From an uncultured Pseudomonadota bacterium (lineage in GTDB: Bacteria > Pseudomonadota > Gammaproteobacteria > Steroidobacterales > Steroidobacteraceae), in NCBI GenBank assembly GCA_903927005.1, contig CAIYLH010000102.1, positions 1 through 56,458 on the forward strand: a DNA stretch of 56,458 nucleotides, in the 5' to 3' direction. This document shows positions 1 through 56,458 of this stretch, one piece after another; position 1 is the first letter of the stretch, and each line of letters opens with the position of its first letter. Made by a program: the position numbers and the translations under genes. The notes beneath the pieces were generated by a model. The model had not been told where the DNA came from. It ran no database searches and saw only the letters and a program-made list of their open reading frames with translations.

Positions 1-43
1 AGGCTACTTACGCCGACCAGTTCGATCGTTCGAGGCGCTGCGG

Positions 44-583
44 ATGACGCCCTGCTCAGACCTTCACTACCGTAGGTGCGAACCGCAGGACGAAACGCTA
101 CTGCGTCGCGTTGCGATCGGTTGCTACACGCCTTACTACCACGACCTGTGGGAGCCAGGCGGAATGGCGGCGTACCTCGAATCTATATACGCGCCTCCCC
201 GTATCGCGGCTGAATTAGTCGATCCGAACCTTCGTTACGAGATTGCATACCTCGCAGGTGAGCCGGTGGGCTTCTCGAAGTACCACTTTCGCTGCGACCG
301 CGACGAAATAATTAACGCCGCCTATCTCGAACGCGTTTACGTTGCACCCGCGGTCATTGGTACCGGCGTTGGTCGTTGCCTAATCGAAAGGATGATCGAC
401 ACCGCACGTAGCCAGGCGCGTGAGTGGATATGGTTGCAGGCAATGTCCGATGCAGCAAAGCCCCTCGAGCGTTACCGCGACATGGGATTTACACAGTGCG
501 GCCAGCATCGCCTTGAATTGCCAAGAGTCCGCGCAACGAAATCCGCAATGCTAGTGATGCGGCTAAGGCTCACCGCAGGATAA
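44..583 (+). CDS. GNAT-family N-acetyltransferase
   Basis: The 179-residue protein looks like a GCN5-related acetyltransferase, which would move an acetyl group from acetyl-CoA to an amine. The acetyl-CoA pyrophosphate loop is visible as IGTGVG at residues 105-110 after the beta strand LERVYVAP, and a late aromatic stretch LERYRDMGF matches the usual C-terminal part of the fold. Length is typical of single-domain GNATs. The substrate cannot be told from the sequence. The gene reads toward the relaxase gene about 200 bp downstream, and the first 43 bases of the window hold nothing recognisable. The start is the first ATG and has no strong ribosome binding site. Confidence 0.85.
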   Translation: MTPCSDLHYRRCEPQDETLLRRVAIGCYTPYYHDLWEPGGMAAYLESIYAPPRIAAELVDPNLRYEIAYLAGEPVGFSKYHFRCDRDEIINAAYLERVYVAPAVIGTGVGRCLIERMIDTARSQAREWIWLQAMSDAAKPLERYRDMGFTQCGQHRLELPRVRATKSAMLVMRLRLTAG

Positions 584-706
584 TTCCTGAGGCAGCAGAA
601 TTTTCCGAAACGTTGGCACATTCTTGCGTTAACGCGCCAGTTTTGTGGCTCGCGAAAAACAGCTCACGCGATGACGATGACCGTTCCAGACGACATCCGG
701 ATGTTC

Positions 707-750
707 GCTGGCGCATGACGCGCCAGCTCCGGATCTCGCGCCGTGCGCCT
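707..750 (+). other. Candidate origin of transfer (oriT) hairpin
   Basis: A perfect 8-bp inverted repeat (GCTGGCGC at 707-714, GCGCCAGC at 720-727) with a 5-base loop lies about 60 bp upstream of the relaxase start. About 16 bases after it is TGCGCC (744-749), which resembles the TGCGCC core near the nick of IncQ/RSF1010-type oriT sites. MobQ relaxases usually act on such an inverted repeat plus nearby nick site next to their own gene. The motif match is short, so this is a candidate only; an operator for the relaxase gene is the alternative. Confidence 0.35.
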
Positions 751-786
751 GCGTGCCGCGGCAGTTGTGCTGCCAGGAACGGCGAC

Positions 787-1617
787 ATGAGCATCATGTT
801 TTTCAAGGTTCGCTCGCTCTCGCGAGCGAAGGGCGGCAATGCTGTCGCGAAGTCAGCCTATATTTCTCGTGAAAAGATCGCCGACTATAGAAATAATCAG
901 GCGCATGACTATCGGCGAACGCCAGGACTTCAACACAGCGAGATATTTGTTCCAGAAACGCTTTCGCCGCAGGCACACGAATGGGCCGCCGATCGAACCC
1001 GGTTGTGGAATGCGGCCGAAGCCGCTGAGCGGAGGGTAAACTCCCGTGTCGGCCGCGAATATACGATAGCGTTGCCTCATGAGCTTGGTCCTGAGGTTCG
1101 CCGCGAGCTCGCCCGAGATTTCGCTCGTGGCATCTCCGAGCGATATGGCGTTGCTGTTGATCTTGCAGTCCACGGACCGACACGCCGTGGCGATCCCCGC
1201 AATCATCACATGCATGTTCTGGCAAGCACGCGCGAGCTTACAGAGGATGGATTTGGAGCAAAGGCTACGATGGAGTTGAGCTCCGACCGAAGACGAATGC
1301 TGGGGCTTTCTCACGTCACGGTTGAATATAAAGACTTACGAAAGATGTGGGCTGGCCTTGCCAACGAACGCCTACTAGAGGCCGCCGTTGATCAAAGACT
1401 CGAACCGCGTTCGCGGGCCTCCCTGATGCGGTCGGCTGCTGAGAACGCGGCCGAAATGGCGTTACAGACTGACGGCGATAGTTCGCTCGTTGCGGTGCAG
1501 CGACGCGGAGTGGACCGATGGCTGGCGCTGCGCCAGGAGCGCGAGCTCGGGCAGTCGCAAGGACGGAGTGTCGGGCGTGATCTGGTCCGTAACCTGGATA
1601 ACGCGTTGGAACTGTAG
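787..1617 (+). CDS. MobA/MobL (MobQ-type) relaxase
   Basis: From the ATG at 787 this encodes 276 residues of a MobA/MobL relaxase, the enzyme that nicks oriT and covalently carries the DNA strand into the recipient. The N-terminus MSIMFFKVRSLSRAKGGNAV, the motif SAYIS with candidate catalytic Tyr25, and the metal-binding histidine cluster NHHMHVL (H140, H141, H143) are family hallmarks. The open frame extends upstream to 613, but that part is arginine-rich and shows no homology-like pattern, so 787 is preferred. No helicase or primase domain follows, and the protein is rather short for the family. It pairs logically with the VirD4 coupling protein and VirB channel downstream. Confidence 0.85.
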   Translation: MSIMFFKVRSLSRAKGGNAVAKSAYISREKIADYRNNQAHDYRRTPGLQHSEIFVPETLSPQAHEWAADRTRLWNAAEAAERRVNSRVGREYTIALPHELGPEVRRELARDFARGISERYGVAVDLAVHGPTRRGDPRNHHMHVLASTRELTEDGFGAKATMELSSDRRRMLGLSHVTVEYKDLRKMWAGLANERLLEAAVDQRLEPRSRASLMRSAAENAAEMALQTDGDSSLVAVQRRGVDRWLALRQERELGQSQGRSVGRDLVRNLDNALEL

Positions 1618-1683
1618 GGCCTGTTTGCCTGAGGCTCCTCAGCGGATGGGAGGGACCTGTCATCGGGTGCTGTCAACGACTGA

Positions 1684-1860
1684 CTAGGCTGGGATCTTCG
1701 GGACTTCCTCCAGCACGCGCACGGCCCCGGCTTTGCCAGTGCCCTGCAGGCGCCGGATCTCCCATTCCTGGCTGACCCTCTTCGTTAATAGCCGGCTGTA
1801 TGGGGTACACAAGCAGCAGCTGGTACGTGAATAGAGATGGGTCGCTGGAGGAGGGCGCAT
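1684..1860 (-). CDS. Small hypothetical ORF (58 aa)
   Basis: Between the relaxase and the DUF5710 gene an antisense frame encodes 58 residues. Its second half (LLTKRVSQEWEIRRL, then LEEVPKIPA before the stop) looks like the C-terminal tail of a real protein, while its first half is less convincing. It may be the remnant of a longer gene whose 5' part is gone. I recognise no family. The rest of the 270-bp gap (1618-1888) shows nothing else. Confidence 0.25.
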   Translation of the reverse strand: MRPPPATHLYSRTSCCLCTPYSRLLTKRVSQEWEIRRLQGTGKAGAVRVLEEVPKIPA

Positions 1861-1888
1861 CAGCGCCGCTCAGTACTGAAAAGACACC

Positions 1889-2506
1889 CTAGAAAACTTT
1901 CATTTCCTCGAAGAGCGCGACGCCGAACGAATAGCTACCACATACCGCGCCAAATTCTTCCGCCACATGAAGAAGGGTCACCTGTCTTGCGTCTTCTTCC
2001 GTAAAAGCAAGAAAGCCCATGCCGGGCTCGCAGAACACCTCGTTGTCATCGAACTCTGCGCCACAGTGCTCACAGTAATTGAGCCAGCCGTAAGAGCCGT
2101 CGGAAGATAAGCCCAGTCGATAGTTGAGAGTTAGAGCCCGTACTCGTATGGCAACGGTGGGGGTGAGCCGTTCGATCGAGCAAAGTAGTGACGGCTCGTC
2201 ACCCACTTCCCATTCGTCCTCGCCCTCGTCCTCGCCGACATTCAGTAGCGTATGCCCCGCTGGGAGGATGAACCCGTGAACGCGGCTGGATTGCACACAC
2301 TTTGGGCAGCTGTGGACCGATGCTGCAATAAAGTACGCCGGCGAACGGACGTTGAGTAATGTTTGATCCGCCATCCACATTGTGAAGGGAGCGGGGTCCA
2401 CGCCCTCCGGAACGAACCACGTTCGTACTTGGGGGTCCCACTGGCCGCCGCGTGCTTTCACCTCATTCTTGTCGCAGAACGGAACCTGCAGAATAATCCG
2501 TGCCAT
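1889..2506 (-). CDS. DUF5710-domain protein with paired cysteines
   Basis: The 205-residue protein starts with a DUF5710 domain: MARIILQVPFCDKNEVKARG and then W-x5-W over roughly residues 1-45. This small domain is common on plasmids and integrative elements and is often attached to DNA-processing proteins. Two CxxC pairs follow (CPKC near residue 68 and CEHC near residue 146) that could form one split zinc ribbon. Function is unknown. The gene is co-oriented with the exonuclease gene 107 bp upstream, and both sit inside the conjugation module, suggesting accessory roles in plasmid maintenance or transfer (inference). Confidence 0.7.
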   Translation of the reverse strand: MARIILQVPFCDKNEVKARGGQWDPQVRTWFVPEGVDPAPFTMWMADQTLLNVRSPAYFIAASVHSCPKCVQSSRVHGFILPAGHTLLNVGEDEGEDEWEVGDEPSLLCSIERLTPTVAIRVRALTLNYRLGLSSDGSYGWLNYCEHCGAEFDDNEVFCEPGMGFLAFTEEDARQVTLLHVAEEFGAVCGSYSFGVALFEEMKVF

Positions 2507-2612
2507 ACGAGTCGCCTCCGAGGACTTTTTCTCGTAGGTGAGTCTCTCTTGCGCCCGGTGCGCCGGTCACGCGGTATATCTAGCGGGAACAACCAGAAAT
2601 GGCGCGCTGCCG

Positions 2613-3539
2613 CTAGATGACCCGCGGCTTCCGCGGGCCGGGTCGGCCCGAAAACCGCAGCCGGGAGTCGAGAACTTCGACTTCTATCTGCGCAGCGCGA
2701 CCGCCGTACACAGCGGCCTTGAGCCATTCACTCTCATCCTTTGCGACGGCCTTCGGTACTACGCGGTGCCAGCACCGCCGTGTGGCCTCCCAGCGGTAGC
2801 CTCGCTCGCGCAGCACGTCCTTTGTGTCGAACGGCGAGCCTGTTGCCCAAAGGCGCAGCGCCGGCTCGCTCGCAGCCTCCAGTAGTCGCTGCAGGCCGGT
2901 CTTGCCCGATTTGGGTAGCGGCTTGCGAAGTAGTTCAAGCAACGCACGGCAGTCAACCTCGCTGCGATGCGCATCATAGAAAAATCCAGAAACCCAGCAA
3001 AGGTATTCCAGTTTTGCACCCCGGAATCCCTCCTCCGACCAGGGGATCTGCTCAAGGGAGCAACCCCACGGGAGGTTTGCGAATAAAGGCATCCTGCTTT
3101 CCAGGAAAGGACGGTCGAAGGACGCGTTGTGCGCTATGACGAGCGTGACACCCTGCATTATTGCGGCGATTCTCTGCTCGTCCAGTTGCTTTCCCGAAAC
3201 CATTTCGTCAGTGATGCCGTGAATTTCCGTCGATTCAGGCGGAATCGCGAAGCCGGGGTCCTCGAGCCCTGAATAGACGTCGACGATGCGAAGTAGCCGA
3301 CCGCTCTCGACTTCAAATTCGAAGCGGACGATGCCGACCTCGATGATCTTGTCCTGACCCTGGTTGGTACCAGTGGTTTCGGTGTCAATCACCGCCGCGA
3401 TGCCGGTTGGGCCGCCACTGCCAGCGTCGAAGTTAGAGCGAATCTCCAGTCGCTGCAGGATCCGATAGTCGGGATGGGCCTTCAGCAAGGCGAATGCAGC
3501 CGTGACCGATGGGTCGACGGTTGTCGCGATATTTTCCAT
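2613..3539 (-). CDS. DnaQ-like DEDDh 3'-5' exonuclease
   Basis: The 308-residue protein carries a DEDDh exonuclease domain. Motif I is VIDTETTGT near residue 51, followed by IHGITDEMV, motif II VIAHNASFDRPFLE and motif III AHRSEVDCRALLEL. This fold resembles the DNA polymerase III epsilon subunit and removes nucleotides from 3' ends. After it comes a small module, VLRERGYRW followed by W, which resembles the DUF5710 motif of the neighbouring protein. It is divergent from virD4 across a 180-bp gap. Mobile elements often carry such nucleases, but the exact role (repair, strand processing or defence evasion) is not shown. Confidence 0.85.
   Translation of the reverse strand: MENIATTVDPSVTAAFALLKAHPDYRILQRLEIRSNFDAGSGGPTGIAAVIDTETTGTNQGQDKIIEVGIVRFEFEVESGRLLRIVDVYSGLEDPGFAIPPESTEIHGITDEMVSGKQLDEQRIAAIMQGVTLVIAHNASFDRPFLESRMPLFANLPWGCSLEQIPWSEEGFRGAKLEYLCWVSGFFYDAHRSEVDCRALLELLRKPLPKSGKTGLQRLLEAASEPALRLWATGSPFDTKDVLRERGYRWEATRRCWHRVVPKAVAKDESEWLKAAVYGGRAAQIEVEVLDSRLRFSGRPGPRKPRVI
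2621..2637. repeat. Perfect GC inverted repeat at 3' end of exonuclease gene
   Basis: CCCGCGG (2621-2627), loop CTT, CCGCGGG (2631-2637) forms a perfect 7-bp hairpin inside the last codons of the exonuclease gene. It could act in transcription termination or RNA stability, but no T-run follows on either strand. Confidence 0.4.
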
Positions 3540-3719
3540 GTTGCACCTAAACCGTTAATTTCGACCGAGCTATATGTGAATTCTTACCCTCCAGCGTACG
3601 AGCGCACGTCGACGCCGGCAAGCACATCGGCAGAGTTCGTTGGAAAGGTGCCGAATTTAGGTAAACCAGTTAGGAATAGTGGCTGCGCCAAGCGTTAGAT
3701 CCAATGACAATCTCCATTC

Positions 3720-5273
3720 ATGCACCACCTATCCCTGACCGATTTGCTGGTGAATTATGCATTGACCCTTGTCGGGGGCGTGATCGGCCTAACGATATGG
3801 CGTACGCCCCGCTGGCGAATGGTCCTGATGCCTTTAGTTGCTGTGCCGGTCGCCGCGGCAGTCGTGCTTGCCGGCCGTCTGCTGCTATCTCTACCGTCAT
3901 TGCATCTGCAGGTCATGGGGACAGCAGGAACGCGTCTGTGCATCGCTACGGTATGCGTCGTCGCGGGCTTCCTTTGCGCGATCCGCCACTGGACTGGTCG
4001 TGCACAGCCCAAGGTGCTTCGAGGCGCTCGCGTCCTAGAGGTTCCGGCTCAGCCCGATGGCCTTTTTGGGAGTCAAAAAAACACGCTGCGACTCGGTGGC
4101 CACCGGGTGCCTCCTGGAGACGAGGGAAAGCATTTCAAGATTTTGGGTACTACCGGAACCGGGAAAACTACCGCGATTTCACTCTTGCTCGAGGGCGCTC
4201 TGGAGCGAGGTGACAGAGCGGTAATTGCGGACCCTGATGGTGTGTTTCTGAAAAGATTTTTCGATGAAAGTCGGGGCGACCAAATACTCGGGCCGCTGCA
4301 CCCTCAGTCTTCCCGCTGGGATCTGTTTGCGGAGGTGCGCCATGTGCAGGACGCCGATGGAATCGCTCGCGCGCTGGTGCCAGATCAAGCCGGGGATGAT
4401 CGCACCTGGCGCTCCTACGCCAGGGTTCTCGTCAGCAGCACGATCCGACAACTTATTGTTGCGCAGTGCCCAGACCTCGCGGAACTTCACCGACTTGTGA
4501 CGGTGGCCCCGGTGGAGGAACTTCGGGATCTCCTAGATGGCACACCCGCAGCGGCTTATCTGACCGACAATAACGCCCGCTTCTTTGCCTCGGTACGAGC
4601 GATAACGAGCTCCGAGTTGGCATCACTGGAGCTGGTCGCAAGCCAGCGGGTTAATGGCACGTTGTCAGTACGGGAGTGGGTAGACGAGGGCTCAGGAAAA
4701 GCTGCCTCCGGGGTGCTTTTTCTGCCTTATAAAGCGTCTCATCTGGCAACGGTGCGCGGTTTGATAGCCTGTTGGTTGCGCATTGCGCTGTTCGAGACCA
4801 TGGAGCAGAAGCACGATGCGCCGCCGCTGTGGTTCATTGTCGACGAGTTGGATTCTCTCGGCACAATTGATGGCCTGAAGGACGCGCTTACCCGCGTCAG
4901 GAAATATGGAGGCCGTTGCGTGCTGGGCATGCAGAGCATCGCCCAACTTACGGGTAACTACGGCGGGCCGACAGCCCAGACCATTGTCGAGAATTGTGGC
5001 AACACGTTGCTGCTGCGGTGCTCGGCCTCCGAAAATGGCGGGACAGCGAGATTTGCCTCCGCACTAATAGGTGATCGCGAAGTGCTGCGGACCCAGATAA
5101 GCCGAACCCGACCGGGCCTGTTCGGAAAGCACGATCCGTCGCAAAGCGCGACGCTGCAACAGCACATCGAACGGGCAGTTTTGCCAGCCCAGATAGAACA
5201 GCTACCGGATTTGCACGGCTACCTGAAGTTTGCGTCGATGCCTGAATGGCGCCGAGTCGTCATATTGTCCTAG
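3720..5273 (+). CDS. virD4: VirD4/TrwB-type type IV coupling protein
   Basis: The 517-residue inner-membrane ATPase links the relaxase-DNA complex to the type IV secretion channel. Two or three N-terminal hydrophobic segments (about residues 12-28, 35-58 and 70-88) are followed by the TrwB DNA-binding ATPase domain. Its Walker A motif is GTTGTGKTT at residues 143-151, followed by RGDRAVIADPDG. Walker B (WFIVDELDSLG) lies near residue 370. Length and domain order fit TrwB rather than the larger TraG/VirD4 forms. The start has no clear ribosome binding site. Its stop codon overlaps by 4 bp with that of the convergent efflux operon. Confidence 0.9.
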   Translation: MHHLSLTDLLVNYALTLVGGVIGLTIWRTPRWRMVLMPLVAVPVAAAVVLAGRLLLSLPSLHLQVMGTAGTRLCIATVCVVAGFLCAIRHWTGRAQPKVLRGARVLEVPAQPDGLFGSQKNTLRLGGHRVPPGDEGKHFKILGTTGTGKTTAISLLLEGALERGDRAVIADPDGVFLKRFFDESRGDQILGPLHPQSSRWDLFAEVRHVQDADGIARALVPDQAGDDRTWRSYARVLVSSTIRQLIVAQCPDLAELHRLVTVAPVEELRDLLDGTPAAAYLTDNNARFFASVRAITSSELASLELVASQRVNGTLSVREWVDEGSGKAASGVLFLPYKASHLATVRGLIACWLRIALFETMEQKHDAPPLWFIVDELDSLGTIDGLKDALTRVRKYGGRCVLGMQSIAQLTGNYGGPTAQTIVENCGNTLLLRCSASENGGTARFASALIGDREVLRTQISRTRPGLFGKHDPSQSATLQQHIERAVLPAQIEQLPDLHGYLKFASMPEWRRVVILS

Positions 5274-6742
5274 GGCTGCTGCCAGCCGCCGCCGAGGCCT
5301 TTGCTGAGCGCTATGAAGCTCGTTGCGAGATCTACCGATCCGATCAATTGCTGCTCCCTGGCGTCGTCGGTGGCACGCTCAGCCGACAGCAGCTCCAGCG
5401 TCGAAATATCGCCGACGGCGTGGCGTTGGCGAATCACCAGTAGATGCGCCTTGCGTGCGGAGGCAACACCCTCGAGGGCCTCAATTCGCCTGCGGGCGGC
5501 ACCGTAGCGGACGATGCCTGATTCTGCCTCTGCGACTGCCTGCAGCACGGTGGCGCGGTACATCGCAACTGTAGCGTCCAGATCTGCCTGAGACGCTCTG
5601 ACGCCGCTGCGCAGCCTGCCGCCGGCCAACAGCGGCAGGGTGAGTTGTGGCGCTATGGTCCAGTAGCGGCTGGCTGCGCTCGTCAAATCCCCGCTCCCGA
5701 TGGAGTCCAGCCCCGCCGCACCGACCAGCGAAAGTCGCGGAAACTGCGCCGCAACGGCGGCGCCAACTGCGGCGGTGGCGCCGGCCAAGTCCCGTTCCGC
5801 CCGCCTGATATCTGGACGCCGTCGCAGGAGATCGGTGGGTAGTCCGATGGGAATGCCCTGCGGCGCGACAGGGACTGCCGCGGCACGGCCTAGTTGGGAG
5901 CGCAGCGCCTCGACGGTCTCGCCGGTAAGCGCGACAAGGGCGAATAGCGCTGGTTCGACGGCGCCATCTGCCGCCGCCACTGCCGCAGTCGCAGTGCGCT
6001 GCTCGACCACTGCCTGAAGGACTTCTGCATCTCCGACCAGTCCGGCGTCGCGCTGCAGCTGCACCAGCCGAAGCGCCTGTTCAGTGTATGACTCCCGCGT
6101 CGTCGCAATTTCCAAGCGCTGCGTCGCTCCGCGAAACGTGACGTAGCTTGTTGCGACCTCGGCGGCAATGACTAGCCGCGCGTCGTTGCGGGTTTCCTCC
6201 GCGCTACCTAAACGTGCGACGGCTGTCTGAATCTCGTGCCGCGTATGACCCGCCAGATCGATCTCCCACGAGGCATCCAGGCCCACCCGGTAGTCCGTAA
6301 ACTCCGTCGTCGATGGTGTGAAAGGCATCAACGCGAGGTTCTCGCCATTTCGGCTGAGCTTGTCGTCAGAGACACGTGCACTGGCATTTGCCGCAGGAAT
6401 TCCTGCTGCGCGTGCGATCACGATTCCCTCGCGACTGCGCCGTACCCGAGCCTCTGCGGCCGCGAGCTGTGGATTGTCCCGCAGCGCACGCTCAATCAAG
6501 CCATCGAGTAACGGATCATTGAAGGAGTGCCACCAGCTGTCCTGTGGCGATGACGTCGTTACCCCGGGAGCTGCGCTCGCGAACGCCGCGGGAGCGGAGT
6601 CCCGGCTCGGCGGGCCACGGTAGGTCGGGCCGACAGCACATGCGCAGAGCGTAACCGCCGTGACCGCTCCGAGCATCGGCAGGCCTGCTCCGGCCAGTCG
6701 CCGAAAGGATGAAATAGGGGTGGACATGCCTCGCAACTCCAT
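5270..6742 (-). CDS. NodT-family outer-membrane efflux lipoprotein
   Basis: The 490-residue TolC-like protein would be the outer-membrane channel of the efflux pump encoded upstream. It has a lipoprotein signal ending in TLCAC, followed by the typical AVGPTY start of mature NodT/OprM proteins. Two outer-membrane-efflux repeats follow, and the segment PTDLLRRRPDIRRAERDL is characteristic of this family. An internal ATG at 6727 is an alternative start and gives a more usual signal peptide. It is the last gene of the tetR-ybhGFSR-like operon. The E. coli ybhGFSR cluster does not include its own outer-membrane channel, so this operon encodes a self-sufficient pump. Confidence 0.9.
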   Translation of the reverse strand: MELRGMSTPISSFRRLAGAGLPMLGAVTAVTLCACAVGPTYRGPPSRDSAPAAFASAAPGVTTSSPQDSWWHSFNDPLLDGLIERALRDNPQLAAAEARVRRSREGIVIARAAGIPAANASARVSDDKLSRNGENLALMPFTPSTTEFTDYRVGLDASWEIDLAGHTRHEIQTAVARLGSAEETRNDARLVIAAEVATSYVTFRGATQRLEIATTRESYTEQALRLVQLQRDAGLVGDAEVLQAVVEQRTATAAVAAADGAVEPALFALVALTGETVEALRSQLGRAAAVPVAPQGIPIGLPTDLLRRRPDIRRAERDLAGATAAVGAAVAAQFPRLSLVGAAGLDSIGSGDLTSAASRYWTIAPQLTLPLLAGGRLRSGVRASQADLDATVAMYRATVLQAVAEAESGIVRYGAARRRIEALEGVASARKAHLLVIRQRHAVGDISTLELLSAERATDDAREQQLIGSVDLATSFIALSKGLGGGWQQP

Positions 6743-7849
6743 TTAGGCAACACGACGCCGGAACATCCAATAGCCCGACGTCATCGTGCACACGGTGATC
6801 AAGAGCAGTGGCCAGAGATTCGGCCAGACCGTCGTGAAGTGGTGCCCCTTCAGGAAGATGCCTTTCACGATCACGATAAAATGTGTCAATGGATCTATCC
6901 AACTCAGCAGTTGGAACGGTAAAGGCATGTTTTCGACTGGTCCAATAAAGCCAGAGAGCATGACCGCCGGAACGATGAACGTGAACACACCGAGGAACGC
7001 TTGTTGCTGTGTTTCGCAGATCGACGAAATGAACAGACCAAAGCCTGCCAACGACAACGCGTAGAACAGCATGCTCAGGTAGAGCAGGGCGACCGATCCC
7101 AGAAACGGGACGCCGTAGAGGAATACCGCCGCAAGTGTAATAACTGTCGCCTGCCCAAACGCGATGATCAGCGCTGGAATGGTCTTTCCAACCATGATCT
7201 GCCCCGCGGTAAACGGTGAAACCAGCAGCTGGTCCAGTGTGCCCTGCTCACGCTCCCGTGCGACGGAAAGCGCTGTTACGATCAAGCTCCCAAGGGTGGT
7301 GATGATCGCCACGAGGACGGGAAGCATGAACCAGCGGTACTCGAGATTTGGGTTGTAGCGGTGGCGTATGACAAGGCCCCCCGCCACAGGCTGGCCACGA
7401 GCGATGGAAAGCTCCGCGCTGTATCCTTCGATCACTGCCTGGGCGTAGCCAGTGGCGATCTGTGCACTGTTCGAGCGCCGCCCGTCAATAACGGCGAGAA
7501 TTTTGGCAGTCCGACCGGCCGCAATAGACCGCGAGAAGTCGCTGGGAATCTCCAGGGCCAGTAGCGCGTCCTGTCGGTCTATGACCTCGGATAGTGCTGG
7601 CTGACTGTGGACTGTCAAAACGACTGGAAACGCGTGTGCTCTGGAAAGTCGGTGCACCAGCTCAATCGAGGCCGCGCCATCATCCTGGTTGAAGATGGCC
7701 AGTGTCGCGTTCTTAACCTCCAGGGTGGCAGCGAATGGGAAAAGAACCAGCTGCAGCACGACCGGCAGTACCAGCAGCCTGCGACTCTGCGGGTCGCGAA
7801 ACGCGAGTTGCAGCTCCTTTCTGATGAGGGTTAATAGGCGCGCTAGCAT
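6743..7849 (-). CDS. ybhR: ABC-2 type permease, YbhR-like
   Basis: The 368-residue inner-membrane permease matches E. coli YbhR in length. It has one N-terminal transmembrane segment, a large periplasmic loop (about residues 45-175) and a C-terminal bundle of about five segments typical of ABC2_membrane_3 exporters. The conserved cytoplasmic stretch EREQGTLDQLLVSP around residue 205 is the ATPase-coupling region. It lies 3 bp from the second permease gene and should form a heterodimer with it. Exported substrates are probably drugs or other toxic compounds, inferred from the YbhGFSR family. Confidence 0.88.
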   Translation of the reverse strand: MLARLLTLIRKELQLAFRDPQSRRLLVLPVVLQLVLFPFAATLEVKNATLAIFNQDDGAASIELVHRLSRAHAFPVVLTVHSQPALSEVIDRQDALLALEIPSDFSRSIAAGRTAKILAVIDGRRSNSAQIATGYAQAVIEGYSAELSIARGQPVAGGLVIRHRYNPNLEYRWFMLPVLVAIITTLGSLIVTALSVAREREQGTLDQLLVSPFTAGQIMVGKTIPALIIAFGQATVITLAAVFLYGVPFLGSVALLYLSMLFYALSLAGFGLFISSICETQQQAFLGVFTFIVPAVMLSGFIGPVENMPLPFQLLSWIDPLTHFIVIVKGIFLKGHHFTTVWPNLWPLLLITVCTMTSGYWMFRRRVA

Positions 7850-7852
7850 GGC

Positions 7853-8986
7853 TCAGTCCAGTCTTCGTGCGGTTTTGAGCGCTGTAAGGCCGAGAAACAA
7901 AGTGGCCGACAGGAGCAGAAAGATCAGGTCTTCGAGTAGCACGTGGGCGACGAAGCCGGCCTGAAAGAGGGTCTGCAGTGCGCTGACGAAGTAGCGGGCC
8001 GGGATCAGGTAGGTCACCGCCTGGATAGGAAGCGGCATGCTAGAGACCTCGTAGACGAAGCCCGACAAAATGGTGGCTGGCAGGAACGCGGCGTTCAGAG
8101 CCGCCTGCGCTGCATCGAATTGGTTGCGCGTAATCGTCGAAAGTAGGAGCCCCAGCCCCAGCGAGCTGCCGAGAAAAAGGCTCGTATAAAGTATGAGCAG
8201 CAACAGCGAGCCGCGAAATGGAACCTGGAATAGCCAAATACTGATGGTGAGGCAAAGCAGCATCGATGCGATGCCAAGTACATAGTAAGGAAGCACTTTC
8301 GATAGGAGAAACTCAGTTTTCGTTACAGGCGTCGACAGCAGCGCTTCCATGGTGCCGCACTCCCACTCTCGGGCGATGACCAGAGAGGTTAGCATCGCAC
8401 CGATGATGGTCATGATGATCGCGATCGATCCCGGAATAATGAAGTTGCGGCTGGTTGCGGCGGGATTGAACCAGTATCTGGGTACGACGACGATCGCCGC
8501 CCCGACCGTAGCCGCGCGGTCCTGTGTCCGCTGGAAGAACCAGCTTCGCCATGCTGCGCTGAGGTATGAAGCCACAAAGTTCGCGGTATTGGGTTCGGCG
8601 CCGTCGGTGATGACTTCCAGTGGCGCCTGCGATCCTGTTTTTTGCACGCGGGTGCCGAAGTCCGACGGAATGATTGCCATGCCCCGAATCGCGCCGGAAT
8701 CCAGCCATTGATCAAGCTCCTCACGAGAACCCGCCAGGCGCGTCTCCAGATACGGAGAAGACGTTAGCAGCAGCGCGAAGCTGGTCGCTTCTGCGCTGTT
8801 GTCTTCGACAAGAACGCCGAGACGAACGCGCGATGCGTCCAGGTTAACGCCGTAGCCAAATATCACCAGTAGTACGATTGGTAGTATGAACGCGATGATG
8901 ATGCTCGATGGATCGCGGACGATCTGGAATACCTCCTTGCGGCAGAGTGCGACCAGCCGGCGTAGCGATAGTGAGCGAATTGTCAT
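7853..8986 (-). CDS. ybhS: ABC-2 type permease, YbhS-like
   Basis: The 377-residue permease has exactly the length of E. coli YbhS. It shows an N-terminal membrane helix (FILPIVLLVIFGYGVNLD), a periplasmic domain, a coupling stretch EWECGTMEALLSTPVT and five further hydrophobic segments. It partners the adjacent YbhR-like permease and the two-domain ATPase. Its start overlaps the ATPase stop by 4 bp, so translation is likely coupled. Confidence 0.88.
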   Translation of the reverse strand: MTIRSLSLRRLVALCRKEVFQIVRDPSSIIIAFILPIVLLVIFGYGVNLDASRVRLGVLVEDNSAEATSFALLLTSSPYLETRLAGSREELDQWLDSGAIRGMAIIPSDFGTRVQKTGSQAPLEVITDGAEPNTANFVASYLSAAWRSWFFQRTQDRAATVGAAIVVVPRYWFNPAATSRNFIIPGSIAIIMTIIGAMLTSLVIAREWECGTMEALLSTPVTKTEFLLSKVLPYYVLGIASMLLCLTISIWLFQVPFRGSLLLLILYTSLFLGSSLGLGLLLSTITRNQFDAAQAALNAAFLPATILSGFVYEVSSMPLPIQAVTYLIPARYFVSALQTLFQAGFVAHVLLEDLIFLLLSATLFLGLTALKTARRLD

Positions 8987-10728
8987 GCTGCCGCCGTGCC
9001 ATCAAGCAGCTGGTGTCGTTCGATCAACGCGATGAACGCGTCTTCCATCGTTGGGTCCGGCAGTGTTGATGAAGCGACGACTTTCTTGAGTTCGTCTGGG
9101 GGTCCTACCGCGATCAGCTGTCCGCGATAGACTAGCCCGATGCGGTCGCAGTATTCCGCTTCGTCCATAAAGTGAGTCGTAACCATCACGGTCACGCCTT
9201 TCTGAACAACACCGTTGATATGCGCCCAGAACTCACGTCGGGTGATCGGATCGACGCCTGAGGTGGGCTCGTCGAGAAATAGCACGTCGGGGTTATGCAT
9301 CAGCGCGCACGCCAGCGCGAGGCGCTGCTTGTAGCCGAGCGCCAGATCGTTCGGAGGTACGCTTCGGAATGGGCCAAGCCCGAAGGCTTCGTGCATCTCG
9401 CGGATTTTTCGGGCGCCATTGCTGCCGCGCAGGCCGTATGCGCCGGCGAAGAATTCGAGGTTCTGCTGCACGGTGAGGTTGCCGTAGAGCGAGAACTTCT
9501 GCGCCATGTAACCCAACCGCTGGCGGGCCAGCGGCGCGTGGACCTTGAGGTCGATCCCCATTACACGCGCGCGGCCCGCGCTGGGAACAAGCAAGCCGCA
9601 CAGCATCTTGAAGGTCGTCGACTTTCCCGCGCCGTTGGGGCCAAGTAGCCCGAAGATCTCGCCTTGCGGCACTTTGAAGCTGATCCGGTCCGCAGCAGTG
9701 AAGGTGCCGAAATTCTTGGTAAGTCCCTCCGCCTCAATGATTGCGGACGCAATTGCCGCGTCTACTGGTGCAGGGGACATTTGTTTGGCGACTTCTGAGT
9801 CACCTCCGGGGCCGCCGCCGAGGATGTCCATGAACGCGTCCTCAAGGCGCGGCTCGACCGGCTCCAGTTGGGCGCTGGCACCGGCGATGAGCACCTCCAC
9901 GGACGGTGGGGGCGATCCGCTTCGTAGCACCAGCCGGACTCGACTTCCCTGCATCACGCCGTCCAGAATGCTTCGGTCTCGCAGTGCTCGCTGTAAGACC
10001 GCACGGCGGTCTCCGCTGATCGCTGCAATCTGAAAACTTCGTCCCCGTAGTGTTTCAGTAAGCTCCGCTGGGGAACCTGCATAAAGGAGCTGCCCTGCAT
10101 TCATAAGCAGGATGTGACCGCATCGCTCTGCCTCGTCGAGGTATGAGGTCGACCAGACGACGGAGAGGCCGTTCTCGGCCAGCACCGTCACCATTTGCCA
10201 CAGCTCGCGCCTTGAGATTGGATCTACGCCAACGGAGGGCTCATCGAGCAGCAGGATCCTAGGCGTTCCGAGCAGAACGCAAGCGAGGCCGAGTTTCTGC
10301 TTCATGCCGCCTGACAGGTTGCCGGCCAGTCTACTTGTGAACGCAGCAAGGTCCGTGAATGAGAGCAGGCGTTCGAATTCACTCCTGCGTAGCTCCAGTG
10401 GGACACCGCGCAGGTCCGCGTAAAGGGCGAGGTTTTCCAGGACCGTCAGATCCTCATACAAGCCGAATTTTTGCGGCATATAACCGAGCACACGACGCAA
10501 CTCGGCCCCTTGCGAAAGAGGCTCGAGGCCATCGGTGAGGATGTTTCCAGTGCTTGGTTTAAGCAGGCCCGACATCAACCGGATCAGGGTTGTCTTGCCC
10601 GCGCCATCGGGACCGACGATTCCCGTGATCCGCCCCGCGGGTATCTGCGCGCTGATGGACGTCAGCGCTGCCGCGCGCGCTTTTGCATATTGGTAGCCAA
10701 CCCCATCGAGTTGGCCTGCCAAATTCAC
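8983..10728 (-). CDS. ybhF: Two-domain ABC transporter ATPase, YbhF-like
   Basis: The 581-residue protein contains two ABC ATPase domains, as E. coli YbhF does (578 residues). Domain 1 has Walker A GPDGAGKTTL near residue 40, signature LSGGMKQKL and Walker B ILLLDEPSVGVD. Domain 2 has Walker A GPNGAGKSTT near residue 366 and Walker B VLFLDEPTSGVD, but its signature is altered to LALGYKQRL. A linker of about 70 residues joins them. It should power the two ABC-2 permeases. The start overlaps the membrane-fusion gene by 4 bp. Confidence 0.92.
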   Translation of the reverse strand: MNLAGQLDGVGYQYAKARAAALTSISAQIPAGRITGIVGPDGAGKTTLIRLMSGLLKPSTGNILTDGLEPLSQGAELRRVLGYMPQKFGLYEDLTVLENLALYADLRGVPLELRRSEFERLLSFTDLAAFTSRLAGNLSGGMKQKLGLACVLLGTPRILLLDEPSVGVDPISRRELWQMVTVLAENGLSVVWSTSYLDEAERCGHILLMNAGQLLYAGSPAELTETLRGRSFQIAAISGDRRAVLQRALRDRSILDGVMQGSRVRLVLRSGSPPPSVEVLIAGASAQLEPVEPRLEDAFMDILGGGPGGDSEVAKQMSPAPVDAAIASAIIEAEGLTKNFGTFTAADRISFKVPQGEIFGLLGPNGAGKSTTFKMLCGLLVPSAGRARVMGIDLKVHAPLARQRLGYMAQKFSLYGNLTVQQNLEFFAGAYGLRGSNGARKIREMHEAFGLGPFRSVPPNDLALGYKQRLALACALMHNPDVLFLDEPTSGVDPITRREFWAHINGVVQKGVTVMVTTHFMDEAEYCDRIGLVYRGQLIAVGPPDELKKVVASSTLPDPTMEDAFIALIERHQLLDGTAAA

Positions 10729-11741
10729 GGCCGGTCCTTAGCCGCCGTCGCCCGGTCTAGGCGCACGCTGACCGGCATCCCTTGACGTAGTCCCGGGTCC
10801 GAATCGGTGACGATCACACGGGCCCGATAGACGAGGCTGGTACGCAGGTCGGTCGTCTCTACGTTCTTCGGCGTGAATTCAGCGGTCGGCGATACAAAGC
10901 CAATGTGGCCGTGATACGGCTGGTCCGGCCGGGAATCTGTGTATAGAAGGACGCGTTGGCCTGAGGGGACCTTCCCCAGATCTGCCTCGGCGACGTAGAC
11001 ACGCGCCCAGATGGGGGCGCGCAGCGACAGCGTGAATGCAGATGCGCCGGCGGCGAGAATCGCACCTGGTTCGATGGCGCGGGTCAGAACGGTGCCGTCG
11101 GCCGGTGCCACCAGGACGGCGTCCTCCAGGCGCTGTGTAGCCTGTGCGGCGAGTGAGAGCGCTCGCTTTTCATTGGCTTGTGCCTCCGCAATCTCCTGCT
11201 TTCGGTAGCCGTTCTGCAGCGAAGAAAGGGCCGCTTCGGCAGACACCAGGCGCGCTTGCGCCTGGTCGCGGGAGGCCGCCGCGTCCTCGTAAGTACGCAC
11301 CGCGACGGCGCCTGTGTCCTTGAGTTGCTGCTGCCGCGCGTACTGCTGCTGCGCGTTGGTGAGCGCCGCCCTTCTCTCGGCAAGCATTGCTCGCGCTTGT
11401 GCGACTTCCTCCGAACGGTATCCAGACCTTAGCAGTGCGACTCGTGCCGAAATAGCTGCCGCATTGGCTAGCGCCTCGTCTTGCTGGAGTTTGAGCGGAA
11501 CTGAATCTAAGCCAGCCATCACCTGACCCACCTGTACGCTCTCGCCTTCGTCCACGTTGACGACGGCAACTTTGCCCGCGACGCGAAAACCGAGGGTAAC
11601 GTCGCGAATGTCGATGTTGCCGTAGAGCTGTAAGTCGTCGTCGTGGGCTCGGTGTACAACCGTCACATAGCCGAGTGCGGCAGCGCTAGCTGCTACCAGC
11701 ACCAGAAGGGCGACACGCCGTTGTGGTGTGAGACTTTTCAT
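10725..11741 (-). CDS. ybhG: HlyD-family membrane fusion protein, YbhG-like
   Basis: The 338-residue periplasmic adaptor would connect the inner-membrane ABC exporter to the NodT channel. It has one N-terminal membrane anchor (residues 10-28), the motif LYGNIDIRDVTLGFRVAGKV that closely resembles the YbhG start, a long coiled-coil hairpin (about 85-215) and a C-terminal beta-barrel region. Its ATG overlaps the TetR stop (ATGA) and its own stop overlaps the ATPase start, so it is part of one tightly coupled operon. Confidence 0.92.
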   Translation of the reverse strand: MKSLTPQRRVALLVLVAASAAALGYVTVVHRAHDDDLQLYGNIDIRDVTLGFRVAGKVAVVNVDEGESVQVGQVMAGLDSVPLKLQQDEALANAAAISARVALLRSGYRSEEVAQARAMLAERRAALTNAQQQYARQQQLKDTGAVAVRTYEDAAASRDQAQARLVSAEAALSSLQNGYRKQEIAEAQANEKRALSLAAQATQRLEDAVLVAPADGTVLTRAIEPGAILAAGASAFTLSLRAPIWARVYVAEADLGKVPSGQRVLLYTDSRPDQPYHGHIGFVSPTAEFTPKNVETTDLRTSLVYRARVIVTDSDPGLRQGMPVSVRLDRATAAKDRP

Positions 11742-12382
11742 GGGGTTCCTTGAGGCGAAAGTCCGCGAATCGCCCAGTCCAGGCGCTGCAGAATATGATC
11801 ACGATTCCTTGCGACGCGATTCAGAGCGCTGGCTATGGATTTTGAAAACAAGGGAGGCCCCTGCCAGCCCGAGGCAAGCAATCTAGGTAACCCGACCGAG
11901 CCCATCAAGAAACACAGCACCTGTAGCGGCTCCTCACTGACTATCGCTCCAGCGGACTGCGCCTCTGAAATTAGCTGGACGAGAAGTTTGGGGTGCCTTG
12001 CAGTGAGCGAACTCAGAAAGCGGCGCGCACTAGGGTCGTTTCCGACCGCCGCTGTGAAGAGTCGGCCGATGAATTCGTCGTTTTCGGCGCTGAAATCAAC
12101 TAGTTGGAGGATCGTCTGCCGCAGTCGGTCGAGTGGGGCCGCTTCACTGTCGGCGAGCAGCACGACCCGTTCGAGCAGCGGCGCATACCACTCCTCGATG
12201 AGCTGTTCGACGAACGCATCTCGGGTGCCAAAGTGGTAGACGAAGCTGCCGAGATTGGCGCCCGCTGCGGTGGCTACGGCCCGAACCGTCAAGGCTTGAA
12301 AGCCGTCTCTTAGGGCAATTTCTCGCCCGGAGACCATCAACAGGTCACGCGCAGATGGCTTTGACGCAGTGGAAGCGGCCAT
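11738..12382 (-). CDS. TetR-family repressor of the efflux operon (CecR-like)
   Basis: From the ATG at 12382 this encodes 214 residues. The N-terminal TetR helix-turn-helix is seen in TVRAVATAAGANLGSFVYHF (about residues 32-51), and the C-terminal ligand domain is less conserved. The order TetR-HlyD-ATPase-permease-permease equals E. coli cecR-ybhGFSR, whose regulator responds to antibiotics. The frame stays open upstream to 12514, but that part would overlap virB2, and the palindromic operator sits just before 12382, so the shorter start is preferred. Probable autorepressor of the whole operon. Confidence 0.88.
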   Translation of the reverse strand: MAASTASKPSARDLLMVSGREIALRDGFQALTVRAVATAAGANLGSFVYHFGTRDAFVEQLIEEWYAPLLERVVLLADSEAAPLDRLRQTILQLVDFSAENDEFIGRLFTAAVGNDPSARRFLSSLTARHPKLLVQLISEAQSAGAIVSEEPLQVLCFLMGSVGLPRLLASGWQGPPLFSKSIASALNRVARNRDHILQRLDWAIRGLSPQGTP

Positions 12383-12389
12383 CCTTAGT

Positions 12390-12395
12390 ATTATA
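12390..12395 (-). promoter_or_regulatory. -10 element (TATAAT) of the tetR-efflux operon
   Basis: On the minus strand a perfect TATAAT lies 7 bases before the tetR ATG, overlapping the palindromic operator. With usual spacing, transcription would begin at or next to the ATG, implying a leaderless or near-leaderless tetR message. The -35 region is T-rich without a clear consensus. Confidence 0.5.
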
Positions 12396-12406
12396 CAGCC
12401 GTATAA
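12391..12406. promoter_or_regulatory. Palindromic TetR operator
   Basis: TTATAC-AGCC-GTATAA is a perfect 6-bp inverted repeat with a 4-base spacer. It sits between the divergent tetR and virB2 genes and overlaps the tetR -10 element. This position and symmetry are typical of an autoregulatory TetR binding site. Binding here would block tetR-efflux transcription and could also affect the virB promoter, about 100 bp from virB2. Confidence 0.6.
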
Positions 12407-12503
12407 ATAAAAGAAAAGAATAAGTGGACGAATGCGCCGGATTCGTCGCTCAGCGATTGGCGTGAGGTAGGTGATGCTGGTCTCCACTTTCCGAGGAGCC
12501 GTC

Positions 12504-12791
12504 ATGTCCAGCACCCTTGTATCGCGCGTCCTTTCCCTCCCGTACCTGACCCTGCTCGCCGCGCCGGTCGTCGCCCAGACCAGTCCGTTTGCGACCGGTG
12601 CGACAGCCTTTCAGAGCAATCTGCTCGCGATCCTGACTCCAATCGCCGTCATAGCGGTCATGGCGCTAGGCGTAGGCGCCTGGTTCAACCGCATCAGTTG
12701 GAGCTCAGCGATCGGCGGGGCCGTTGGCATCCTGCTGGTGTTCGGAGCGCCGCAGGTAGTCACGTGGATTCGGGGACTTGCCGGTGTCTAG
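12504..12791 (+). CDS. virB2: VirB2-like major pilin
   Basis: The 95-residue protein is the likely pilin subunit of the conjugative pilus. It has a signal peptide ending near VVAQTS (about residue 25), followed by two hydrophobic helices (LLAILTPIAVIAVMALGVGAW and AIGGAVGILLVFGAPQVV) separated by a short polar loop, which is the TrbC/VirB2 pattern. The start at 12504 is chosen because GAGGAG lies 5 bases upstream; the frame opens earlier at 12471. It begins the virB2-virB11 operon. Confidence 0.85.
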   Translation: MSSTLVSRVLSLPYLTLLAAPVVAQTSPFATGATAFQSNLLAILTPIAVIAVMALGVGAWFNRISWSSAIGGAVGILLVFGAPQVVTWIRGLAGV

Positions 12792-13164
12792 TAGGGCCGC
12801 TTCAAATGTGAGGGGGCGCCTGCATATAGACCCTCTCTTTGTCGGAATGACCCGACCGGCAATGGCAATCGGCGTGCCCTACATCGCAGTACTGGCCAAC
12901 GCGCTGCTGACTCTGGAGCTCTTTCTCGTGACCAGAAATCTGTTGTCGCTGCTCACAGCGCTGCCGCTGCACGGCCTGGCATGGATCGTTTGTCTGAACG
13001 AGCCGCGATATTTCGAACTGATAAAGGTCTTTGTATCGACCCGTCGTCGTGGTCGCTTCGCTCGCCGCGGCAGGTGGAAGGTCGTCAGCTACGCACCCTT
13101 CTCCGGACGGCGTCGAAACAAAGAATTCGTAACAGTGCCTATCAGTTTGGAGGTTGAAAAATGA
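12784..13164 (+). CDS. virB3: VirB3-like inner-membrane protein
   Basis: A protein of about 126 residues with the VirB3 hallmarks: a short N-terminus with DPLFVGMTRPAM and a pair of hydrophobic helices (about residues 26-60) followed by a basic C-terminal tail. VirB3 associates with VirB4 at the channel base. The start is either GTG 12784 or TTG 12778; both overlap the end of virB2. The stop overlaps the ATG of virB4 by 4 bp. Confidence 0.85.
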   Translation: MSSRAASNVRGRLHIDPLFVGMTRPAMAIGVPYIAVLANALLTLELFLVTRNLLSLLTALPLHGLAWIVCLNEPRYFELIKVFVSTRRRGRFARRGRWKVVSYAPFSGRRRNKEFVTVPISLEVEK

Positions 13165-15623
13165 TCTCTCTGCGCCGCCTAGCGCGGCCGTCTAGTGAAA
13201 CGGCTGCCGCGTCAGTTCAGATCCCTTTCCGCGCACTGGTCACTCCCTACGTTGTATGCACATCCTCGGGTGACTTCCTTCGTACCTGGAAGTTGCGTGG
13301 TCAGGGATTCGAGTGTGCGGAATCCGCAGACCTAAATTCCGCGCATAGGCGCTTGGCAGTCTGGCTGAGAAGCATCGCAGCCCCTGACGTTGCGATCTGG
13401 ACCCACATAATCCGCCGCAGGGCACACGCAGTCCTGACCGGTAATCCACCCGATGGCTTTGCCCGCGAGTTGGCGGACCGCTATCAGAAGCGTCTTGACG
13501 CGGAAACACTCTGGGCCAACGAGCTGTATCTGACGATTGTCCATCGCCGCCGACCCGACGCCGTTGCCGGTGGTGCGCCACTGCTTGCGGAGGTATCGAG
13601 CGACACAGATCGTGTGGCGCGGAACGCCGCACTGGATGCGCTGGATAAGCTGGCCCAGCAGGTAGAGGCAGCATTAGGCAGTTACGGCCCAGAGGCCCTG
13701 TGCACGTATGAGCACCATGGATGCCGCTACTCCGAGCTGCTCGAATTTCTCGCCCTATTAGTCAACGGCGAACATCAGCGGATGCCTTTGCCTACCGCCC
13801 CGCTTGAGGAGGTGCTCGCAACCTCGAGATTACTGATCGGTTGGGAAACGCTGGAGTACCGTCAGCCGACGACTACTCGTTTGGGTGCGTTCCTAGGTAT
13901 CAAGGAATATCCGTCGTCGACCACGCCGGGGTTGCTCAACGGTCTGCTCGCTGCGCCGTTCGCATTTATCCTGACGCAAAGCTTTTCATTTATCTCAAAG
14001 CCAACCGCAATGGGCTTGTTGTCCAGACAGGCGCAGCGGATGAAGAACTCAGCTGATGCAGCTGTGTCCCAGGCACACGCGCTCACTTTGGCGCTCGACC
14101 AACTCGCCAGCAACGAGTTTGTACTCGGCGATCATCATTTGTCGCTGCAGATCCTCGGCGCGCCGCAGGACGCAAGCGTCGACCGGCCCGCAGCCGAGCT
14201 GCGCTCGCTTGGAGAATCGCTCGCGCTGGCTCGCTCTACTTTTGCGGATTGTGGGATCGTCACTGCGCGCGAGGATGTTGCGTTGGAATCAGCATTCTGG
14301 GCGCAGCTGCCTGGAAACTTCTCTCCGCGTCCACGGTTGTCGCCAATCACGAGCCGCAATTTTTGTGCTCTTTCGGCCTATCACAACTATCCATCTGGCC
14401 GTTTGGCCGGCAATCATTGGGGGGACGCTCTGGCGGTGTTCAAGACGGCAGCGGGATCGCCCTACAATTTCTCGTTGCACGCCTCAGATCCAGCGGAGCC
14501 TTCAGGTGGTAGCCGCCGCGACACAGGACATACATTCATCTGCGGACCGACCGGTTCTGGCAAGACCGTGTTCGTTGGATTTTGCATCTGCATGCTCCTT
14601 CGACAAAACGTCACTCAGGTGGTCTTCGACAAGGACCGTGGACTGGAGGTTCTCGTCCGTGCTTTGGGCGGTACCTATCTGCCGCTATCCCGCGGAGTCC
14701 CGACGGGGTGCAATCCTTTACAGCTAGCGGAAACGCCAGAGAACGTCGCGTTCCTCCGGCGGTGGTTGTTGACGTTGCTGGCGCGCCCTGGGCGTCCACT
14801 ATCCGTGCGCGAGGAGGCGGAAGTCGACCATGCACTAAGCGGCGTACTCAGCCTGCACCACGCTGATCGCCGCTTGTCGCGGCTGCTCGAGTTCATGGAT
14901 CCAACAGCCGCTGAAGGTCTGCACGCGCGGCTGGCGCCATGGTGCCAGTCCGGCGGCGGCGTCCACAGTTGGGTATTCGATTCCGGCGACGACACTGTGC
15001 TGGCTGCTTTATCGAGCCAATCGCTCGTCGGCTTCGACATGTCCGCTGTGATCGGAGACGCCGAAGTAAGAAGCCCGCTAACTCTCTATCTGTTTCATCT
15101 AGTCGAGCATCTCCTCGACGGTCGCCGTCTTGTTGCATGGCTAGACGAGTTCTCGCGTTTGGTAGATGACCCGGGTTTCGCAAGTCTCGCCAGCGATGGT
15201 TGCAAGACGTGGCGTAAACGCAATGGCGTGATCGCATTCGCGACCCAGAGCCCAACCGACGTTCTTAAAAGCCCCATTGCCCGTGCCGTGGTTGAGCAGA
15301 CCCCGACAAAGATCCTCTTCCCCAATGCCGATGCCCAATCAGCGGACTACATCGATGGGCTGGGCTTGTCGGAGCGCGAACTCCAACTGTTGCGCACTGA
15401 TCTTTCGCCAGGCTCCCGGCGGTTTCTGATCAAGCAGTCACAGGAAAGTCTAGTCGCAGAGCTTGACCTTGGCGGTTTCGAGCAGGAACTGGCTGTGATA
15501 TCTGGCCGCACAGAAACCGCGGAACGCGTTCACGCTCTTATTGCGACTTACGGCGCCTCGCCGTCGAGTTGGCTGCCCCACCTTATGCAATATAAATCGT
15601 CCTACGCAGCAGGAGTCAGGTAA
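13161..15623 (+). CDS. virB4: VirB4 type IV secretion ATPase
   Basis: The 820-residue ATPase energises pilus assembly and substrate transfer. The CagE/TrbE/VirB4 N-terminal domain (about residues 170-390) is followed by the RecA-like ATPase domain with Walker A GPTGSGKT at residues 462-469 and Walker B LVAWLDEFSRL near residue 660. Length is normal for the family. It overlaps virB3 (ATGA) and virB5 (TAATG), consistent with one transcript. Both motor motifs are intact, so the gene looks functional. Confidence 0.95.
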   Translation: MISLRRLARPSSETAAASVQIPFRALVTPYVVCTSSGDFLRTWKLRGQGFECAESADLNSAHRRLAVWLRSIAAPDVAIWTHIIRRRAHAVLTGNPPDGFARELADRYQKRLDAETLWANELYLTIVHRRRPDAVAGGAPLLAEVSSDTDRVARNAALDALDKLAQQVEAALGSYGPEALCTYEHHGCRYSELLEFLALLVNGEHQRMPLPTAPLEEVLATSRLLIGWETLEYRQPTTTRLGAFLGIKEYPSSTTPGLLNGLLAAPFAFILTQSFSFISKPTAMGLLSRQAQRMKNSADAAVSQAHALTLALDQLASNEFVLGDHHLSLQILGAPQDASVDRPAAELRSLGESLALARSTFADCGIVTAREDVALESAFWAQLPGNFSPRPRLSPITSRNFCALSAYHNYPSGRLAGNHWGDALAVFKTAAGSPYNFSLHASDPAEPSGGSRRDTGHTFICGPTGSGKTVFVGFCICMLLRQNVTQVVFDKDRGLEVLVRALGGTYLPLSRGVPTGCNPLQLAETPENVAFLRRWLLTLLARPGRPLSVREEAEVDHALSGVLSLHHADRRLSRLLEFMDPTAAEGLHARLAPWCQSGGGVHSWVFDSGDDTVLAALSSQSLVGFDMSAVIGDAEVRSPLTLYLFHLVEHLLDGRRLVAWLDEFSRLVDDPGFASLASDGCKTWRKRNGVIAFATQSPTDVLKSPIARAVVEQTPTKILFPNADAQSADYIDGLGLSERELQLLRTDLSPGSRRFLIKQSQESLVAELDLGGFEQELAVISGRTETAERVHALIATYGASPSSWLPHLMQYKSSYAAGVR

Positions 15624-16348
15624 TGAAATCATTCGTCAAGCGGACAATTTTTGTGGGAGTCCTTAGCGCTGTGATTGCAGCGGAGGCGCGCGCGACTATT
15701 CCGGTTGTGGACATCGCCGCCATTCAGCAGCTTCTGCAGCAGATGAGCGCCTGGCAGCAACAATTGCGCGCGATGCAGTCTCAGCTTAGCCAGCTACAGC
15801 AGACCCACCAGGCCTTAACCGGTAGACGTGGCATGGAACGACTGCTGCTGCAGACCGCGATGGATCGAAACTATCTTCCGCCTGACCTGGCTGGAATAGG
15901 AGCATTTTCTACTGGCACAGCAGCGAGCTACAGAGATCTCTCAAATACCATCCGCGATCTCGCTGCCACCGCGGCGCGACTAACTGCTGCGGACATCGCT
16001 CGGCTGCCGGCGCAGGAGCGGACGCTCCTGGAAACCGCTCGTCTTACCGCTGCGGAAAACCAAGCTGTGACGCAGTTGGCGTACTCGCACAGTAGCAGTC
16101 GATTCGCGCAACTTTCCACATTGATTGACAAGATCGGGGCGACGCCAGATCTAAAAGCGATAGCTGAACTGCAAGGCAGAATTGGTGCTGAGCAGGCGAT
16201 GCTCGCTAATGACGGCGTCAAGCTGCAATCCTATGGCTATGCGGTAAGTGCACAGCGTGTGGCGCTGGACGCAAGGACTCGTGAAGAGATCGTTCATGGA
16301 CACGGCTCATTTTCGGCGCGGTTTCAGCCGACGCCGCCGGCTCCGTAA
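15623..16348 (+). CDS. virB5: VirB5-like minor pilin / adhesin
   Basis: The 241-residue secreted protein has a signal peptide (residues 1 to about 24, ending ARAT) and a glutamine-rich coiled coil (about residues 30-65) followed by a helical domain, as in VirB5/TraC pilus-tip proteins. VirB5 proteins vary in sequence, so the call rests on position between virB4 and virB6, size and the helical pattern. TAATG overlaps at both ends show tight translational coupling. Confidence 0.82.
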   Translation: MKSFVKRTIFVGVLSAVIAAEARATIPVVDIAAIQQLLQQMSAWQQQLRAMQSQLSQLQQTHQALTGRRGMERLLLQTAMDRNYLPPDLAGIGAFSTGTAASYRDLSNTIRDLAATAARLTAADIARLPAQERTLLETARLTAAENQAVTQLAYSHSSSRFAQLSTLIDKIGATPDLKAIAELQGRIGAEQAMLANDGVKLQSYGYAVSAQRVALDARTREEIVHGHGSFSARFQPTPPAP

Positions 16349-17259
16349 TGTTCTTTCAGACATTCTGGACGTGGCTGACAGACAGGTTATCGACCTACAT
16401 CAGTAGTCACACGGCCGAGGTGGCCGCTGCGATCTCACCGGTCGCGGCAGTACTGGCAGCGATTTACGTGATGGTGTGGGGATATCTGCATTTGCGCGGA
16501 CGCATAGACGAACCAATTATGGAAGCGTCGATACGAGTAATTCGCCTTGTTGTTGTATTTGGCGTGGGGCTTCATCTTTGGATGTACCACGCAGTAGTTA
16601 CCGAGGTCTTTTTCAAAGGGCCCGATGAGCTTGCGGCGCGTTTGGTCGGGGCCGAAACGCCAATAGCGACGATCGACGCGATCTGGTCTAGAGGCGCGCT
16701 GGTCGCAGCGACGCTGTGGGACAAGGGAAGTGTCCTCTCAGGTGATATAGGTTTTTACATCGCCGGAGTTGTCGTCTACCTGCTCGTCGGATTCTGCTGC
16801 GTCTACACGCTCTTTCTGCTTTCCCTCGCCAAGATAGCGGTCTCCGTGCTGCTTGCGATTGGCCCGATATTTATCCTAATGACTCTGTTCGAATCAACCC
16901 GCCGCTATTTCGACGCGTGGGTACAGGAATTGGCGAACTACGCGTTGGTCTCAGTCGTGACGGTGATGGTTAGCGTGCTGATTCTCGATCTTGTCAAAGC
17001 ATACGCTGATCAAACTGCGGCTCGAGGCGAGGCCCTTGTGACCGTCGACGCACTAAATCTTGCTCTCGCGGCGGGGCTGGTGATCCTCGTGCTTCGGCAG
17101 GTTCTTCCTATTGCTGCACGACTCGCCGGTGGCTTTGCGCTGTCGACCTTTGGTGCCGTCGAAATTCTTACACAGCGCTTTAGCGCAGCGGCTACGGGGA
17201 CGGCAATTATTACAGCATCCACGTTAGCGGCTGTTGCGAGCAACGAAGATGCGGACTGA
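16348..17259 (+). CDS. virB6: VirB6/TrbL-like polytopic channel protein
   Basis: The 303-residue integral membrane protein has five or six hydrophobic segments (near residues 25-48, 62-85, 135-160, 165-185, 195-215 and 225-250), and the TrbL/VirB6 region is recognisable in the central stretch ending PIFILMTLFESTRRYFDAW. It would form part of the inner-membrane translocation channel. It starts on the TAATG overlap with virB5. Confidence 0.88.
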   Translation: MFFQTFWTWLTDRLSTYISSHTAEVAAAISPVAAVLAAIYVMVWGYLHLRGRIDEPIMEASIRVIRLVVVFGVGLHLWMYHAVVTEVFFKGPDELAARLVGAETPIATIDAIWSRGALVAATLWDKGSVLSGDIGFYIAGVVVYLLVGFCCVYTLFLLSLAKIAVSVLLAIGPIFILMTLFESTRRYFDAWVQELANYALVSVVTVMVSVLILDLVKAYADQTAARGEALVTVDALNLALAAGLVILVLRQVLPIAARLAGGFALSTFGAVEILTQRFSAAATGTAIITASTLAAVASNEDAD

Positions 17260-17292
17260 TGTTCGTAAAACCCACGTTTAGAGGCCATGCAG

Positions 17293-17427
17293 TGAAAAAT
17301 ATTCCCGCTGTGATTCTGCTCCTTTCTCTCTGTGCGTGTGCATTAGCGCGAGATCCACCTGCATGTCGCGGCCATCTTCGGCCGATCAATACGCCACTTC
17401 AGGAGCACGATAATGCACAGCGCTGAC
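17293..17427 (+). CDS. virB7: VirB7-like small lipoprotein
   Basis: A 44-residue protein starting at GTG 17293. It has a hydrophobic signal (IPAVILLLSLC) ending in a lipobox LCAC (lipidated Cys16), then a short mature part with one further cysteine and a PIN motif near residues 31-33. Small lipoproteins of this form in this position are VirB7 family members, which stabilise VirB9 at the outer membrane. It overlaps the start of virB8 by 15 bp. It is easy to miss because it is short and starts with GTG. Confidence 0.75.
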
Positions 17428-18144
17428 GACGACTATTTTCGCGAGGCGTCTCGATGGGACGAAAATCGGGAGGCCATGCTGATTCGGGCCGCCCGCCGTG
17501 CCTGGGCGGTAGCTGCTCTTGGCAGCGCCATTGCCGGTCTCTCAACGGTGGCTGTTGTCGCACTAGCTCCATTAAAGCGCGTCGACGCTTTTGTTGTCCG
17601 GGTTGATGGGTCGTCCGGCGTGGCTGACGTGATTCCTAACTATGTCGGGACCGCCGACCTACCGGAGTCGGTACTCCGGCATATGGCGTCGGAGTACGTC
17701 ACGGTGCGTGAGCGATACGTTGCGGCACTCGCTGAAACGGACTATGAGCAGGTCGGCGCCTATCATCCGTCAGCGATGAATCAGAAATGGGCGGCGCTAT
17801 GGGCACGAGCCAATCCTTATTCGCCGCTGAACCTCTATTCGGATGGGACGCAGGTTTCTGCCCGCATCCGGTCAGTCTCCTTGCTGCGTCATGATCATCG
17901 CAACCCCGATGTCTTACAGGTACGGCTTACGCGTGGTATCCGACGTGGCGACGGCGCCGAGGAACGTACGGAACAGCTTGTGGTCACGATGACGACGGTC
18001 TTTTCGCCCCCGTCTTCTGACGCGAAGATAAGGTCGTTAAACCCTCTCGGCTTCAAGGTGCTGGAGTACACGACCGAAGCTGAACTTCCGGATGCACCGG
18101 CTTTGGGGGTGCAGGGTCAGGGTCGCAGCGGGGGTGCGCCGTGA
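17413..18144 (+). CDS. virB8: VirB8-like assembly factor
   Basis: The 243-residue bitopic protein has a cytoplasmic N-terminus, one membrane helix (about residues 32-53) and a periplasmic domain with the VirB8 NTF2-like pattern. Recognisable stretches include YVTVRERY, ETDYEQVGAYHPSAM and the later PLGFKVLEY. VirB8 nucleates assembly of the secretion channel. It overlaps virB7 at its start and virB9 by 4 bp (GTGA) at its end. Confidence 0.92.
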   Translation: MHSADDDYFREASRWDENREAMLIRAARRAWAVAALGSAIAGLSTVAVVALAPLKRVDAFVVRVDGSSGVADVIPNYVGTADLPESVLRHMASEYVTVRERYVAALAETDYEQVGAYHPSAMNQKWAALWARANPYSPLNLYSDGTQVSARIRSVSLLRHDHRNPDVLQVRLTRGIRRGDGAEERTEQLVVTMTTVFSPPSSDAKIRSLNPLGFKVLEYTTEAELPDAPALGVQGQGRSGGAP

Positions 18145-18953
18145 AGCAACGCTACGTTCGGGCGGCCGTATTTAGTGCGTGTGTCGCATGGAGCGTCGTA
18201 CCGTCGACGTGGTGTGCGGCTGTCGAGACAGTAGAGGTTGATAGCAGGCTAAAGGTCGTTCCTTTCGAGCCACGGCGAATTCTGGAACTGACTGGATTTG
18301 TGGGATATCACGTCAATATTGAGTTCGCGCCCGATGAGCATTTCGTCAGTCTTGGCGCCGGCGATACCGCGGCGATCGACGTAGGATCGGCCGGGAATCA
18401 TCTTCTTCTCAAGCCCAGAGTGGCCATCGCCGGCACTAACCTGACTGTGATGACCAATAGGCGTACGTATTACTTCGATTATCACGCGCTCGCGCGCAGG
18501 CCGCGCGCCGACGAAGCCACCTACGCGATCGAGTTTACCTACCCGCTCCAGCGAATACCTGAAACGGGAGCAGACCTCCGTATAGACGCTCTCGCTGCTC
18601 GCCTCGATAAGGCCAAGGTTATTCGAAATACAGACTATTGGTACTGTGGAAGTTCTTCCATTCAGCCGCGCACGGCTGCCGATGATGGAATCCAACTGAG
18701 ATTGACGTTTGGCGCAGAAATTAGGCTTCCGTCGATCTATGAACTGGCAGCAGATGGTACCGAATCGCTGGTTAATTCCCATGTAGAGCAGGATGCCGTC
18801 TACGTTCATCATTTGGCATCGAGATTCATTTTGCGTCGAGGTAGCGAGGTGGGGTGTGTCGTCAATCGAACGGCCGCCGCGGATACGCGCCGTCCGGTTG
18901 GGGGCACGATCGACGATGAAACCGTTCGTGTCGTTCGGAAGGAGGCGCGGTGA
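18141..18953 (+). CDS. virB9: VirB9-like outer-membrane core protein
   Basis: The 270-residue protein has a signal peptide (about residues 1-28) and the VirB9/CagX/TrbG domain. Visible stretches include DSRLKVVPFEPRRI near the mature N-terminus, YAIEFTYPLQRIP in the middle, the YWYCGS motif with the cysteine that can bond to VirB7, and the C-terminal LPSIYELAADG region. It forms the outer-membrane core complex with VirB7 and VirB10. Starts at a GTG overlapping virB8. Confidence 0.92.
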   Translation: MKQRYVRAAVFSACVAWSVVPSTWCAAVETVEVDSRLKVVPFEPRRILELTGFVGYHVNIEFAPDEHFVSLGAGDTAAIDVGSAGNHLLLKPRVAIAGTNLTVMTNRRTYYFDYHALARRPRADEATYAIEFTYPLQRIPETGADLRIDALAARLDKAKVIRNTDYWYCGSSSIQPRTAADDGIQLRLTFGAEIRLPSIYELAADGTESLVNSHVEQDAVYVHHLASRFILRRGSEVGCVVNRTAAADTRRPVGGTIDDETVRVVRKEAR

Positions 18954-20089
18954 AATCACACAGTACGGTTGAAGGGGAGCGCGCTGAATCGGCGATGCTG
19001 TCAGGGCCAAGAAATTTCCCAAGAGGGGCCCGTATTGCGCTGGCGGCAGCCATGGCGTCGTTCGGGCTATCGCTGCTGGGTTGGTACGCGTATCACCTTC
19101 GTGGCGAGCATCCAGGGCAGCAGCTCAAGGAGTTGGGCGCCTCGCAGCGCATGGCGGCGTCCGAAATGACGTTGCCGCCAATCGAGGTGGGTCACCGCGA
19201 CACTGCTCCTGTGCCTTTGGAGCGCAGTGTCGTTCCATCCGCCGTGCCACCTGAGACCGTGTTGCCCTTGCCCGCGCCACTGCGCTCCGGACGGATGGGC
19301 GGGTCTGCGGCGGAGACGGCCATGGAGTCAATGGTGCCTACTTCGAGCGCGGCGCCGGTTCTGGTTCGAGCCGAGGCAGATCTCGCCGGAAGCGGCCGGT
19401 TATCTGCCGATGTAGCTGAAATAACTGCTGGCGGGGCGGTCGATGCTGACTCTCGGACACCACCTGGCCGTGACGCATCGGGTGCGGGTGCAATCGTCGA
19501 TGCCACGATCTTGCCGGACGGCCGGTGGTTGATGCAGAAAGGCAGTTTTCTCGATTGCACGCTGGAGACGGCCATAGATTCGACGCTGCCCGGGCTCGCC
19601 ACTTGTGTGCTTGCTGCCGACGTTTATGGATCCGATGGGCGGGTCGTGTTGATGGAGCGGGGGACGCGGCTGGTCGGCGAGGTTCGCGGCGACGTTCACG
19701 CTGGCCAGAGCCGGGTTGCCGTGGCGTGGACCGACGCGCGCACGCCAGCAGGAGTTCGGTTGACGTTTGTGTCGATGGCGACGGACTCGGTGGGGCGGTC
19801 CGGTATACCCGGCGTCGTCGATCGACACTTCGGTGAACGATTTGGTGCTGCAGTGTTGATGTCGTTCGTCGAAGGTGCTGCGGCTGGGCTAACGAGTCGG
19901 CAGCAAGGCCCAGGTGCGGTCGTATACAACGCACAGGCGTCCCGTGACATTGCGACGGAAGCGCTGCGCAGTTCAATCGGTATTCCGCCGACAATTCGGG
20001 TTGCGCAAGGCGCCCGCCTGCAGGTCATCGTCGGAAGCGACGTTAACTTCCGCAACGTCTATCGTCTTGCCGTCCGTGACTCCCGATAA
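18950..20089 (+). CDS. virB10: VirB10-like trans-envelope protein
   Basis: The 379-residue protein has a short cytoplasmic tail, one membrane helix (about residues 27-47), a long low-complexity periplasmic linker (about 48-170) and the conserved VirB10 beta-barrel domain. That domain runs from about WLMQKGSFLDCTLETAIDS to the C-terminal GARLQVIVGSDVNF. VirB10 spans both membranes and senses energy from the VirB/VirD4 ATPases. Starts at GTG overlapping virB9; its last 14 bases overlap virB11. Confidence 0.94.
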   Translation: MKSHSTVEGERAESAMLSGPRNFPRGARIALAAAMASFGLSLLGWYAYHLRGEHPGQQLKELGASQRMAASEMTLPPIEVGHRDTAPVPLERSVVPSAVPPETVLPLPAPLRSGRMGGSAAETAMESMVPTSSAAPVLVRAEADLAGSGRLSADVAEITAGGAVDADSRTPPGRDASGAGAIVDATILPDGRWLMQKGSFLDCTLETAIDSTLPGLATCVLAADVYGSDGRVVLMERGTRLVGEVRGDVHAGQSRVAVAWTDARTPAGVRLTFVSMATDSVGRSGIPGVVDRHFGERFGAAVLMSFVEGAAAGLTSRQQGPGAVVYNAQASRDIATEALRSSIGIPPTIRVAQGARLQVIVGSDVNFRNVYRLAVRDSR

Positions 20090-21101
20090 CCAGTCAGCCG
20101 ATCAGGGGCAACCGTCGTCGCTTCAGCACTTCGTTCGACCGCTGCAGGCATTTCTTCTTGATCCGGAGGTGACCGAGATCTGCATGCAGCGGCCAGCTGA
20201 GCTGTTCATTGAGCGTCGATCGGCATGGCAATGCGCAGCGGTGCCCTGGGCGACCGATCTGTGGGCACGGCACTTTGCGCGATTGCTCGCAACCGCGAGT
20301 TCACAGCGCGTCAGCGCAGAGGCGCCGCTGCTGTCGGCGACGCTGCCGGGCGGCGAACGGGTACAAATTGTGCTTCCACCGGCGTCTGGGCCGGACGGGG
20401 TGGTAATAGCAATACGGAAGCCGGCAGCGGTTGTCTGGTCGCTGTGTGACCTCGCCGACAGGGGGGCCTTCAGCCATGGAGGAGCGCGATCGGCTGTCTC
20501 AGTCGATGAGGGTGCCGAGCTGCGCGAGCTATATAAGAGCGGTGCTGTGGAACAGTTCCTCGGAATGGCTGTCCGGCGGCGTCTGAACATACTGGTTGCT
20601 GGTGCAACCGGCAGCGGCAAGACGACGCTAACAAAAGCCTTGATTCTTGAGATTCCGCGGGACGAACGCCTGATCAGCATTGAGGACGCTGCCGAACTTG
20701 GTTTCGCTGCGCACCGAAATTCGGTGCGACTGTTCTATTCCAAGGACAACCAAGGTCGGGCACAGGTGACCCCTAAGCAACTCCTCGAAGCCGCGTTGCG
20801 CTTGCGTCCGGATCGGATCCTGTTGGCAGAGTTGCGCGGCGAGGAGGCTTATCACTTTCTTCGTAATGTGAGTTCCGGGCATCCTGGCTCCATTACAAGC
20901 ATTCACGCGGGCACTGCCGCTCTTGCTTTCGAGCAACTCGCGTTACTGGTCAAGGAGAGCGCCGCGGGACGTGATATGTCGCTGGGCGACATTCACCGCC
21001 TCTCACGTGCCGTTATTGACGTAGTTGTTTGTTGTCGGCGGTACTTGGGGCGGCGGGAAATTCATGAATTGTGGTGGCGCGATGGCGATACGCCAGATTG
21101 A
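20076..21101 (+). CDS. virB11: VirB11 hexameric ATPase
   Basis: From GTG 20076 this encodes 341 residues, the usual VirB11 length; the open frame extends upstream into virB10, but that part is not VirB11-like. Walker A GATGSGKTT lies at about residue 176, the Asp box DERLISIEDAAEL follows, Walker B is ILLAELRGEEAY near residue 250, and the His box GHPGSITSIHAGT is intact. The protein switches the secretion channel between pilus assembly and DNA transfer. It is the last virB gene. Confidence 0.95.
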   Translation: MTPDNQSADQGQPSSLQHFVRPLQAFLLDPEVTEICMQRPAELFIERRSAWQCAAVPWATDLWARHFARLLATASSQRVSAEAPLLSATLPGGERVQIVLPPASGPDGVVIAIRKPAAVVWSLCDLADRGAFSHGGARSAVSVDEGAELRELYKSGAVEQFLGMAVRRRLNILVAGATGSGKTTLTKALILEIPRDERLISIEDAAELGFAAHRNSVRLFYSKDNQGRAQVTPKQLLEAALRLRPDRILLAELRGEEAYHFLRNVSSGHPGSITSIHAGTAALAFEQLALLVKESAAGRDMSLGDIHRLSRAVIDVVVCCRRYLGRREIHELWWRDGDTPD

Positions 21102-21137
21102 TTGGCTCACAAGGCTGCATTTGCGTATCGTCTGCGC

Positions 21138-22016
21138 ATGCGCCCCGCTCGACCCACTGCCGTTGATCCGCTTATTTGGGCGTGCCTCGCGTCCACTTGG
21201 TTCGTCTGGGGCTCTACTTATCTCGTCATCAAGTTCGCATTAAGGGGCTTCCCGCCGTTCTTCCTGATGGGATCCCGATTCGTCGTGGCTGGTGGGCTGC
21301 TGCTGGCGTTCACTCGGTCGCGTGGGGTGCCGTTTCCTAGTCCGACGCAGTGGCGCAATGCGGTTGTCATTGGCTCGTTGATGCTCGGTTTTGGAATGGG
21401 TGGAACGGCGTTGGCTGAGGTGTCGCTCGAGTCAGGCCTCGTGGTTGCGTTTATTGCCGTTACGCCACTGCTGGTGGTCCTCGTCAGCCTGCCGTTCGGG
21501 GTCCGCCCGGTACGGCGCGAAATTGTAGGTGTCCTCGTCGGCCTGGTTGGGGTTCTGATGCTGACTCAGGGTGCGGGGTTCCGTGGCTCGCCGATGGGGC
21601 TCGGCGTGATGGTGCTTGCCTGTAGCGGTTGGACGCTCGGTAGTGTCTTCAGCCAGCGTCTCCTGCCATTGGCACCTGGTCCTTCCGGGTTCGCGAGCGA
21701 GATGCTCTGCGGCGGAGCCGTCTTGCTGGGCGTGTCGGCGCTATCCGGAGAACATGTCACGCTCGCGGTTTCCGGGCAGGCCTGGCTGGCGTGGGCCTAT
21801 CTGGTGGTGTTTGGGTCGCTTATCGCCTTCAACGCTTACATGGTGCTGTTAAGCCGGGCGTCCGGCGCGCTTGCGACCAGCTACACCTACGTAAATCCAA
21901 TCATTGCGCTGTTGCTGGGAATCACGCTTGGCGGGGAGCACGTCAGCGGGTGGGAGTGGCTTTCAGCCGGGGTGGTCCTCAGCGGCGTGGTCATTTTGCT
22001 GGCGAACCGGCGTTGA
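21138..22016 (+). CDS. EamA-family (DMT) transporter
   Basis: An inner-membrane permease of about 292 residues with ten predicted helices in two EamA repeats. Recognisable parts are the first helix WFVWGSTYLVIKFALRGFPP and the late TSYTYVNPIIALLLGITLGG near residue 250. Such proteins export amino acids or other metabolites, but the substrate cannot be told. A TTG start at 21102 directly after virB11 is possible; ATG 21138 is preferred. It begins right after the conjugation genes and could be co-transcribed. Its 3' end overlaps the convergent histidine kinase gene by 54 bp. Confidence 0.88.
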   Translation: MRPARPTAVDPLIWACLASTWFVWGSTYLVIKFALRGFPPFFLMGSRFVVAGGLLLAFTRSRGVPFPSPTQWRNAVVIGSLMLGFGMGGTALAEVSLESGLVVAFIAVTPLLVVLVSLPFGVRPVRREIVGVLVGLVGVLMLTQGAGFRGSPMGLGVMVLACSGWTLGSVFSQRLLPLAPGPSGFASEMLCGGAVLLGVSALSGEHVTLAVSGQAWLAWAYLVVFGSLIAFNAYMVLLSRASGALATSYTYVNPIIALLLGITLGGEHVSGWEWLSAGVVLSGVVILLANRR

Positions 22017-24440
22017 AGCGTCTGGCTTCTCTTCTGACCCGATGTTTTCGGTAACTGACGCACGCGGCACCGAAACCAGTAGCTGCGTGCCGCCCTTGGC
22101 TCCTGGTCCGAGGTAAACGGTGCCTCCCAGCAGCCGCGCCCGGTAGCGCATCATCTTGACGCCTAAGCCCGATGAGTCTTCTTCGCTGGCGGTGACGCCT
22201 CTACCGTCATCGGTTACCGACAACTGTAACGTATCCTGGTTCGCAGCTAGCTCCACGAGGACATTTGTGCAACCGCTGTGCCGCGCGGCATTGGTCAGAG
22301 CTTCATAGGCAATGCGGTAAAGGTGATCAGACGCCACGTCCGAGACCGCCATATCTTCGATGGTCGATCGCGATGTGATGTTTAACCGCAGACGTCGAGA
22401 CGCGTCGACTGCCAGACGATCTAACGCTGTACTGAGTGAGCCACGCTCGATCTGGACTGGCGAGAGGCCCCTTGCCAGTTCACGGGTCATCGCTATGCAG
22501 TGGTCAACGTAGTCGCGTACATCGGAGATCAGGTCCTCGATGTCGCCGTGACCTCGCTCCACCGACGTCGCAAGGCTGGTGAGCAGGAGTGAGATGCCCG
22601 TTAGCGCTTGCCCCAGCCCCTCGTGCAGGTCGCTGCTCAGGCGTTGCCGCTCGCGGCTAGCCACGTTTATGACCTCGCTTTCGAGGCGTCGGAGTTCCGT
22701 GACGTCCGTTGCACGCAGCGTGAGACCGATTAGCTTGTTTTGCTCGATGATTGGTACGCCGCTGAGCTCGAAGTGCTGCAACTGGCCTGCCTTCTCGCTC
22801 AGAGTGATCGGAACTGTCACCGGCAGGCGACTCGTTTCGATTTCATCCACTGCCTTGTTTACCGCGGCGCGTACGTCAGGGGGAATTGCGTCAGCCAGTG
22901 GCATCCCGGGCGTCGGTATGGGGCCGCTCCCCAGCAGATTGCGGTTTGCGAAACGGACTGTCCGATCTACGTTCAGTAGCATCAGTGCGTCCGGCGCGTT
23001 GCTTGATAGGGTCCGCATGATGAATTCCTGGCGAGCAACTTCGCGATCGTGACGGCGCGTCACGATGAGGAGCCACCCGAACAGGACGCTTACCAGGATG
23101 GCGGCGACTGCAAGTCCGAATAAAAGCTGCTGCGTTGCTCTGCGGCCTGCAAGTTCTGTCTGCTGGTGCTCCATGGCTTCTTCAAGCATATGGTTCGCTG
23201 CGAGCAGTCGCTCCGATGCCGCTGTTGCGCTGAGCACAGCCACGGTCAGCGACTGACGCTGCAGGTCGACCTTGCTCTCCAGGTCCAGTGAAGTCAGCAG
23301 GTCCTTGTGGGCCTCCTGGAAGCGGCCGAGAGATTCGTAGGTGCGCGAACGATCGCGCAGCGTTTGCGCGCGCAGGCGGGTTGCTCCGGCGCTGCGTTGC
23401 GAAAGTAGCCCGGCGTTGAGTTTGGCTAGAGCCGCTTCCGGCTGATGATGCGCTAGGTCAAGCCGTGCCCGGTATGTGACGAGCAGCGCAAGGAAGTCTG
23501 GTGTGCCGGCTTCCTTGAATTTCGCATCACCGCCAGCGCAAGTCTGATCAGCGGCCACAAGGTCGTTCTCGCTGATCAGCGCCAGGCAGAGCGGCACGTT
23601 TGAAACGGCAACGCCGAACGTGTCGCCTATGACCGTCGAGCTCTCGCGGGACAGTTCCAGCGCCGCGCGGGCTTCCTTGAACTGGCGCATCTCGATAAGA
23701 ATCTGTCCTCGCACATAGCTTGCCCGGGCCACTCCGGGTGTGCGCCTGTGGCTGGTGTCGAAAGCGACCACTTCATTGATCATCCGCTCCGCCTCGGGCA
23801 GCAGGCCGCTGCGGCGGTAGATCGTGGCGAGCACGTAGGCGGCGGTTACTTTTGCTTCGGGCCAACCACCGGTCTCGGCAATCCGATAGGCCTCGAAGCC
23901 ATCGGCGGCCGCTAGTGCGATAGCGCCGAGTTCCGCTCGGGCCTGGGCGCGGATACTCAACGCGCAGCTGTGTTCTGGAGACTGCTGTCGGGTCGTTGCT
24001 ACCAGATGATTCATCGACGTTATTGCCGCTGCCGACCTGTCGCTGGTCTCCGATGCATCGGCTACGTTAATACGGACTCGAAGGCGAATCTGATCAGTTT
24101 CTGGTGACGAAGCCAGTGTATTGAGTAAGGTCTCGGCCTTATCTGCCGCTGCGTTCGTATCGTTTGTTCGGCTCTGGTAATAGCGCGCCTGAGCGATGAC
24201 GGCGTACAGCTGCGCCTCGATCAATGCGTCTGGATTGGTCCGCAGCGCGTCGATGCGCGCGAGTGCCTCTGTCACGGCCGCTTCCGGGTCGCGGTCGGTC
24301 AGGTGGTCAAGTTCTTTTAGCGCCGATGACGGCAGCATCAGGCACGAGGCGTGCGCGCTGGAGACGGCAAACAGCAGGCAAAGAAAGCCGGTTTTGAGCA
24401 ATCTGTAGCGGACGGTGGGGGTTCCGCGAGAAGGGTCCAT
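21963..24440 (-). CDS. TPR/PAS sensor histidine kinase (HisKA_3 type)
   Basis: About 825 residues: signal peptide or anchor (ends VSSAHASC), a long periplasmic TPR region (about 40-390), a membrane helix (near LLFGLAVAAILVSVLFGWLL), a PAS domain, then the NarX-type dimerisation domain with phosphoacceptor His in RERQRLSSDLHEGLGQ and a HATPase with N-box ALTNAARHS and G1 box DDGRGV. It would autophosphorylate and signal to a NarL-type response regulator, but none is encoded nearby. The ATG at 24440 is preferred to GTG 24467 because AAGAGA precedes it. Confidence 0.9.
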   Translation of the reverse strand: MDPSRGTPTVRYRLLKTGFLCLLFAVSSAHASCLMLPSSALKELDHLTDRDPEAAVTEALARIDALRTNPDALIEAQLYAVIAQARYYQSRTNDTNAAADKAETLLNTLASSPETDQIRLRVRINVADASETSDRSAAAITSMNHLVATTRQQSPEHSCALSIRAQARAELGAIALAAADGFEAYRIAETGGWPEAKVTAAYVLATIYRRSGLLPEAERMINEVVAFDTSHRRTPGVARASYVRGQILIEMRQFKEARAALELSRESSTVIGDTFGVAVSNVPLCLALISENDLVAADQTCAGGDAKFKEAGTPDFLALLVTYRARLDLAHHQPEAALAKLNAGLLSQRSAGATRLRAQTLRDRSRTYESLGRFQEAHKDLLTSLDLESKVDLQRQSLTVAVLSATAASERLLAANHMLEEAMEHQQTELAGRRATQQLLFGLAVAAILVSVLFGWLLIVTRRHDREVARQEFIMRTLSSNAPDALMLLNVDRTVRFANRNLLGSGPIPTPGMPLADAIPPDVRAAVNKAVDEIETSRLPVTVPITLSEKAGQLQHFELSGVPIIEQNKLIGLTLRATDVTELRRLESEVINVASRERQRLSSDLHEGLGQALTGISLLLTSLATSVERGHGDIEDLISDVRDYVDHCIAMTRELARGLSPVQIERGSLSTALDRLAVDASRRLRLNITSRSTIEDMAVSDVASDHLYRIAYEALTNAARHSGCTNVLVELAANQDTLQLSVTDDGRGVTASEEDSSGLGVKMMRYRARLLGGTVYLGPGAKGGTQLLVSVPRASVTENIGSEEKPDASTPVRQQNDHAAEDHPG

Positions 24441-24560
24441 GAATATCTCTTGAATGGCTTCTGGCACAAGCGCTTATCGTAAGCGCTGAATTGTGGCATT
24501 TTTTCTCCGAATTGGAGACTCTGGCGCCGCTTTGCCCCCGCGGGCGGCTGAGGACTCGAT

Positions 24561-25145
24561 ATGGCGACCCGCATCATCCGCGCGAACGAATATCGGCGCA
24601 TGCGCTGGAAGAACGGCCAGGGCGAAACCGCTGAAGTTGCGATCAGTCCTTCGGCAGCGGCGCTTGACGATTTTGACTGGCGGATCAGCATGGCGACCGT
24701 CGAGGCTGACGGGCCATTTTCCGCATTCAACGGGATAGACCGGACACTCACCATCCTGGCGGGAGCAGGCCTGCGGCTGCTGCCGAACCAGGGGGCGGCA
24801 GTCGAATTGACGGTATCGTCGGCCCCATTTTCCTTCGAGGGCGGCGTCGCGGTTGATGCGGTGTTAATCGCAGGTCCGGTGACCGACCTCAACCTAATGA
24901 CCCGACGCGACCGTGCCTGGCACCGCGTCCGGCGGGTGGCGGTCGGCGGGGTCCCTGTGGCGGGGGACGCAGCCTCTGCCTTTCTGGTCGCTCCAGGGGG
25001 CGCTTCGGCGCAGGTTTCGGTGGAGGGGCTACAGTTCTGGCTCGAACCGCTCGACACGCTAGAAATCACCCTCGCCGAGGGCCCGGTGGAGATTCTGACG
25101 GTCGGGGCAGCAGGCGTACTGCTGGTAGAGATCGGCCTACGCTAG
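24561..25145 (+). CDS. hutD: HutD/Ves family protein
   Basis: The 194-residue protein is a HutD/Ves cupin-like protein, recognised by the start RIIRANEYRRMRWKNGQGET, the central DFDWRISMATVEADGPFSAF and GIDRTLTILAGAG. HutD is often found with histidine utilisation genes and is thought to bind a small ligand, but no hut gene is nearby. Length is typical. It is divergent from the histidine kinase across 93-120 bp that contains a short TCTCC/GGAGA inverted repeat (24504-24518). Confidence 0.88.
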   Translation: MATRIIRANEYRRMRWKNGQGETAEVAISPSAAALDDFDWRISMATVEADGPFSAFNGIDRTLTILAGAGLRLLPNQGAAVELTVSSAPFSFEGGVAVDAVLIAGPVTDLNLMTRRDRAWHRVRRVAVGGVPVAGDAASAFLVAPGGASAQVSVEGLQFWLEPLDTLEITLAEGPVEILTVGAAGVLLVEIGLR

Positions 25146-25284
25146 GGGCATCGGTGCGGCACCGGCCGAGTTTTACTTCCGGCGCGCTAGCATTACTGAA
25201 CCGGAGCGACTGAAACCCGTGGTATATGCCGCGTCGAGGTTGATCTGCATGTCGACGAGGATCATCCGCTGCTGAGCATTTGCT

Positions 25285-26238
25285 TCATCTGTTCTCGCGA
25301 TTCGGAGGGAAACCTGCCGTTCCAGCGGCAACGTGCCAGTCGCAGATTCTCTGCCAGGCTTCGCTTGCAGTCTCCGCGAATGCGATCAGTTCGCGATCGT
25401 GCAGTGCGAGCATGCCGTTGGAGACTAGAAAATCGAGGTTGACGGCGCGCTCCCAGAACTCCCGTCCGACGAGCACGACGGGTACGGCAGGCATCTTTCC
25501 GGTCTGAACGAGCGTCAATGTCTCGAACAACTCATCGAATGTGCCGTAGCCGCCAGGGAACGCGACCAGCGCGCGTGCGCGTCTCATGAAGTGCAGCTTG
25601 CGCATCGCAAAGTAGTGAAATGAGAAGCACAGTTCTGGCGATACGTAAGGATTCGGCGCTTGTTCGTGGGGCAGGGTGATGTTCAGCCCCACTGAGTTCG
25701 CACCCGCATCGCTCGCGCCGCGATTGGCAGCTTCCATGATGCCGGGACCACCGCCTGTCATGACGACGACGCGTTCGCCATCGGGCCCATCTGGGGCACT
25801 GCCGACCAGATGGCCGAACTCACGGGCGATGTCGTAGTAGCGACTGCGCTCAAGAAGGCGTTCGGCAATCTTCTCTGCAGCTGCTAGGAGCGGATCTGTG
25901 GGGGATTGGTGGGTGGCTGCTCGTGCCGCCTCGAATTCGTACCGTGCGGTCGCCGGATCGCGCAGTCGCGCACTGCCGAATACGACAATCGCGTGTGCGA
26001 TGTGGTGCTCTTGCAGCTGTAGTTCTGTTTTTTCGTAATCGAGGGCTAAACGTACGCCGCGCACGCTATCGGAGGCGAGAAAATCGAGATCGTGATCGGC
26101 CGGCCGGTAGCTCTGGCTCGCGACGATGCGCGCGGTGCGCTCGGCGATCGACACCGCCTCGTCCGGAGGGGCAGCCATGGCCGGATGGTTGGCGTTGGGT
26201 GGAGTGCGGGTGGAGCGATCCATGACGGAGATCTCCAT
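25285..26238 (-). CDS. LOG-family protein (TIGR00730)
   Basis: The 317-residue protein belongs to the LONELY GUY family, often annotated as lysine decarboxylase. Key motifs are GGGPGIMEAANRGA (residues 162-175) and PGGYGTFDELFE (228-239), the nucleotide-binding and catalytic signature of nucleoside 5'-monophosphate phosphoribohydrolases. The N-terminal extension of about 75 residues is longer than in small LOG proteins, matching the longer bacterial subgroup. The 140-bp gap after hutD holds nothing recognisable. Confidence 0.85.
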   Translation of the reverse strand: MEISVMDRSTRTPPNANHPAMAAPPDEAVSIAERTARIVASQSYRPADHDLDFLASDSVRGVRLALDYEKTELQLQEHHIAHAIVVFGSARLRDPATARYEFEAARAATHQSPTDPLLAAAEKIAERLLERSRYYDIAREFGHLVGSAPDGPDGERVVVMTGGGPGIMEAANRGASDAGANSVGLNITLPHEQAPNPYVSPELCFSFHYFAMRKLHFMRRARALVAFPGGYGTFDELFETLTLVQTGKMPAVPVVLVGREFWERAVNLDFLVSNGMLALHDRELIAFAETASEAWQRICDWHVAAGTAGFPPNRENR

Positions 26239-26512
26239 GGGGGAGAGGGCAGCCTAGGGGATTCTATCGGTCGGCACCGCGGGGCGCATCGAGACTCACC
26301 ACTAGGGAGGCGACCCTGCTGATGGCGCGGGCGGATTGCGGGCGATCTTCAGCACGCGAGGCTGCCCTGTTGCTGCGCTTGGCCTCTTTGCCAAAGCGCA
26401 GCTGGCCGTATTCTGCCGAACTGCCGGCGCCGACAAAAAATCGGTTCGAAGTACCGCGACTTTACGTCGCGCCTGAAGGCGGCGATCCCGCCGACGCGCT
26501 GCTGGCAGGGGC

Positions 26513-27058
26513 TTACGCCAGGGCGTGCCGGAGCACTGCTCCGTTGAGGCTCTGCTCGCCGATCGTCAGATAGATCTGCCGGTCGCTGATGGCGATGTCC
26601 AGATTCATGCGCCGATCCAGCAGTCGTACGAAGGCCGCCAGAAGTTCTGGATCGATTTCGTAGATCTCGATCGCGGTAGCACGGTGGATCGGCGGCTCGG
26701 CCGCGAGGCGACTGAGAAGCAGCCTAACGTCCTTATGTGGATAAATGACCAGCCGTGGCGCGGCCTTGGCCGCCTTGTGCAGTCGAGCGGCCTCAGGCAG
26801 ACCCACTTCGATCCACGCCTGTAGCGCTCCGGTCAGGTCGCGAATTGCCAACGCCGGCATGTCGGGCTCCGACAGGCCGCCCTTCGAGAACGCAAGCCCC
26901 TCGGTGTACTCGAGGCAGTAAGCGAGGATCCGCGTGGCAAGAAACTCCTCGCTCTCGGAGGGGTGCCGAGCCGCGCGGAATGACAGCGATTCGTAGACGC
27001 CTCGGTCGGCATCGTTGAGCGTCACGGCGAGCGTGTAGATCGTTGCGCCTAGCGCCAT
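26513..27058 (-). CDS. yaeQ: YaeQ family protein
   Basis: The 181-residue protein matches YaeQ in length and in its start MALGATIYTLAVTLNDADRG, followed by ESEEFLATRILAYCLEY and the later GLPEAARLHKAAK. YaeQ has a PD-(D/E)xK nuclease-like fold of unclear function and has been connected with transcription of virulence genes. It lies 8 bp after the aminotransferase gene on the same strand, so co-transcription is likely. The 274-bp stretch between this gene and the LOG gene (26239-26512) shows no supported gene. Confidence 0.9.
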   Translation of the reverse strand: MALGATIYTLAVTLNDADRGVYESLSFRAARHPSESEEFLATRILAYCLEYTEGLAFSKGGLSEPDMPALAIRDLTGALQAWIEVGLPEAARLHKAAKAAPRLVIYPHKDVRLLLSRLAAEPPIHRATAIEIYEIDPELLAAFVRLLDRRMNLDIAISDRQIYLTIGEQSLNGAVLRHALA

Positions 27059-27066
27059 GACGGCCC

Positions 27067-28230
27067 CTACGCGCCGAGCGCGCCCGGTAGCGCCTCGAGC
27101 AGACGATCGACTTCCGGCCGTGTGCCTATCGTGATCCGCGCCCAGTTGTCGTAGCCATTGAAGTGACGGCCGATTTTGATGTTCCTGGCGAGCATGCGCG
27201 CTGCGAAAGTCGCTAGCGGCATACCGGTGTCGAAGAACACGAAGTTACCTTGAGAACGACTGCGCGGCCGACCCAGTTGATCGAGCGCGGCGTGAACGCG
27301 ACGGCGGTCGGCCACTAGCGCTTCGCGCGTCTCGGCGAGGAAATTGTGATCGCCCAGGCTTGCAATCGCACCGCGCAGACCAGCGACATTCGGGAACGTA
27401 AGCTGCTTGCTGGTCATCCGCGCTGCGAGCGAGGGGGCTGCCATGGAGTAACCGATCCTGAGTCCCGCCAGTCCGTGGATCTTTGAGAACGTGCGCAGTA
27501 CCACGAGATTGGGGCAGTCGTGCACCAGATCGCTAACGGAGCGGACTTCCGGGTCGTCTGCGAGGTCGATGTAGGCCTCGTCGACGACAACGAGGGTCGA
27601 GGTGGGTACGGCACGGATGAAGCGCTCAAGCGCGATCCTGCCGAGCGCGGCGCCGGTGGGATTGTTCGGATTGCAGATGTACACGAGGCGAGTCTGGTCG
27701 CCAATTGCGCCATGCATCGCCGGCAGGTCGTGTCGGTGCTCCGTGTCAGGTGCTACCCAGCGCGTTTGGATGCCCATTTTGGCGGCAAAGTCCGGCAGCT
27801 CCTCGTACGTGGGATGCGCGGCGACGAGCTGTCCGTCTGCGCCGCCTTCTGCAGCCAGTAGACCCGCAATCTTGAGCAGTTCCCCAGAGCCGGTGCCGAC
27901 GGTTACCTGCCGCACCTCGACATTGTGCCGCGCCGCGATAGACGCGATCAGCTCGACCAACGAGCGGTCGGCGTAGCGCGGCGCGTCGGGAATGCAGGCG
28001 AGGATCGCTTGGCGCGCAGCGGGGGAGGGACCGTAGGGGTTCTCGTTGCTGTCGAGTCGAATGACCGCGGCAACAGCGCGTGCACGGGGGGCCGCAGCTA
28101 GCGCGCTAGACAGTCCGCCGAGCCCGGTTGCCAGTGGGGCGAGTAGCGCTGCACCGAGTAGGCCGCGGCGGGAGAGCCTCGGCTGTGGGACGAGCGTGAC
28201 GGGTAGTGAGGGGGGGGTGTTGAGTGGCAT
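27067..28230 (-). CDS. Histidinol-phosphate aminotransferase-like PLP enzyme with Tat signal
   Basis: From ATG 28230 the protein is 387 residues. The N-terminus has a twin-arginine signal (SRRGLLGAALLAPLA, residues 20-34) and an Ala-x-Ala cleavage region near residue 47. The body is a class I/II PLP aminotransferase of the HisC group: SNENPYGPSP (61-70), CNPNNPTG, the VDEAYIDLAD motif and Schiff-base Lys250 in TFSKIHGLAGLRIGY. A periplasmic HisC-like enzyme is unlikely to serve histidine synthesis; the substrate is unknown. No other his genes lie nearby. Confidence 0.85.
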   Translation of the reverse strand: MPLNTPPSLPVTLVPQPRLSRRGLLGAALLAPLATGLGGLSSALAAAPRARAVAAVIRLDSNENPYGPSPAARQAILACIPDAPRYADRSLVELIASIAARHNVEVRQVTVGTGSGELLKIAGLLAAEGGADGQLVAAHPTYEELPDFAAKMGIQTRWVAPDTEHRHDLPAMHGAIGDQTRLVYICNPNNPTGAALGRIALERFIRAVPTSTLVVVDEAYIDLADDPEVRSVSDLVHDCPNLVVLRTFSKIHGLAGLRIGYSMAAPSLAARMTSKQLTFPNVAGLRGAIASLGDHNFLAETREALVADRRRVHAALDQLGRPRSRSQGNFVFFDTGMPLATFAARMLARNIKIGRHFNGYDNWARITIGTRPEVDRLLEALPGALGA

Positions 28231-28332
28231 GGGAGCGTCCTCCGGGGGAGCGGCGTGTGGGGAAGACGCTAACACGCGTCACCGCGACGCGCATGTTCTG
28301 TGCGTGGCTAGAGTCGCCGTGCGGCAGTTTAG

Positions 28333-28560
28333 TTAGCGCCGGATGGGCTGGCGGGCCGCTCGCGGGGGCGTTGGCGCGTCATGCCAGCTAGTGCCAATGC
28401 GTGACTCCACATACTCGCGAATCATGCGCCGGACGACCTGTGACGGTGTTACGTCTTCCGCGGCACAAAGCTGCTCGAACGCGGCTTTCTTGCGCGGATC
28501 GATCAGGATCGTCAGCCGGGCAGTGCGTTCTTCTTGGGTCGCCACCGCGAGACACTCCAT
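28333..28560 (-). CDS. Ribbon-helix-helix (CopG-like) protein
   Basis: The 75-residue protein has a ribbon-helix-helix pattern: beta strand TARLTILIDPRKKAAFEQL, helix A, then TPSQVVRRMIREYVE as helix B. Such small dimers usually repress transcription. No toxin partner is next to it. It is divergent from the hyf-like operon and sits beside that operon's promoter, so control of that operon or of itself is plausible (inference). Confidence 0.75.
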   Translation of the reverse strand: MECLAVATQEERTARLTILIDPRKKAAFEQLCAAEDVTPSQVVRRMIREYVESRIGTSWHDAPTPPRAARQPIRR

Positions 28561-28574
28561 CTAGATACCCCGAG

Positions 28575-28603
28575 TTTACATAGAACTTGAACAGGATGAT
28601 AAT
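28575..28603 (+). promoter_or_regulatory. Sigma70-type promoter of the hyf-like operon
   Basis: TTTACA (28575-28580) and GATAAT (28598-28603) are separated by 17 bases, close to the sigma70 consensus. Transcription would begin near 28610, giving a leader of about 70 bases before the preferred hyfB start at 28679 and making the GTG at 28622 unlikely as the start. Confidence 0.6.
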
Positions 28604-28678
28604 CAAAGACTAATAACCCTGGTGAGGCGACTGGCCGCGCGCCCACTGCCGGTCGTTCCACGCCATGGTGGAGCTCAC

Positions 28679-30682
28679 GTGAACGTTTCGCTTACGAACC
28701 TCGAAGCCTGTCTCGCGCTGCTTGCGGCGTGGGGAGGGATCGGGCTGGCGGGGATGCTGCGCCCGCGCAGTCTGAGGTTCGCAGGACGCACGCTTTTCCC
28801 CCTAGGTGCCCTGTGCGGCATTGCGATTGCGGTCGGCGCGGCGATGCACCTCGGGGCACCGCCGGAAAGCGCAGTACTGCCGTTTGGCCTGCCGGGGATG
28901 CCGTTCCACGTCCGTCTCGATGCGCTGTCCTCGGTGTTCCTTTTTCTGCTCGGCTCCGTCTCCGCGGCTATCTCGGTCTTTTCGGCCGGGTATTTCCGTC
29001 AAGGCGAAGGCACGATGCCGGGGCTTCTGTGCCTCGAATACCACGCATTCCTCGCGAGCATGGGGCTAGTGCTGCTAGCGGATGACGCGTACTCGTTCAT
29101 GGTCGCCTGGGAGACTATGGCCCTGTCGTCGTACTTCCTGGTAACGACCCAGCACAGAATCCCCGAGATCCGCGCGGCCGGCTTCCTGTACTTGTTAATT
29201 GCGCACATTGGCGCCCTCGCCATATTGCTCAGCTTCGGTGTGCTGCAGGGCGGCACATGGCAGTTTACGTTTGACGCGATGCGTGCGGCGCATCTGGATC
29301 CGGCATGGGCGAGTGTCGCGTTCTGTCTGGCGCTGTTTGGCTTTGGTGCCAAGGCAGGCTTGGTTCCGCTGCATGTCTGGTTGCCGGAGGCGCATCCGGC
29401 GGCGCCGTCGCCTGTCTCGGCACTGATGAGCGGGGTGATGCTGAAGACCGCGGTATACGGTGTTCTGCGCGTGACGTTTGATCTGCTTGGCACGCAGCAA
29501 TGGTGGTGGGGCCTCGTGGCCCTCGGCATTGGCCTGCTGTCTGCTTTCTACGGCGTCATCTTTGCAGCCGTTCAGATCGACATGAAGCGACTTCTGGCCT
29601 GGTCGTCGATTGAAAACATAGGCATCGTCTTTACCGGTGTTGGGCTCACGATAGTGTTCAAGGGCGCAGGCCTTGTGCAACTCGCCGCACTTGCTCTGAT
29701 CGCAACGCTCTATCACTGCCTCAACCACGCCTATATGAAAAGCTTGCTTTTCCTCGGCACAGGCTCGGTGCTGCATGCGACTGGTGAGCGCAACCTCGGC
29801 CGGCTCGGTGGACTCATCCACAGCATGCCGTGGGTTGCGTGGTTGACGCTGATCGGAGCCCTCGCAATTGCCGGGCTGCCGCCACTGAACGGATTCGTTT
29901 CAGAATGGCTGCTTCTTCAGGCGTTTCTGTTCGCCGGCGACATTCCGCACACGTTCGTCAACATGCTGCTGCCGGTCGGCGCGGCAGTGGTCGCCTTGTG
30001 CACTGCGCTTGCCGGCTACGTCATGGTGAAGTTCTATGGGGTGATATTCCTCGGCCAGCGTCGGGAGGCGGCACTTTCAAGTGCGAAGGATGCAGGCGTA
30101 AGCGAGCGCCTTGGTATGGGTGTACTCGCGTTGGGGTGTCTCGTTCTCGGCCTCGTCCCGTCGCAGGTGATCCGCTTGCTCGATGCCGCTGCGCGCGAAC
30201 TTCTGCAGATTCCGGAGGGGCATTGGGGCGCTCAGTGGTGGCTGTTAGCGCCGTCTGCGACGAGACATGCCTCGTACGGCCCGCTGGCACTGTTTGCGCT
30301 GCTGCTGCTGACGCTGCTGCTCGCCGCCTACGGAGTGCGCTTGCTATACCGTCGTCGTGTGCGCCGTAGTGCGCCGTGGGATTGTGGATTTGCGGCGATG
30401 GATGCGCGGATGCAGGACACAGCCGAGGGCTTCGGCCAGCCGATTAGGCACATCTTCGAGCCGTTTTTCCTAATGACCCGTGAGCTGCCGGGGGCTCATG
30501 ATCAGCATCCGGTCTACCGCGTCACCGTGGGTGACCGGATTTGGCGATTGCTGTACTTGCCCCTGGCCCGTGCAACTCATGCAACGGCGAACCTTGTCGC
30601 GCACCTGCAGCAGGGCCGGATCTCGACCTACCTGACGTACAGTTTCGTAACGTTGCTGCTGCTGCTGGCGTTCGTGCTGTGA
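28679..30682 (+). CDS. hyfB: HyfB-like proton-conducting membrane subunit
   Basis: The 667-residue polytopic protein belongs to the NuoL/MrpA-like antiporter-type subunits of hydrogenase-4 and related complexes. The Proton_antipo_M core is seen in LLIAHIGALAILLSFGVLQGG, HVWLPEAHPAAPSPVSALMSG and LAWSSIENIGIVFTG, with the lysines and histidines used for proton transfer. GTG 28679 is chosen for the GGTGGAG ribosome binding site 5 bases upstream. It heads the operon hyfB-C-E-F-G-I and would pump ions using energy from the soluble arm. Confidence 0.9.
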   Translation: MNVSLTNLEACLALLAAWGGIGLAGMLRPRSLRFAGRTLFPLGALCGIAIAVGAAMHLGAPPESAVLPFGLPGMPFHVRLDALSSVFLFLLGSVSAAISVFSAGYFRQGEGTMPGLLCLEYHAFLASMGLVLLADDAYSFMVAWETMALSSYFLVTTQHRIPEIRAAGFLYLLIAHIGALAILLSFGVLQGGTWQFTFDAMRAAHLDPAWASVAFCLALFGFGAKAGLVPLHVWLPEAHPAAPSPVSALMSGVMLKTAVYGVLRVTFDLLGTQQWWWGLVALGIGLLSAFYGVIFAAVQIDMKRLLAWSSIENIGIVFTGVGLTIVFKGAGLVQLAALALIATLYHCLNHAYMKSLLFLGTGSVLHATGERNLGRLGGLIHSMPWVAWLTLIGALAIAGLPPLNGFVSEWLLLQAFLFAGDIPHTFVNMLLPVGAAVVALCTALAGYVMVKFYGVIFLGQRREAALSSAKDAGVSERLGMGVLALGCLVLGLVPSQVIRLLDAAARELLQIPEGHWGAQWWLLAPSATRHASYGPLALFALLLLTLLLAAYGVRLLYRRRVRRSAPWDCGFAAMDARMQDTAEGFGQPIRHIFEPFFLMTRELPGAHDQHPVYRVTVGDRIWRLLYLPLARATHATANLVAHLQQGRISTYLTYSFVTLLLLLAFVL

Positions 30683-31629
30683 CGCCGCTGTCCGCCGCCA
30701 CGCAGCTGTTGGAAGTCGTAAGCGCCACGCTCGCGGCCCCGATCTTCCTGGGTTGGGTAAATCAGTGCCGCGCATGGCTGCAGAACCGGACTGCGCCGAG
30801 TGTCCTTCAGCCGTATTACGGGCTGCGAAAGCTGCTACATAAGGACGCGGTGCTAGCGGAAAATGCGTCCCCGTTGTTCCGCGCGGCGCCCTACGTTGTG
30901 TTCGGTACGATGGTTGTTGCGGCTGCGATCATTCCGTCGATGGGGACGGGGCTGCCGATGTCAGCCGCCGCCGATGGCATCGCTCTGGTCGGCTTGCTCG
31001 CTACTGCAAGAGTGTTCCTCTCGCTAGCTGCAATGGACGTGGGCACCGCATTTGGATCGCTCGGGGCCCGTCGCGAGATGATGGTGGGATTTCTCGCCGA
31101 ACCTGCGCTGCTGATGATTCTGTTCGTTGCCGCGCTTATTTCGGGGACGACGTCCTTGCCGCTGATCGCGGAGGGATTAAGTTCCCATGCTCTGGGTCTG
31201 TATCCCAGTCTCGCATTCACCGCAGTCGCATTCGTGCTGGTGCTGCTTGCTGAAAATGCTCGCATCCCAATCGACAATCCGTCGACGCACCTTGAATTAA
31301 CAATGATTCACGAGGCGATGCTGCTCGAGTATTCCGCGCGGCATCTTGCGCTAATGGAGTGGGCGGCTGCGTTGAAGCTGTTCAACTATGCTTGCATCGG
31401 CTTCGCCTTGTTTGTCCCTTGGGGTGCAGGTAACGAAGCGGCCGGTCCGCTCGGCCTGCTGCTCGCCGTGCCGTTGCTGGCGCTCAAACTCATTGTCGCC
31501 GGCGCAGTACTGGCGTTGATCGAGACTCTGTCGGCGAAGTTGCGCGTGTTCCGGGCGCCGGAGTTCCTTGCGACCGCCTTCCTGCTGGCAGTGCTCGGGC
31601 TGCTGGTCCACCTACTGCTGGGGGCCTGA
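30679..31629 (+). CDS. hyfC: HyfC-like NuoH-type membrane subunit
   Basis: The 316-residue protein is a NuoH/HycD/HyfC homologue that anchors the soluble arm to the membrane arm. It has about eight helices and the cytoplasmic stretches NARIPIDNPSTHLELTMIHE (near residues 195-215), which form the quinone or proton entry site in complex I. Start is a GTG overlapping the hyfB stop (GTGA); the open frame begins earlier inside hyfB. Confidence 0.9.
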   Translation: MTPLSAATQLLEVVSATLAAPIFLGWVNQCRAWLQNRTAPSVLQPYYGLRKLLHKDAVLAENASPLFRAAPYVVFGTMVVAAAIIPSMGTGLPMSAAADGIALVGLLATARVFLSLAAMDVGTAFGSLGARREMMVGFLAEPALLMILFVAALISGTTSLPLIAEGLSSHALGLYPSLAFTAVAFVLVLLAENARIPIDNPSTHLELTMIHEAMLLEYSARHLALMEWAAALKLFNYACIGFALFVPWGAGNEAAGPLGLLLAVPLLALKLIVAGAVLALIETLSAKLRVFRAPEFLATAFLLAVLGLLVHLLLGA

Positions 31630-31633
31630 GCGC

Positions 31634-32302
31634 ATGAACCCGTTGCCGCTGGATATGCAGTTGCTTAACGCCTGCGCCGCGCTGCTGCTGCTGCTGTCAT
31701 TCTCCATGCTTGCGCAGCGAAGGACGGTAAATCTCGTTCACCTTCTGGCTCTACAAGGAGCGCTGCTGGTCGTTGCAACGCTGATCGTGGCGTGGCGTAC
31801 CGGTGAAGCGCACCTTTACCTGTCGGCGCTACTGACGTTGGCTCTGAAGGTATTTGGGCTGCCGTTCCTGCTGCACAGACTTATCCGTCGGATGAACGTC
31901 TACTGGGACACGGAGCCAGTCATCAACCCATCGGCCACAATGCTAATTGGGCTGCTGGTGGTGGTGTTCTCCTTCGGCCTGGCGCAGCCGATCTCTGCCC
32001 TAGCCAGCACGGCGACCCGTAGCACGCTGGGCATCGCTATCGCAGTGATCCTGCTGTCGTTTCTGGCGATGATTACCCGACGCAAGGCGATGTCGCAGGT
32101 AGTGGCGTTCCTGTCGATGGAGAATGGCCTTTTCTTCGGTGCGATGAGTGCGACTTACGGCATGCCGATGGTCGTTGAACTTGGCGTTGCGCTCGACGTG
32201 TTGGTCGCGATGTTGGTACTTGGTGTGTTCTTCTTCCAGATTCGGGAGCAGTTCGACAGTCTGGATCTTTGCCACCTTGAGACGCTTAAGGAGCGCGAGT
32301 AG
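31634..32302 (+). CDS. hyfE: HyfE-like membrane subunit
   Basis: The 222-residue membrane protein matches hydrogenase-4 component E in length and hydrophobic pattern. Its C-terminal part resembles NuoK (FLSMENGLFFGAMSATYGMP near residue 160). It would be part of the proton channel. ATG 31634 begins 4 bp after hyfC ends. HyfD, the second antiporter-like subunit of E. coli Hyf, is not encoded. Confidence 0.88.
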   Translation: MNPLPLDMQLLNACAALLLLLSFSMLAQRRTVNLVHLLALQGALLVVATLIVAWRTGEAHLYLSALLTLALKVFGLPFLLHRLIRRMNVYWDTEPVINPSATMLIGLLVVVFSFGLAQPISALASTATRSTLGIAIAVILLSFLAMITRRKAMSQVVAFLSMENGLFFGAMSATYGMPMVVELGVALDVLVAMLVLGVFFFQIREQFDSLDLCHLETLKERE

Positions 32303-32303
32303 C

Positions 32304-33761
32304 GTGGAACTGATTCTGCTATTGGGCTCCCCGCTCCTCGGCGCCGTGCTGTTAGCGTTGTCCGGGCACGGCAAGCGTGGTCCGGAGATCAACGCGCTTT
32401 TCAGCCTGCTGACGTTCCTCGCAGCCTGCGCACTGACAGCACGTGTGATCTCCTTCGGGCCGCTGCTACTCGGTCGCGAGCAGTTTCTCGTCGATTCGTT
32501 CAACGTTTTTCTGGTGACATTGACTGCGCTTGTTGGGCTGACAACGTCGCTATTTTCTCGCCCGTACATGCGTATCGAAGCCGACCGCGGCAAACTTAGT
32601 GTGGGGCGTTTGCGGCTGTATCACAGCATGTACCAGTTGTTCACCGCCACTATGCTGCTCGCGTTGACGACCAATAACTTGGGCCTCTTGTGGGTCGCGA
32701 TGGAGGCCGCAACGCTGTCGACGGTGCTGCTGGTCACGCTCTACCGGACGCCTGCGAGTCTTGAGGCGGGTTGGAAGTACTTTATCCTTTGCGGCGTCGG
32801 CATTGCGCAGGCGCTTTTCGGCACGATGCTGCTGTACTTCGCTGCAGAGCGTGTGCTCGGTGCGGCGGGCGTCACGGCATTGCTGTGGACGCATCTTGAT
32901 GCGGTCAAGGGCCAACTGGAGCCCACCGTGCTGAGTCTTGCATTTGTGTTCCTGCTGGTGGGGTATGGCACTAAGGTAGGCCTCGCGCCGCTGCACAACT
33001 GGCTGCCTGATGCGCACGCGGAGGGCCCGACCCCGATCTCGGCTGTGTTGTCCGGTCTGCTGCTCAACGTTGCGATTTACGCGATCGTGCGCTGCAAAGT
33101 GCTGGTGGAGGGTTCGTTGCGTTCAGCGCTGCCGTCGCAGATGTTGATGGGGTTCGGGCTTCTTTCGATGGTCCTCGCCGCCTTCTTCCTTTGGCGACAG
33201 AAGGACGTAAAACGCCTGTTTGCCTATTCCTCGATCGAGCACATGGGCATCATCACGTTCGCGTTCGGTATGGGTGGTCCGGTAGCGAACTTTGCAGCGC
33301 TTCTACATATGACTGTGCATTCGCTTACCAAATCCGCGATATTTTTTGCCGTTGGTCACGCGTGCCAGAAGTCGGGATCGCAGCTGATCGAAAATATCCG
33401 CGGTCTTGTAACGGTCAGTCCAACGATCGGCTGGGGCCTGATGCTCGGTTCCCTCGCGATCCTTGGAATGCCGCCGTTCGGTGTGTTTGCCAGTGAGTTC
33501 CTGATCCTGACAACCGCGATGAAGCAGCAGCCCTGGGCGACGCCATTACTGCTGCTGGCGCTGGGCGTCGCGTTTGCCGCGATCTTCAGCAAGGTGCAGC
33601 CTATGGTGTTCGGGGAGACCTCGGTTAAACGGTTGCCGCACTCGCCGGCTTTGTTGCCGGTGTTTGTTCACTTGGCGATCGTGCTGGTGCTGGGCCTGTA
33701 CGTTCCGGCTTACCTCGCGGGTTGGTACCACGACGCAGCGCGACTGATCGGAGGGCCCTGA
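32304..33761 (+). CDS. hyfF: HyfF-like proton-conducting membrane subunit
   Basis: The 485-residue polytopic protein is a second antiporter-type subunit. Characteristic stretches are NNLGLLWVAMEAATLSTVLL, the GYGTKVGLAPLHNWLPDAHA motif near residue 215-235, and LFAYSSIEHMGIITFAFGMG. GTG 32304 follows an AAGGAG site at 32288-32293, one base after hyfE ends. With HyfB it gives two proton-translocation modules in the membrane arm. Confidence 0.9.
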   Translation: MELILLLGSPLLGAVLLALSGHGKRGPEINALFSLLTFLAACALTARVISFGPLLLGREQFLVDSFNVFLVTLTALVGLTTSLFSRPYMRIEADRGKLSVGRLRLYHSMYQLFTATMLLALTTNNLGLLWVAMEAATLSTVLLVTLYRTPASLEAGWKYFILCGVGIAQALFGTMLLYFAAERVLGAAGVTALLWTHLDAVKGQLEPTVLSLAFVFLLVGYGTKVGLAPLHNWLPDAHAEGPTPISAVLSGLLLNVAIYAIVRCKVLVEGSLRSALPSQMLMGFGLLSMVLAAFFLWRQKDVKRLFAYSSIEHMGIITFAFGMGGPVANFAALLHMTVHSLTKSAIFFAVGHACQKSGSQLIENIRGLVTVSPTIGWGLMLGSLAILGMPPFGVFASEFLILTTAMKQQPWATPLLLLALGVAFAAIFSKVQPMVFGETSVKRLPHSPALLPVFVHLAIVLVLGLYVPAYLAGWYHDAARLIGGP

Positions 33762-33762
33762 A

Positions 33763-35301
33763 GTGTCTATGCAGCACTGGTGGGCGCGTGCTAAGCCTCT
33801 TCCTGGCCGAACGACGGGCGGACGGGTCGTCGTTGCCGCGGCGGAATGGCTGCAGGCGGCGTCGGATGCCGCTGCCGCTGGAGGAGAGTTGTTGTCGCTC
33901 TGGGTGACGCCGCCGGACGTTGGTTCCGGCGCGGTTCATGCTGCGCTGCTAGTCGATTCTGCCGTGCTTCTGCTCGAGCAGGAAATCCGTGACGGCAGCG
34001 AGCGCTATCAAGGCCTGCAGGAATTATTTCCAGCCGCCGCGCGCATGCAGCGGGCAGCGGCAGACCTGTGCGGCGTTCGTGCCGATGCGCCGGATCAGCG
34101 CCCTTGGCTCAGGCATACCGCATGGACCTCCGACGAGGCGCCGTTGGCCCGCGCGCCCACCAGCGGGCCTGAGTCTGGCTCTGCTGTTGACGACTATTCG
34201 TTCGTACGCGTCGCCGGTGACGGGGTACACGAGATCCCGGTTGGTCCAGTGCATGCAGGAATCATCGAACCTGGGCATTTTCGCTTCTCGGTTGTCGGTG
34301 AAAAGGTGTTGCGTCTGGAAGAGCGTCTCGGCTATGTCCACAAGGGTGTAGAGCGGCGCTTCACGGAGCTCGACCCCCTTGAGGGTCATCGACTCGCCGC
34401 ACGTATCTGCGGCGACTCGACAGTGGCGTACTCCTGGGCATACTGCCAGGCGTTGGAGGCGCTGGCGGGCTTGCAGGTACCGGTGCGGGCAACATGGCTG
34501 CGGGGAATCTGCCTGGAAGTCGAACGGTTACAGAACCACCTTGGCGACCTGGGAGCGCTCGGCAATGATGCGGGCTTTGCATTCGGACTTGCGCAGTTTT
34601 CGCGCTTGAAGGAAGAGCTGCTGCGTGTGACAGAGTCTGTCTTTGGGCAGCGCTATCTGATGGATGTGGTCGTGCCCGGCGGCGTCGCCATAGATCCCTC
34701 AGCAGATGTCATCGCGAGGCTCTCCTCTGTGCTCCGGGACATCGCTGCGCGGGTGCGTCTGCTACGGGATATTTACGACGACCACTCGGGCATCCGCGAC
34801 CGGTTCGCAGGTGCAGGAGTGGTCACGCCGGAACTCGCGCGGCAACTAGGGCTCACGGGACTTGCGGGTCGTGCGAGCCTGCAGCTACGAGACCTCCGTG
34901 CCGATGCCCCTTGGTCGCCGTACCACGCGCTGACGCCGACGCCATGCATTCGTCGGGAGGGTGACGTCGCCGCCCGTGTTGCGGTGCGCTTCGACGAGGT
35001 CGCAGAATCCAGTCGGCTCACAAGGGCGTTCCTGAGCGACCTGCCTGATGGCCCGGTCACCGCTCCGCTTGCGCTGCCGCGTGAGCCACGATTGGCTATT
35101 GGCCTGATCGAGGGATGGCGCGGTCCCGTTCTGGTTGCGCTGGAGATTACGGCAGCCGGAAGGATTCGGCGCTGCCATGTACATGATCCATCGTGGCAAA
35201 ACTGGCCGGCGCTCGAGCATGCGATCATCAGCAATATCGTTCCTGATTTTCCGCTGATCAACAAGTCATTCAACCTGTCCTATAGCGGCCACGACCTCTG
35301 A
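33763..35301 (+). CDS. hyfG: HyfG-like large subunit lacking Ni-Fe ligands
   Basis: The 512-residue protein fuses a NuoC-like domain (ends with DLCGVRADAPDQRPWLRH) and a NuoD/HycE-like large-subunit domain. In [NiFe] hydrogenases two CxxC motifs hold the metal centre. Here the first is RICGDS (only one Cys kept) and the second, at the C-terminus, is NLSYSGHDL (no Cys). The protein therefore cannot bind a normal Ni-Fe site and also ends early without the maturation-cleaved tail. This fits the energy-converting-hydrogenase-related (Ehr) group. GTG start preceded by GGAGGG. Confidence 0.88.
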   Translation: MSMQHWWARAKPLPGRTTGGRVVVAAAEWLQAASDAAAAGGELLSLWVTPPDVGSGAVHAALLVDSAVLLLEQEIRDGSERYQGLQELFPAAARMQRAAADLCGVRADAPDQRPWLRHTAWTSDEAPLARAPTSGPESGSAVDDYSFVRVAGDGVHEIPVGPVHAGIIEPGHFRFSVVGEKVLRLEERLGYVHKGVERRFTELDPLEGHRLAARICGDSTVAYSWAYCQALEALAGLQVPVRATWLRGICLEVERLQNHLGDLGALGNDAGFAFGLAQFSRLKEELLRVTESVFGQRYLMDVVVPGGVAIDPSADVIARLSSVLRDIAARVRLLRDIYDDHSGIRDRFAGAGVVTPELARQLGLTGLAGRASLQLRDLRADAPWSPYHALTPTPCIRREGDVAARVAVRFDEVAESSRLTRAFLSDLPDGPVTAPLALPREPRLAIGLIEGWRGPVLVALEITAAGRIRRCHVHDPSWQNWPALEHAIISNIVPDFPLINKSFNLSYSGHDL

Positions 35302-35304
35302 GCC

Positions 35305-35838
35305 ATGATCAAGACCCTGCGCACTATTGTCGGCATCGGAATCGTCTCGGAGTTGCCCCCCGCTCAGGATGACACCCTGCGCGTGCGCGAGGCGCTGCAG
35401 CAGGAAGTTCTCTCTGTGCTCGGGCGAGCATTGTGCATCCGCCATGTTGATGCTGGCTCCTGCAACGCGTGTGAGCTCGAGATCCACGCCCTTAACAACC
35501 CCATCTACAATATCGAAGGCTTGGGCATTCGATTCGTCGCTAGCCCTCGTCACGCGGACATGCTGTTGGTGACCGGTCCGGTATCCCGCCACATGCTTAC
35601 GGCGCTGCGTCGCACCTACGATGCGACTCCGGATCCGAAACTGGTTGTCGCAGTGGGTGACTGTGGCTGCAATGGCGGGATTTTCGGCACCAGCTATGCG
35701 ACCGTCGGTTCGGTGTCGGCTGTGCTTCCGGTAGATGTCGCGGTGCCGGGCTGTCCTCCGTCACCAGTACGGTTACTTCAGGGCATCCTCACGGCGATAC
35801 GTCAGTCGGTAGGTGACCGAACGCTTAAAGCCCTCTAG
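35305..35838 (+). CDS. hyfI: HyfI-like Fe-S small subunit (NuoB family)
   Basis: The 177-residue protein is a NuoB/HycG/HyfI-type small subunit. The cysteines for one [4Fe-4S] cluster are intact: GSCNACELE, GDCGCNGG and PGCPPSP. So electron transfer near the missing Ni-Fe site remains possible. It ends the operon, 3 bp after hyfG. No ferredoxin-like HyfA or HyfH, no formate dehydrogenase and no hyp maturation genes are in the window. The 127 bp after it shows no clear terminator. Confidence 0.92.
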   Translation: MIKTLRTIVGIGIVSELPPAQDDTLRVREALQQEVLSVLGRALCIRHVDAGSCNACELEIHALNNPIYNIEGLGIRFVASPRHADMLLVTGPVSRHMLTALRRTYDATPDPKLVVAVGDCGCNGGIFGTSYATVGSVSAVLPVDVAVPGCPPSPVRLLQGILTAIRQSVGDRTLKAL

Positions 35839-35965
35839 CCTGTTGACGACCCAGTGAATTCGGGCCCCCACAGTATCGGCCTCCGTGGCAACCGTGGTTC
35901 CCCGTTGCGACTGCGCGGCGCCGGTGCCCGCAGGAACCAATTGTCTGATGTGCCGCTATTTCCGC

Positions 35966-36940
35966 TTAGCGTGTCGGCAGCGTGATGCCAGCGAGCAGTT
36001 CGCTGACGGCCGTCTCGTTCGGTGCGCGCACCGCCTGTTCGACAGTCCGACGCGTCAGGTGTGGTGCGATCAGCTTCAGGAATTCGAATTGATAGCCGCG
36101 TAGTAAACGACCACGCCTAAAGCCAATCCACGTCGTGTGTGCCGAGAACAAGTGGTCGGCATTGATAGCTACCAGATCTGCATCCTTCTTCTCGTCCAGC
36201 GCCATGCTTGCGACGATTCCGACCCCGAGACCCAGGCGAACGTAGGTTTTAATTACGTCCGCGTCGCTCGCCGTCAGAGCGACGTTGAGCTTCAGTCCGG
36301 CACTTTCGAACAGCGCAGGCAGCGACGAGCGGCCGCTGAAACTAAAGGTGTAGGTAACTACGGGGTAGCGCGCCAAGGTAGACAGTGTTAAGTGTCGTTC
36401 TCTCGCGAGCGGGTGGTCGCGGGGCACGATGATGCGTCGGTGCCACTGATAACACGGGAGCAGGACTAGTCCTGGGAAAGCGTCACCCGGGCCTGTGGCC
36501 ATGACAAGGTCGACGCGGTCGAGCCTGGCGAGATCTGCGATCTGCTCCGATGTCCCCTGATGCAGGTGCAGGTCTACGTCTGCGTAGCGCTGGCGAAACA
36601 CTTTAATGGCAGTTGGGAGCACATACCGCGCCTGAGTGTGCGTCGTGCCGAGCGTTAGCGTGCCGTGCGCATCTTCGCGGGCCTCCAGCGACATACGCCT
36701 GATGTTTTGAGCCTCCTCCAGGATGCGCAGGGCGCGGTCGACGACCTCCTGCCCGGCCGGGGTAACTCGCGTAAGGCTACGCCCATCCCGCTCAAACAAC
36801 GGAAATCCCAACTCTCCTTCCAGCAGCTTGAGTTGCTTGCTCACGCCAGGCTGGGATGTGTGTAGTTTGCCTGCGGCGGTGGTGATGTTCAGGTCGTTTT
36901 GAACGACGGCGACCAGATAGCGGAGTTGGGTTAGCTTCAT
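35966..36940 (-). CDS. CysB-like LysR-family regulator
   Basis: The 324-residue regulator has exactly the CysB length and a CysB-type start (MKLTQLRYLVAVVQNDLN), with the winged helix-turn-helix TAAGKLHTSQPGVSKQLKLL and the effector-binding domain from about residue 92 (GTLTLGTTHTQARYVLP). CysB-type proteins control sulfur or sulfonate use. The frame is open upstream to 37027, but ATG 36940 matches the family start. It is divergent from the MFS transporter gene and could regulate it. No sulfur-assimilation gene is adjacent. Confidence 0.88.
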   Translation of the reverse strand: MKLTQLRYLVAVVQNDLNITTAAGKLHTSQPGVSKQLKLLEGELGFPLFERDGRSLTRVTPAGQEVVDRALRILEEAQNIRRMSLEAREDAHGTLTLGTTHTQARYVLPTAIKVFRQRYADVDLHLHQGTSEQIADLARLDRVDLVMATGPGDAFPGLVLLPCYQWHRRIIVPRDHPLARERHLTLSTLARYPVVTYTFSFSGRSSLPALFESAGLKLNVALTASDADVIKTYVRLGLGVGIVASMALDEKKDADLVAINADHLFSAHTTWIGFRRGRLLRGYQFEFLKLIAPHLTRRTVEQAVRAPNETAVSELLAGITLPTR

Positions 36941-37111
36941 GGCCTGACAAAGGGCGTTCGGAGTGCTCCAGCTTCCGCTGTGGTGCCTGTTCGTGCCAAT
37001 GCCCGTTAGTGTTGGTGCCATAATCAAAGAACGCTGGGCACCGATCGACCGGGTTCAAAGCGCGATTGAGCGAACAGAGTCCGGTTGCAGGTCGCGACGC
37101 GAGGAGCGCTC

Positions 37112-38440
37112 TTGAGTACGTCTACAGCTACTGCCTATGATGACATGCCGCTCAACGGCTTCCATTTGCGCGTCGCCGTGGCGAGTACCGGCGGGGTGTT
37201 CAGTGACGGCTTTGGCCTCGGCATTATCGGCATTGCGTTGACGCTTGCGACAACGCCATTGAAACTTACCCCGTTGTGGCTCGGCCTTCTGGGCGGAGCG
37301 TCGCTCGCCGGGCTGTTTTTGGGCGCGTTGTTGACTGGCCCGGTCGCAGACCAGTATGGGCGGCGACCGGTGTTTGCCTACAACATGGCACTGCTCGCGC
37401 TCCTCTCCGCCCTGCAGTTCGTGATCAGCGCGCCTGTACAGCTGCTTGTGCTGCGTCTCGCAATCGGTTTCCTGTTGGGGACTGATTATGTGGTGAGCAA
37501 GGCTTTGCTGACGGAGTTCAGCCCACAGCGCGTGCGCGGTCGTATTCTGAGTATCCTGTCGGTTGCGTGGGCAGGCGGATATACGTGTGCGTATTTCGTA
37601 GGCTTCTTGCTGGCGTCTGGCGGGACAGATGCGTGGAGATGGATGCTGCTGACGAGTGCTTTGCCGTGTCTTCTTATCCTGCCACTGCGGGTGACCATGC
37701 CGGAGTCGCCGCTTTGGCTCGCCGGCCATGGGTTCGCGGCACGCGCTGGCGCAGTTGTGCAGGCTCGCTTTGGCGCAGGTGTGAGAGCGCCGGAGCCAGT
37801 GCTGAGCGCTCCCTCCGAACAAGGTCGTTGGCGTCAACTCGCCTCACCCGTTTGGCGCCGACGCACGATCGTCGCTTGTACGTTCTTCACTTGCCAAGTG
37901 ATTCCTTACTTTGCGCTCGGCACGTTTGTGTCACGTGTTCTGGAGGCCCTGCACGTTCGCAGTGCCTACGTGGGCGGACTGGTCTACAACGTCGCCTTGC
38001 TGCTCGGAGCCATTATTGGGCTGTTCGTCGTTGATCTGCTGTCCCGACGGGCTTTCCTAGTGGGAAGCTTTTCCATCGCCGCAGCTGCAATGCTTGTTCT
38101 GACCGCGGCGACGGAGTTGCCAGGCGTGGCGATCATTGTCCTATTCGCAGTAATTGCAGGCGTGCTGTCGGGCGCGTCAAACCTCGTTTATGTTTATCTT
38201 CCTGAGCTGTTTCCAACAGACCTGCGTGCTTCCGGAATAGGCCTTGCGATCGCTGCGAGTCGGGTCGGTTCAGCCGTGAGCACGTTCCTTCTTCCTGTCC
38301 TCGTCGCCGGTCTTGGTGTGCACGTAGCTCTCGGTGGCTGCGTCGTTGTGCTTACCTGCGGAGCCGTTGTCTGCTACCTGTGGGCGCCCGAGACAAAGTA
38401 TGTGCGCCTCAGTGCCATGGGCGAGGGCGTACCGACGTGA
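37112..38440 (+). CDS. MFS metabolite:H+ symporter
   Basis: The 442-residue transporter has 12 predicted helices and the MFS loop motif DQYGRRPVF after helix 2, plus PESPLWLAGHG at the end of the N-terminal half, typical of the sugar/metabolite:H+ symporter branch. TTG 37112 is chosen because GAGGAG lies 5 bases upstream. Substrate unknown. It sits between a CysB-like and a GlxA-like regulator; the 3' end overlaps the latter by 4 bp. Confidence 0.88.
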   Translation: MSTSTATAYDDMPLNGFHLRVAVASTGGVFSDGFGLGIIGIALTLATTPLKLTPLWLGLLGGASLAGLFLGALLTGPVADQYGRRPVFAYNMALLALLSALQFVISAPVQLLVLRLAIGFLLGTDYVVSKALLTEFSPQRVRGRILSILSVAWAGGYTCAYFVGFLLASGGTDAWRWMLLTSALPCLLILPLRVTMPESPLWLAGHGFAARAGAVVQARFGAGVRAPEPVLSAPSEQGRWRQLASPVWRRRTIVACTFFTCQVIPYFALGTFVSRVLEALHVRSAYVGGLVYNVALLLGAIIGLFVVDLLSRRAFLVGSFSIAAAAMLVLTAATELPGVAIIVLFAVIAGVLSGASNLVYVYLPELFPTDLRASGIGLAIAASRVGSAVSTFLLPVLVAGLGVHVALGGCVVVLTCGAVVCYLWAPETKYVRLSAMGEGVPT

Positions 38441-39426
38441 GCGGATCGCTGGGGATGAATGCTGCGCCGATACGGCTAGCATTTTTACTCATTCCGCAGT
38501 TCTCGATGATGTCATTTTCTGCTGCCATTGAACCCTTGCGTTCGGCCAACCGGCAGAGCGGGAAAGTGCTGTATGAGTGGGAATTGGTGTCTGTCGACGG
38601 GCGTGCTGTTGAGGCGAGCAACGGAATTGAAATTAGGGTCGATCGTTCTGTCGACGCGCTCGCCAAGCTCAACATGCTGGTCGTCTGCGTCAGCCTGGAG
38701 CCGACGCAGCCAGTGGGGGGCCGGCGTCTTCTGCATACGTTGAGACGCCTTGCGCGGCATGGCTGTCGGGTTGGAGCAATCAGTGGCGGCACGTTTCTGC
38801 TCGCGCAAGCGGGGTTACTGGCCGATAGGCGCTGTACGGTTCATTGGGAGTTCGCAGAGCTGTTTCGTTCGACCTATCCGCGCCTCGAGCTCGTTCGAGA
38901 CCTGTACGTTGTCGATCGTGACGTGTTTACCTGCTCGGGCGGTACGGCTGCACTCGACTTGATGCTTTACTTCGTGCGTGAGCACTTCGGCGCTGCGTTA
39001 GCGTTATCGGTGGCGGAACAGTTTTTGCATCCCCGTATCCGTGAGCACGGCGACCATCAGCGTATGGACGTGCAAACCCGATACGGTGTGCCGGAGAGCA
39101 GACTCGCTGACGCGATCCGTTTGATGGAGTCGACGCTCTCCGATCCGCTTCCTATTGATGAGATAGCTCATCGCATCGGGCTGTCGTCACGGCAGGTAGA
39201 AAGACTGTTCGGCACACAGTTGGGTGTTACACCACGGCGGTTCTATCTGACGCTGCGCGTTGAGCGCGCACGTCTGCTGCTGCAGCAGGGGTCGCGGTCG
39301 GTGCGTGAAGTTGCCTTCGAGTGCGGCTTCGCGTCGAGCTCGCATTTCTGCCATGTCTATAGAGGCGCTTTTCAGCATAGCCCGACCGTCGATCGCAGAC
39401 GCCTTTCTGTTCACGCGGGAGGCTAG
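38437..39426 (+). CDS. GlxA-type AraC-family regulator
   Basis: About 329 residues: an N-terminal DJ-1/PfpI-like domain (about 10-190) and a C-terminal AraC DNA-binding domain (about 230-320) with PIDEIAHRIGLSSRQVERLF and VREVAFECGFASSSHFCHVY. The usual PfpI nucleophile position is GAISGGTFLLA, without cysteine, so it should sense ligands rather than catalyse. GlxA-like regulators often control use of carnitine, betaine or amino acids. The GTG at 38437 overlaps the MFS stop (GTGA); ATG 38455 is the alternative start. Confidence 0.88.
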   Translation: MSGSLGMNAAPIRLAFLLIPQFSMMSFSAAIEPLRSANRQSGKVLYEWELVSVDGRAVEASNGIEIRVDRSVDALAKLNMLVVCVSLEPTQPVGGRRLLHTLRRLARHGCRVGAISGGTFLLAQAGLLADRRCTVHWEFAELFRSTYPRLELVRDLYVVDRDVFTCSGGTAALDLMLYFVREHFGAALALSVAEQFLHPRIREHGDHQRMDVQTRYGVPESRLADAIRLMESTLSDPLPIDEIAHRIGLSSRQVERLFGTQLGVTPRRFYLTLRVERARLLLQQGSRSVREVAFECGFASSSHFCHVYRGAFQHSPTVDRRRLSVHAGG

Positions 39427-39654
39427 GCTAGGGAAACATCCGCGTGTGTTGCCCGCACCTGCTGTGGCGCAGCAAGGGCCTCTGTCAGCGTGCTTTTCGG
39501 CAGCCAACAGGGAACTCGTGGAAATGGCAGGCGCCATATCAGAGCAGCACGGCAGTGGTGGCGACGACACGCCCGATCGCGGGACACCAAATAGCGCAGT
39601 GATGCGGGGGGATGAACGGACCAAGCCGCGTACGGGTAGACGCGCGCGTGGGCG

Positions 39655-39870
39655 GTGAGGGCCTGTATGTTCGCGGTGACTCTGATGGCGATGCGGACAC
39701 TTGCGGTCAAGGCGCTAGTGGGAACCGACGAGGTGCCTGGCGTTCTTTCCGACCCCAATGCCAAGGTCTATCAACGCGGCGCCGCTGTCTTTAAGGAATC
39801 CTGCGCGAGCTGCCACGAGCATGCCCTCGCTCACGGGGCAGCGGTCTACGGAAGCGCAGGGACGCGCTGA
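39655..39870 (+). pseudogene. Fragment of a c-type cytochrome
   Basis: A 71-codon frame contains AKVYQRGAAVFKESCASCHE with a haem-binding CASCH at residues 50-54, then stops after GSAGTR. A complete cytochrome domain needs 30 or more further residues including a methionine ligand, so this is a truncated or decayed gene. It lacks a clear signal peptide. It lies next to a TnpB remnant and an IS21 element, which probably explains the damage. The 228 bp before it (39427-39654) holds no supported gene. Confidence 0.5.
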
Positions 39871-39884
39871 CCCCGCGGCGACAG

Positions 39885-40109
39885 TTGCGCCAGCAGAGGA
39901 GCTGCGGCCCAGTTTTTAGGCAGTGGGTGTGTGGTGAGTGCCGGTGTGCTCACGACCGCGACGTCAACGCCGCGAAAAACATTCTGGCCGCTGGGGGGGG
40001 TGTCCCTCGCCCGTGCACGGGAACGAACCATCGCCACGCCTCGCGCCGCCGAGCCGGACACCTCGTCCGCGCAAGGCTAAGGACAGCGCGTGTCGGGACG
40101 GCGGCATGA
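39885..40109 (+). pseudogene. TnpB (IS200/IS605-family OrfB) C-terminal remnant
   Basis: The frame carries WVCGECRCAHDRDVNAAKNI (coding 39924-39983). This is the end of a TnpB protein: the second CxxC of its zinc ribbon and the RDVNAA segment with the third RuvC Asp. All upstream TnpB domains are missing, and a TnpA partner is absent. TnpB is the RNA-guided nuclease ancestral to Cas12. Only a fossil remains here, followed by a GC-rich tail before the stop. Confidence 0.8.
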
Positions 40110-40165
40110 GCACCAGGATAGGGATTCGCCGCAGCTCCTGCTGCCACGGCGGCCCGATTTCCGTC

Positions 40166-40169
40166 AGTA
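40166..40169. repeat. IS21 target-site duplication, left copy (AGTA)
   Basis: AGTA immediately before the element's TGCA terminus is repeated directly after its other end at 42823-42826. Four-base duplications are within the IS21-family range. Confidence 0.7.
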
Positions 40170-40174
40170 TGCAG

Positions 40175-40217
40175 GATTTCCTCGTTGGGGACCGCCTGAT
40201 TTCCCTCGTTGGGGACC
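40175..40217 (-). repeat. IS21 left-end internal repeats (2 copies)
   Basis: Two copies of GATTTCC(C)TCGTTGGGGACC (40175-40193 and 40198-40217) with 24-bp period. These multiple terminal repeats are the usual IstA binding sites in IS21 elements. Confidence 0.75.
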
Positions 40218-40256
40218 ACCTAACGGGGTCACTGGCGGAGCCGAAGGCGACGATTC

Positions 40257-41015
40257 TTACTCGTCGTTCTTCTTGCTGGCAAGTTTTCGTGCTTTGACGC
40301 CTCGGTAGCTCTCGCCGGTGATGTGGATCGTAAGCGCAGCGTGCTCCAGACGATCGCGGATGGCGTCAGCGATGACCGGGTCGGCGATGACCTCTGACCA
40401 GTGATCCAGCGGCAACTGCGTGGTGAACACGGTAGATTTGCCGATCGATCTCTCCTCGAGGATTTCGCATAGATCCTGGGCTTCGATTGAAGCGAGCTTG
40501 CGCATTCCCATATCGTCCAGGATCAGGAGATCGGGTTTGGCAAGTTTGTCGCGGTAACGTAAGTACGTACCACTGGATCTGGCAAGAGCGACATTCTCCA
40601 GCCACGTGGTGACCGTCATGTACAGCACCGACTTGCCGCAAGCGCAAGCATGCAGCCCAGTGGCCTGGGCGAGGAACGTCTTGCCGACGCCGGTCTGTCC
40701 GATCAGCAGCACAGGCCGACCCTCACTCAACCACTGCAGTCCGTACAGTTCTTTGATCTGTGCCTTGCTGATCGAACGGCTGGCTGTGAAGTCGATGTCT
40801 TCGAACGCGGGTCGCAACGTGAACTTGGCGGCTTTGATCCGGTAGCCGGTCTTTCGATCTTGCCGATAATCGCTCTCTGCCTGCAGCAGCATATCGAGGA
40901 ACTCGGTGTAGCTGGTCTGATCGCGGGTCGCAGCAGTGATCGCGTGGTCGAAGGCTGCGAACATGCCGAGCAGTTTCATATCGACCATGAGGTTCTTGGC
41001 AACAGCGGTACTCAT
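40257..41015 (-). CDS. istB: IstB helper ATPase of IS21 element
   Basis: The 252-residue AAA+ ATPase has the IstB/DnaA-like domain with Walker A GQTGVGKTF near residue 106 and Walker B LLILDDMG near residue 167, and the late sensor region DAIRDRLEHAALTIHITG. IstB selects target DNA and stimulates IstA. Its ATG overlaps the istA stop (ATGA). Length is normal and no frameshift is seen. Confidence 0.95.
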   Translation of the reverse strand: MSTAVAKNLMVDMKLLGMFAAFDHAITAATRDQTSYTEFLDMLLQAESDYRQDRKTGYRIKAAKFTLRPAFEDIDFTASRSISKAQIKELYGLQWLSEGRPVLLIGQTGVGKTFLAQATGLHACACGKSVLYMTVTTWLENVALARSSGTYLRYRDKLAKPDLLILDDMGMRKLASIEAQDLCEILEERSIGKSTVFTTQLPLDHWSEVIADPVIADAIRDRLEHAALTIHITGESYRGVKARKLASKKNDE

Positions 41016-42577
41016 AACGGGGACTTCTCCTGGAGTGACGTGGACGGAACGTTAGTGACAACATCGGCGGCCACATGCGCGGCGCGGGCGTAACGCAGCA
41101 TGGGATTTCCGGGGCGGCGCACGATCTCGCGCTCCGCCGCCAGCGGCATGACTGATTGCTTGCGTGCCTGCGCCAGCAGTGCCTGGAAGTACGGCACACG
41201 GTATTTGTCGTAACGGCGCATGGTGGCGATAGCGGCTCCGATCCGCGCCTTGGCCACCTCGTGGCCGGCAGCATTGATCTCCTTGGTGCAGCTGCGCACA
41301 AAGCCCTGACAGCGCCGCAGATGACCGTAGACATCCGCGTTGAACAGCTCCACGAACAGCTGATTTAGGTCGGGATGGATAAACCGCGACTGCGACAGCA
41401 GCCTTTGCGGTGTCGCCTCGTAGTACGCCTGCGAGGCCGGCGGGAAGTGCGCGTCGATCTTGATGCGCCTGCCATCGCGGTGACGACTGCGCGGGTGGAT
41501 CGCCAGCCGCTCAAGGTTCAGGAAGATCTCGACCTGGTTCTCGGTGAGCTTGATTCGCAGGACCTTGTGCCGGTGGATGTGCGGGGCGCTGTACAGCACC
41601 CCCTCCACCAGTACGTAGCAGTCAGGATGCAGCGTTGCCTTTGCCCACTCTCCGTTGTCGTAGTCGTTGAGCGGCAGCGGCTTGAGTGCTGCGCGTTCCA
41701 GCGCCTCGAAGCGCTCTCGGCGCGACACCCGGAAGCGCGTGTGAGGCCGCGCATTTATCCGTTCCACGCACTCAGCCAACGCTTGGTTGATCTGTGCCAG
41801 CGAGGTAAAACGGCTACGGCGGTAGCGGAAGCGCGCGTAGCGCATCAGGATCTTGACCAGACCCTCGACGATAGCCTTGTCCTTGGGATGGCCCGGGCGT
41901 GCCGGCACCACGGCCGTCGCGTATTGGCTCGCAAGCTCTGCATAGCCGGGGTTCAGATCCGGATCGTACAGGTGACACTTGAGAACGCCTTGCTTCAGGC
42001 AGTCGGGCACGGTCACGTGCGCAACGCCACCGTAGTACGTAAACATGCGCCGATGCGCGCCGAGCCAGTTACGGCTCTTCATGTCCTCGGCTGCCCAGGC
42101 AAACAGCAGCTGGCTAAAACCCAGGCCCGCGACAAAGACGTACGCCTTGCGCAGCTCGCCCGTCTTCAGCTCGAGCCACTCGATCGTGTCGCCGGCGTAG
42201 TCGACCTCAATGCGCTCGCCAGGTTCGAACTCGCGGGCCGTGACAGACGCTTCCCGGTACTGCGGGAACTTGCGGTAAAGCTGCTTCCAGAAGTTCGGAT
42301 AGCTCGTCAGCTCCTGGGCCTTCTCAGCCCAGAGGAACTTCAACGGATACCCAAGCCCCAGCTCATGCACGATCGTCGGCCAATCCAGCTGCTGCATCCA
42401 CAGCGGGTCGGCCAGCGGCTTGGGGGTGTCCGGCGAGTTCCTCAGCCCGTCACGGACCTCCCGCACCGTGTCGCGCGAGCACGCCAGCGCCCGGGCGATC
42501 TCGCGCACCCCGCGGCCCTCCACCAGCCGCCGCCGGATCTCCTCGTATCGCACCACCGTCATGCTGCGTGAGCCCAT
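41012..42577 (-). CDS. istA: IstA transposase of IS21 element
   Basis: From ATG 42577, preceded by AAGGAGAG, the protein has 521 residues. It has an N-terminal helix-turn-helix (VREIARALACSRDTVREV), an rve-type DDE integrase domain with D in RIEVDYAGDT, a second D near HVTVPDCLKQG and E in HPKDKAIVEG, and a C-terminal Mu-like beta domain. The frame is open upstream to 42691, but that part lies in the terminal region. All catalytic residues are present. Confidence 0.93.
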   Translation of the reverse strand: MGSRSMTVVRYEEIRRRLVEGRGVREIARALACSRDTVREVRDGLRNSPDTPKPLADPLWMQQLDWPTIVHELGLGYPLKFLWAEKAQELTSYPNFWKQLYRKFPQYREASVTAREFEPGERIEVDYAGDTIEWLELKTGELRKAYVFVAGLGFSQLLFAWAAEDMKSRNWLGAHRRMFTYYGGVAHVTVPDCLKQGVLKCHLYDPDLNPGYAELASQYATAVVPARPGHPKDKAIVEGLVKILMRYARFRYRRSRFTSLAQINQALAECVERINARPHTRFRVSRRERFEALERAALKPLPLNDYDNGEWAKATLHPDCYVLVEGVLYSAPHIHRHKVLRIKLTENQVEIFLNLERLAIHPRSRHRDGRRIKIDAHFPPASQAYYEATPQRLLSQSRFIHPDLNQLFVELFNADVYGHLRRCQGFVRSCTKEINAAGHEVAKARIGAAIATMRRYDKYRVPYFQALLAQARKQSVMPLAAEREIVRRPGNPMLRYARAAHVAADVVTNVPSTSLQEKSPL

Positions 42578-42725
42578 ACCGTCCTCTCCTTCGTGTCTGG
42601 ACACGACGGTAGCGGCAAGGCTGGACGGCGGGCTGACGCAGCCCACATCTGGCTCGTTCTGGTCGGATATCGACATCTGGGACCACTCCAACGCCCTGAC
42701 GGGCGCCTAAAAGCGCTCCGCCGGT

Positions 42726-42817
42726 GGTCCCCAACTGAGGAAATCGGGTGGTCCCGAACTCAGGAAATCAGGTGGTCCCCAACTCAGGAAATCGCCTGGT
42801 CCTCAAACAAGGAAATT
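42726..42817 (+). repeat. IS21 right-end internal repeats (4 copies, 24-bp period)
   Basis: Four 20-bp copies of the consensus GGTCCCCAACTCAGGAAATC start at 42726, 42750, 42774 and 42798, exactly 24 bp apart, in inverse orientation to the two left copies. The outermost copy is the most diverged. The regular phasing suggests several IstA binding sites on this side. Confidence 0.85.
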
Positions 42818-42822
42818 CTGCA

Positions 42823-42826
42823 AGTA
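42823..42826. repeat. IS21 target-site duplication, right copy (AGTA)
   Basis: Second AGTA copy, directly after the right terminus. Confidence 0.7.
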
Positions 42827-42859
42827 TCGGCCTTTCCAGTCACCGTCGAGGCTTCGAGC

Positions 42860-44326
42860 ATGAATTATCGGCACCGCCTGTTTAGGACCCGCTTGGCCTT
42901 TGTAAGTACCGCGTTGCTGTTTTGGACAGCTACGGGCGCCGCCGTTGGCGCGACGCCTTCGGATCCTCCTGTGGATCCGGGCATTTTATCGCGGATTGTG
43001 GCAGCGGCCATGAAGGGCGACTGGGCCTACGACCGGCTGACAGAACTCACCGACCGTATCGGCCCTCGCTTGGCTGGTTCGCCGGGGCTTGAGGCGGCAG
43101 TTCAGCAGGTCGCTGGGGTGATGCGCGCTCTAGGCGCTACGGTCACGTTGCAACCGGCACGTGTACCGCACTGGGTGCGTGGTGATGAGCGGGGGGAGCT
43201 CGTTGTGTATCCCGGGCAGCCAAAAGGGATAACGCAACGCCTGCATCTGGTCGCGCTCGGTGAGTCAGGAGCGACCGCTCCTGCGGGACTGACCGCACGG
43301 GTTGTGGTGGTGCACGACTTCGATGAGTTGAAGGCGCGCGCGTCCGAGATTGACGGCAATGTCGTGCTGTTCGACCTCCATTTCGACCAGCGCCTTGCGA
43401 TGAACGGCAATGCCGGGAACGCCTATGCGCAGGGTGGGGTTGGACGCTTCGTGGGGCCATCGGCGGCTGCAGAGCTTGGCGCGATCGCTGCGCTGGTGCG
43501 CTCAGTGGGTGGCGCGGAGTACCGGCTGCCGCATACCGGCGCCACCGAATGGAAAGAGGGGCAGGTGCCGATTCCGGCCGCCGCGGTTTCGGCCGAGGAC
43601 GCCGACCTCATCGATCGACTGGCAGCGCGCGGCCCGGTGACATTGAAGCTGCTGCTGACGCCGCGAATGCTGCCAGATGCCGATAGCCACAACGTGATCG
43701 CTGATTGGATGGGGAGGGAAAAGCCTGACGAGTTTGTAGTGGTTTCTGGGCATTTGGATTCCTGGGACCTAGGCACCGGCGCCACCGACGACGGCGTCGG
43801 TGTAATGGCAGCTGCCGGCGCGATTGAGGTGCTCAAGCGCTTAGATCTGCATCCTCGGCGAACGGTCCGTTTCGTCGCCTGGACCAACGAGGAAAATGGA
43901 GGCCGTGGCGCGAAGGCGTACTTTTCCTCCGTTGCGTCCGCGGTAGATAAGCAGGTGGCGGCCATTGAGAGTGATGAAGGCGCAGGGCGCTCTCTCGGCT
44001 TGTTGGCGGCGGTGACGCCGGAATCGTTGGTTACCCTGAAGCCCGTTGCGAAGGCGTTAGCGCCGATCGGCGCGACCGTCGTGGAGAAGAGGGACGACGG
44101 CGTAGGGTCCGATATCGGGGCTTTGCAGCATGCGGGCGTACCAGGATTCGCGCCGCTCGTCGCTACCCAGCACTATTTCGACTACCACCACACCGCGGCG
44201 GACACGCTCGATAAGGTCGAGCCGGAGAACTTGCGCACCCAGATTGCAACGATGGCTGTGCTCGCCTACTACCTGGCGGAACTGCCGGAGCCACTACCGC
44301 GCTTCAAGGTGGAGGACGCTGAGTAG
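42860..44326 (+). CDS. Secreted M28-family metallopeptidase
   Basis: The 488-residue protein has a signal peptide (about residues 1-30, ending AVGAT), a PA-like insert (about 120-240) and an M28 di-zinc peptidase domain. Metal ligands are visible as H298 in SGHLDSWD, D310 in GATDDGVG, the Glu pair in TNEENGGRGA, D in IESDEGAG and the final His in YHHTAADT. It would be an aminopeptidase or carboxypeptidase outside the cytoplasm. The start at 42860 gives the signal peptide. The IS21 right end lies 37 bp upstream and probably replaced the native promoter. Confidence 0.9.
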   Translation: MNYRHRLFRTRLAFVSTALLFWTATGAAVGATPSDPPVDPGILSRIVAAAMKGDWAYDRLTELTDRIGPRLAGSPGLEAAVQQVAGVMRALGATVTLQPARVPHWVRGDERGELVVYPGQPKGITQRLHLVALGESGATAPAGLTARVVVVHDFDELKARASEIDGNVVLFDLHFDQRLAMNGNAGNAYAQGGVGRFVGPSAAAELGAIAALVRSVGGAEYRLPHTGATEWKEGQVPIPAAAVSAEDADLIDRLAARGPVTLKLLLTPRMLPDADSHNVIADWMGREKPDEFVVVSGHLDSWDLGTGATDDGVGVMAAAGAIEVLKRLDLHPRRTVRFVAWTNEENGGRGAKAYFSSVASAVDKQVAAIESDEGAGRSLGLLAAVTPESLVTLKPVAKALAPIGATVVEKRDDGVGSDIGALQHAGVPGFAPLVATQHYFDYHHTAADTLDKVEPENLRTQIATMAVLAYYLAELPEPLPRFKVEDAE

Positions 44327-44348
44327 TAGCCTGAAGCTAGCGCAGGCT

Positions 44349-44374
44349 GCTCCGCCGCCGTGACGCGGCGGAGC
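44349..44374. terminator. Bidirectional hairpin terminator
   Basis: GCTCCGCCGC (44349-44358), loop CGTGAC, GCGGCGGAGC (44365-44374) is a perfect 10-bp stem between two convergent genes. On the plus strand TTCTGTAGTTT follows. Its position suits termination of both. Confidence 0.75.
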
Positions 44375-44436
44375 TTCTGTAGTTTCCAGCAGGACCCTTC
44401 CGGATGGCAGATTCCATCAGGCAGGGCCCCCGGGGC

Positions 44437-45207
44437 CTATTCGGCGACCAGCGCGGAAATGCCGCCCTTGTAGTAAGGGCTGGAGAAAAGCACCTTCGTC
44501 GCGCGCTCTGGCGTAATCGTGATACACGCGCCGATCATGTCGACCTTGCCCGATATGAGTGCCGGGATCATGGCTCCGAAATCCATGTTCACGACTTCGA
44601 TCTTTCGATTGAGGCGCTTCGCGACCAGGCGTGCGAGTTCGACGTCCAAACCCACAACTTCGCGCGAACCATCGACGAACGAGAACGGCTCGGTGACTGC
44701 GGCTGTTCCGAACCGCAGTGCGGCGCCAGTGCCTTCCTCGATCTTCGGCATCGGCGCTGGCGATCCCGACTCAGGCAACCAGCGCTTCATCATTGCCGCG
44801 TACTCGCCATTCGTCTTGAGGTCCGCGACAACGGCATCAATGGCGGCCTTGAGTTCGGTGTCCGGCAAACGAACGGCGAAGCCATAGTCGTCAACGGTGA
44901 TGGGCTCCGGCAATACCTTGAGGCCAGGATTCTTCGCTGCGATGTTGCGAAGGATCGGCTCGTCGTATCCTGCTGCATCGGCCTTGTGCGCTTTTACCGC
45001 GAGCGCGGCATCCAGCACGGTGTTGTAGTACTTGATCTTCACGGTGGGGTACTTCGAAAGCACCAGCTGGTCCGCGACAGTGCCTGTCGGTACCGCGAAC
45101 TCCTTGCCCTCAAGTTCCGAGACCGTGCTGATTTTGGCGCGGCTGCCGCATCCGGCAAGAGACGCCGCTGCCAGCAGAGCACACAGTGCCAATAGGAATT
45201 TGTTCAA
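44437..45207 (-). CDS. Circularly permuted SBP_bac_3 lipoprotein
   Basis: A 256-residue lipoprotein from TTG 45207 (GAGGGG 6 bases upstream), with lipobox LAGC at Cys20. Solute-binding proteins of the GlnH/HisJ type normally have lobe 1 first. Here the lobe 2 features come first (VSELEGKEFAVPTGTVAD near residue 28, KTNGEYAAMMKRWL near 125), and lobe 1 follows (TEPFSFVDGSREVVGLDVEL, MDFGAMIPAL, ITITPERA). The protein ends where a normal one would cross between lobes. It likely binds a polar amino acid and is divergent from the fused transporter gene. The 250-bp intergenic region should hold both promoters. Confidence 0.85.
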   Translation of the reverse strand: MNKFLLALCALLAAASLAGCGSRAKISTVSELEGKEFAVPTGTVADQLVLSKYPTVKIKYYNTVLDAALAVKAHKADAAGYDEPILRNIAAKNPGLKVLPEPITVDDYGFAVRLPDTELKAAIDAVVADLKTNGEYAAMMKRWLPESGSPAPMPKIEEGTGAALRFGTAAVTEPFSFVDGSREVVGLDVELARLVAKRLNRKIEVVNMDFGAMIPALISGKVDMIGACITITPERATKVLFSSPYYKGGISALVAE

Positions 45208-45457
45208 GCTCGACCCCTCTAGTTCTAGTTCTGGTTCTGGACGTGCGACGCCAGATTGCGCTGCCGGATTATATTCACGAATCGGTTCACCGGCGGGGAC
45301 ATTCTGGGATATCGACACCGCTGTGCCCCAATTATGCCTTGTGGCGCCACTTTGCTCAGGGGGCGGCTGGGTCGTCCTCGCAGCCAAAAGGGACTATCGG
45401 GCCCCCATTTCGATTAAGCTGCGTCGGTCCTAAAAGAAGAATTAGACGCAGGAACTC

Positions 45458-47704
45458 ATGAAACGCCTTATTCCCAAGTGGTTCGTTCTGCTTGTCTGCC
45501 TGGGCCTTGCCGGTTGTAACCACGACGGCAGTGTCATCACCAGCGTGCAAGATGCCGCCACGGCCCGTATCGGCGTCATGGTGGGGACGACTAGCGAGCT
45601 GATCATGGCTCAGCAGTTCCCCAAGGCTGACGCCAAGCGTTTTGACGACATCATGGATGCCATCGGCGCGCTGAAGACGGGGCAGCTCGATGCGGTGCTC
45701 ACGGGCTATCCTGCCGCTCTGCAGGTTTCCAAGAAGAATCCGGATCTCGCCTTAATAGAGGAGCGCCTGTCGCACGAAGACACGTCGATCGCGGTCCGAA
45801 AGGGCAACGGCGCCCTGTTACAGCAGGTTGACGAGATCATTTCTGGCTTCAAAGCCGACGGTACGCTGGCGGCGATGGGCGTGCGATGGCTGAAGAAGGA
45901 TCTGACGCCCTACGAGGAAGTAGCAATTCCGCTCCCGAAGGAGGGCGTGCCCATCAAGATCGGCGTTAGCGCCACCCGGGAGCCCTTCAGTTTCGTCGAC
46001 GCAACTGGCCAGATCACCGGCCATGATGGCGAGCTCGCCCGCCGAATTGCCGCGAAAATGCACCGTCCTATCCAGTTCCTGGACATGAAGTTCATGGCGC
46101 TTATCCCGGCGCTGCAAGCAGGCAAGATCGACTTGATCGTCACAGGAATGAGCGCCACTCCCGAGCGGCGCAAGAAGGTCGACTTCACGCAGCGCTACTA
46201 CGAGTTGGCGCAGGTACTGCTGGTTCGTTCGGCTGCAGCTGCTGTTGCCAGTGTGCCTAAGCCGGAGGGGCTGCGGTCGCTGACCGACCTAAAGAAGGGA
46301 CGCATCGGGGTGCTAACTGGTAGTGCGCACGAGGTATACGCGGTAAAGAACTACCCCGAGGCCGAGATTCTGCAGTACCGCGGGGTGTCAGATTTGGCGC
46401 TTGCCGTCAGTTCCAGGAAGGTCGACGCTGCGCTGTCCGATGAGGCGCCATTTAAGGATTTACAGCTTCAGGACGCTAGTTTTGCCCTCCTGGGTGAGCC
46501 GTTGTTCACTTTTGATGTGGGCGTCGGATTTCGCAAGGAAAACACTGCGCTGCGCGACCAGTTCAACCACTTCCTGGCGGACATCAAGGGCAACGATGTT
46601 TATAGGGAGATGGTGCATCGCTGGTTGGAGACACCTGACCCCCAGATGCCGCCGTTGAAGGATGAGCCCAGTCTGCCGCCACTGAAGGTCGGCATCACTG
46701 ACGGCGGTCTGCCGTTTGCAGGCATGAAGGAAAACCTGCACGTCGGGCTTGACGTGGAGTTAACGCAGCGATTCGCACAGTCCATCGGCCGGCGGGTTGA
46801 GTACGAAAACATGGATTTCGGGAGTCTTGTCGCTGCCGTGGCGAGTGGCAAGGTGGATCTGATCGCCAGTGCGATTTACATCACACCCGAGCGCAAGGAG
46901 CGTATTAACTTCTCGGATCCCTACTTTCAGATGGCGACTATCGCCTTCACTCTTAAGAGTCGCTTGGCGGGGAGTGCCGCGAGCGTTACGGTTCCCGCTA
47001 AGCCTTCATTCTGGCAGCGGACGGTCGATAGCTTCGTCAGCAACATCATCCGCGAGCACCGCTACCTGCTGCTGTTGGATGGCCTCAAGACCACCATGCT
47101 CATCTCCATTTTGGCGTCCATCTTCGGAACCATGCTGGGGGCTGGCATCTGTTACATGCGCCTTTCCAAACGTCTTTTATTGCGACTGCCGGCCCGTGTC
47201 TTCATCGACATTCTGCGCGGCATGCCCGTGCTCGTATTGCTGATGCTGATTTTCTATGTGGTCTTTGCCTCTGTGGACATCAGTCCCGTGCTGGTTGCGG
47301 TCGTCGCATTTGGACTGAACTTCGCCGCCTACGCTGCTGAGATTTTCCGGTCCGGCATCGAGGGCATCGACAAGGGGCAGACGGAGGCGGGCATATCTCT
47401 CGGTTTTACCCGTACATCAACTTTCATTTACATCGTCATGCCGCAGATGATCCAACGGGTTCTTCCGGTCTATAAGGGCGAGTTCATCTCCCTCGTTAAG
47501 ATGACGTCGATCGTCGGATATATAGCGGTTCAGGATCTCACCAAGGCTAGTGACATTATTCGAAGTCGGACGTTCGACGCCTTCTTCCCGTTGGTCATGG
47601 TCGCAGTACTGTACTTTGCCGTGTCGTGGGTTCTCATTCAGTTGCTCGACTTCATCGAGCGAAGAACTGATCCTAAGCGCCGTCGCGAGGAGTCGCACCG
47701 ATGA
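45458..47704 (+). CDS. Fusion of two permuted substrate-binding modules and amino acid ABC permease
   Basis: A 748-residue lipoprotein-permease fusion. After the lipobox LAGC (Cys20) come lobe 2 (about 28-148), lobe 1 (165-258), lobe 2 (268-392) and lobe 1 (408-500), then a HisM/GlnP-type permease with five helices (about 540-735) and the EAA-type loop near [20 protein letters not shown]. The order 2-1-2-1 gives two binding modules with permuted lobes. It would import a polar amino acid together with the adjacent ATPase, whose start overlaps by 4 bp. AGGAA precedes the start ATG. Confidence 0.9.
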
Positions 47705-48810
47705 TCCGCATACAAGGTCTTTCGAAAAGCTTCGGCACGCTACGCGTCCTCGACAACGTCAGTACCGAGATAAAAAAGGGTGAGGTTGTCTCGATCATCG
47801 GGCCATCCGGTTGCGGAAAGAGCACATTTCTGCGCTGCCTTAACCTACTGGAGCAGCCGGACAGTGGCGTTGTAGAGGTGGATGGGACGGATATTGTTGT
47901 GCAGACAGCCAATGTCGCTCTGGTTCGCCAGAAGATGAACATGGTATTTCAGTCATTCAATCTGTTCGCGCACCTTTCGGTGCTCGATAACCTGACGCTT
48001 GGTCCGATAAAGCTCAAGGGTGTTGAGCCAGCGGAGGCCGAGAAGCACGCCATGGAATTGCTGCGACTCGTGGGGTTGGGTGAGAAGGCGCGGAGTTTCC
48101 CTGAGGATCTGTCCGGTGGGCAGAAGCAGCGCGTAGCGATTGCCCGCTGCCTTGCGATGGAGCCTGAGGTCATTCTCTTTGATGAACCCACCTCGGCGCT
48201 AGATCCGACCATGGTTCGGGAGGTGCTTTCCGTGATTCGGCGCCTCGCGAAGCAGGGCATTACGATGGTCATCGTGACTCACGAAATGGAGTTCGCACGC
48301 GATGTGTCGTCCAGGGTCTTCTACATGGACGCCGGCGGTATCCATGAGGAGGGTACGCCACAGCAAATGTTCGATAATCCGCAGAAGGCCAAGACGCGTG
48401 CATTCATCAACCGCACGCGAAGCTGCGAGTTCACCATCAGTTCAGGTGATTTTGACCTTTACGCGATGAATGCCGAAATCGAGACCTTCTGCGAACGGCA
48501 AGTGCTGTCACATCGGACTCGGCACACGCTGTTAGCGCTGGTAGAAGAAATTCTGCAGGCGCATGCGCCTATAGTCGGCTCCGCGACGCTCTGGTTGTCC
48601 ATCGACTATTCGGAGAAGGGCAATAGACTCGAGCTTATTTGCGAGAACGACGCTGCACCGTTGAACGCGCTTGAGGGCGATCACCTACCGGACGATCTCG
48701 CGATCACGATCGTCCGCAGCATGACCGACTCGATCGAGTACAGCCACGTAGGTGGACGAAATCGACTCGAGTTGGTGGTCAAGCAGGGGACGCCGAACAT
48801 CGATAGCTGA
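47701..48810 (+). CDS. Polar amino acid ABC ATPase with C-terminal HATPase-like domain
   Basis: Residues 1 to about 243 are a GlnQ/HisP ATPase: Walker [10 protein letters not shown] (34-42), Q-loop [11 protein letters not shown], signature LSGGQKQRV, Walker [13 protein letters not shown] and H-loop VTHEMEFA. The last 120 residues resemble an RsbW-type HATPase fold ([58 protein letters not shown]), but the N-box Asn and DxG motif are not conserved, so ATP binding by this domain is doubtful. It may be a regulatory domain. Overlaps the permease gene by 4 bp. Confidence 0.88.
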
Positions 48811-48909
48811 CGGTTCAGGCTCGGCAGTGGCTTGTGCTGTTGAGCCTGGAGCAGGCTTGCGGGGTAGCGCGGTGGACCGCTCGCTGCAAGAGTGAGCAGT
48901 CGGCCGGAC

Positions 48910-49176
48910 CTAGCGGAGCTGGCTGTCTTTGCTGCCGCGCCGGTTGTAGCCACTGAACGCCTTCGCCTCGGCATCCTCGGTCGTCTGGCACGGCACGCAC
49001 AGGCGCACGCCCTGAATTGCCGCGCGTCGCGCCTCGGGAATCAGTTCGCCACAGTTGTCGCAGTGGGTCGCCGCAGGCCCAGTCCGCAGGCGCTGCTGCG
49101 CCCGCTGAATGCCGTCCTTCACGGTGGCATCGATTTGATCCTGTACGGCGCCGTCGCCGGCCCAGCCTGTGGCCAC
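48910..49176 (-). CDS. DksA/TraR-family C4 zinc-finger protein
   Basis: The 88-residue protein has a short helical N-terminus and a four-cysteine zinc finger (HCDNCG and LCVPCQ, 17 residues between the pairs), characteristic of the short TraR/YbiI branch of DksA. Such proteins bind the RNA polymerase secondary channel and alter transcription, with or without ppGpp. It lacks the long coiled-coil of full DksA. It stands alone; 238 bp upstream (49177-49414) shows no gene. Confidence 0.85.
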   Translation of the reverse strand: MATGWAGDGAVQDQIDATVKDGIQRAQQRLRTGPAATHCDNCGELIPEARRAAIQGVRLCVPCQTTEDAEAKAFSGYNRRGSKDSQLR

Positions 49177-49414
49177 GATAGTCTCCAGAGTTGATGCTCG
49201 AAGGATAGTGCTGAAGCGTGCCCAGTGGAAGCGGTGGTGCGACTTAAGCCGAAAGTTTTGCCTTCCGGAGTGCTGCAGGCCGCCAAATTAGCAGAGGCCT
49301 GACAGACTCAGCCCAACCCTCAGAAGGGTGATGGGCGTCGGGATCCGGCTCGTTGCGGTGGGGCTGAGAACCAATCTCGCTTTCGCTAGGTCCTGACATC
49401 CCGATCTTGCAGTG

Positions 49415-49981
49415 TCACGGCTCGGTTGAGTCGCCGTCTTGTGCTGCTTCGTTGCTGCCTTCCTTCTGCATTGCCGCATACCCCGCCGGGCTAAGAGTAG
49501 GCAGCTTGCGCAGGAACGCGACGATGTTCCAGATCTCGGCATCGTCGTGGGTTGAACCCCACGCCGGCATTCCGCTCATCTTGATGCCGTGCTTGATCGC
49601 CCAGAAAGCGACGCGCGGGTCCTCAATCCCGCGCTGGGCCAGATTTGGGGGTTGCGGGTAGAGTCCGGGCCGAAGCTCGGATTCGGAAACTCCCGGCGCC
49701 ATATGGCACTCCGTACACATTGCCGCATAGTGTTCCGCACCCTCCGAAATCATCGCCGGATCGTTGAGCGCAGGCACCGGGATTCCCTCCGCGTGGTGAG
49801 CCAGAGCCCGTTGCCGCACCTGCTCAAGGACCCTCAGCGTCAACATAGAGTGAGGTGAGTCGGCGCCAATGTTGTACATCCCCGACCAGATTGCGGCTGC
49901 CGTTCCTACTCCGATCACGAGCAGGGCGGTGGCGGCGCCGATAGCAGCAAAGACAAGACCCCGTCGTCGGTCGGTAATCAC
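49415..49981 (-). CDS. Membrane-anchored cytochrome c
   Basis: The 188-residue protein has an N-terminal hydrophobic anchor (about residues 10-32) and one cytochrome c domain with haem motif CTECH (residues 89-93) and probable axial Met in SGMPAWG, followed by DDAEIWNIVAFLRKLP typical of class I cytochromes. The C-terminus is polar and low complexity. It starts 63 bp after the RND pump gene on the same strand and may be part of the copper cluster, perhaps as an electron carrier. Confidence 0.88.
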   Translation of the reverse strand: MITDRRRGLVFAAIGAATALLVIGVGTAAAIWSGMYNIGADSPHSMLTLRVLEQVRQRALAHHAEGIPVPALNDPAMISEGAEHYAAMCTECHMAPGVSESELRPGLYPQPPNLAQRGIEDPRVAFWAIKHGIKMSGMPAWGSTHDDAEIWNIVAFLRKLPTLSPAGYAAMQKEGSNEAAQDGDSTEP

Positions 49982-50043
49982 TTAGGGACTCCTAACAAAG
50001 GAAATTTTTCGCCTGATCTGCGACTTGATAGCAATTGAGGCAT

Positions 50044-53000
50044 TCATTCCAGGTTCGCCGTGACAAGCGCGCGTTCCTTCACTAGCGCGTAGATCGCCGG
50101 AATCACCAATAGTGTCAGGACTGTTGCTGACACCATGCCGCCCACCATGGGTGCGGCAATTCTGCGCATGATTTCCGATCCTGTCCCTGTGCTCCACATG
50201 ATAGGCAGAAGTCCTGCCATGATTGCGACGACCGTCATTATTTTCGGACGTACACGCAATACCGCGCCATGAATGATGGCTTCGTTGAGATCATTCACCG
50301 TGATGGTGCGACCCCCTGCCTTGCAAAGTGCCACGGCCTCGTCCCAGGCGCGATCAAGATAGATCAGCATGACCACGCCCGTTTCCGCGGCAACTCCAGT
50401 CAGTGCAATGAAGCCGACGGCAACCGCGACGCTCATGTTGTAGCCGAGTAGGTACATTAGCCAAACGCCGCCTACGGCCGCGAACGGGACTGATGCCATC
50501 ACGATAAGCGTTTCCGTCATCCGTCCAAAGTTGAGAAACAGCAGCACAAAAATTATTAGTAGCGTGACTGGTACGACGATCTTGAGCCGCTCTATCGCGT
50601 GCTGCATGTACTCGAACTGGCCGCTCCAGGTGACGTAATAGCCTTCCGGAAAGTGCACTTGGGCATTTACTGCTCGCTGGGCTTCAGTGACGTAGCCGCC
50701 GATGTCTCGGCCGTGGATATCGACAAATATGTACGCTGAAAGAAGAGCGTTTTCGGTGCGAATGCTAGGAGGCCCTTGGACGATTTCGAGCTTTGCCAGT
50801 TGCCCCAGCGGCACCATGCTTCCATTTGCAACAGGGACCAGGACATTGCGTGCGATTGCCTCCGGTCTGTCCCGCAGCTCCCTCGGGTACCGGACGGTGA
50901 CGTCGAATCGCTGGCGTCCCTCAACGGTGGTCGTGACGACTTCGCCACCCAGCGCGGCTGCGACAACGTCGTGGACCTCGCCAACAGTTAGCCCATAACG
51001 ACCTAGCGCATCAGGGTCCGGCACGACGTCGAGGTAGTAGCCACCGGTCAGTCGTTCAGCGTACGCGCTGGTCGTTCCCGGCACGGTACGGACGACGGCC
51101 TCAATTTGTTTTGCGACCCGATCCATCTCGTTCAGATCGTTGCCAAACACTTTGATGCCGATCGGGGTCCGGATGCCCGTAGACAGCATGTCCAGGCGAG
51201 CCTTGATTGGCATCGTCCACGCGTTACTAATTCCGGGCAGCTGCACAGCCTTGTCCATTTCCGCGATCAGGCGATCTATCGTCATCCCCGGACGCCACTC
51301 CTGTTCTGGCTTGAGGTTGATGATCGTCTCTGACATCTCCAGCGGCGCGGGGTCAGTCGCAGTGCTTGCGCGTCCCGCCTTTCCGAAAACAGATTGCACC
51401 TCGGGAAAGCTCTTCAGGATTTGGTCCTGTGCCTGCAACGCGCGTGCCGCCTGGGTTACCGACATTGCTGGCAGACTGGACGGCATGAACAGGAGTGTCC
51501 CTTCATTTAGCGTCGGCATAAATTCCGTGCCTAGGCGCAGCGCAGGGAATGCAGTTGCAGCGACGATCGCAAGCGAGGCCACCAGCGTCAGCGTCTTCCA
51601 GCGCAGCACCCACGCGATAACCGGCCGGTAGCAGTAGATGAGGCTGCGGACGAGGGGGTTGGACTTCTCCGATGGGATTTGGCCGCGGACGAAAACCAGC
51701 ATCAATGCCGGAACGAGCGTAATTGATAGCAGCGCGGCACTCGCCATTGAGAAGGTCTTGGTGAGGGCGAGCGGCCGGAACATGCGGCCTTCCTGGGCCT
51801 CGAGTGTGAATACCGGCAGAAACGATACCGTGATAACCAGCAGGCTGAAGAATAGCGCCGGGCCGACTTCGCGGCAGGCCGCGATGATTGCAGGAAGCCG
51901 CGGGGCGCCAGGCTTCAGCGTCTCAAGATGCTTGTGAGTGTTCTCGATCATTACGATCGTTGGGTCAACCATCGCACCGATGGCGATGGCGATGCCACCC
52001 AGACTCATGATGTTGGAGTTAAATCCGAATGCACGCATGCCAGCAAATGCCATGAGAACGCCGATCGGCAGCATGAGGATCGCCACCAAGGCGCTGCGGG
52101 CGTGCATCAGAAAGACCAGGCAGACTAGCGCCACGATCAGGCTCTCTTCCAGCAGTGTGTGGCGCAGGTTGCGCACCGCACGCAGGATCAGGTCGGCGCG
52201 GTCATAAACCGGGGTGAGGGTGACCCCGGCCGGCAGGCCGGCGCCGATCTCTTGGATTCGGGTCTTGATGCCGGCGATGACGTCCAGAGCATTCTGCCCA
52301 TAACGGGACATAGCAATGCCCGCCACGACTTCGCCCTCGCCGTTGAGCTCTGTAATTCCACGGCGTTCGTCTGGAACGAGCTCGACCCGGCCAATGTCGC
52401 GCACACGCACTGGTGTGCCGGCGACTGACTTGAGGACGATTCCCTCCAGATCGGCTATGCCTCGCAGGTAGCCCCGACCGCGGATCATGTACTCCGTTTC
52501 GGCCAATTCTACTGAGCGACCACCCGAGTCATGGTTGCTCATGCGGATCGCTTCGGTGACCCGGTTCAACGGAATACCGTAGGCCTGCAGGCGGCGAGGG
52601 TCGACCGTAACCTGGTAGGTGCTGACGAAGCCGCCGACGCTGGCCACCTCCGCTACGCCCGGCGCCTTGGTCAGCTGATAGCGTATGAACCAGTCTTGAA
52701 TGGCCCGCAGTTCTCCGAGTGACCTCTGCTTGGCCTGCACGACGTACTGGTATACCCAGCCCACGCCGGTCGCATCTGGCCCCATCGTCGGTGTCACACC
52801 TCGCGGTAGTCTGTTTGCTGCTGCGTTCAGGTACTCAAGGACCCGCGAGCGTGCCCAGTAGATATCCGTGCCGTCCTCGAAGATGACGTACACGAACGAA
52901 ACCCCGAAGTTCGAGAAGCCGCGCACGACTTTGGTTCTCGGCACGCTGAGCATTGCCGTTGACAGCGGATAGGTGACTTGGTCCTCGACGACTTGAGGCC

Positions 53001-53169
53001 CCTGCCCGGGGAATTCTGTATAGACGATGACCTGTACATCAGACAGGTCTGGAAGTGCGTCCAGGGGGGTATGGAGGAGTGCATAGATGCCGACGCCGAC
53101 GACACATGATGTCGCGAACAGGACGATGAGGATGTGCCGCGCTGACCATTCGATGATACGACCTAGCAT
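50044..53169 (-). CDS. cusA: CusA-type heavy-metal RND efflux pump
   Basis: The 1041-residue inner-membrane pump belongs to the heavy-metal RND family. Motifs include FPGQGPQVVEDQVTYPLSTA near the N-terminus and, in helix 4, GGIAIAIGAMVDPTIVMIEN, closer to CusA (Cu/Ag) than to CzcA. Methionines such as those in the pore region (AWTMPIKARLDMLSTGIRTP) agree with monovalent metal. It uses proton motive force to export Cu(I)/Ag(I) from the periplasm through CusB and CusC. Length is normal. Confidence 0.93.
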   Translation of the reverse strand: MLGRIIEWSARHILIVLFATSCVVGVGIYALLHTPLDALPDLSDVQVIVYTEFPGQGPQVVEDQVTYPLSTAMLSVPRTKVVRGFSNFGVSFVYVIFEDGTDIYWARSRVLEYLNAAANRLPRGVTPTMGPDATGVGWVYQYVVQAKQRSLGELRAIQDWFIRYQLTKAPGVAEVASVGGFVSTYQVTVDPRRLQAYGIPLNRVTEAIRMSNHDSGGRSVELAETEYMIRGRGYLRGIADLEGIVLKSVAGTPVRVRDIGRVELVPDERRGITELNGEGEVVAGIAMSRYGQNALDVIAGIKTRIQEIGAGLPAGVTLTPVYDRADLILRAVRNLRHTLLEESLIVALVCLVFLMHARSALVAILMLPIGVLMAFAGMRAFGFNSNIMSLGGIAIAIGAMVDPTIVMIENTHKHLETLKPGAPRLPAIIAACREVGPALFFSLLVITVSFLPVFTLEAQEGRMFRPLALTKTFSMASAALLSITLVPALMLVFVRGQIPSEKSNPLVRSLIYCYRPVIAWVLRWKTLTLVASLAIVAATAFPALRLGTEFMPTLNEGTLLFMPSSLPAMSVTQAARALQAQDQILKSFPEVQSVFGKAGRASTATDPAPLEMSETIINLKPEQEWRPGMTIDRLIAEMDKAVQLPGISNAWTMPIKARLDMLSTGIRTPIGIKVFGNDLNEMDRVAKQIEAVVRTVPGTTSAYAERLTGGYYLDVVPDPDALGRYGLTVGEVHDVVAAALGGEVVTTTVEGRQRFDVTVRYPRELRDRPEAIARNVLVPVANGSMVPLGQLAKLEIVQGPPSIRTENALLSAYIFVDIHGRDIGGYVTEAQRAVNAQVHFPEGYYVTWSGQFEYMQHAIERLKIVVPVTLLIIFVLLFLNFGRMTETLIVMASVPFAAVGGVWLMYLLGYNMSVAVAVGFIALTGVAAETGVVMLIYLDRAWDEAVALCKAGGRTITVNDLNEAIIHGAVLRVRPKIMTVVAIMAGLLPIMWSTGTGSEIMRRIAAPMVGGMVSATVLTLLVIPAIYALVKERALVTANLE

Positions 53170-53181
53170 GGTCCGTAATCC

Positions 53182-54501
53182 CTAGTGCTGCAGGCGGTCG
53201 AGCGCGGGCGGTGTGCTACCACTCGACGCATGTCCGCCAAGTGCGCCGATTGCGGCGCGCAGGTTGCTTTCTGAGTCGATCAGGAAGTTGCCATTGACCA
53301 CGACGGCCTCGCGGTCAGCAAGGCCGCTGAGTATTTCGATGTAACCGTCAGCATGCACGCCAGTCCGGACGACTCGCGGCTCGAACTCACCTTTTCCACG
53401 GTCGACCAGCACAATCTGGCGCGTGCCGGTATCCAGGATCGCAGAATCCGGGACTGCAAGGAGTGGCGTGGCGGCCCCGGCGGCGAGTTCCACGGTGCCG
53501 TACATCAACGGCTTGAGCTTGCCGTCAGGATTTGTGAGCTCCACACGTACCTGCACGGTACGCGTCTCGGCCTGCAGCACTGGCGATACAAACGCGATCC
53601 TGCCCTTAAAGGTCTTGCCCGGATAGGCAACGAAGGAGGCGGTGACTGGTGCGGCGACACGCACGAGGGCCAGATCCTGCTCAAACACGCTGCCGATAAG
53701 CCATATCGAGGATAGGTCAGTTACTTGATACAGCGCGTCGCCGGGCATGAAGCGCAGACCCACGCGAGCTGTCTTCTCGGTGACTACGCCATCACGTGGC
53801 GCGCGCAGCAGTAGGCTCTTGCGGGGTTCCTCGCCAGCGCGCAGTCCGGCCAGGTCGGCTTCGGCGATGTCCCAATTGCTGAGCCGCTCGAGGCTGCTGC
53901 GTACGAGGTCGCGCATGTGTGCGTGCGCCCCAGAATCGCCTTCGCTGAGTGCGTCGAGTGCGCGGACCGCGACGCGATAGTCCTGTTGCGCCGCAAGCAG
54001 GTCCGGGCTGTAGACCTCGAGCAGAGGCTGCCCGCGGTGGACCGGGGCGCCAGTCGTGTCAACCAGCATGCGGGTGATCCAGCCCTCAAACTTAGGGCTG
54101 ATTGTCGACTGACGGCGCTCGTCGGGCTGCAGCGTGCCGACGATTCGCAGCGTCTGCGTGAGGGAGCGAGGTGCCGCCATTTCGGTTCGGACGCCGAGCT
54201 TCTGGAGCTTCGCCGCATCGATTCTGACCGAGGAGCCGCCAAATTGCTCATCGGCATAGACGGCGACGTAGTTCATCCCCATCGCGTCTTTCTTCGGCAC
54301 TGGCGACGTGTCCGGCAAGCCCATTGGGTTTCTGTAGTACAGCACGGCGCGTTCTGTCGCTACCCCAGCGGCAGGCTGTGTCGATGGGAAAGTGGCAACT
54401 GGCGTCGTTAGGGCCACGGGGCGAGTTGAAAACCAGAATGCGACTGCGAAGATCGCGGCGAGAGCGATCGCGTTGATGGCGAGGGCAGTACGGTGTTTCA
54501 T
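53182..54501 (-). CDS. cusB: CusB-type membrane fusion protein
   Basis: The 439-residue adaptor has an N-terminal membrane anchor (about residues 5-25), then YYRNPMGLPDTSPVPKKDAM and GMNYV, the Met-rich Cu/Ag-binding region of CusB, followed by the beta-barrel, lipoyl and helical hairpin domains (to about residue 410). It transfers metal to CusA and links it to the outer channel. Overlaps the outer-membrane gene by 4 bp and is 12 bp before cusA. Confidence 0.93.
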   Translation of the reverse strand: MKHRTALAINAIALAAIFAVAFWFSTRPVALTTPVATFPSTQPAAGVATERAVLYYRNPMGLPDTSPVPKKDAMGMNYVAVYADEQFGGSSVRIDAAKLQKLGVRTEMAAPRSLTQTLRIVGTLQPDERRQSTISPKFEGWITRMLVDTTGAPVHRGQPLLEVYSPDLLAAQQDYRVAVRALDALSEGDSGAHAHMRDLVRSSLERLSNWDIAEADLAGLRAGEEPRKSLLLRAPRDGVVTEKTARVGLRFMPGDALYQVTDLSSIWLIGSVFEQDLALVRVAAPVTASFVAYPGKTFKGRIAFVSPVLQAETRTVQVRVELTNPDGKLKPLMYGTVELAAGAATPLLAVPDSAILDTGTRQIVLVDRGKGEFEPRVVRTGVHADGYIEILSGLADREAVVVNGNFLIDSESNLRAAIGALGGHASSGSTPPALDRLQH

Positions 54502-55862
54502 AGCGGCCGATGCTCCAGCGATACGGTGCCGGGCGCATGGCCCGTAAGAAATTCAATTTCGACCACAGCTTTATTGTGGCTGGCGACCGCGTCTGCCTCG
54601 CCTAACGCCGTTTCGTAGGTGCGCATGCGTGCTTCGAGCAGCGTCAGGAAATCCACACGCCCGACCTGATAGGCCGCGAGCGCAGAGTCGAATGCGGCAG
54701 CCGTTTGTGGTCGCAGAGTTGAGTGATACAGCGATGCGCTTTGGCGTTGTTGCTGCTCTTTGGAAATCGCGCGCTGCAGCGCAGCGCGCGTCTCCAGTCG
54801 TTGGCTCTGTGCCATGCTGATTGCCTCTCGGCGCATTGCGCTTGCTTCTGCGACGCGAGGCTCAAGACGATTCTTGCGCCACACCGGTAGGTTCACTGCA
54901 ACGGTCAAGGTGACCATGTCGTCGCGCGGGACTCCGTCGAGTGAACGCTCGCGCTGTCCGTAGTTGAACCGAACCTCGAAATCCGGGTAGTAGTCCCGTC
55001 GGGCGAGGTCGAGGGCGCGGTCGCTCTTGTCTACCAGCGCTGCGAGGGACTTCAGCTGTGGGCGTTGGTCCAGAGCTTCGTCCTGCAGAGATTCGGCTTT
55101 TAGCGGCGCAGTCAGCAGGGTTGCCGCGGTTGGCGTGATCAACATTGCGCGATCGTCGGTGCTGCCGAGCAGACGCTGCAGCTCGCTACGGTGGGCTGTC
55201 TCCTCGTCAGCCAAACGCAACTGCTCCTGCTGCATCCTTACAACTTGTACTTGCGCCTGTAGAGAATCGCTCTGGGTAGCCTGCCCGACTGCATAACGCA
55301 TCTGCGCGATGTTGACGAGTTGGTGCAGCGTTTCGATGGTTTCGGCGACTAGTTTCCTCGAATTCAGGGTCAGGCGCAGTTCCTCGTAAGCTACACGTAC
55401 ATCTCGTGTCACCCGGTTGACGGTCTCGTCTACAGCGAGCGAGATGCTCTGCGCATCAGCGGCGGCGACGTGTCGGCGCAGCTCGCGCTTGCCGGGGAAT
55501 GGCAGCTTTTGCGAAAGGCCGAGCATCTTCATCGTCATGTCGTCTCGCCTCAGGCTGACGGGAAGCGGTGCATTGACGATACCGATTTCCAGCATTGGAT
55601 CTTCCAGCGCTGCGGCAGGGGCGACTCGCTGGGCTGCGGCGTCGGCTTCCGCACGGGCGGCAGCGACGTCCGGGTTGTGCTGCAACGCTATGTCCAGAAG
55701 TGGTCCGATCGGTGTCGCTATTGCATCGCCTGTCGAGGCGATATCTGCAGCTGCTGCCGGCGCGGCGAGGCAGAATTGCTCAAGCAGAGTTGCCGCCAGC
55801 GCAACCATAAACACGCTGGCAAGTGGCTTATGGGGCCATGCCCCATACAGACGGAATCTCAT
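54498..55862 (-). CDS. cusC: CusC/TolC-family outer-membrane factor
   Basis: The 454-residue protein has a signal peptide (cleavage near AAPAAAADIAS) and two outer-membrane-efflux repeats with long helices, starting with LLDIALQHNPDVAAARAEAD. It lacks a lipobox, so it is closer to CzcC/TolC than the lipoprotein CusC of E. coli. It would complete the tripartite efflux complex with CusB and CusA. The 118 bp before it separates it from copL. Confidence 0.9.
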   Translation of the reverse strand: MRFRLYGAWPHKPLASVFMVALAATLLEQFCLAAPAAAADIASTGDAIATPIGPLLDIALQHNPDVAAARAEADAAAQRVAPAAALEDPMLEIGIVNAPLPVSLRRDDMTMKMLGLSQKLPFPGKRELRRHVAAADAQSISLAVDETVNRVTRDVRVAYEELRLTLNSRKLVAETIETLHQLVNIAQMRYAVGQATQSDSLQAQVQVVRMQQEQLRLADEETAHRSELQRLLGSTDDRAMLITPTAATLLTAPLKAESLQDEALDQRPQLKSLAALVDKSDRALDLARRDYYPDFEVRFNYGQRERSLDGVPRDDMVTLTVAVNLPVWRKNRLEPRVAEASAMRREAISMAQSQRLETRAALQRAISKEQQQRQSASLYHSTLRPQTAAAFDSALAAYQVGRVDFLTLLEARMRTYETALGEADAVASHNKAVVEIEFLTGHAPGTVSLEHRPL

Positions 55863-55980
55863 TTGAACCCTCTCCTGCGGGACCGCGACCTTTGCCGCAG
55901 ACGACCGCTCACGTGAATCGCTGGAATGCGCACGACGCCCTGACGGCGACGTTCACGCACCCGTGACCGTGGGGAGGGAT

Positions 55981-56352
55981 CTAGATAGGAGGGCGGAAGA
56001 CTTCGGCAGTTTGCCGCAGGAAGGGCGGCGTGCCGAGAGCGGGCTCAACCGGACGCTCTGAGTTGGCGGGGATCAGGACCGCCGCCTGTTTGTCGGCATT
56101 GCTGCCCGGCGTGCAGGCGCAGTGACAGGCGCTGACGCCCGTGCAGCAATCGGGCGATGGAGAACTGTTGTCTGTCGTGGCCGCTGCCTGTGACGTTGCT
56201 GCCATGGCGTGACAGTGTGCGGTCGGTGCACCGGTCGGAGAGCCGCTACGCGTGGCGGCCGAGGCTGGCGCTGCGAGCAACATCGCCGCAGCAAACTGCC
56301 ACAGCATCGCGAGCATGATCACTGACTTCAGTTGGGGGCGGCGGGACCTCAT
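55981..56352 (-). CDS. copL: CopL-family copper-binding protein
   Basis: From ATG 56352 the protein has 123 residues: a signal peptide (about 1-32), then AHCHAM (45-50), the cysteine cluster DCCTGVSACHCAC (68-80) and a C-terminal RPPI. This pattern resembles CopL, which in Xanthomonas is needed for copper-inducible expression of copAB. It may bind Cu(I) in the periplasm. It precedes cusCBA on the same strand. The frame continues upstream to 56439, but the shorter start gives a good signal peptide. Confidence 0.75.
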   Translation of the reverse strand: MRSRRPQLKSVIMLAMLWQFAAAMLLAAPASAATRSGSPTGAPTAHCHAMAATSQAAATTDNSSPSPDCCTGVSACHCACTPGSNADKQAAVLIPANSERPVEPALGTPPFLRQTAEVFRPPI

Positions 56353-56458
56353 AGGTACTAGGCTAGTTCGGCACTGGCTTTCAATGCAACTGCGAAAGTC
56401 ACAGATTGGTGTTTCCGTAGTTTTAAATATAGAAATCAATATGTTAGATAAACGTCAG

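Follow-up and report, generated by a model that had tools for sequence, protein, structure and literature searches.

The locus examined here raises the question of how substrate-binding modules of the SBP_bac_3 family can be written with their second lobe ahead of their first, and of what kind of importer such modules would serve. It lies in a window of 56,458 nucleotides (the whole stretch of DNA analysed), in which an earlier note had read a lipoprotein as lobe 2 followed by lobe 1 (2-1) and a longer fusion protein as 2-1-2-1 followed by a permease, with all three modules permuted in the same way. Its coordinates and reading frames proved correct. Pfam, alignments with PDB chains 6svf_A and 4zv1, and HMMs built for the single lobes confirmed this order in all three modules (Table 1).

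Table 1. Parts of the permuted importer locus, in window coordinates.
Feature	Position	Strand	Evidence and remarks
Lipoprotein, one permuted SBP_bac_3 module (2-1)	44437..45207	-	Lipobox LAGC; TTG start at 45207 inferred from lipobox and relatives; module group A
Lipoprotein lobe 2, with the closing helices found at the end of a normal SBP	44767..45150	-	Lobe HMM E 7e-43 (HMM includes this sequence)
Lipoprotein lobe 1; chain stops right after its final strand	44440..44724	-	Lobe HMM E 1e-35; Pfam SBP_bac_3 profile 1-90
Fusion protein 2-1-2-1-permease, 748 aa, lipobox LAGC	45458..47704	+	Pfam, PDB alignment, lobe HMMs, AlphaFold
Fusion lobe 2a; Gly at the canonical alpha-amino-binding Asp position	45518..45901	+	Lobe HMM E 2e-41; module group D1
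Fusion lobe 1a; TxxR Arg retained	45947..46237	+	Lobe HMM E 2e-37
Fusion lobe 2b; Asp retained (SDEAP)	46256..46636	+	Lobe HMM E 2e-44; module group P
Fusion lobe 1b; Arg retained	46676..46963	+	Lobe HMM E 1e-35
Fusion permease domain, HisM/GlnP type	47048..47683	+	PF00528 E 5.4e-18; TIGR01726 E 9.8e-20; Foldseek 4yms_D TMt 0.82
GlnQ-like ABC ATPase domain	47701..48414	+	PF00005 E 1.2e-35; NF007027 E 1.9e-88
ATPase C-terminal domain, degenerate HATPase_c_2 (anti-sigma-kinase)-like	48421..48789	+	Family HMM E 3e-46

Both window proteins match PF00497 (SBP_bac_3; E 5.4e-33 and 4.5e-66), and the Pfam boundaries that the earlier note had proposed to inspect place the start of the family at the C-terminal end of the lipoprotein, where residues 164-254 match profile positions 1-90. 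Against 6svf_A the two halves of the lipoprotein align in swapped order, residues 164-250 with chain positions 12-98 and residues 27-146 with 111-229 (E 1.2e-16 and 2e-16), and the same swap is seen between the fusion and AncQR (4zv1), with residues 166-259 on 12-105 and 26-145 on 108-231. The opening segment of each protein reads as a lobe 2. An unrelated domain there was one of two findings that would have spoken against the permutation; the other, a lobe 1 ahead of the first lobe 2, was absent from both frames when searched with the lobe HMMs, and none of the three modules has the lobe-1-before-lobe-2 order of SBP_bac_3. The HMMs were seeded from the window's own lobes, and are not independent of them. 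They do not impose an order, since the same models read only 1-2 in all 28 SBP_bac_3 loci taken from the phylum (ranked by full-model Pfam score, which favours the normal order) and in nine normal proteins from the fetched loci. Among 60 of the 485 PDB sequences listed no solved permuted SBP_bac_3 protein was evident, and two, the tandem proteins 6h30 and 4q0c, were collinear over nearly the whole profile.

For the pairing of lobes the earlier note had offered two possibilities, separate folding of every module as a permuted domain or a pairing of the fusion's first lobe 2 with its last lobe 1, and only the former is supported. That each 2-1 pair is a module folding by itself is supported by the existence of one-module fusions and standalone lipoproteins, by the linker pattern, by lobe co-variation and by the AlphaFold model of the lipoprotein. 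The linker from lobe 2 to lobe 1 is nearly constant, at 13-18 residues in fusions (n=203, sd 1.2) and 14-16 in standalone proteins (n=27), while that from lobe 1 to the next lobe 2 runs from 0 to 33 residues (n=114, sd 5.6; duplicates removed throughout); in the nine normal proteins the 1-to-2 linker is -4 to 0. A mirror-tree comparison of 56 two-module fusions, free of group labels but partly reflecting module types that differ between proteins, gave correlations of 0.904 (2a,1a) and 0.816 (2b,1b) within modules and of 0.227 (1a,2b) and 0.311 (2a,1b) across them. The two lobes fall in matching groups within 228 of 229 modules and across 31 of 114 junctions, although the labels were derived from a tree of lobes paired by module and so lean towards agreement within modules; the first lobe 2 and last lobe 1 share a group in only 4 of 81 multi-module proteins. 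The lipoprotein is predicted to be one domain (pLDDT 95.8, pTM 0.90), its 2-to-1 linker included (ten-residue means above 90), and its whole-length PDB matches in Foldseek are modest (OpuAC 2b4l, TMq 0.50). The modelling suggested by the earlier note is confident for the lipoprotein; the fusion reached a pTM of 0.40, at which module placement is not given, with pLDDT below 50 at residues 243-248 (the 1a-to-2b linker), at 487-493 (between 1b and the permease) and in parts of the permease.

An array read in shifted register, with the middle pair 1a-2b forming a normal binding protein and the outer lobes 2a and 1b pairing with each other, would account for the collinearity of 1a-2b with normal SBPs and for the best Pfam stretch of the fusion (residues 166-391 on profile 1-131). 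It is nonetheless highly improbable: one-module fusions and standalone 2-1 proteins, the variable 1-to-2 linkers and the low cross-module correlations argue against both of its pairings, and the central one is further opposed by the low pLDDT at the 1a-2b junction and by normal SBPs such as 4zv1, which fit the fusion model over about 250 columns, inferred to be 1a-2b, at only ~21 Å rmsd. Circular permutants and tandem repeats are able to swap domains, so that lobes might instead pair between chains, in a swapped dimer or by sharing between lipoprotein and fusion; the confident monomeric fold predicted for the lipoprotein, the nearly constant 2-to-1 linker and the fact that no two of the three window modules share a group (A, D1 and P) make this quite unlikely. 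Most of the 80 loci that we retrieved come from metagenome-assembled genomes (MAGs) by title, which could point to an artefact of assembly or gene fusion, yet the 2-1 fusion to a permease recurs in all 80, including records not titled as MAGs (Novosphingobium arvoryzae, Methylobacter marinus, Nitrosomonas communis and Trichlorobacter thiogenes). This recurrence refutes the artefact, to which we give practically no credence.

The permuted family thus defined spans about a dozen phyla by record title (at least three pairs of the 80 loci share an assembly), and its fusions form arrays (2-1)n-T, T being the permease, of one to four modules. Over all fetched loci the ORFs with one, two, three and four modules number 6, 61, 19 and 7; six proteins enter these figures twice, since their contigs are present in two collections. 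Carriage on plasmids was rejected after a tblastn search of 72,556 plasmid records gave no match at E 1e-60, as was the idea that the family is common in the phylum: at the same threshold the window's genome was the single one with a match among 299 sampled (scoring covered no more than three candidate stretches in the genomes listed). From the first set of loci, alignment A1 holds seven of eight two-module fusions (L052, cut in the permease, left out) and A2 nine of ten standalone proteins, window included (L044, with an unclear start, left out). A3 combines the window lipoprotein with all 17 standalone proteins of loci L057-L136 and 46 of 77 picked modules, one per locus. A4 combines the window fusion with 50 of the 53 two-module fusions from L057-L136; the other three run off their contigs and were dropped. 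With fifteen identical lobe pairs removed (289 to 274), the joint tree unites all 229 permuted modules in a single clade that also takes in two of the 45 normal sequences, at a support of only 0.14; the lobe-2 tree groups 228 of the 229 with one normal sequence (support 1.0), and the lobe-1 tree all 229 with nine (support 0.55). These trees are consistent with a single origin of the permutation, and do not prove one.

In the open-licence literature we found no description of a permuted binding protein in SBP_bac_3, in line with the earlier note, which knew of none; PMC3779223, PMC2912341 and PMC12667903 proved to have no bearing on the question. Circularly permuted binding proteins in general have been described before, in the glycine-betaine proteins OpuAC and ProX (PMC2395249) and in the 'Type Ic' TpMglB-2 of Treponema pallidum (PMC4990184). 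OpuAC and ProX likewise present a natural permutation within the type II fold, and OpuAC 2b4l aligns with the lipoprotein model over 280 columns. No OpuAC family appears among the Pfam matches of either window protein at E <=1 (HMMER filters drop most weak matches) and the lipoprotein is 49% identical to AncQR over 84 columns, so that the SBP_bac_3 permutation most likely arose independently. TpMglB-2 is also natural and membrane-tethered with relatives in other bacteria; however, it has a sugar-binding type I/cluster B fold reordered inside the N lobe rather than cut at the hinge, and a separate permease and ATPase (PMC4990184). The nearest counterparts in layout are the GlnPQ-type importers of Lactococcus, which have tandem SBDs fused to the permease (PMC8025302). 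The window locus has the same build, with tandem SBP_bac_3 domains N-terminal to an HEQRo permease of the HisM/GlnP type and a separate GlnQ-like ATPase, and its permease is the sole His/Glu/Gln-type (TIGR01726) one found in a genome 97% complete by the tool's figure. Unlike the window family, GlnPQ has SBDs that run from lobe 1 to lobe 2, and lacks the range of one to four modules and the extra C-terminal domain on the ATPase; its tandem 6h30 has the best E-value of the Foldseek matches to the lipoprotein model, at 19 Å rmsd. Pfam Lig_chan-Glu_bd, which we take to be the S1 half of the glutamate-receptor ligand domain, reaches position 111 of its 115 at lipoprotein residue 254 of 256. Ionotropic glutamate receptors, prokaryotic ones included (PMC2950845), have a chain broken at about the same place with a membrane domain following lobe 1; the window family differs in carrying an ABC permease rather than a pore, with lobes reordered rather than split around it.

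Assuming that the lobe-1 Arg binds the carboxylate and the lobe-2 Asp the amino group of the ligand, to which the lobe-2 Ser/Thr also contributes, the Arg and Asp retained by the lipoprotein and module b suggest amino-acid ligands, while module a may, since its Asp is missing, bind another carboxylate. Across the family (duplicates included) 242 of 244 modules carry the TxxR Arg and 235 the Ser/Thr; the Asp occurs in 22/27 standalone, 64/94 membrane-proximal, 47/88 second, 7/27 third and 0/7 fourth modules. The nine normal proteins, used here as controls and including some enzymes, kept the Arg in seven cases and the Asp in four.

We consider it very probable that the locus encodes a tethered ABC importer of the polar-amino-acid type (GlnPQ/HisQMP-like), in which natural circular permutants of SBP_bac_3, cut at the hinge, serve as the binding domains. 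In this model the 13-18-residue linker would join what are normally the N and C termini, both of which belong to lobe 1, and the new termini would lie at the strand crossing from lobe 1 to lobe 2, that is, at the hinge. Each 2-1 unit would close on its own ligand, several units forming a chain, hinge to hinge, on a tether to the permease; the separate lipid-anchored lipoprotein would act as a further receptor. The fusion, having a single permease domain, would probably dimerise through it and pair with two ATPase copies; the additional domain at the C-terminal end of the ATPase probably regulates activity.

That domain, apparently degenerate and anti-sigma-kinase-like, accompanies the GlnQ-like ATPase in 68 of the 80 loci and invites another reading, in which the main role is that of a sensor: the ABC core with its permuted receptors would read amino acids and, through this C-terminal domain, drive a partner-switching circuit of SpoIIE phosphatase, STAS antagonist and RsbW-like kinase. 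HATPase_c_2 matches 26 of 36 such domains at E 0.1 or better (best 2.5e-6), the window's own only weakly (E 0.06, 13.8 bits vs a cut-off of 27.4); alignment A5 covers the C-terminal segment of the window's ATPase together with 35 of the 81 from elsewhere. Same-strand genes for SpoIIE (23/80), STAS (23/80) or RsbW-like proteins (8/80) lie near the loci, at least one of them in 29/80, and such ORFs are in excess near the loci compared with far from them (SpoIIE 23 vs 5, STAS 31 vs 5, RsbW 16 vs 2, in 535 vs 427 kb), with examples confirmed by Pfam (SpoIIE with Cache and HAMP, STAS, HATPase_c_2). Conversely, 51/80 loci are without such neighbours, the flank being shortened in 34/80, and at E 1e-6 no such gene is seen in the window. 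All 82 family ATPase ORFs have intact Walker A, signature, Walker B and H-loop patterns, as in a working importer. Moreover, the C-terminal domain appears to have lost its kinase residues: its consensus VEExLQL keeps the E-E and lacks the Asn that we presume to mark the N-box of RsbW-type kinases, lone RsbW-like genes reading VEEAFVN (by eye). A system that is chiefly a sensor is possible, if on balance unlikely. A receptor-transporter hybrid seems to us rather unlikely: hinge-cut, permuted amino-acid receptors tethered to an ABC core would pass on their occupancy, as glutamate receptors do by way of almost the same chain break, and the ATPase pseudo-kinase domain would relay it to a SpoIIE/STAS/RsbW circuit; if true, it would mean an ABC importer wired to partner switching.

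Normal and permuted forms resemble each other closely in sequence, so that one could test directly how chain order affects closure, tethering and transport. A plain family search calls the permuted proteins SBP_bac_3, and their order stays hidden. The additional ATPase domain and the neighbouring signalling genes suggest that uptake is linked to regulation. The finding would add to a well-studied family of amino-acid receptors a natural circular permutation that recurs in about a dozen phyla, going by record titles, with its cut at the hinge, the site that in glutamate receptors takes up the channel.

The lipoprotein and the fusion lie where the earlier note had placed them (see table), with SBP_bac_3 matched in both and BPD_transp_1 at fusion residues 559-737 (Pfam), and its claim that the lobes of this domain run 2-1 instead of 1-2 is borne out by comparison with solved structures. 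The N-terminal part of the lipoprotein (residues 27-146) matches the end of the 6svf_A chain (111-229) and its C-terminal part (164-250) the start (12-98), while the fusion shows the same swap of halves against AncQR. A lobe 1 ahead of the first lobe 2 was sought with lobe HMMs in both frames and gave no match; the segment there is a signal peptide with lipobox in both proteins. Although these HMMs were built from seed lobes of the window itself, they do not impose the 2-1 order, because they read 1-2 in 28 of 28 control loci and in nine normal proteins from the fetched loci.

Features of the window, followed by those of its genome (G000) and of fetched related loci (L-numbers)
Feature	Position	Strand
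IS21-type IstA/IstB pair, upstream of M28 peptidase gene	40257-42691	-
M28 peptidase gene	42593-44326	
Lipoprotein, one SBP_bac_3 module	44437-45207	-
Fusion, 748 residues, 2-1-2-1-permease	45458-47704	+
GlnQ-like ABC ATPase with C-terminal, apparently degenerate anti-sigma-kinase-like (HATPase_c_2) domain; gene next to fusion	47701-48810	+
Cytochrome c, AcrB-family pump (presumably CusA type), CusB/HlyD-type fusion protein, outer-membrane efflux protein	49415-55862	-
Protein combining chorismate mutase type II and SBP_bac_3 domains (probably a cyclohexadienyl dehydratase)	G000:C70:44448-44705	
Operon-like row (also in similar loci): NMT1/THI5-like binding protein, Cache-HAMP-SpoIIE phosphatase, permuted fusion, ATPase, STAS; RsbW-like gene added in some loci	L106:4218-12376; L114:4162-14371	
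Two Thermotogae fusions, additional 2-1 module after permease, giving lobe 1-membrane domain-lobe 2	L103:7983-11789; L135:2-2533	
Pelotomaculum cluster: divergent 2-1 lipoprotein (outside permuted clade in lobe-2 tree), separate permease, two ATPases	L084:3940-7902	
Permease (presumably uracil/xanthine type) with C-terminal anti-sigma-kinase-like match, adjoining operon	L088:3846-5597	-

AlphaFold gave a more confident model for the lipoprotein than for the fusion. The lipoprotein model (64 sequences; pLDDT 95.8, pTM 0.90) runs from lobe 2 and its closing helices through an ordered linker to lobe 1, whereas the fusion model (51 sequences; pLDDT 80.7) reaches a pTM of only 0.40, with pLDDT below 50 at the linker from lobe 1 of the first module (1a) to lobe 2 of the second (2b), in the 1b-permease gap and in part of the permease. 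By E-value the lipoprotein's first Foldseek match is the GlnPQ tandem 6h30, at 19 Å rmsd, which holds a 2-1 stretch spanning two domains; the highest TM-scores among the 50 matches listed were 0.50, OpuAC (2b4l) included. Single normal binding proteins such as 4zv1 match the fusion model over ~250 columns at ~21 Å. In a table without residue ranges, this stretch appears to be the collinear pair 1a-2b, which would then not be arranged as a normal binding protein in the model.

The earlier note had offered two pairings: each 2-1 module as its own unit, or the first lobe 2 of the fusion with the last lobe 1. Across all fetched loci the 2-1 unit occurs alone, as a standalone protein in 27 cases and as a one-module fusion in six; of these six, one (L040) has its permease truncated at a contig end and another (L114) follows a three-module fusion. 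With duplicates removed, the 2-to-1 linker measures 13-18 residues in fusions (n=203) and 14-16 in standalone proteins (n=27), while the 1-to-2 linker of permuted proteins varies from 0 to 33 (n=114), the same step in nine normal proteins being -4 to 0; such variation fits an inter-domain spacer, but a hinge should not allow it. Distance-matrix correlations across 56 two-module fusions, which stem in part from module types differing between proteins, were 0.904 (2a-1a) and 0.816 (2b-1b) within modules, 0.227 (1a-2b) and 0.311 (2a-1b) between modules, and 0.306 (2a-2b) and 0.219 (1a-1b) for like lobes. Two lobes of one module shared a nearest-neighbour group in 228 of 229 cases, lobes across a junction in 31 of 114 and outer pairs in 4 of 81, a count biased towards the module as the labels derive from a tree of within-module pairs (the lipoprotein falls in group A, module a in D1, module b in P). 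Standalone occurrence, linker lengths and lobe co-variation thus argue, at the level of sequence, that the module is the 2-1 pair; the outer pairing, with its low correlation and group agreement, is not upheld.

The earlier note knew of no description of this architecture. This stands for SBP_bac_3, as we found no permuted form described in the open-licence literature, judged partly on listings and abstract starts, but not for binding proteins generally: circular permutation is known in glycine-betaine and molybdate binding proteins and CysB (PMC2395249, OpuAC being one of its permutants) and in TpMglB-2 (PMC4990184), and GlnPQ has tandem receptors fused to its permease (PMC8025302). The break point falls where the Pfam glutamate-receptor S1 profile ends (compare PMC2950845), which offers a lead on mechanism only.

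Matches at E 1e-100 or better occur in 12 of 98 related genomes searched, the window's own included, all within its taxonomic family and seven of them among the 15 of its genus; beyond that family the system is sparse, the one positive among 299 phylum-sample genomes being the window's own. Screening 84,980 species genomes with no more than two permease peptide patterns yielded 209 relatives, of which the best 80 became loci L057-L136. Lobe HMMs identified among their ORFs 53 two-module, 17 three-module, six four-module and two one-module fusions, one Thermotogae fusion with an extra 2-1 C-terminal to the permease and two further fusions cut by contig ends, besides 17 standalone proteins of 2-1 order, an isolated lobe 1 at the edge of a contig and two proteins of normal order. 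By record titles, read by eye and possibly wrong for MAGs, 44 of the 80 loci (at least three pairs of which share an assembly) are from Proteobacteria (Geobacter- and Desulfo-type groups among them), eight from Gemmatimonadetes, five each from Ignavibacteria, Chlorobi and Bacteroidetes, four from Firmicutes, two each from Verrucomicrobia, Thermotogae and Kuenenia-labelled records, and one each from Hydrogenedentes, Acidobacteria and Chloroflexi. This patchy spread suggests putative horizontal transfer.

We take the lobe-1 Arg to hold the ligand carboxylate and the lobe-2 Asp to contact its amino group. The Arg is kept in 242 of 244 modules and the lobe-2 loop Ser/Thr in 235; the Asp is kept in 22/27 standalone, 64/94 membrane-proximal, 47/88 second, 7/27 third and 0/7 fourth modules, and in the single module located after a permease (nine normal controls, some of them enzymes: Arg 7/9, Asp 4/9). 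In the window the position is Gly in module a and Asp in module b and the lipoprotein. Because the Asp is mostly lost in distal modules, their ligand may be other than an alpha-amino acid.

An ATPase gene of the window's type, C-terminal domain included, accompanies 68 of the 80 loci, and Walker A, signature, Walker B and H-loop patterns are present in 82 of 82 family ORFs. Of 36 members, 26 have a C-terminal domain that matches HATPase_c_2 at E 0.1 or better (lowest E 2.5e-6; that of the window reaches only 0.06), and the domain's consensus is without the N-box Asn. That the ABC core and its receptors drive SpoIIE/STAS/RsbW partner switching through this domain is a minority reading, attractive in lineages having such genes: 29 of 80 loci have at least one SpoIIE, STAS or RsbW-like gene nearby on the same strand (flank shortened in 34), near flanks exceed far ones in ORFs for SpoIIE (23 v 5), STAS (31 v 5) and RsbW (16 v 2; 535 and 427 kb), and Pfam confirmed Cache-HAMP-SpoIIE, STAS, HATPase_c_2 and NMT1/THI5 proteins in example loci. 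Among ORFs of at least 100 residues at E 1e-6, the window has no SpoIIE, STAS or RsbW-like gene, and the open-licence literature, judged partly on listings, gave us no report that links partner switching with an ABC ATPase or importer. The window's genome, in an assembly 97% complete, yielded two other SBP_bac_3 proteins, of lytic transglycosylase and chorismate-mutase type, and the fusion's TIGR01726 permease as the only one found. As the ATPase motifs are also intact, we favour an importer, perhaps the organism's sole one of its class.
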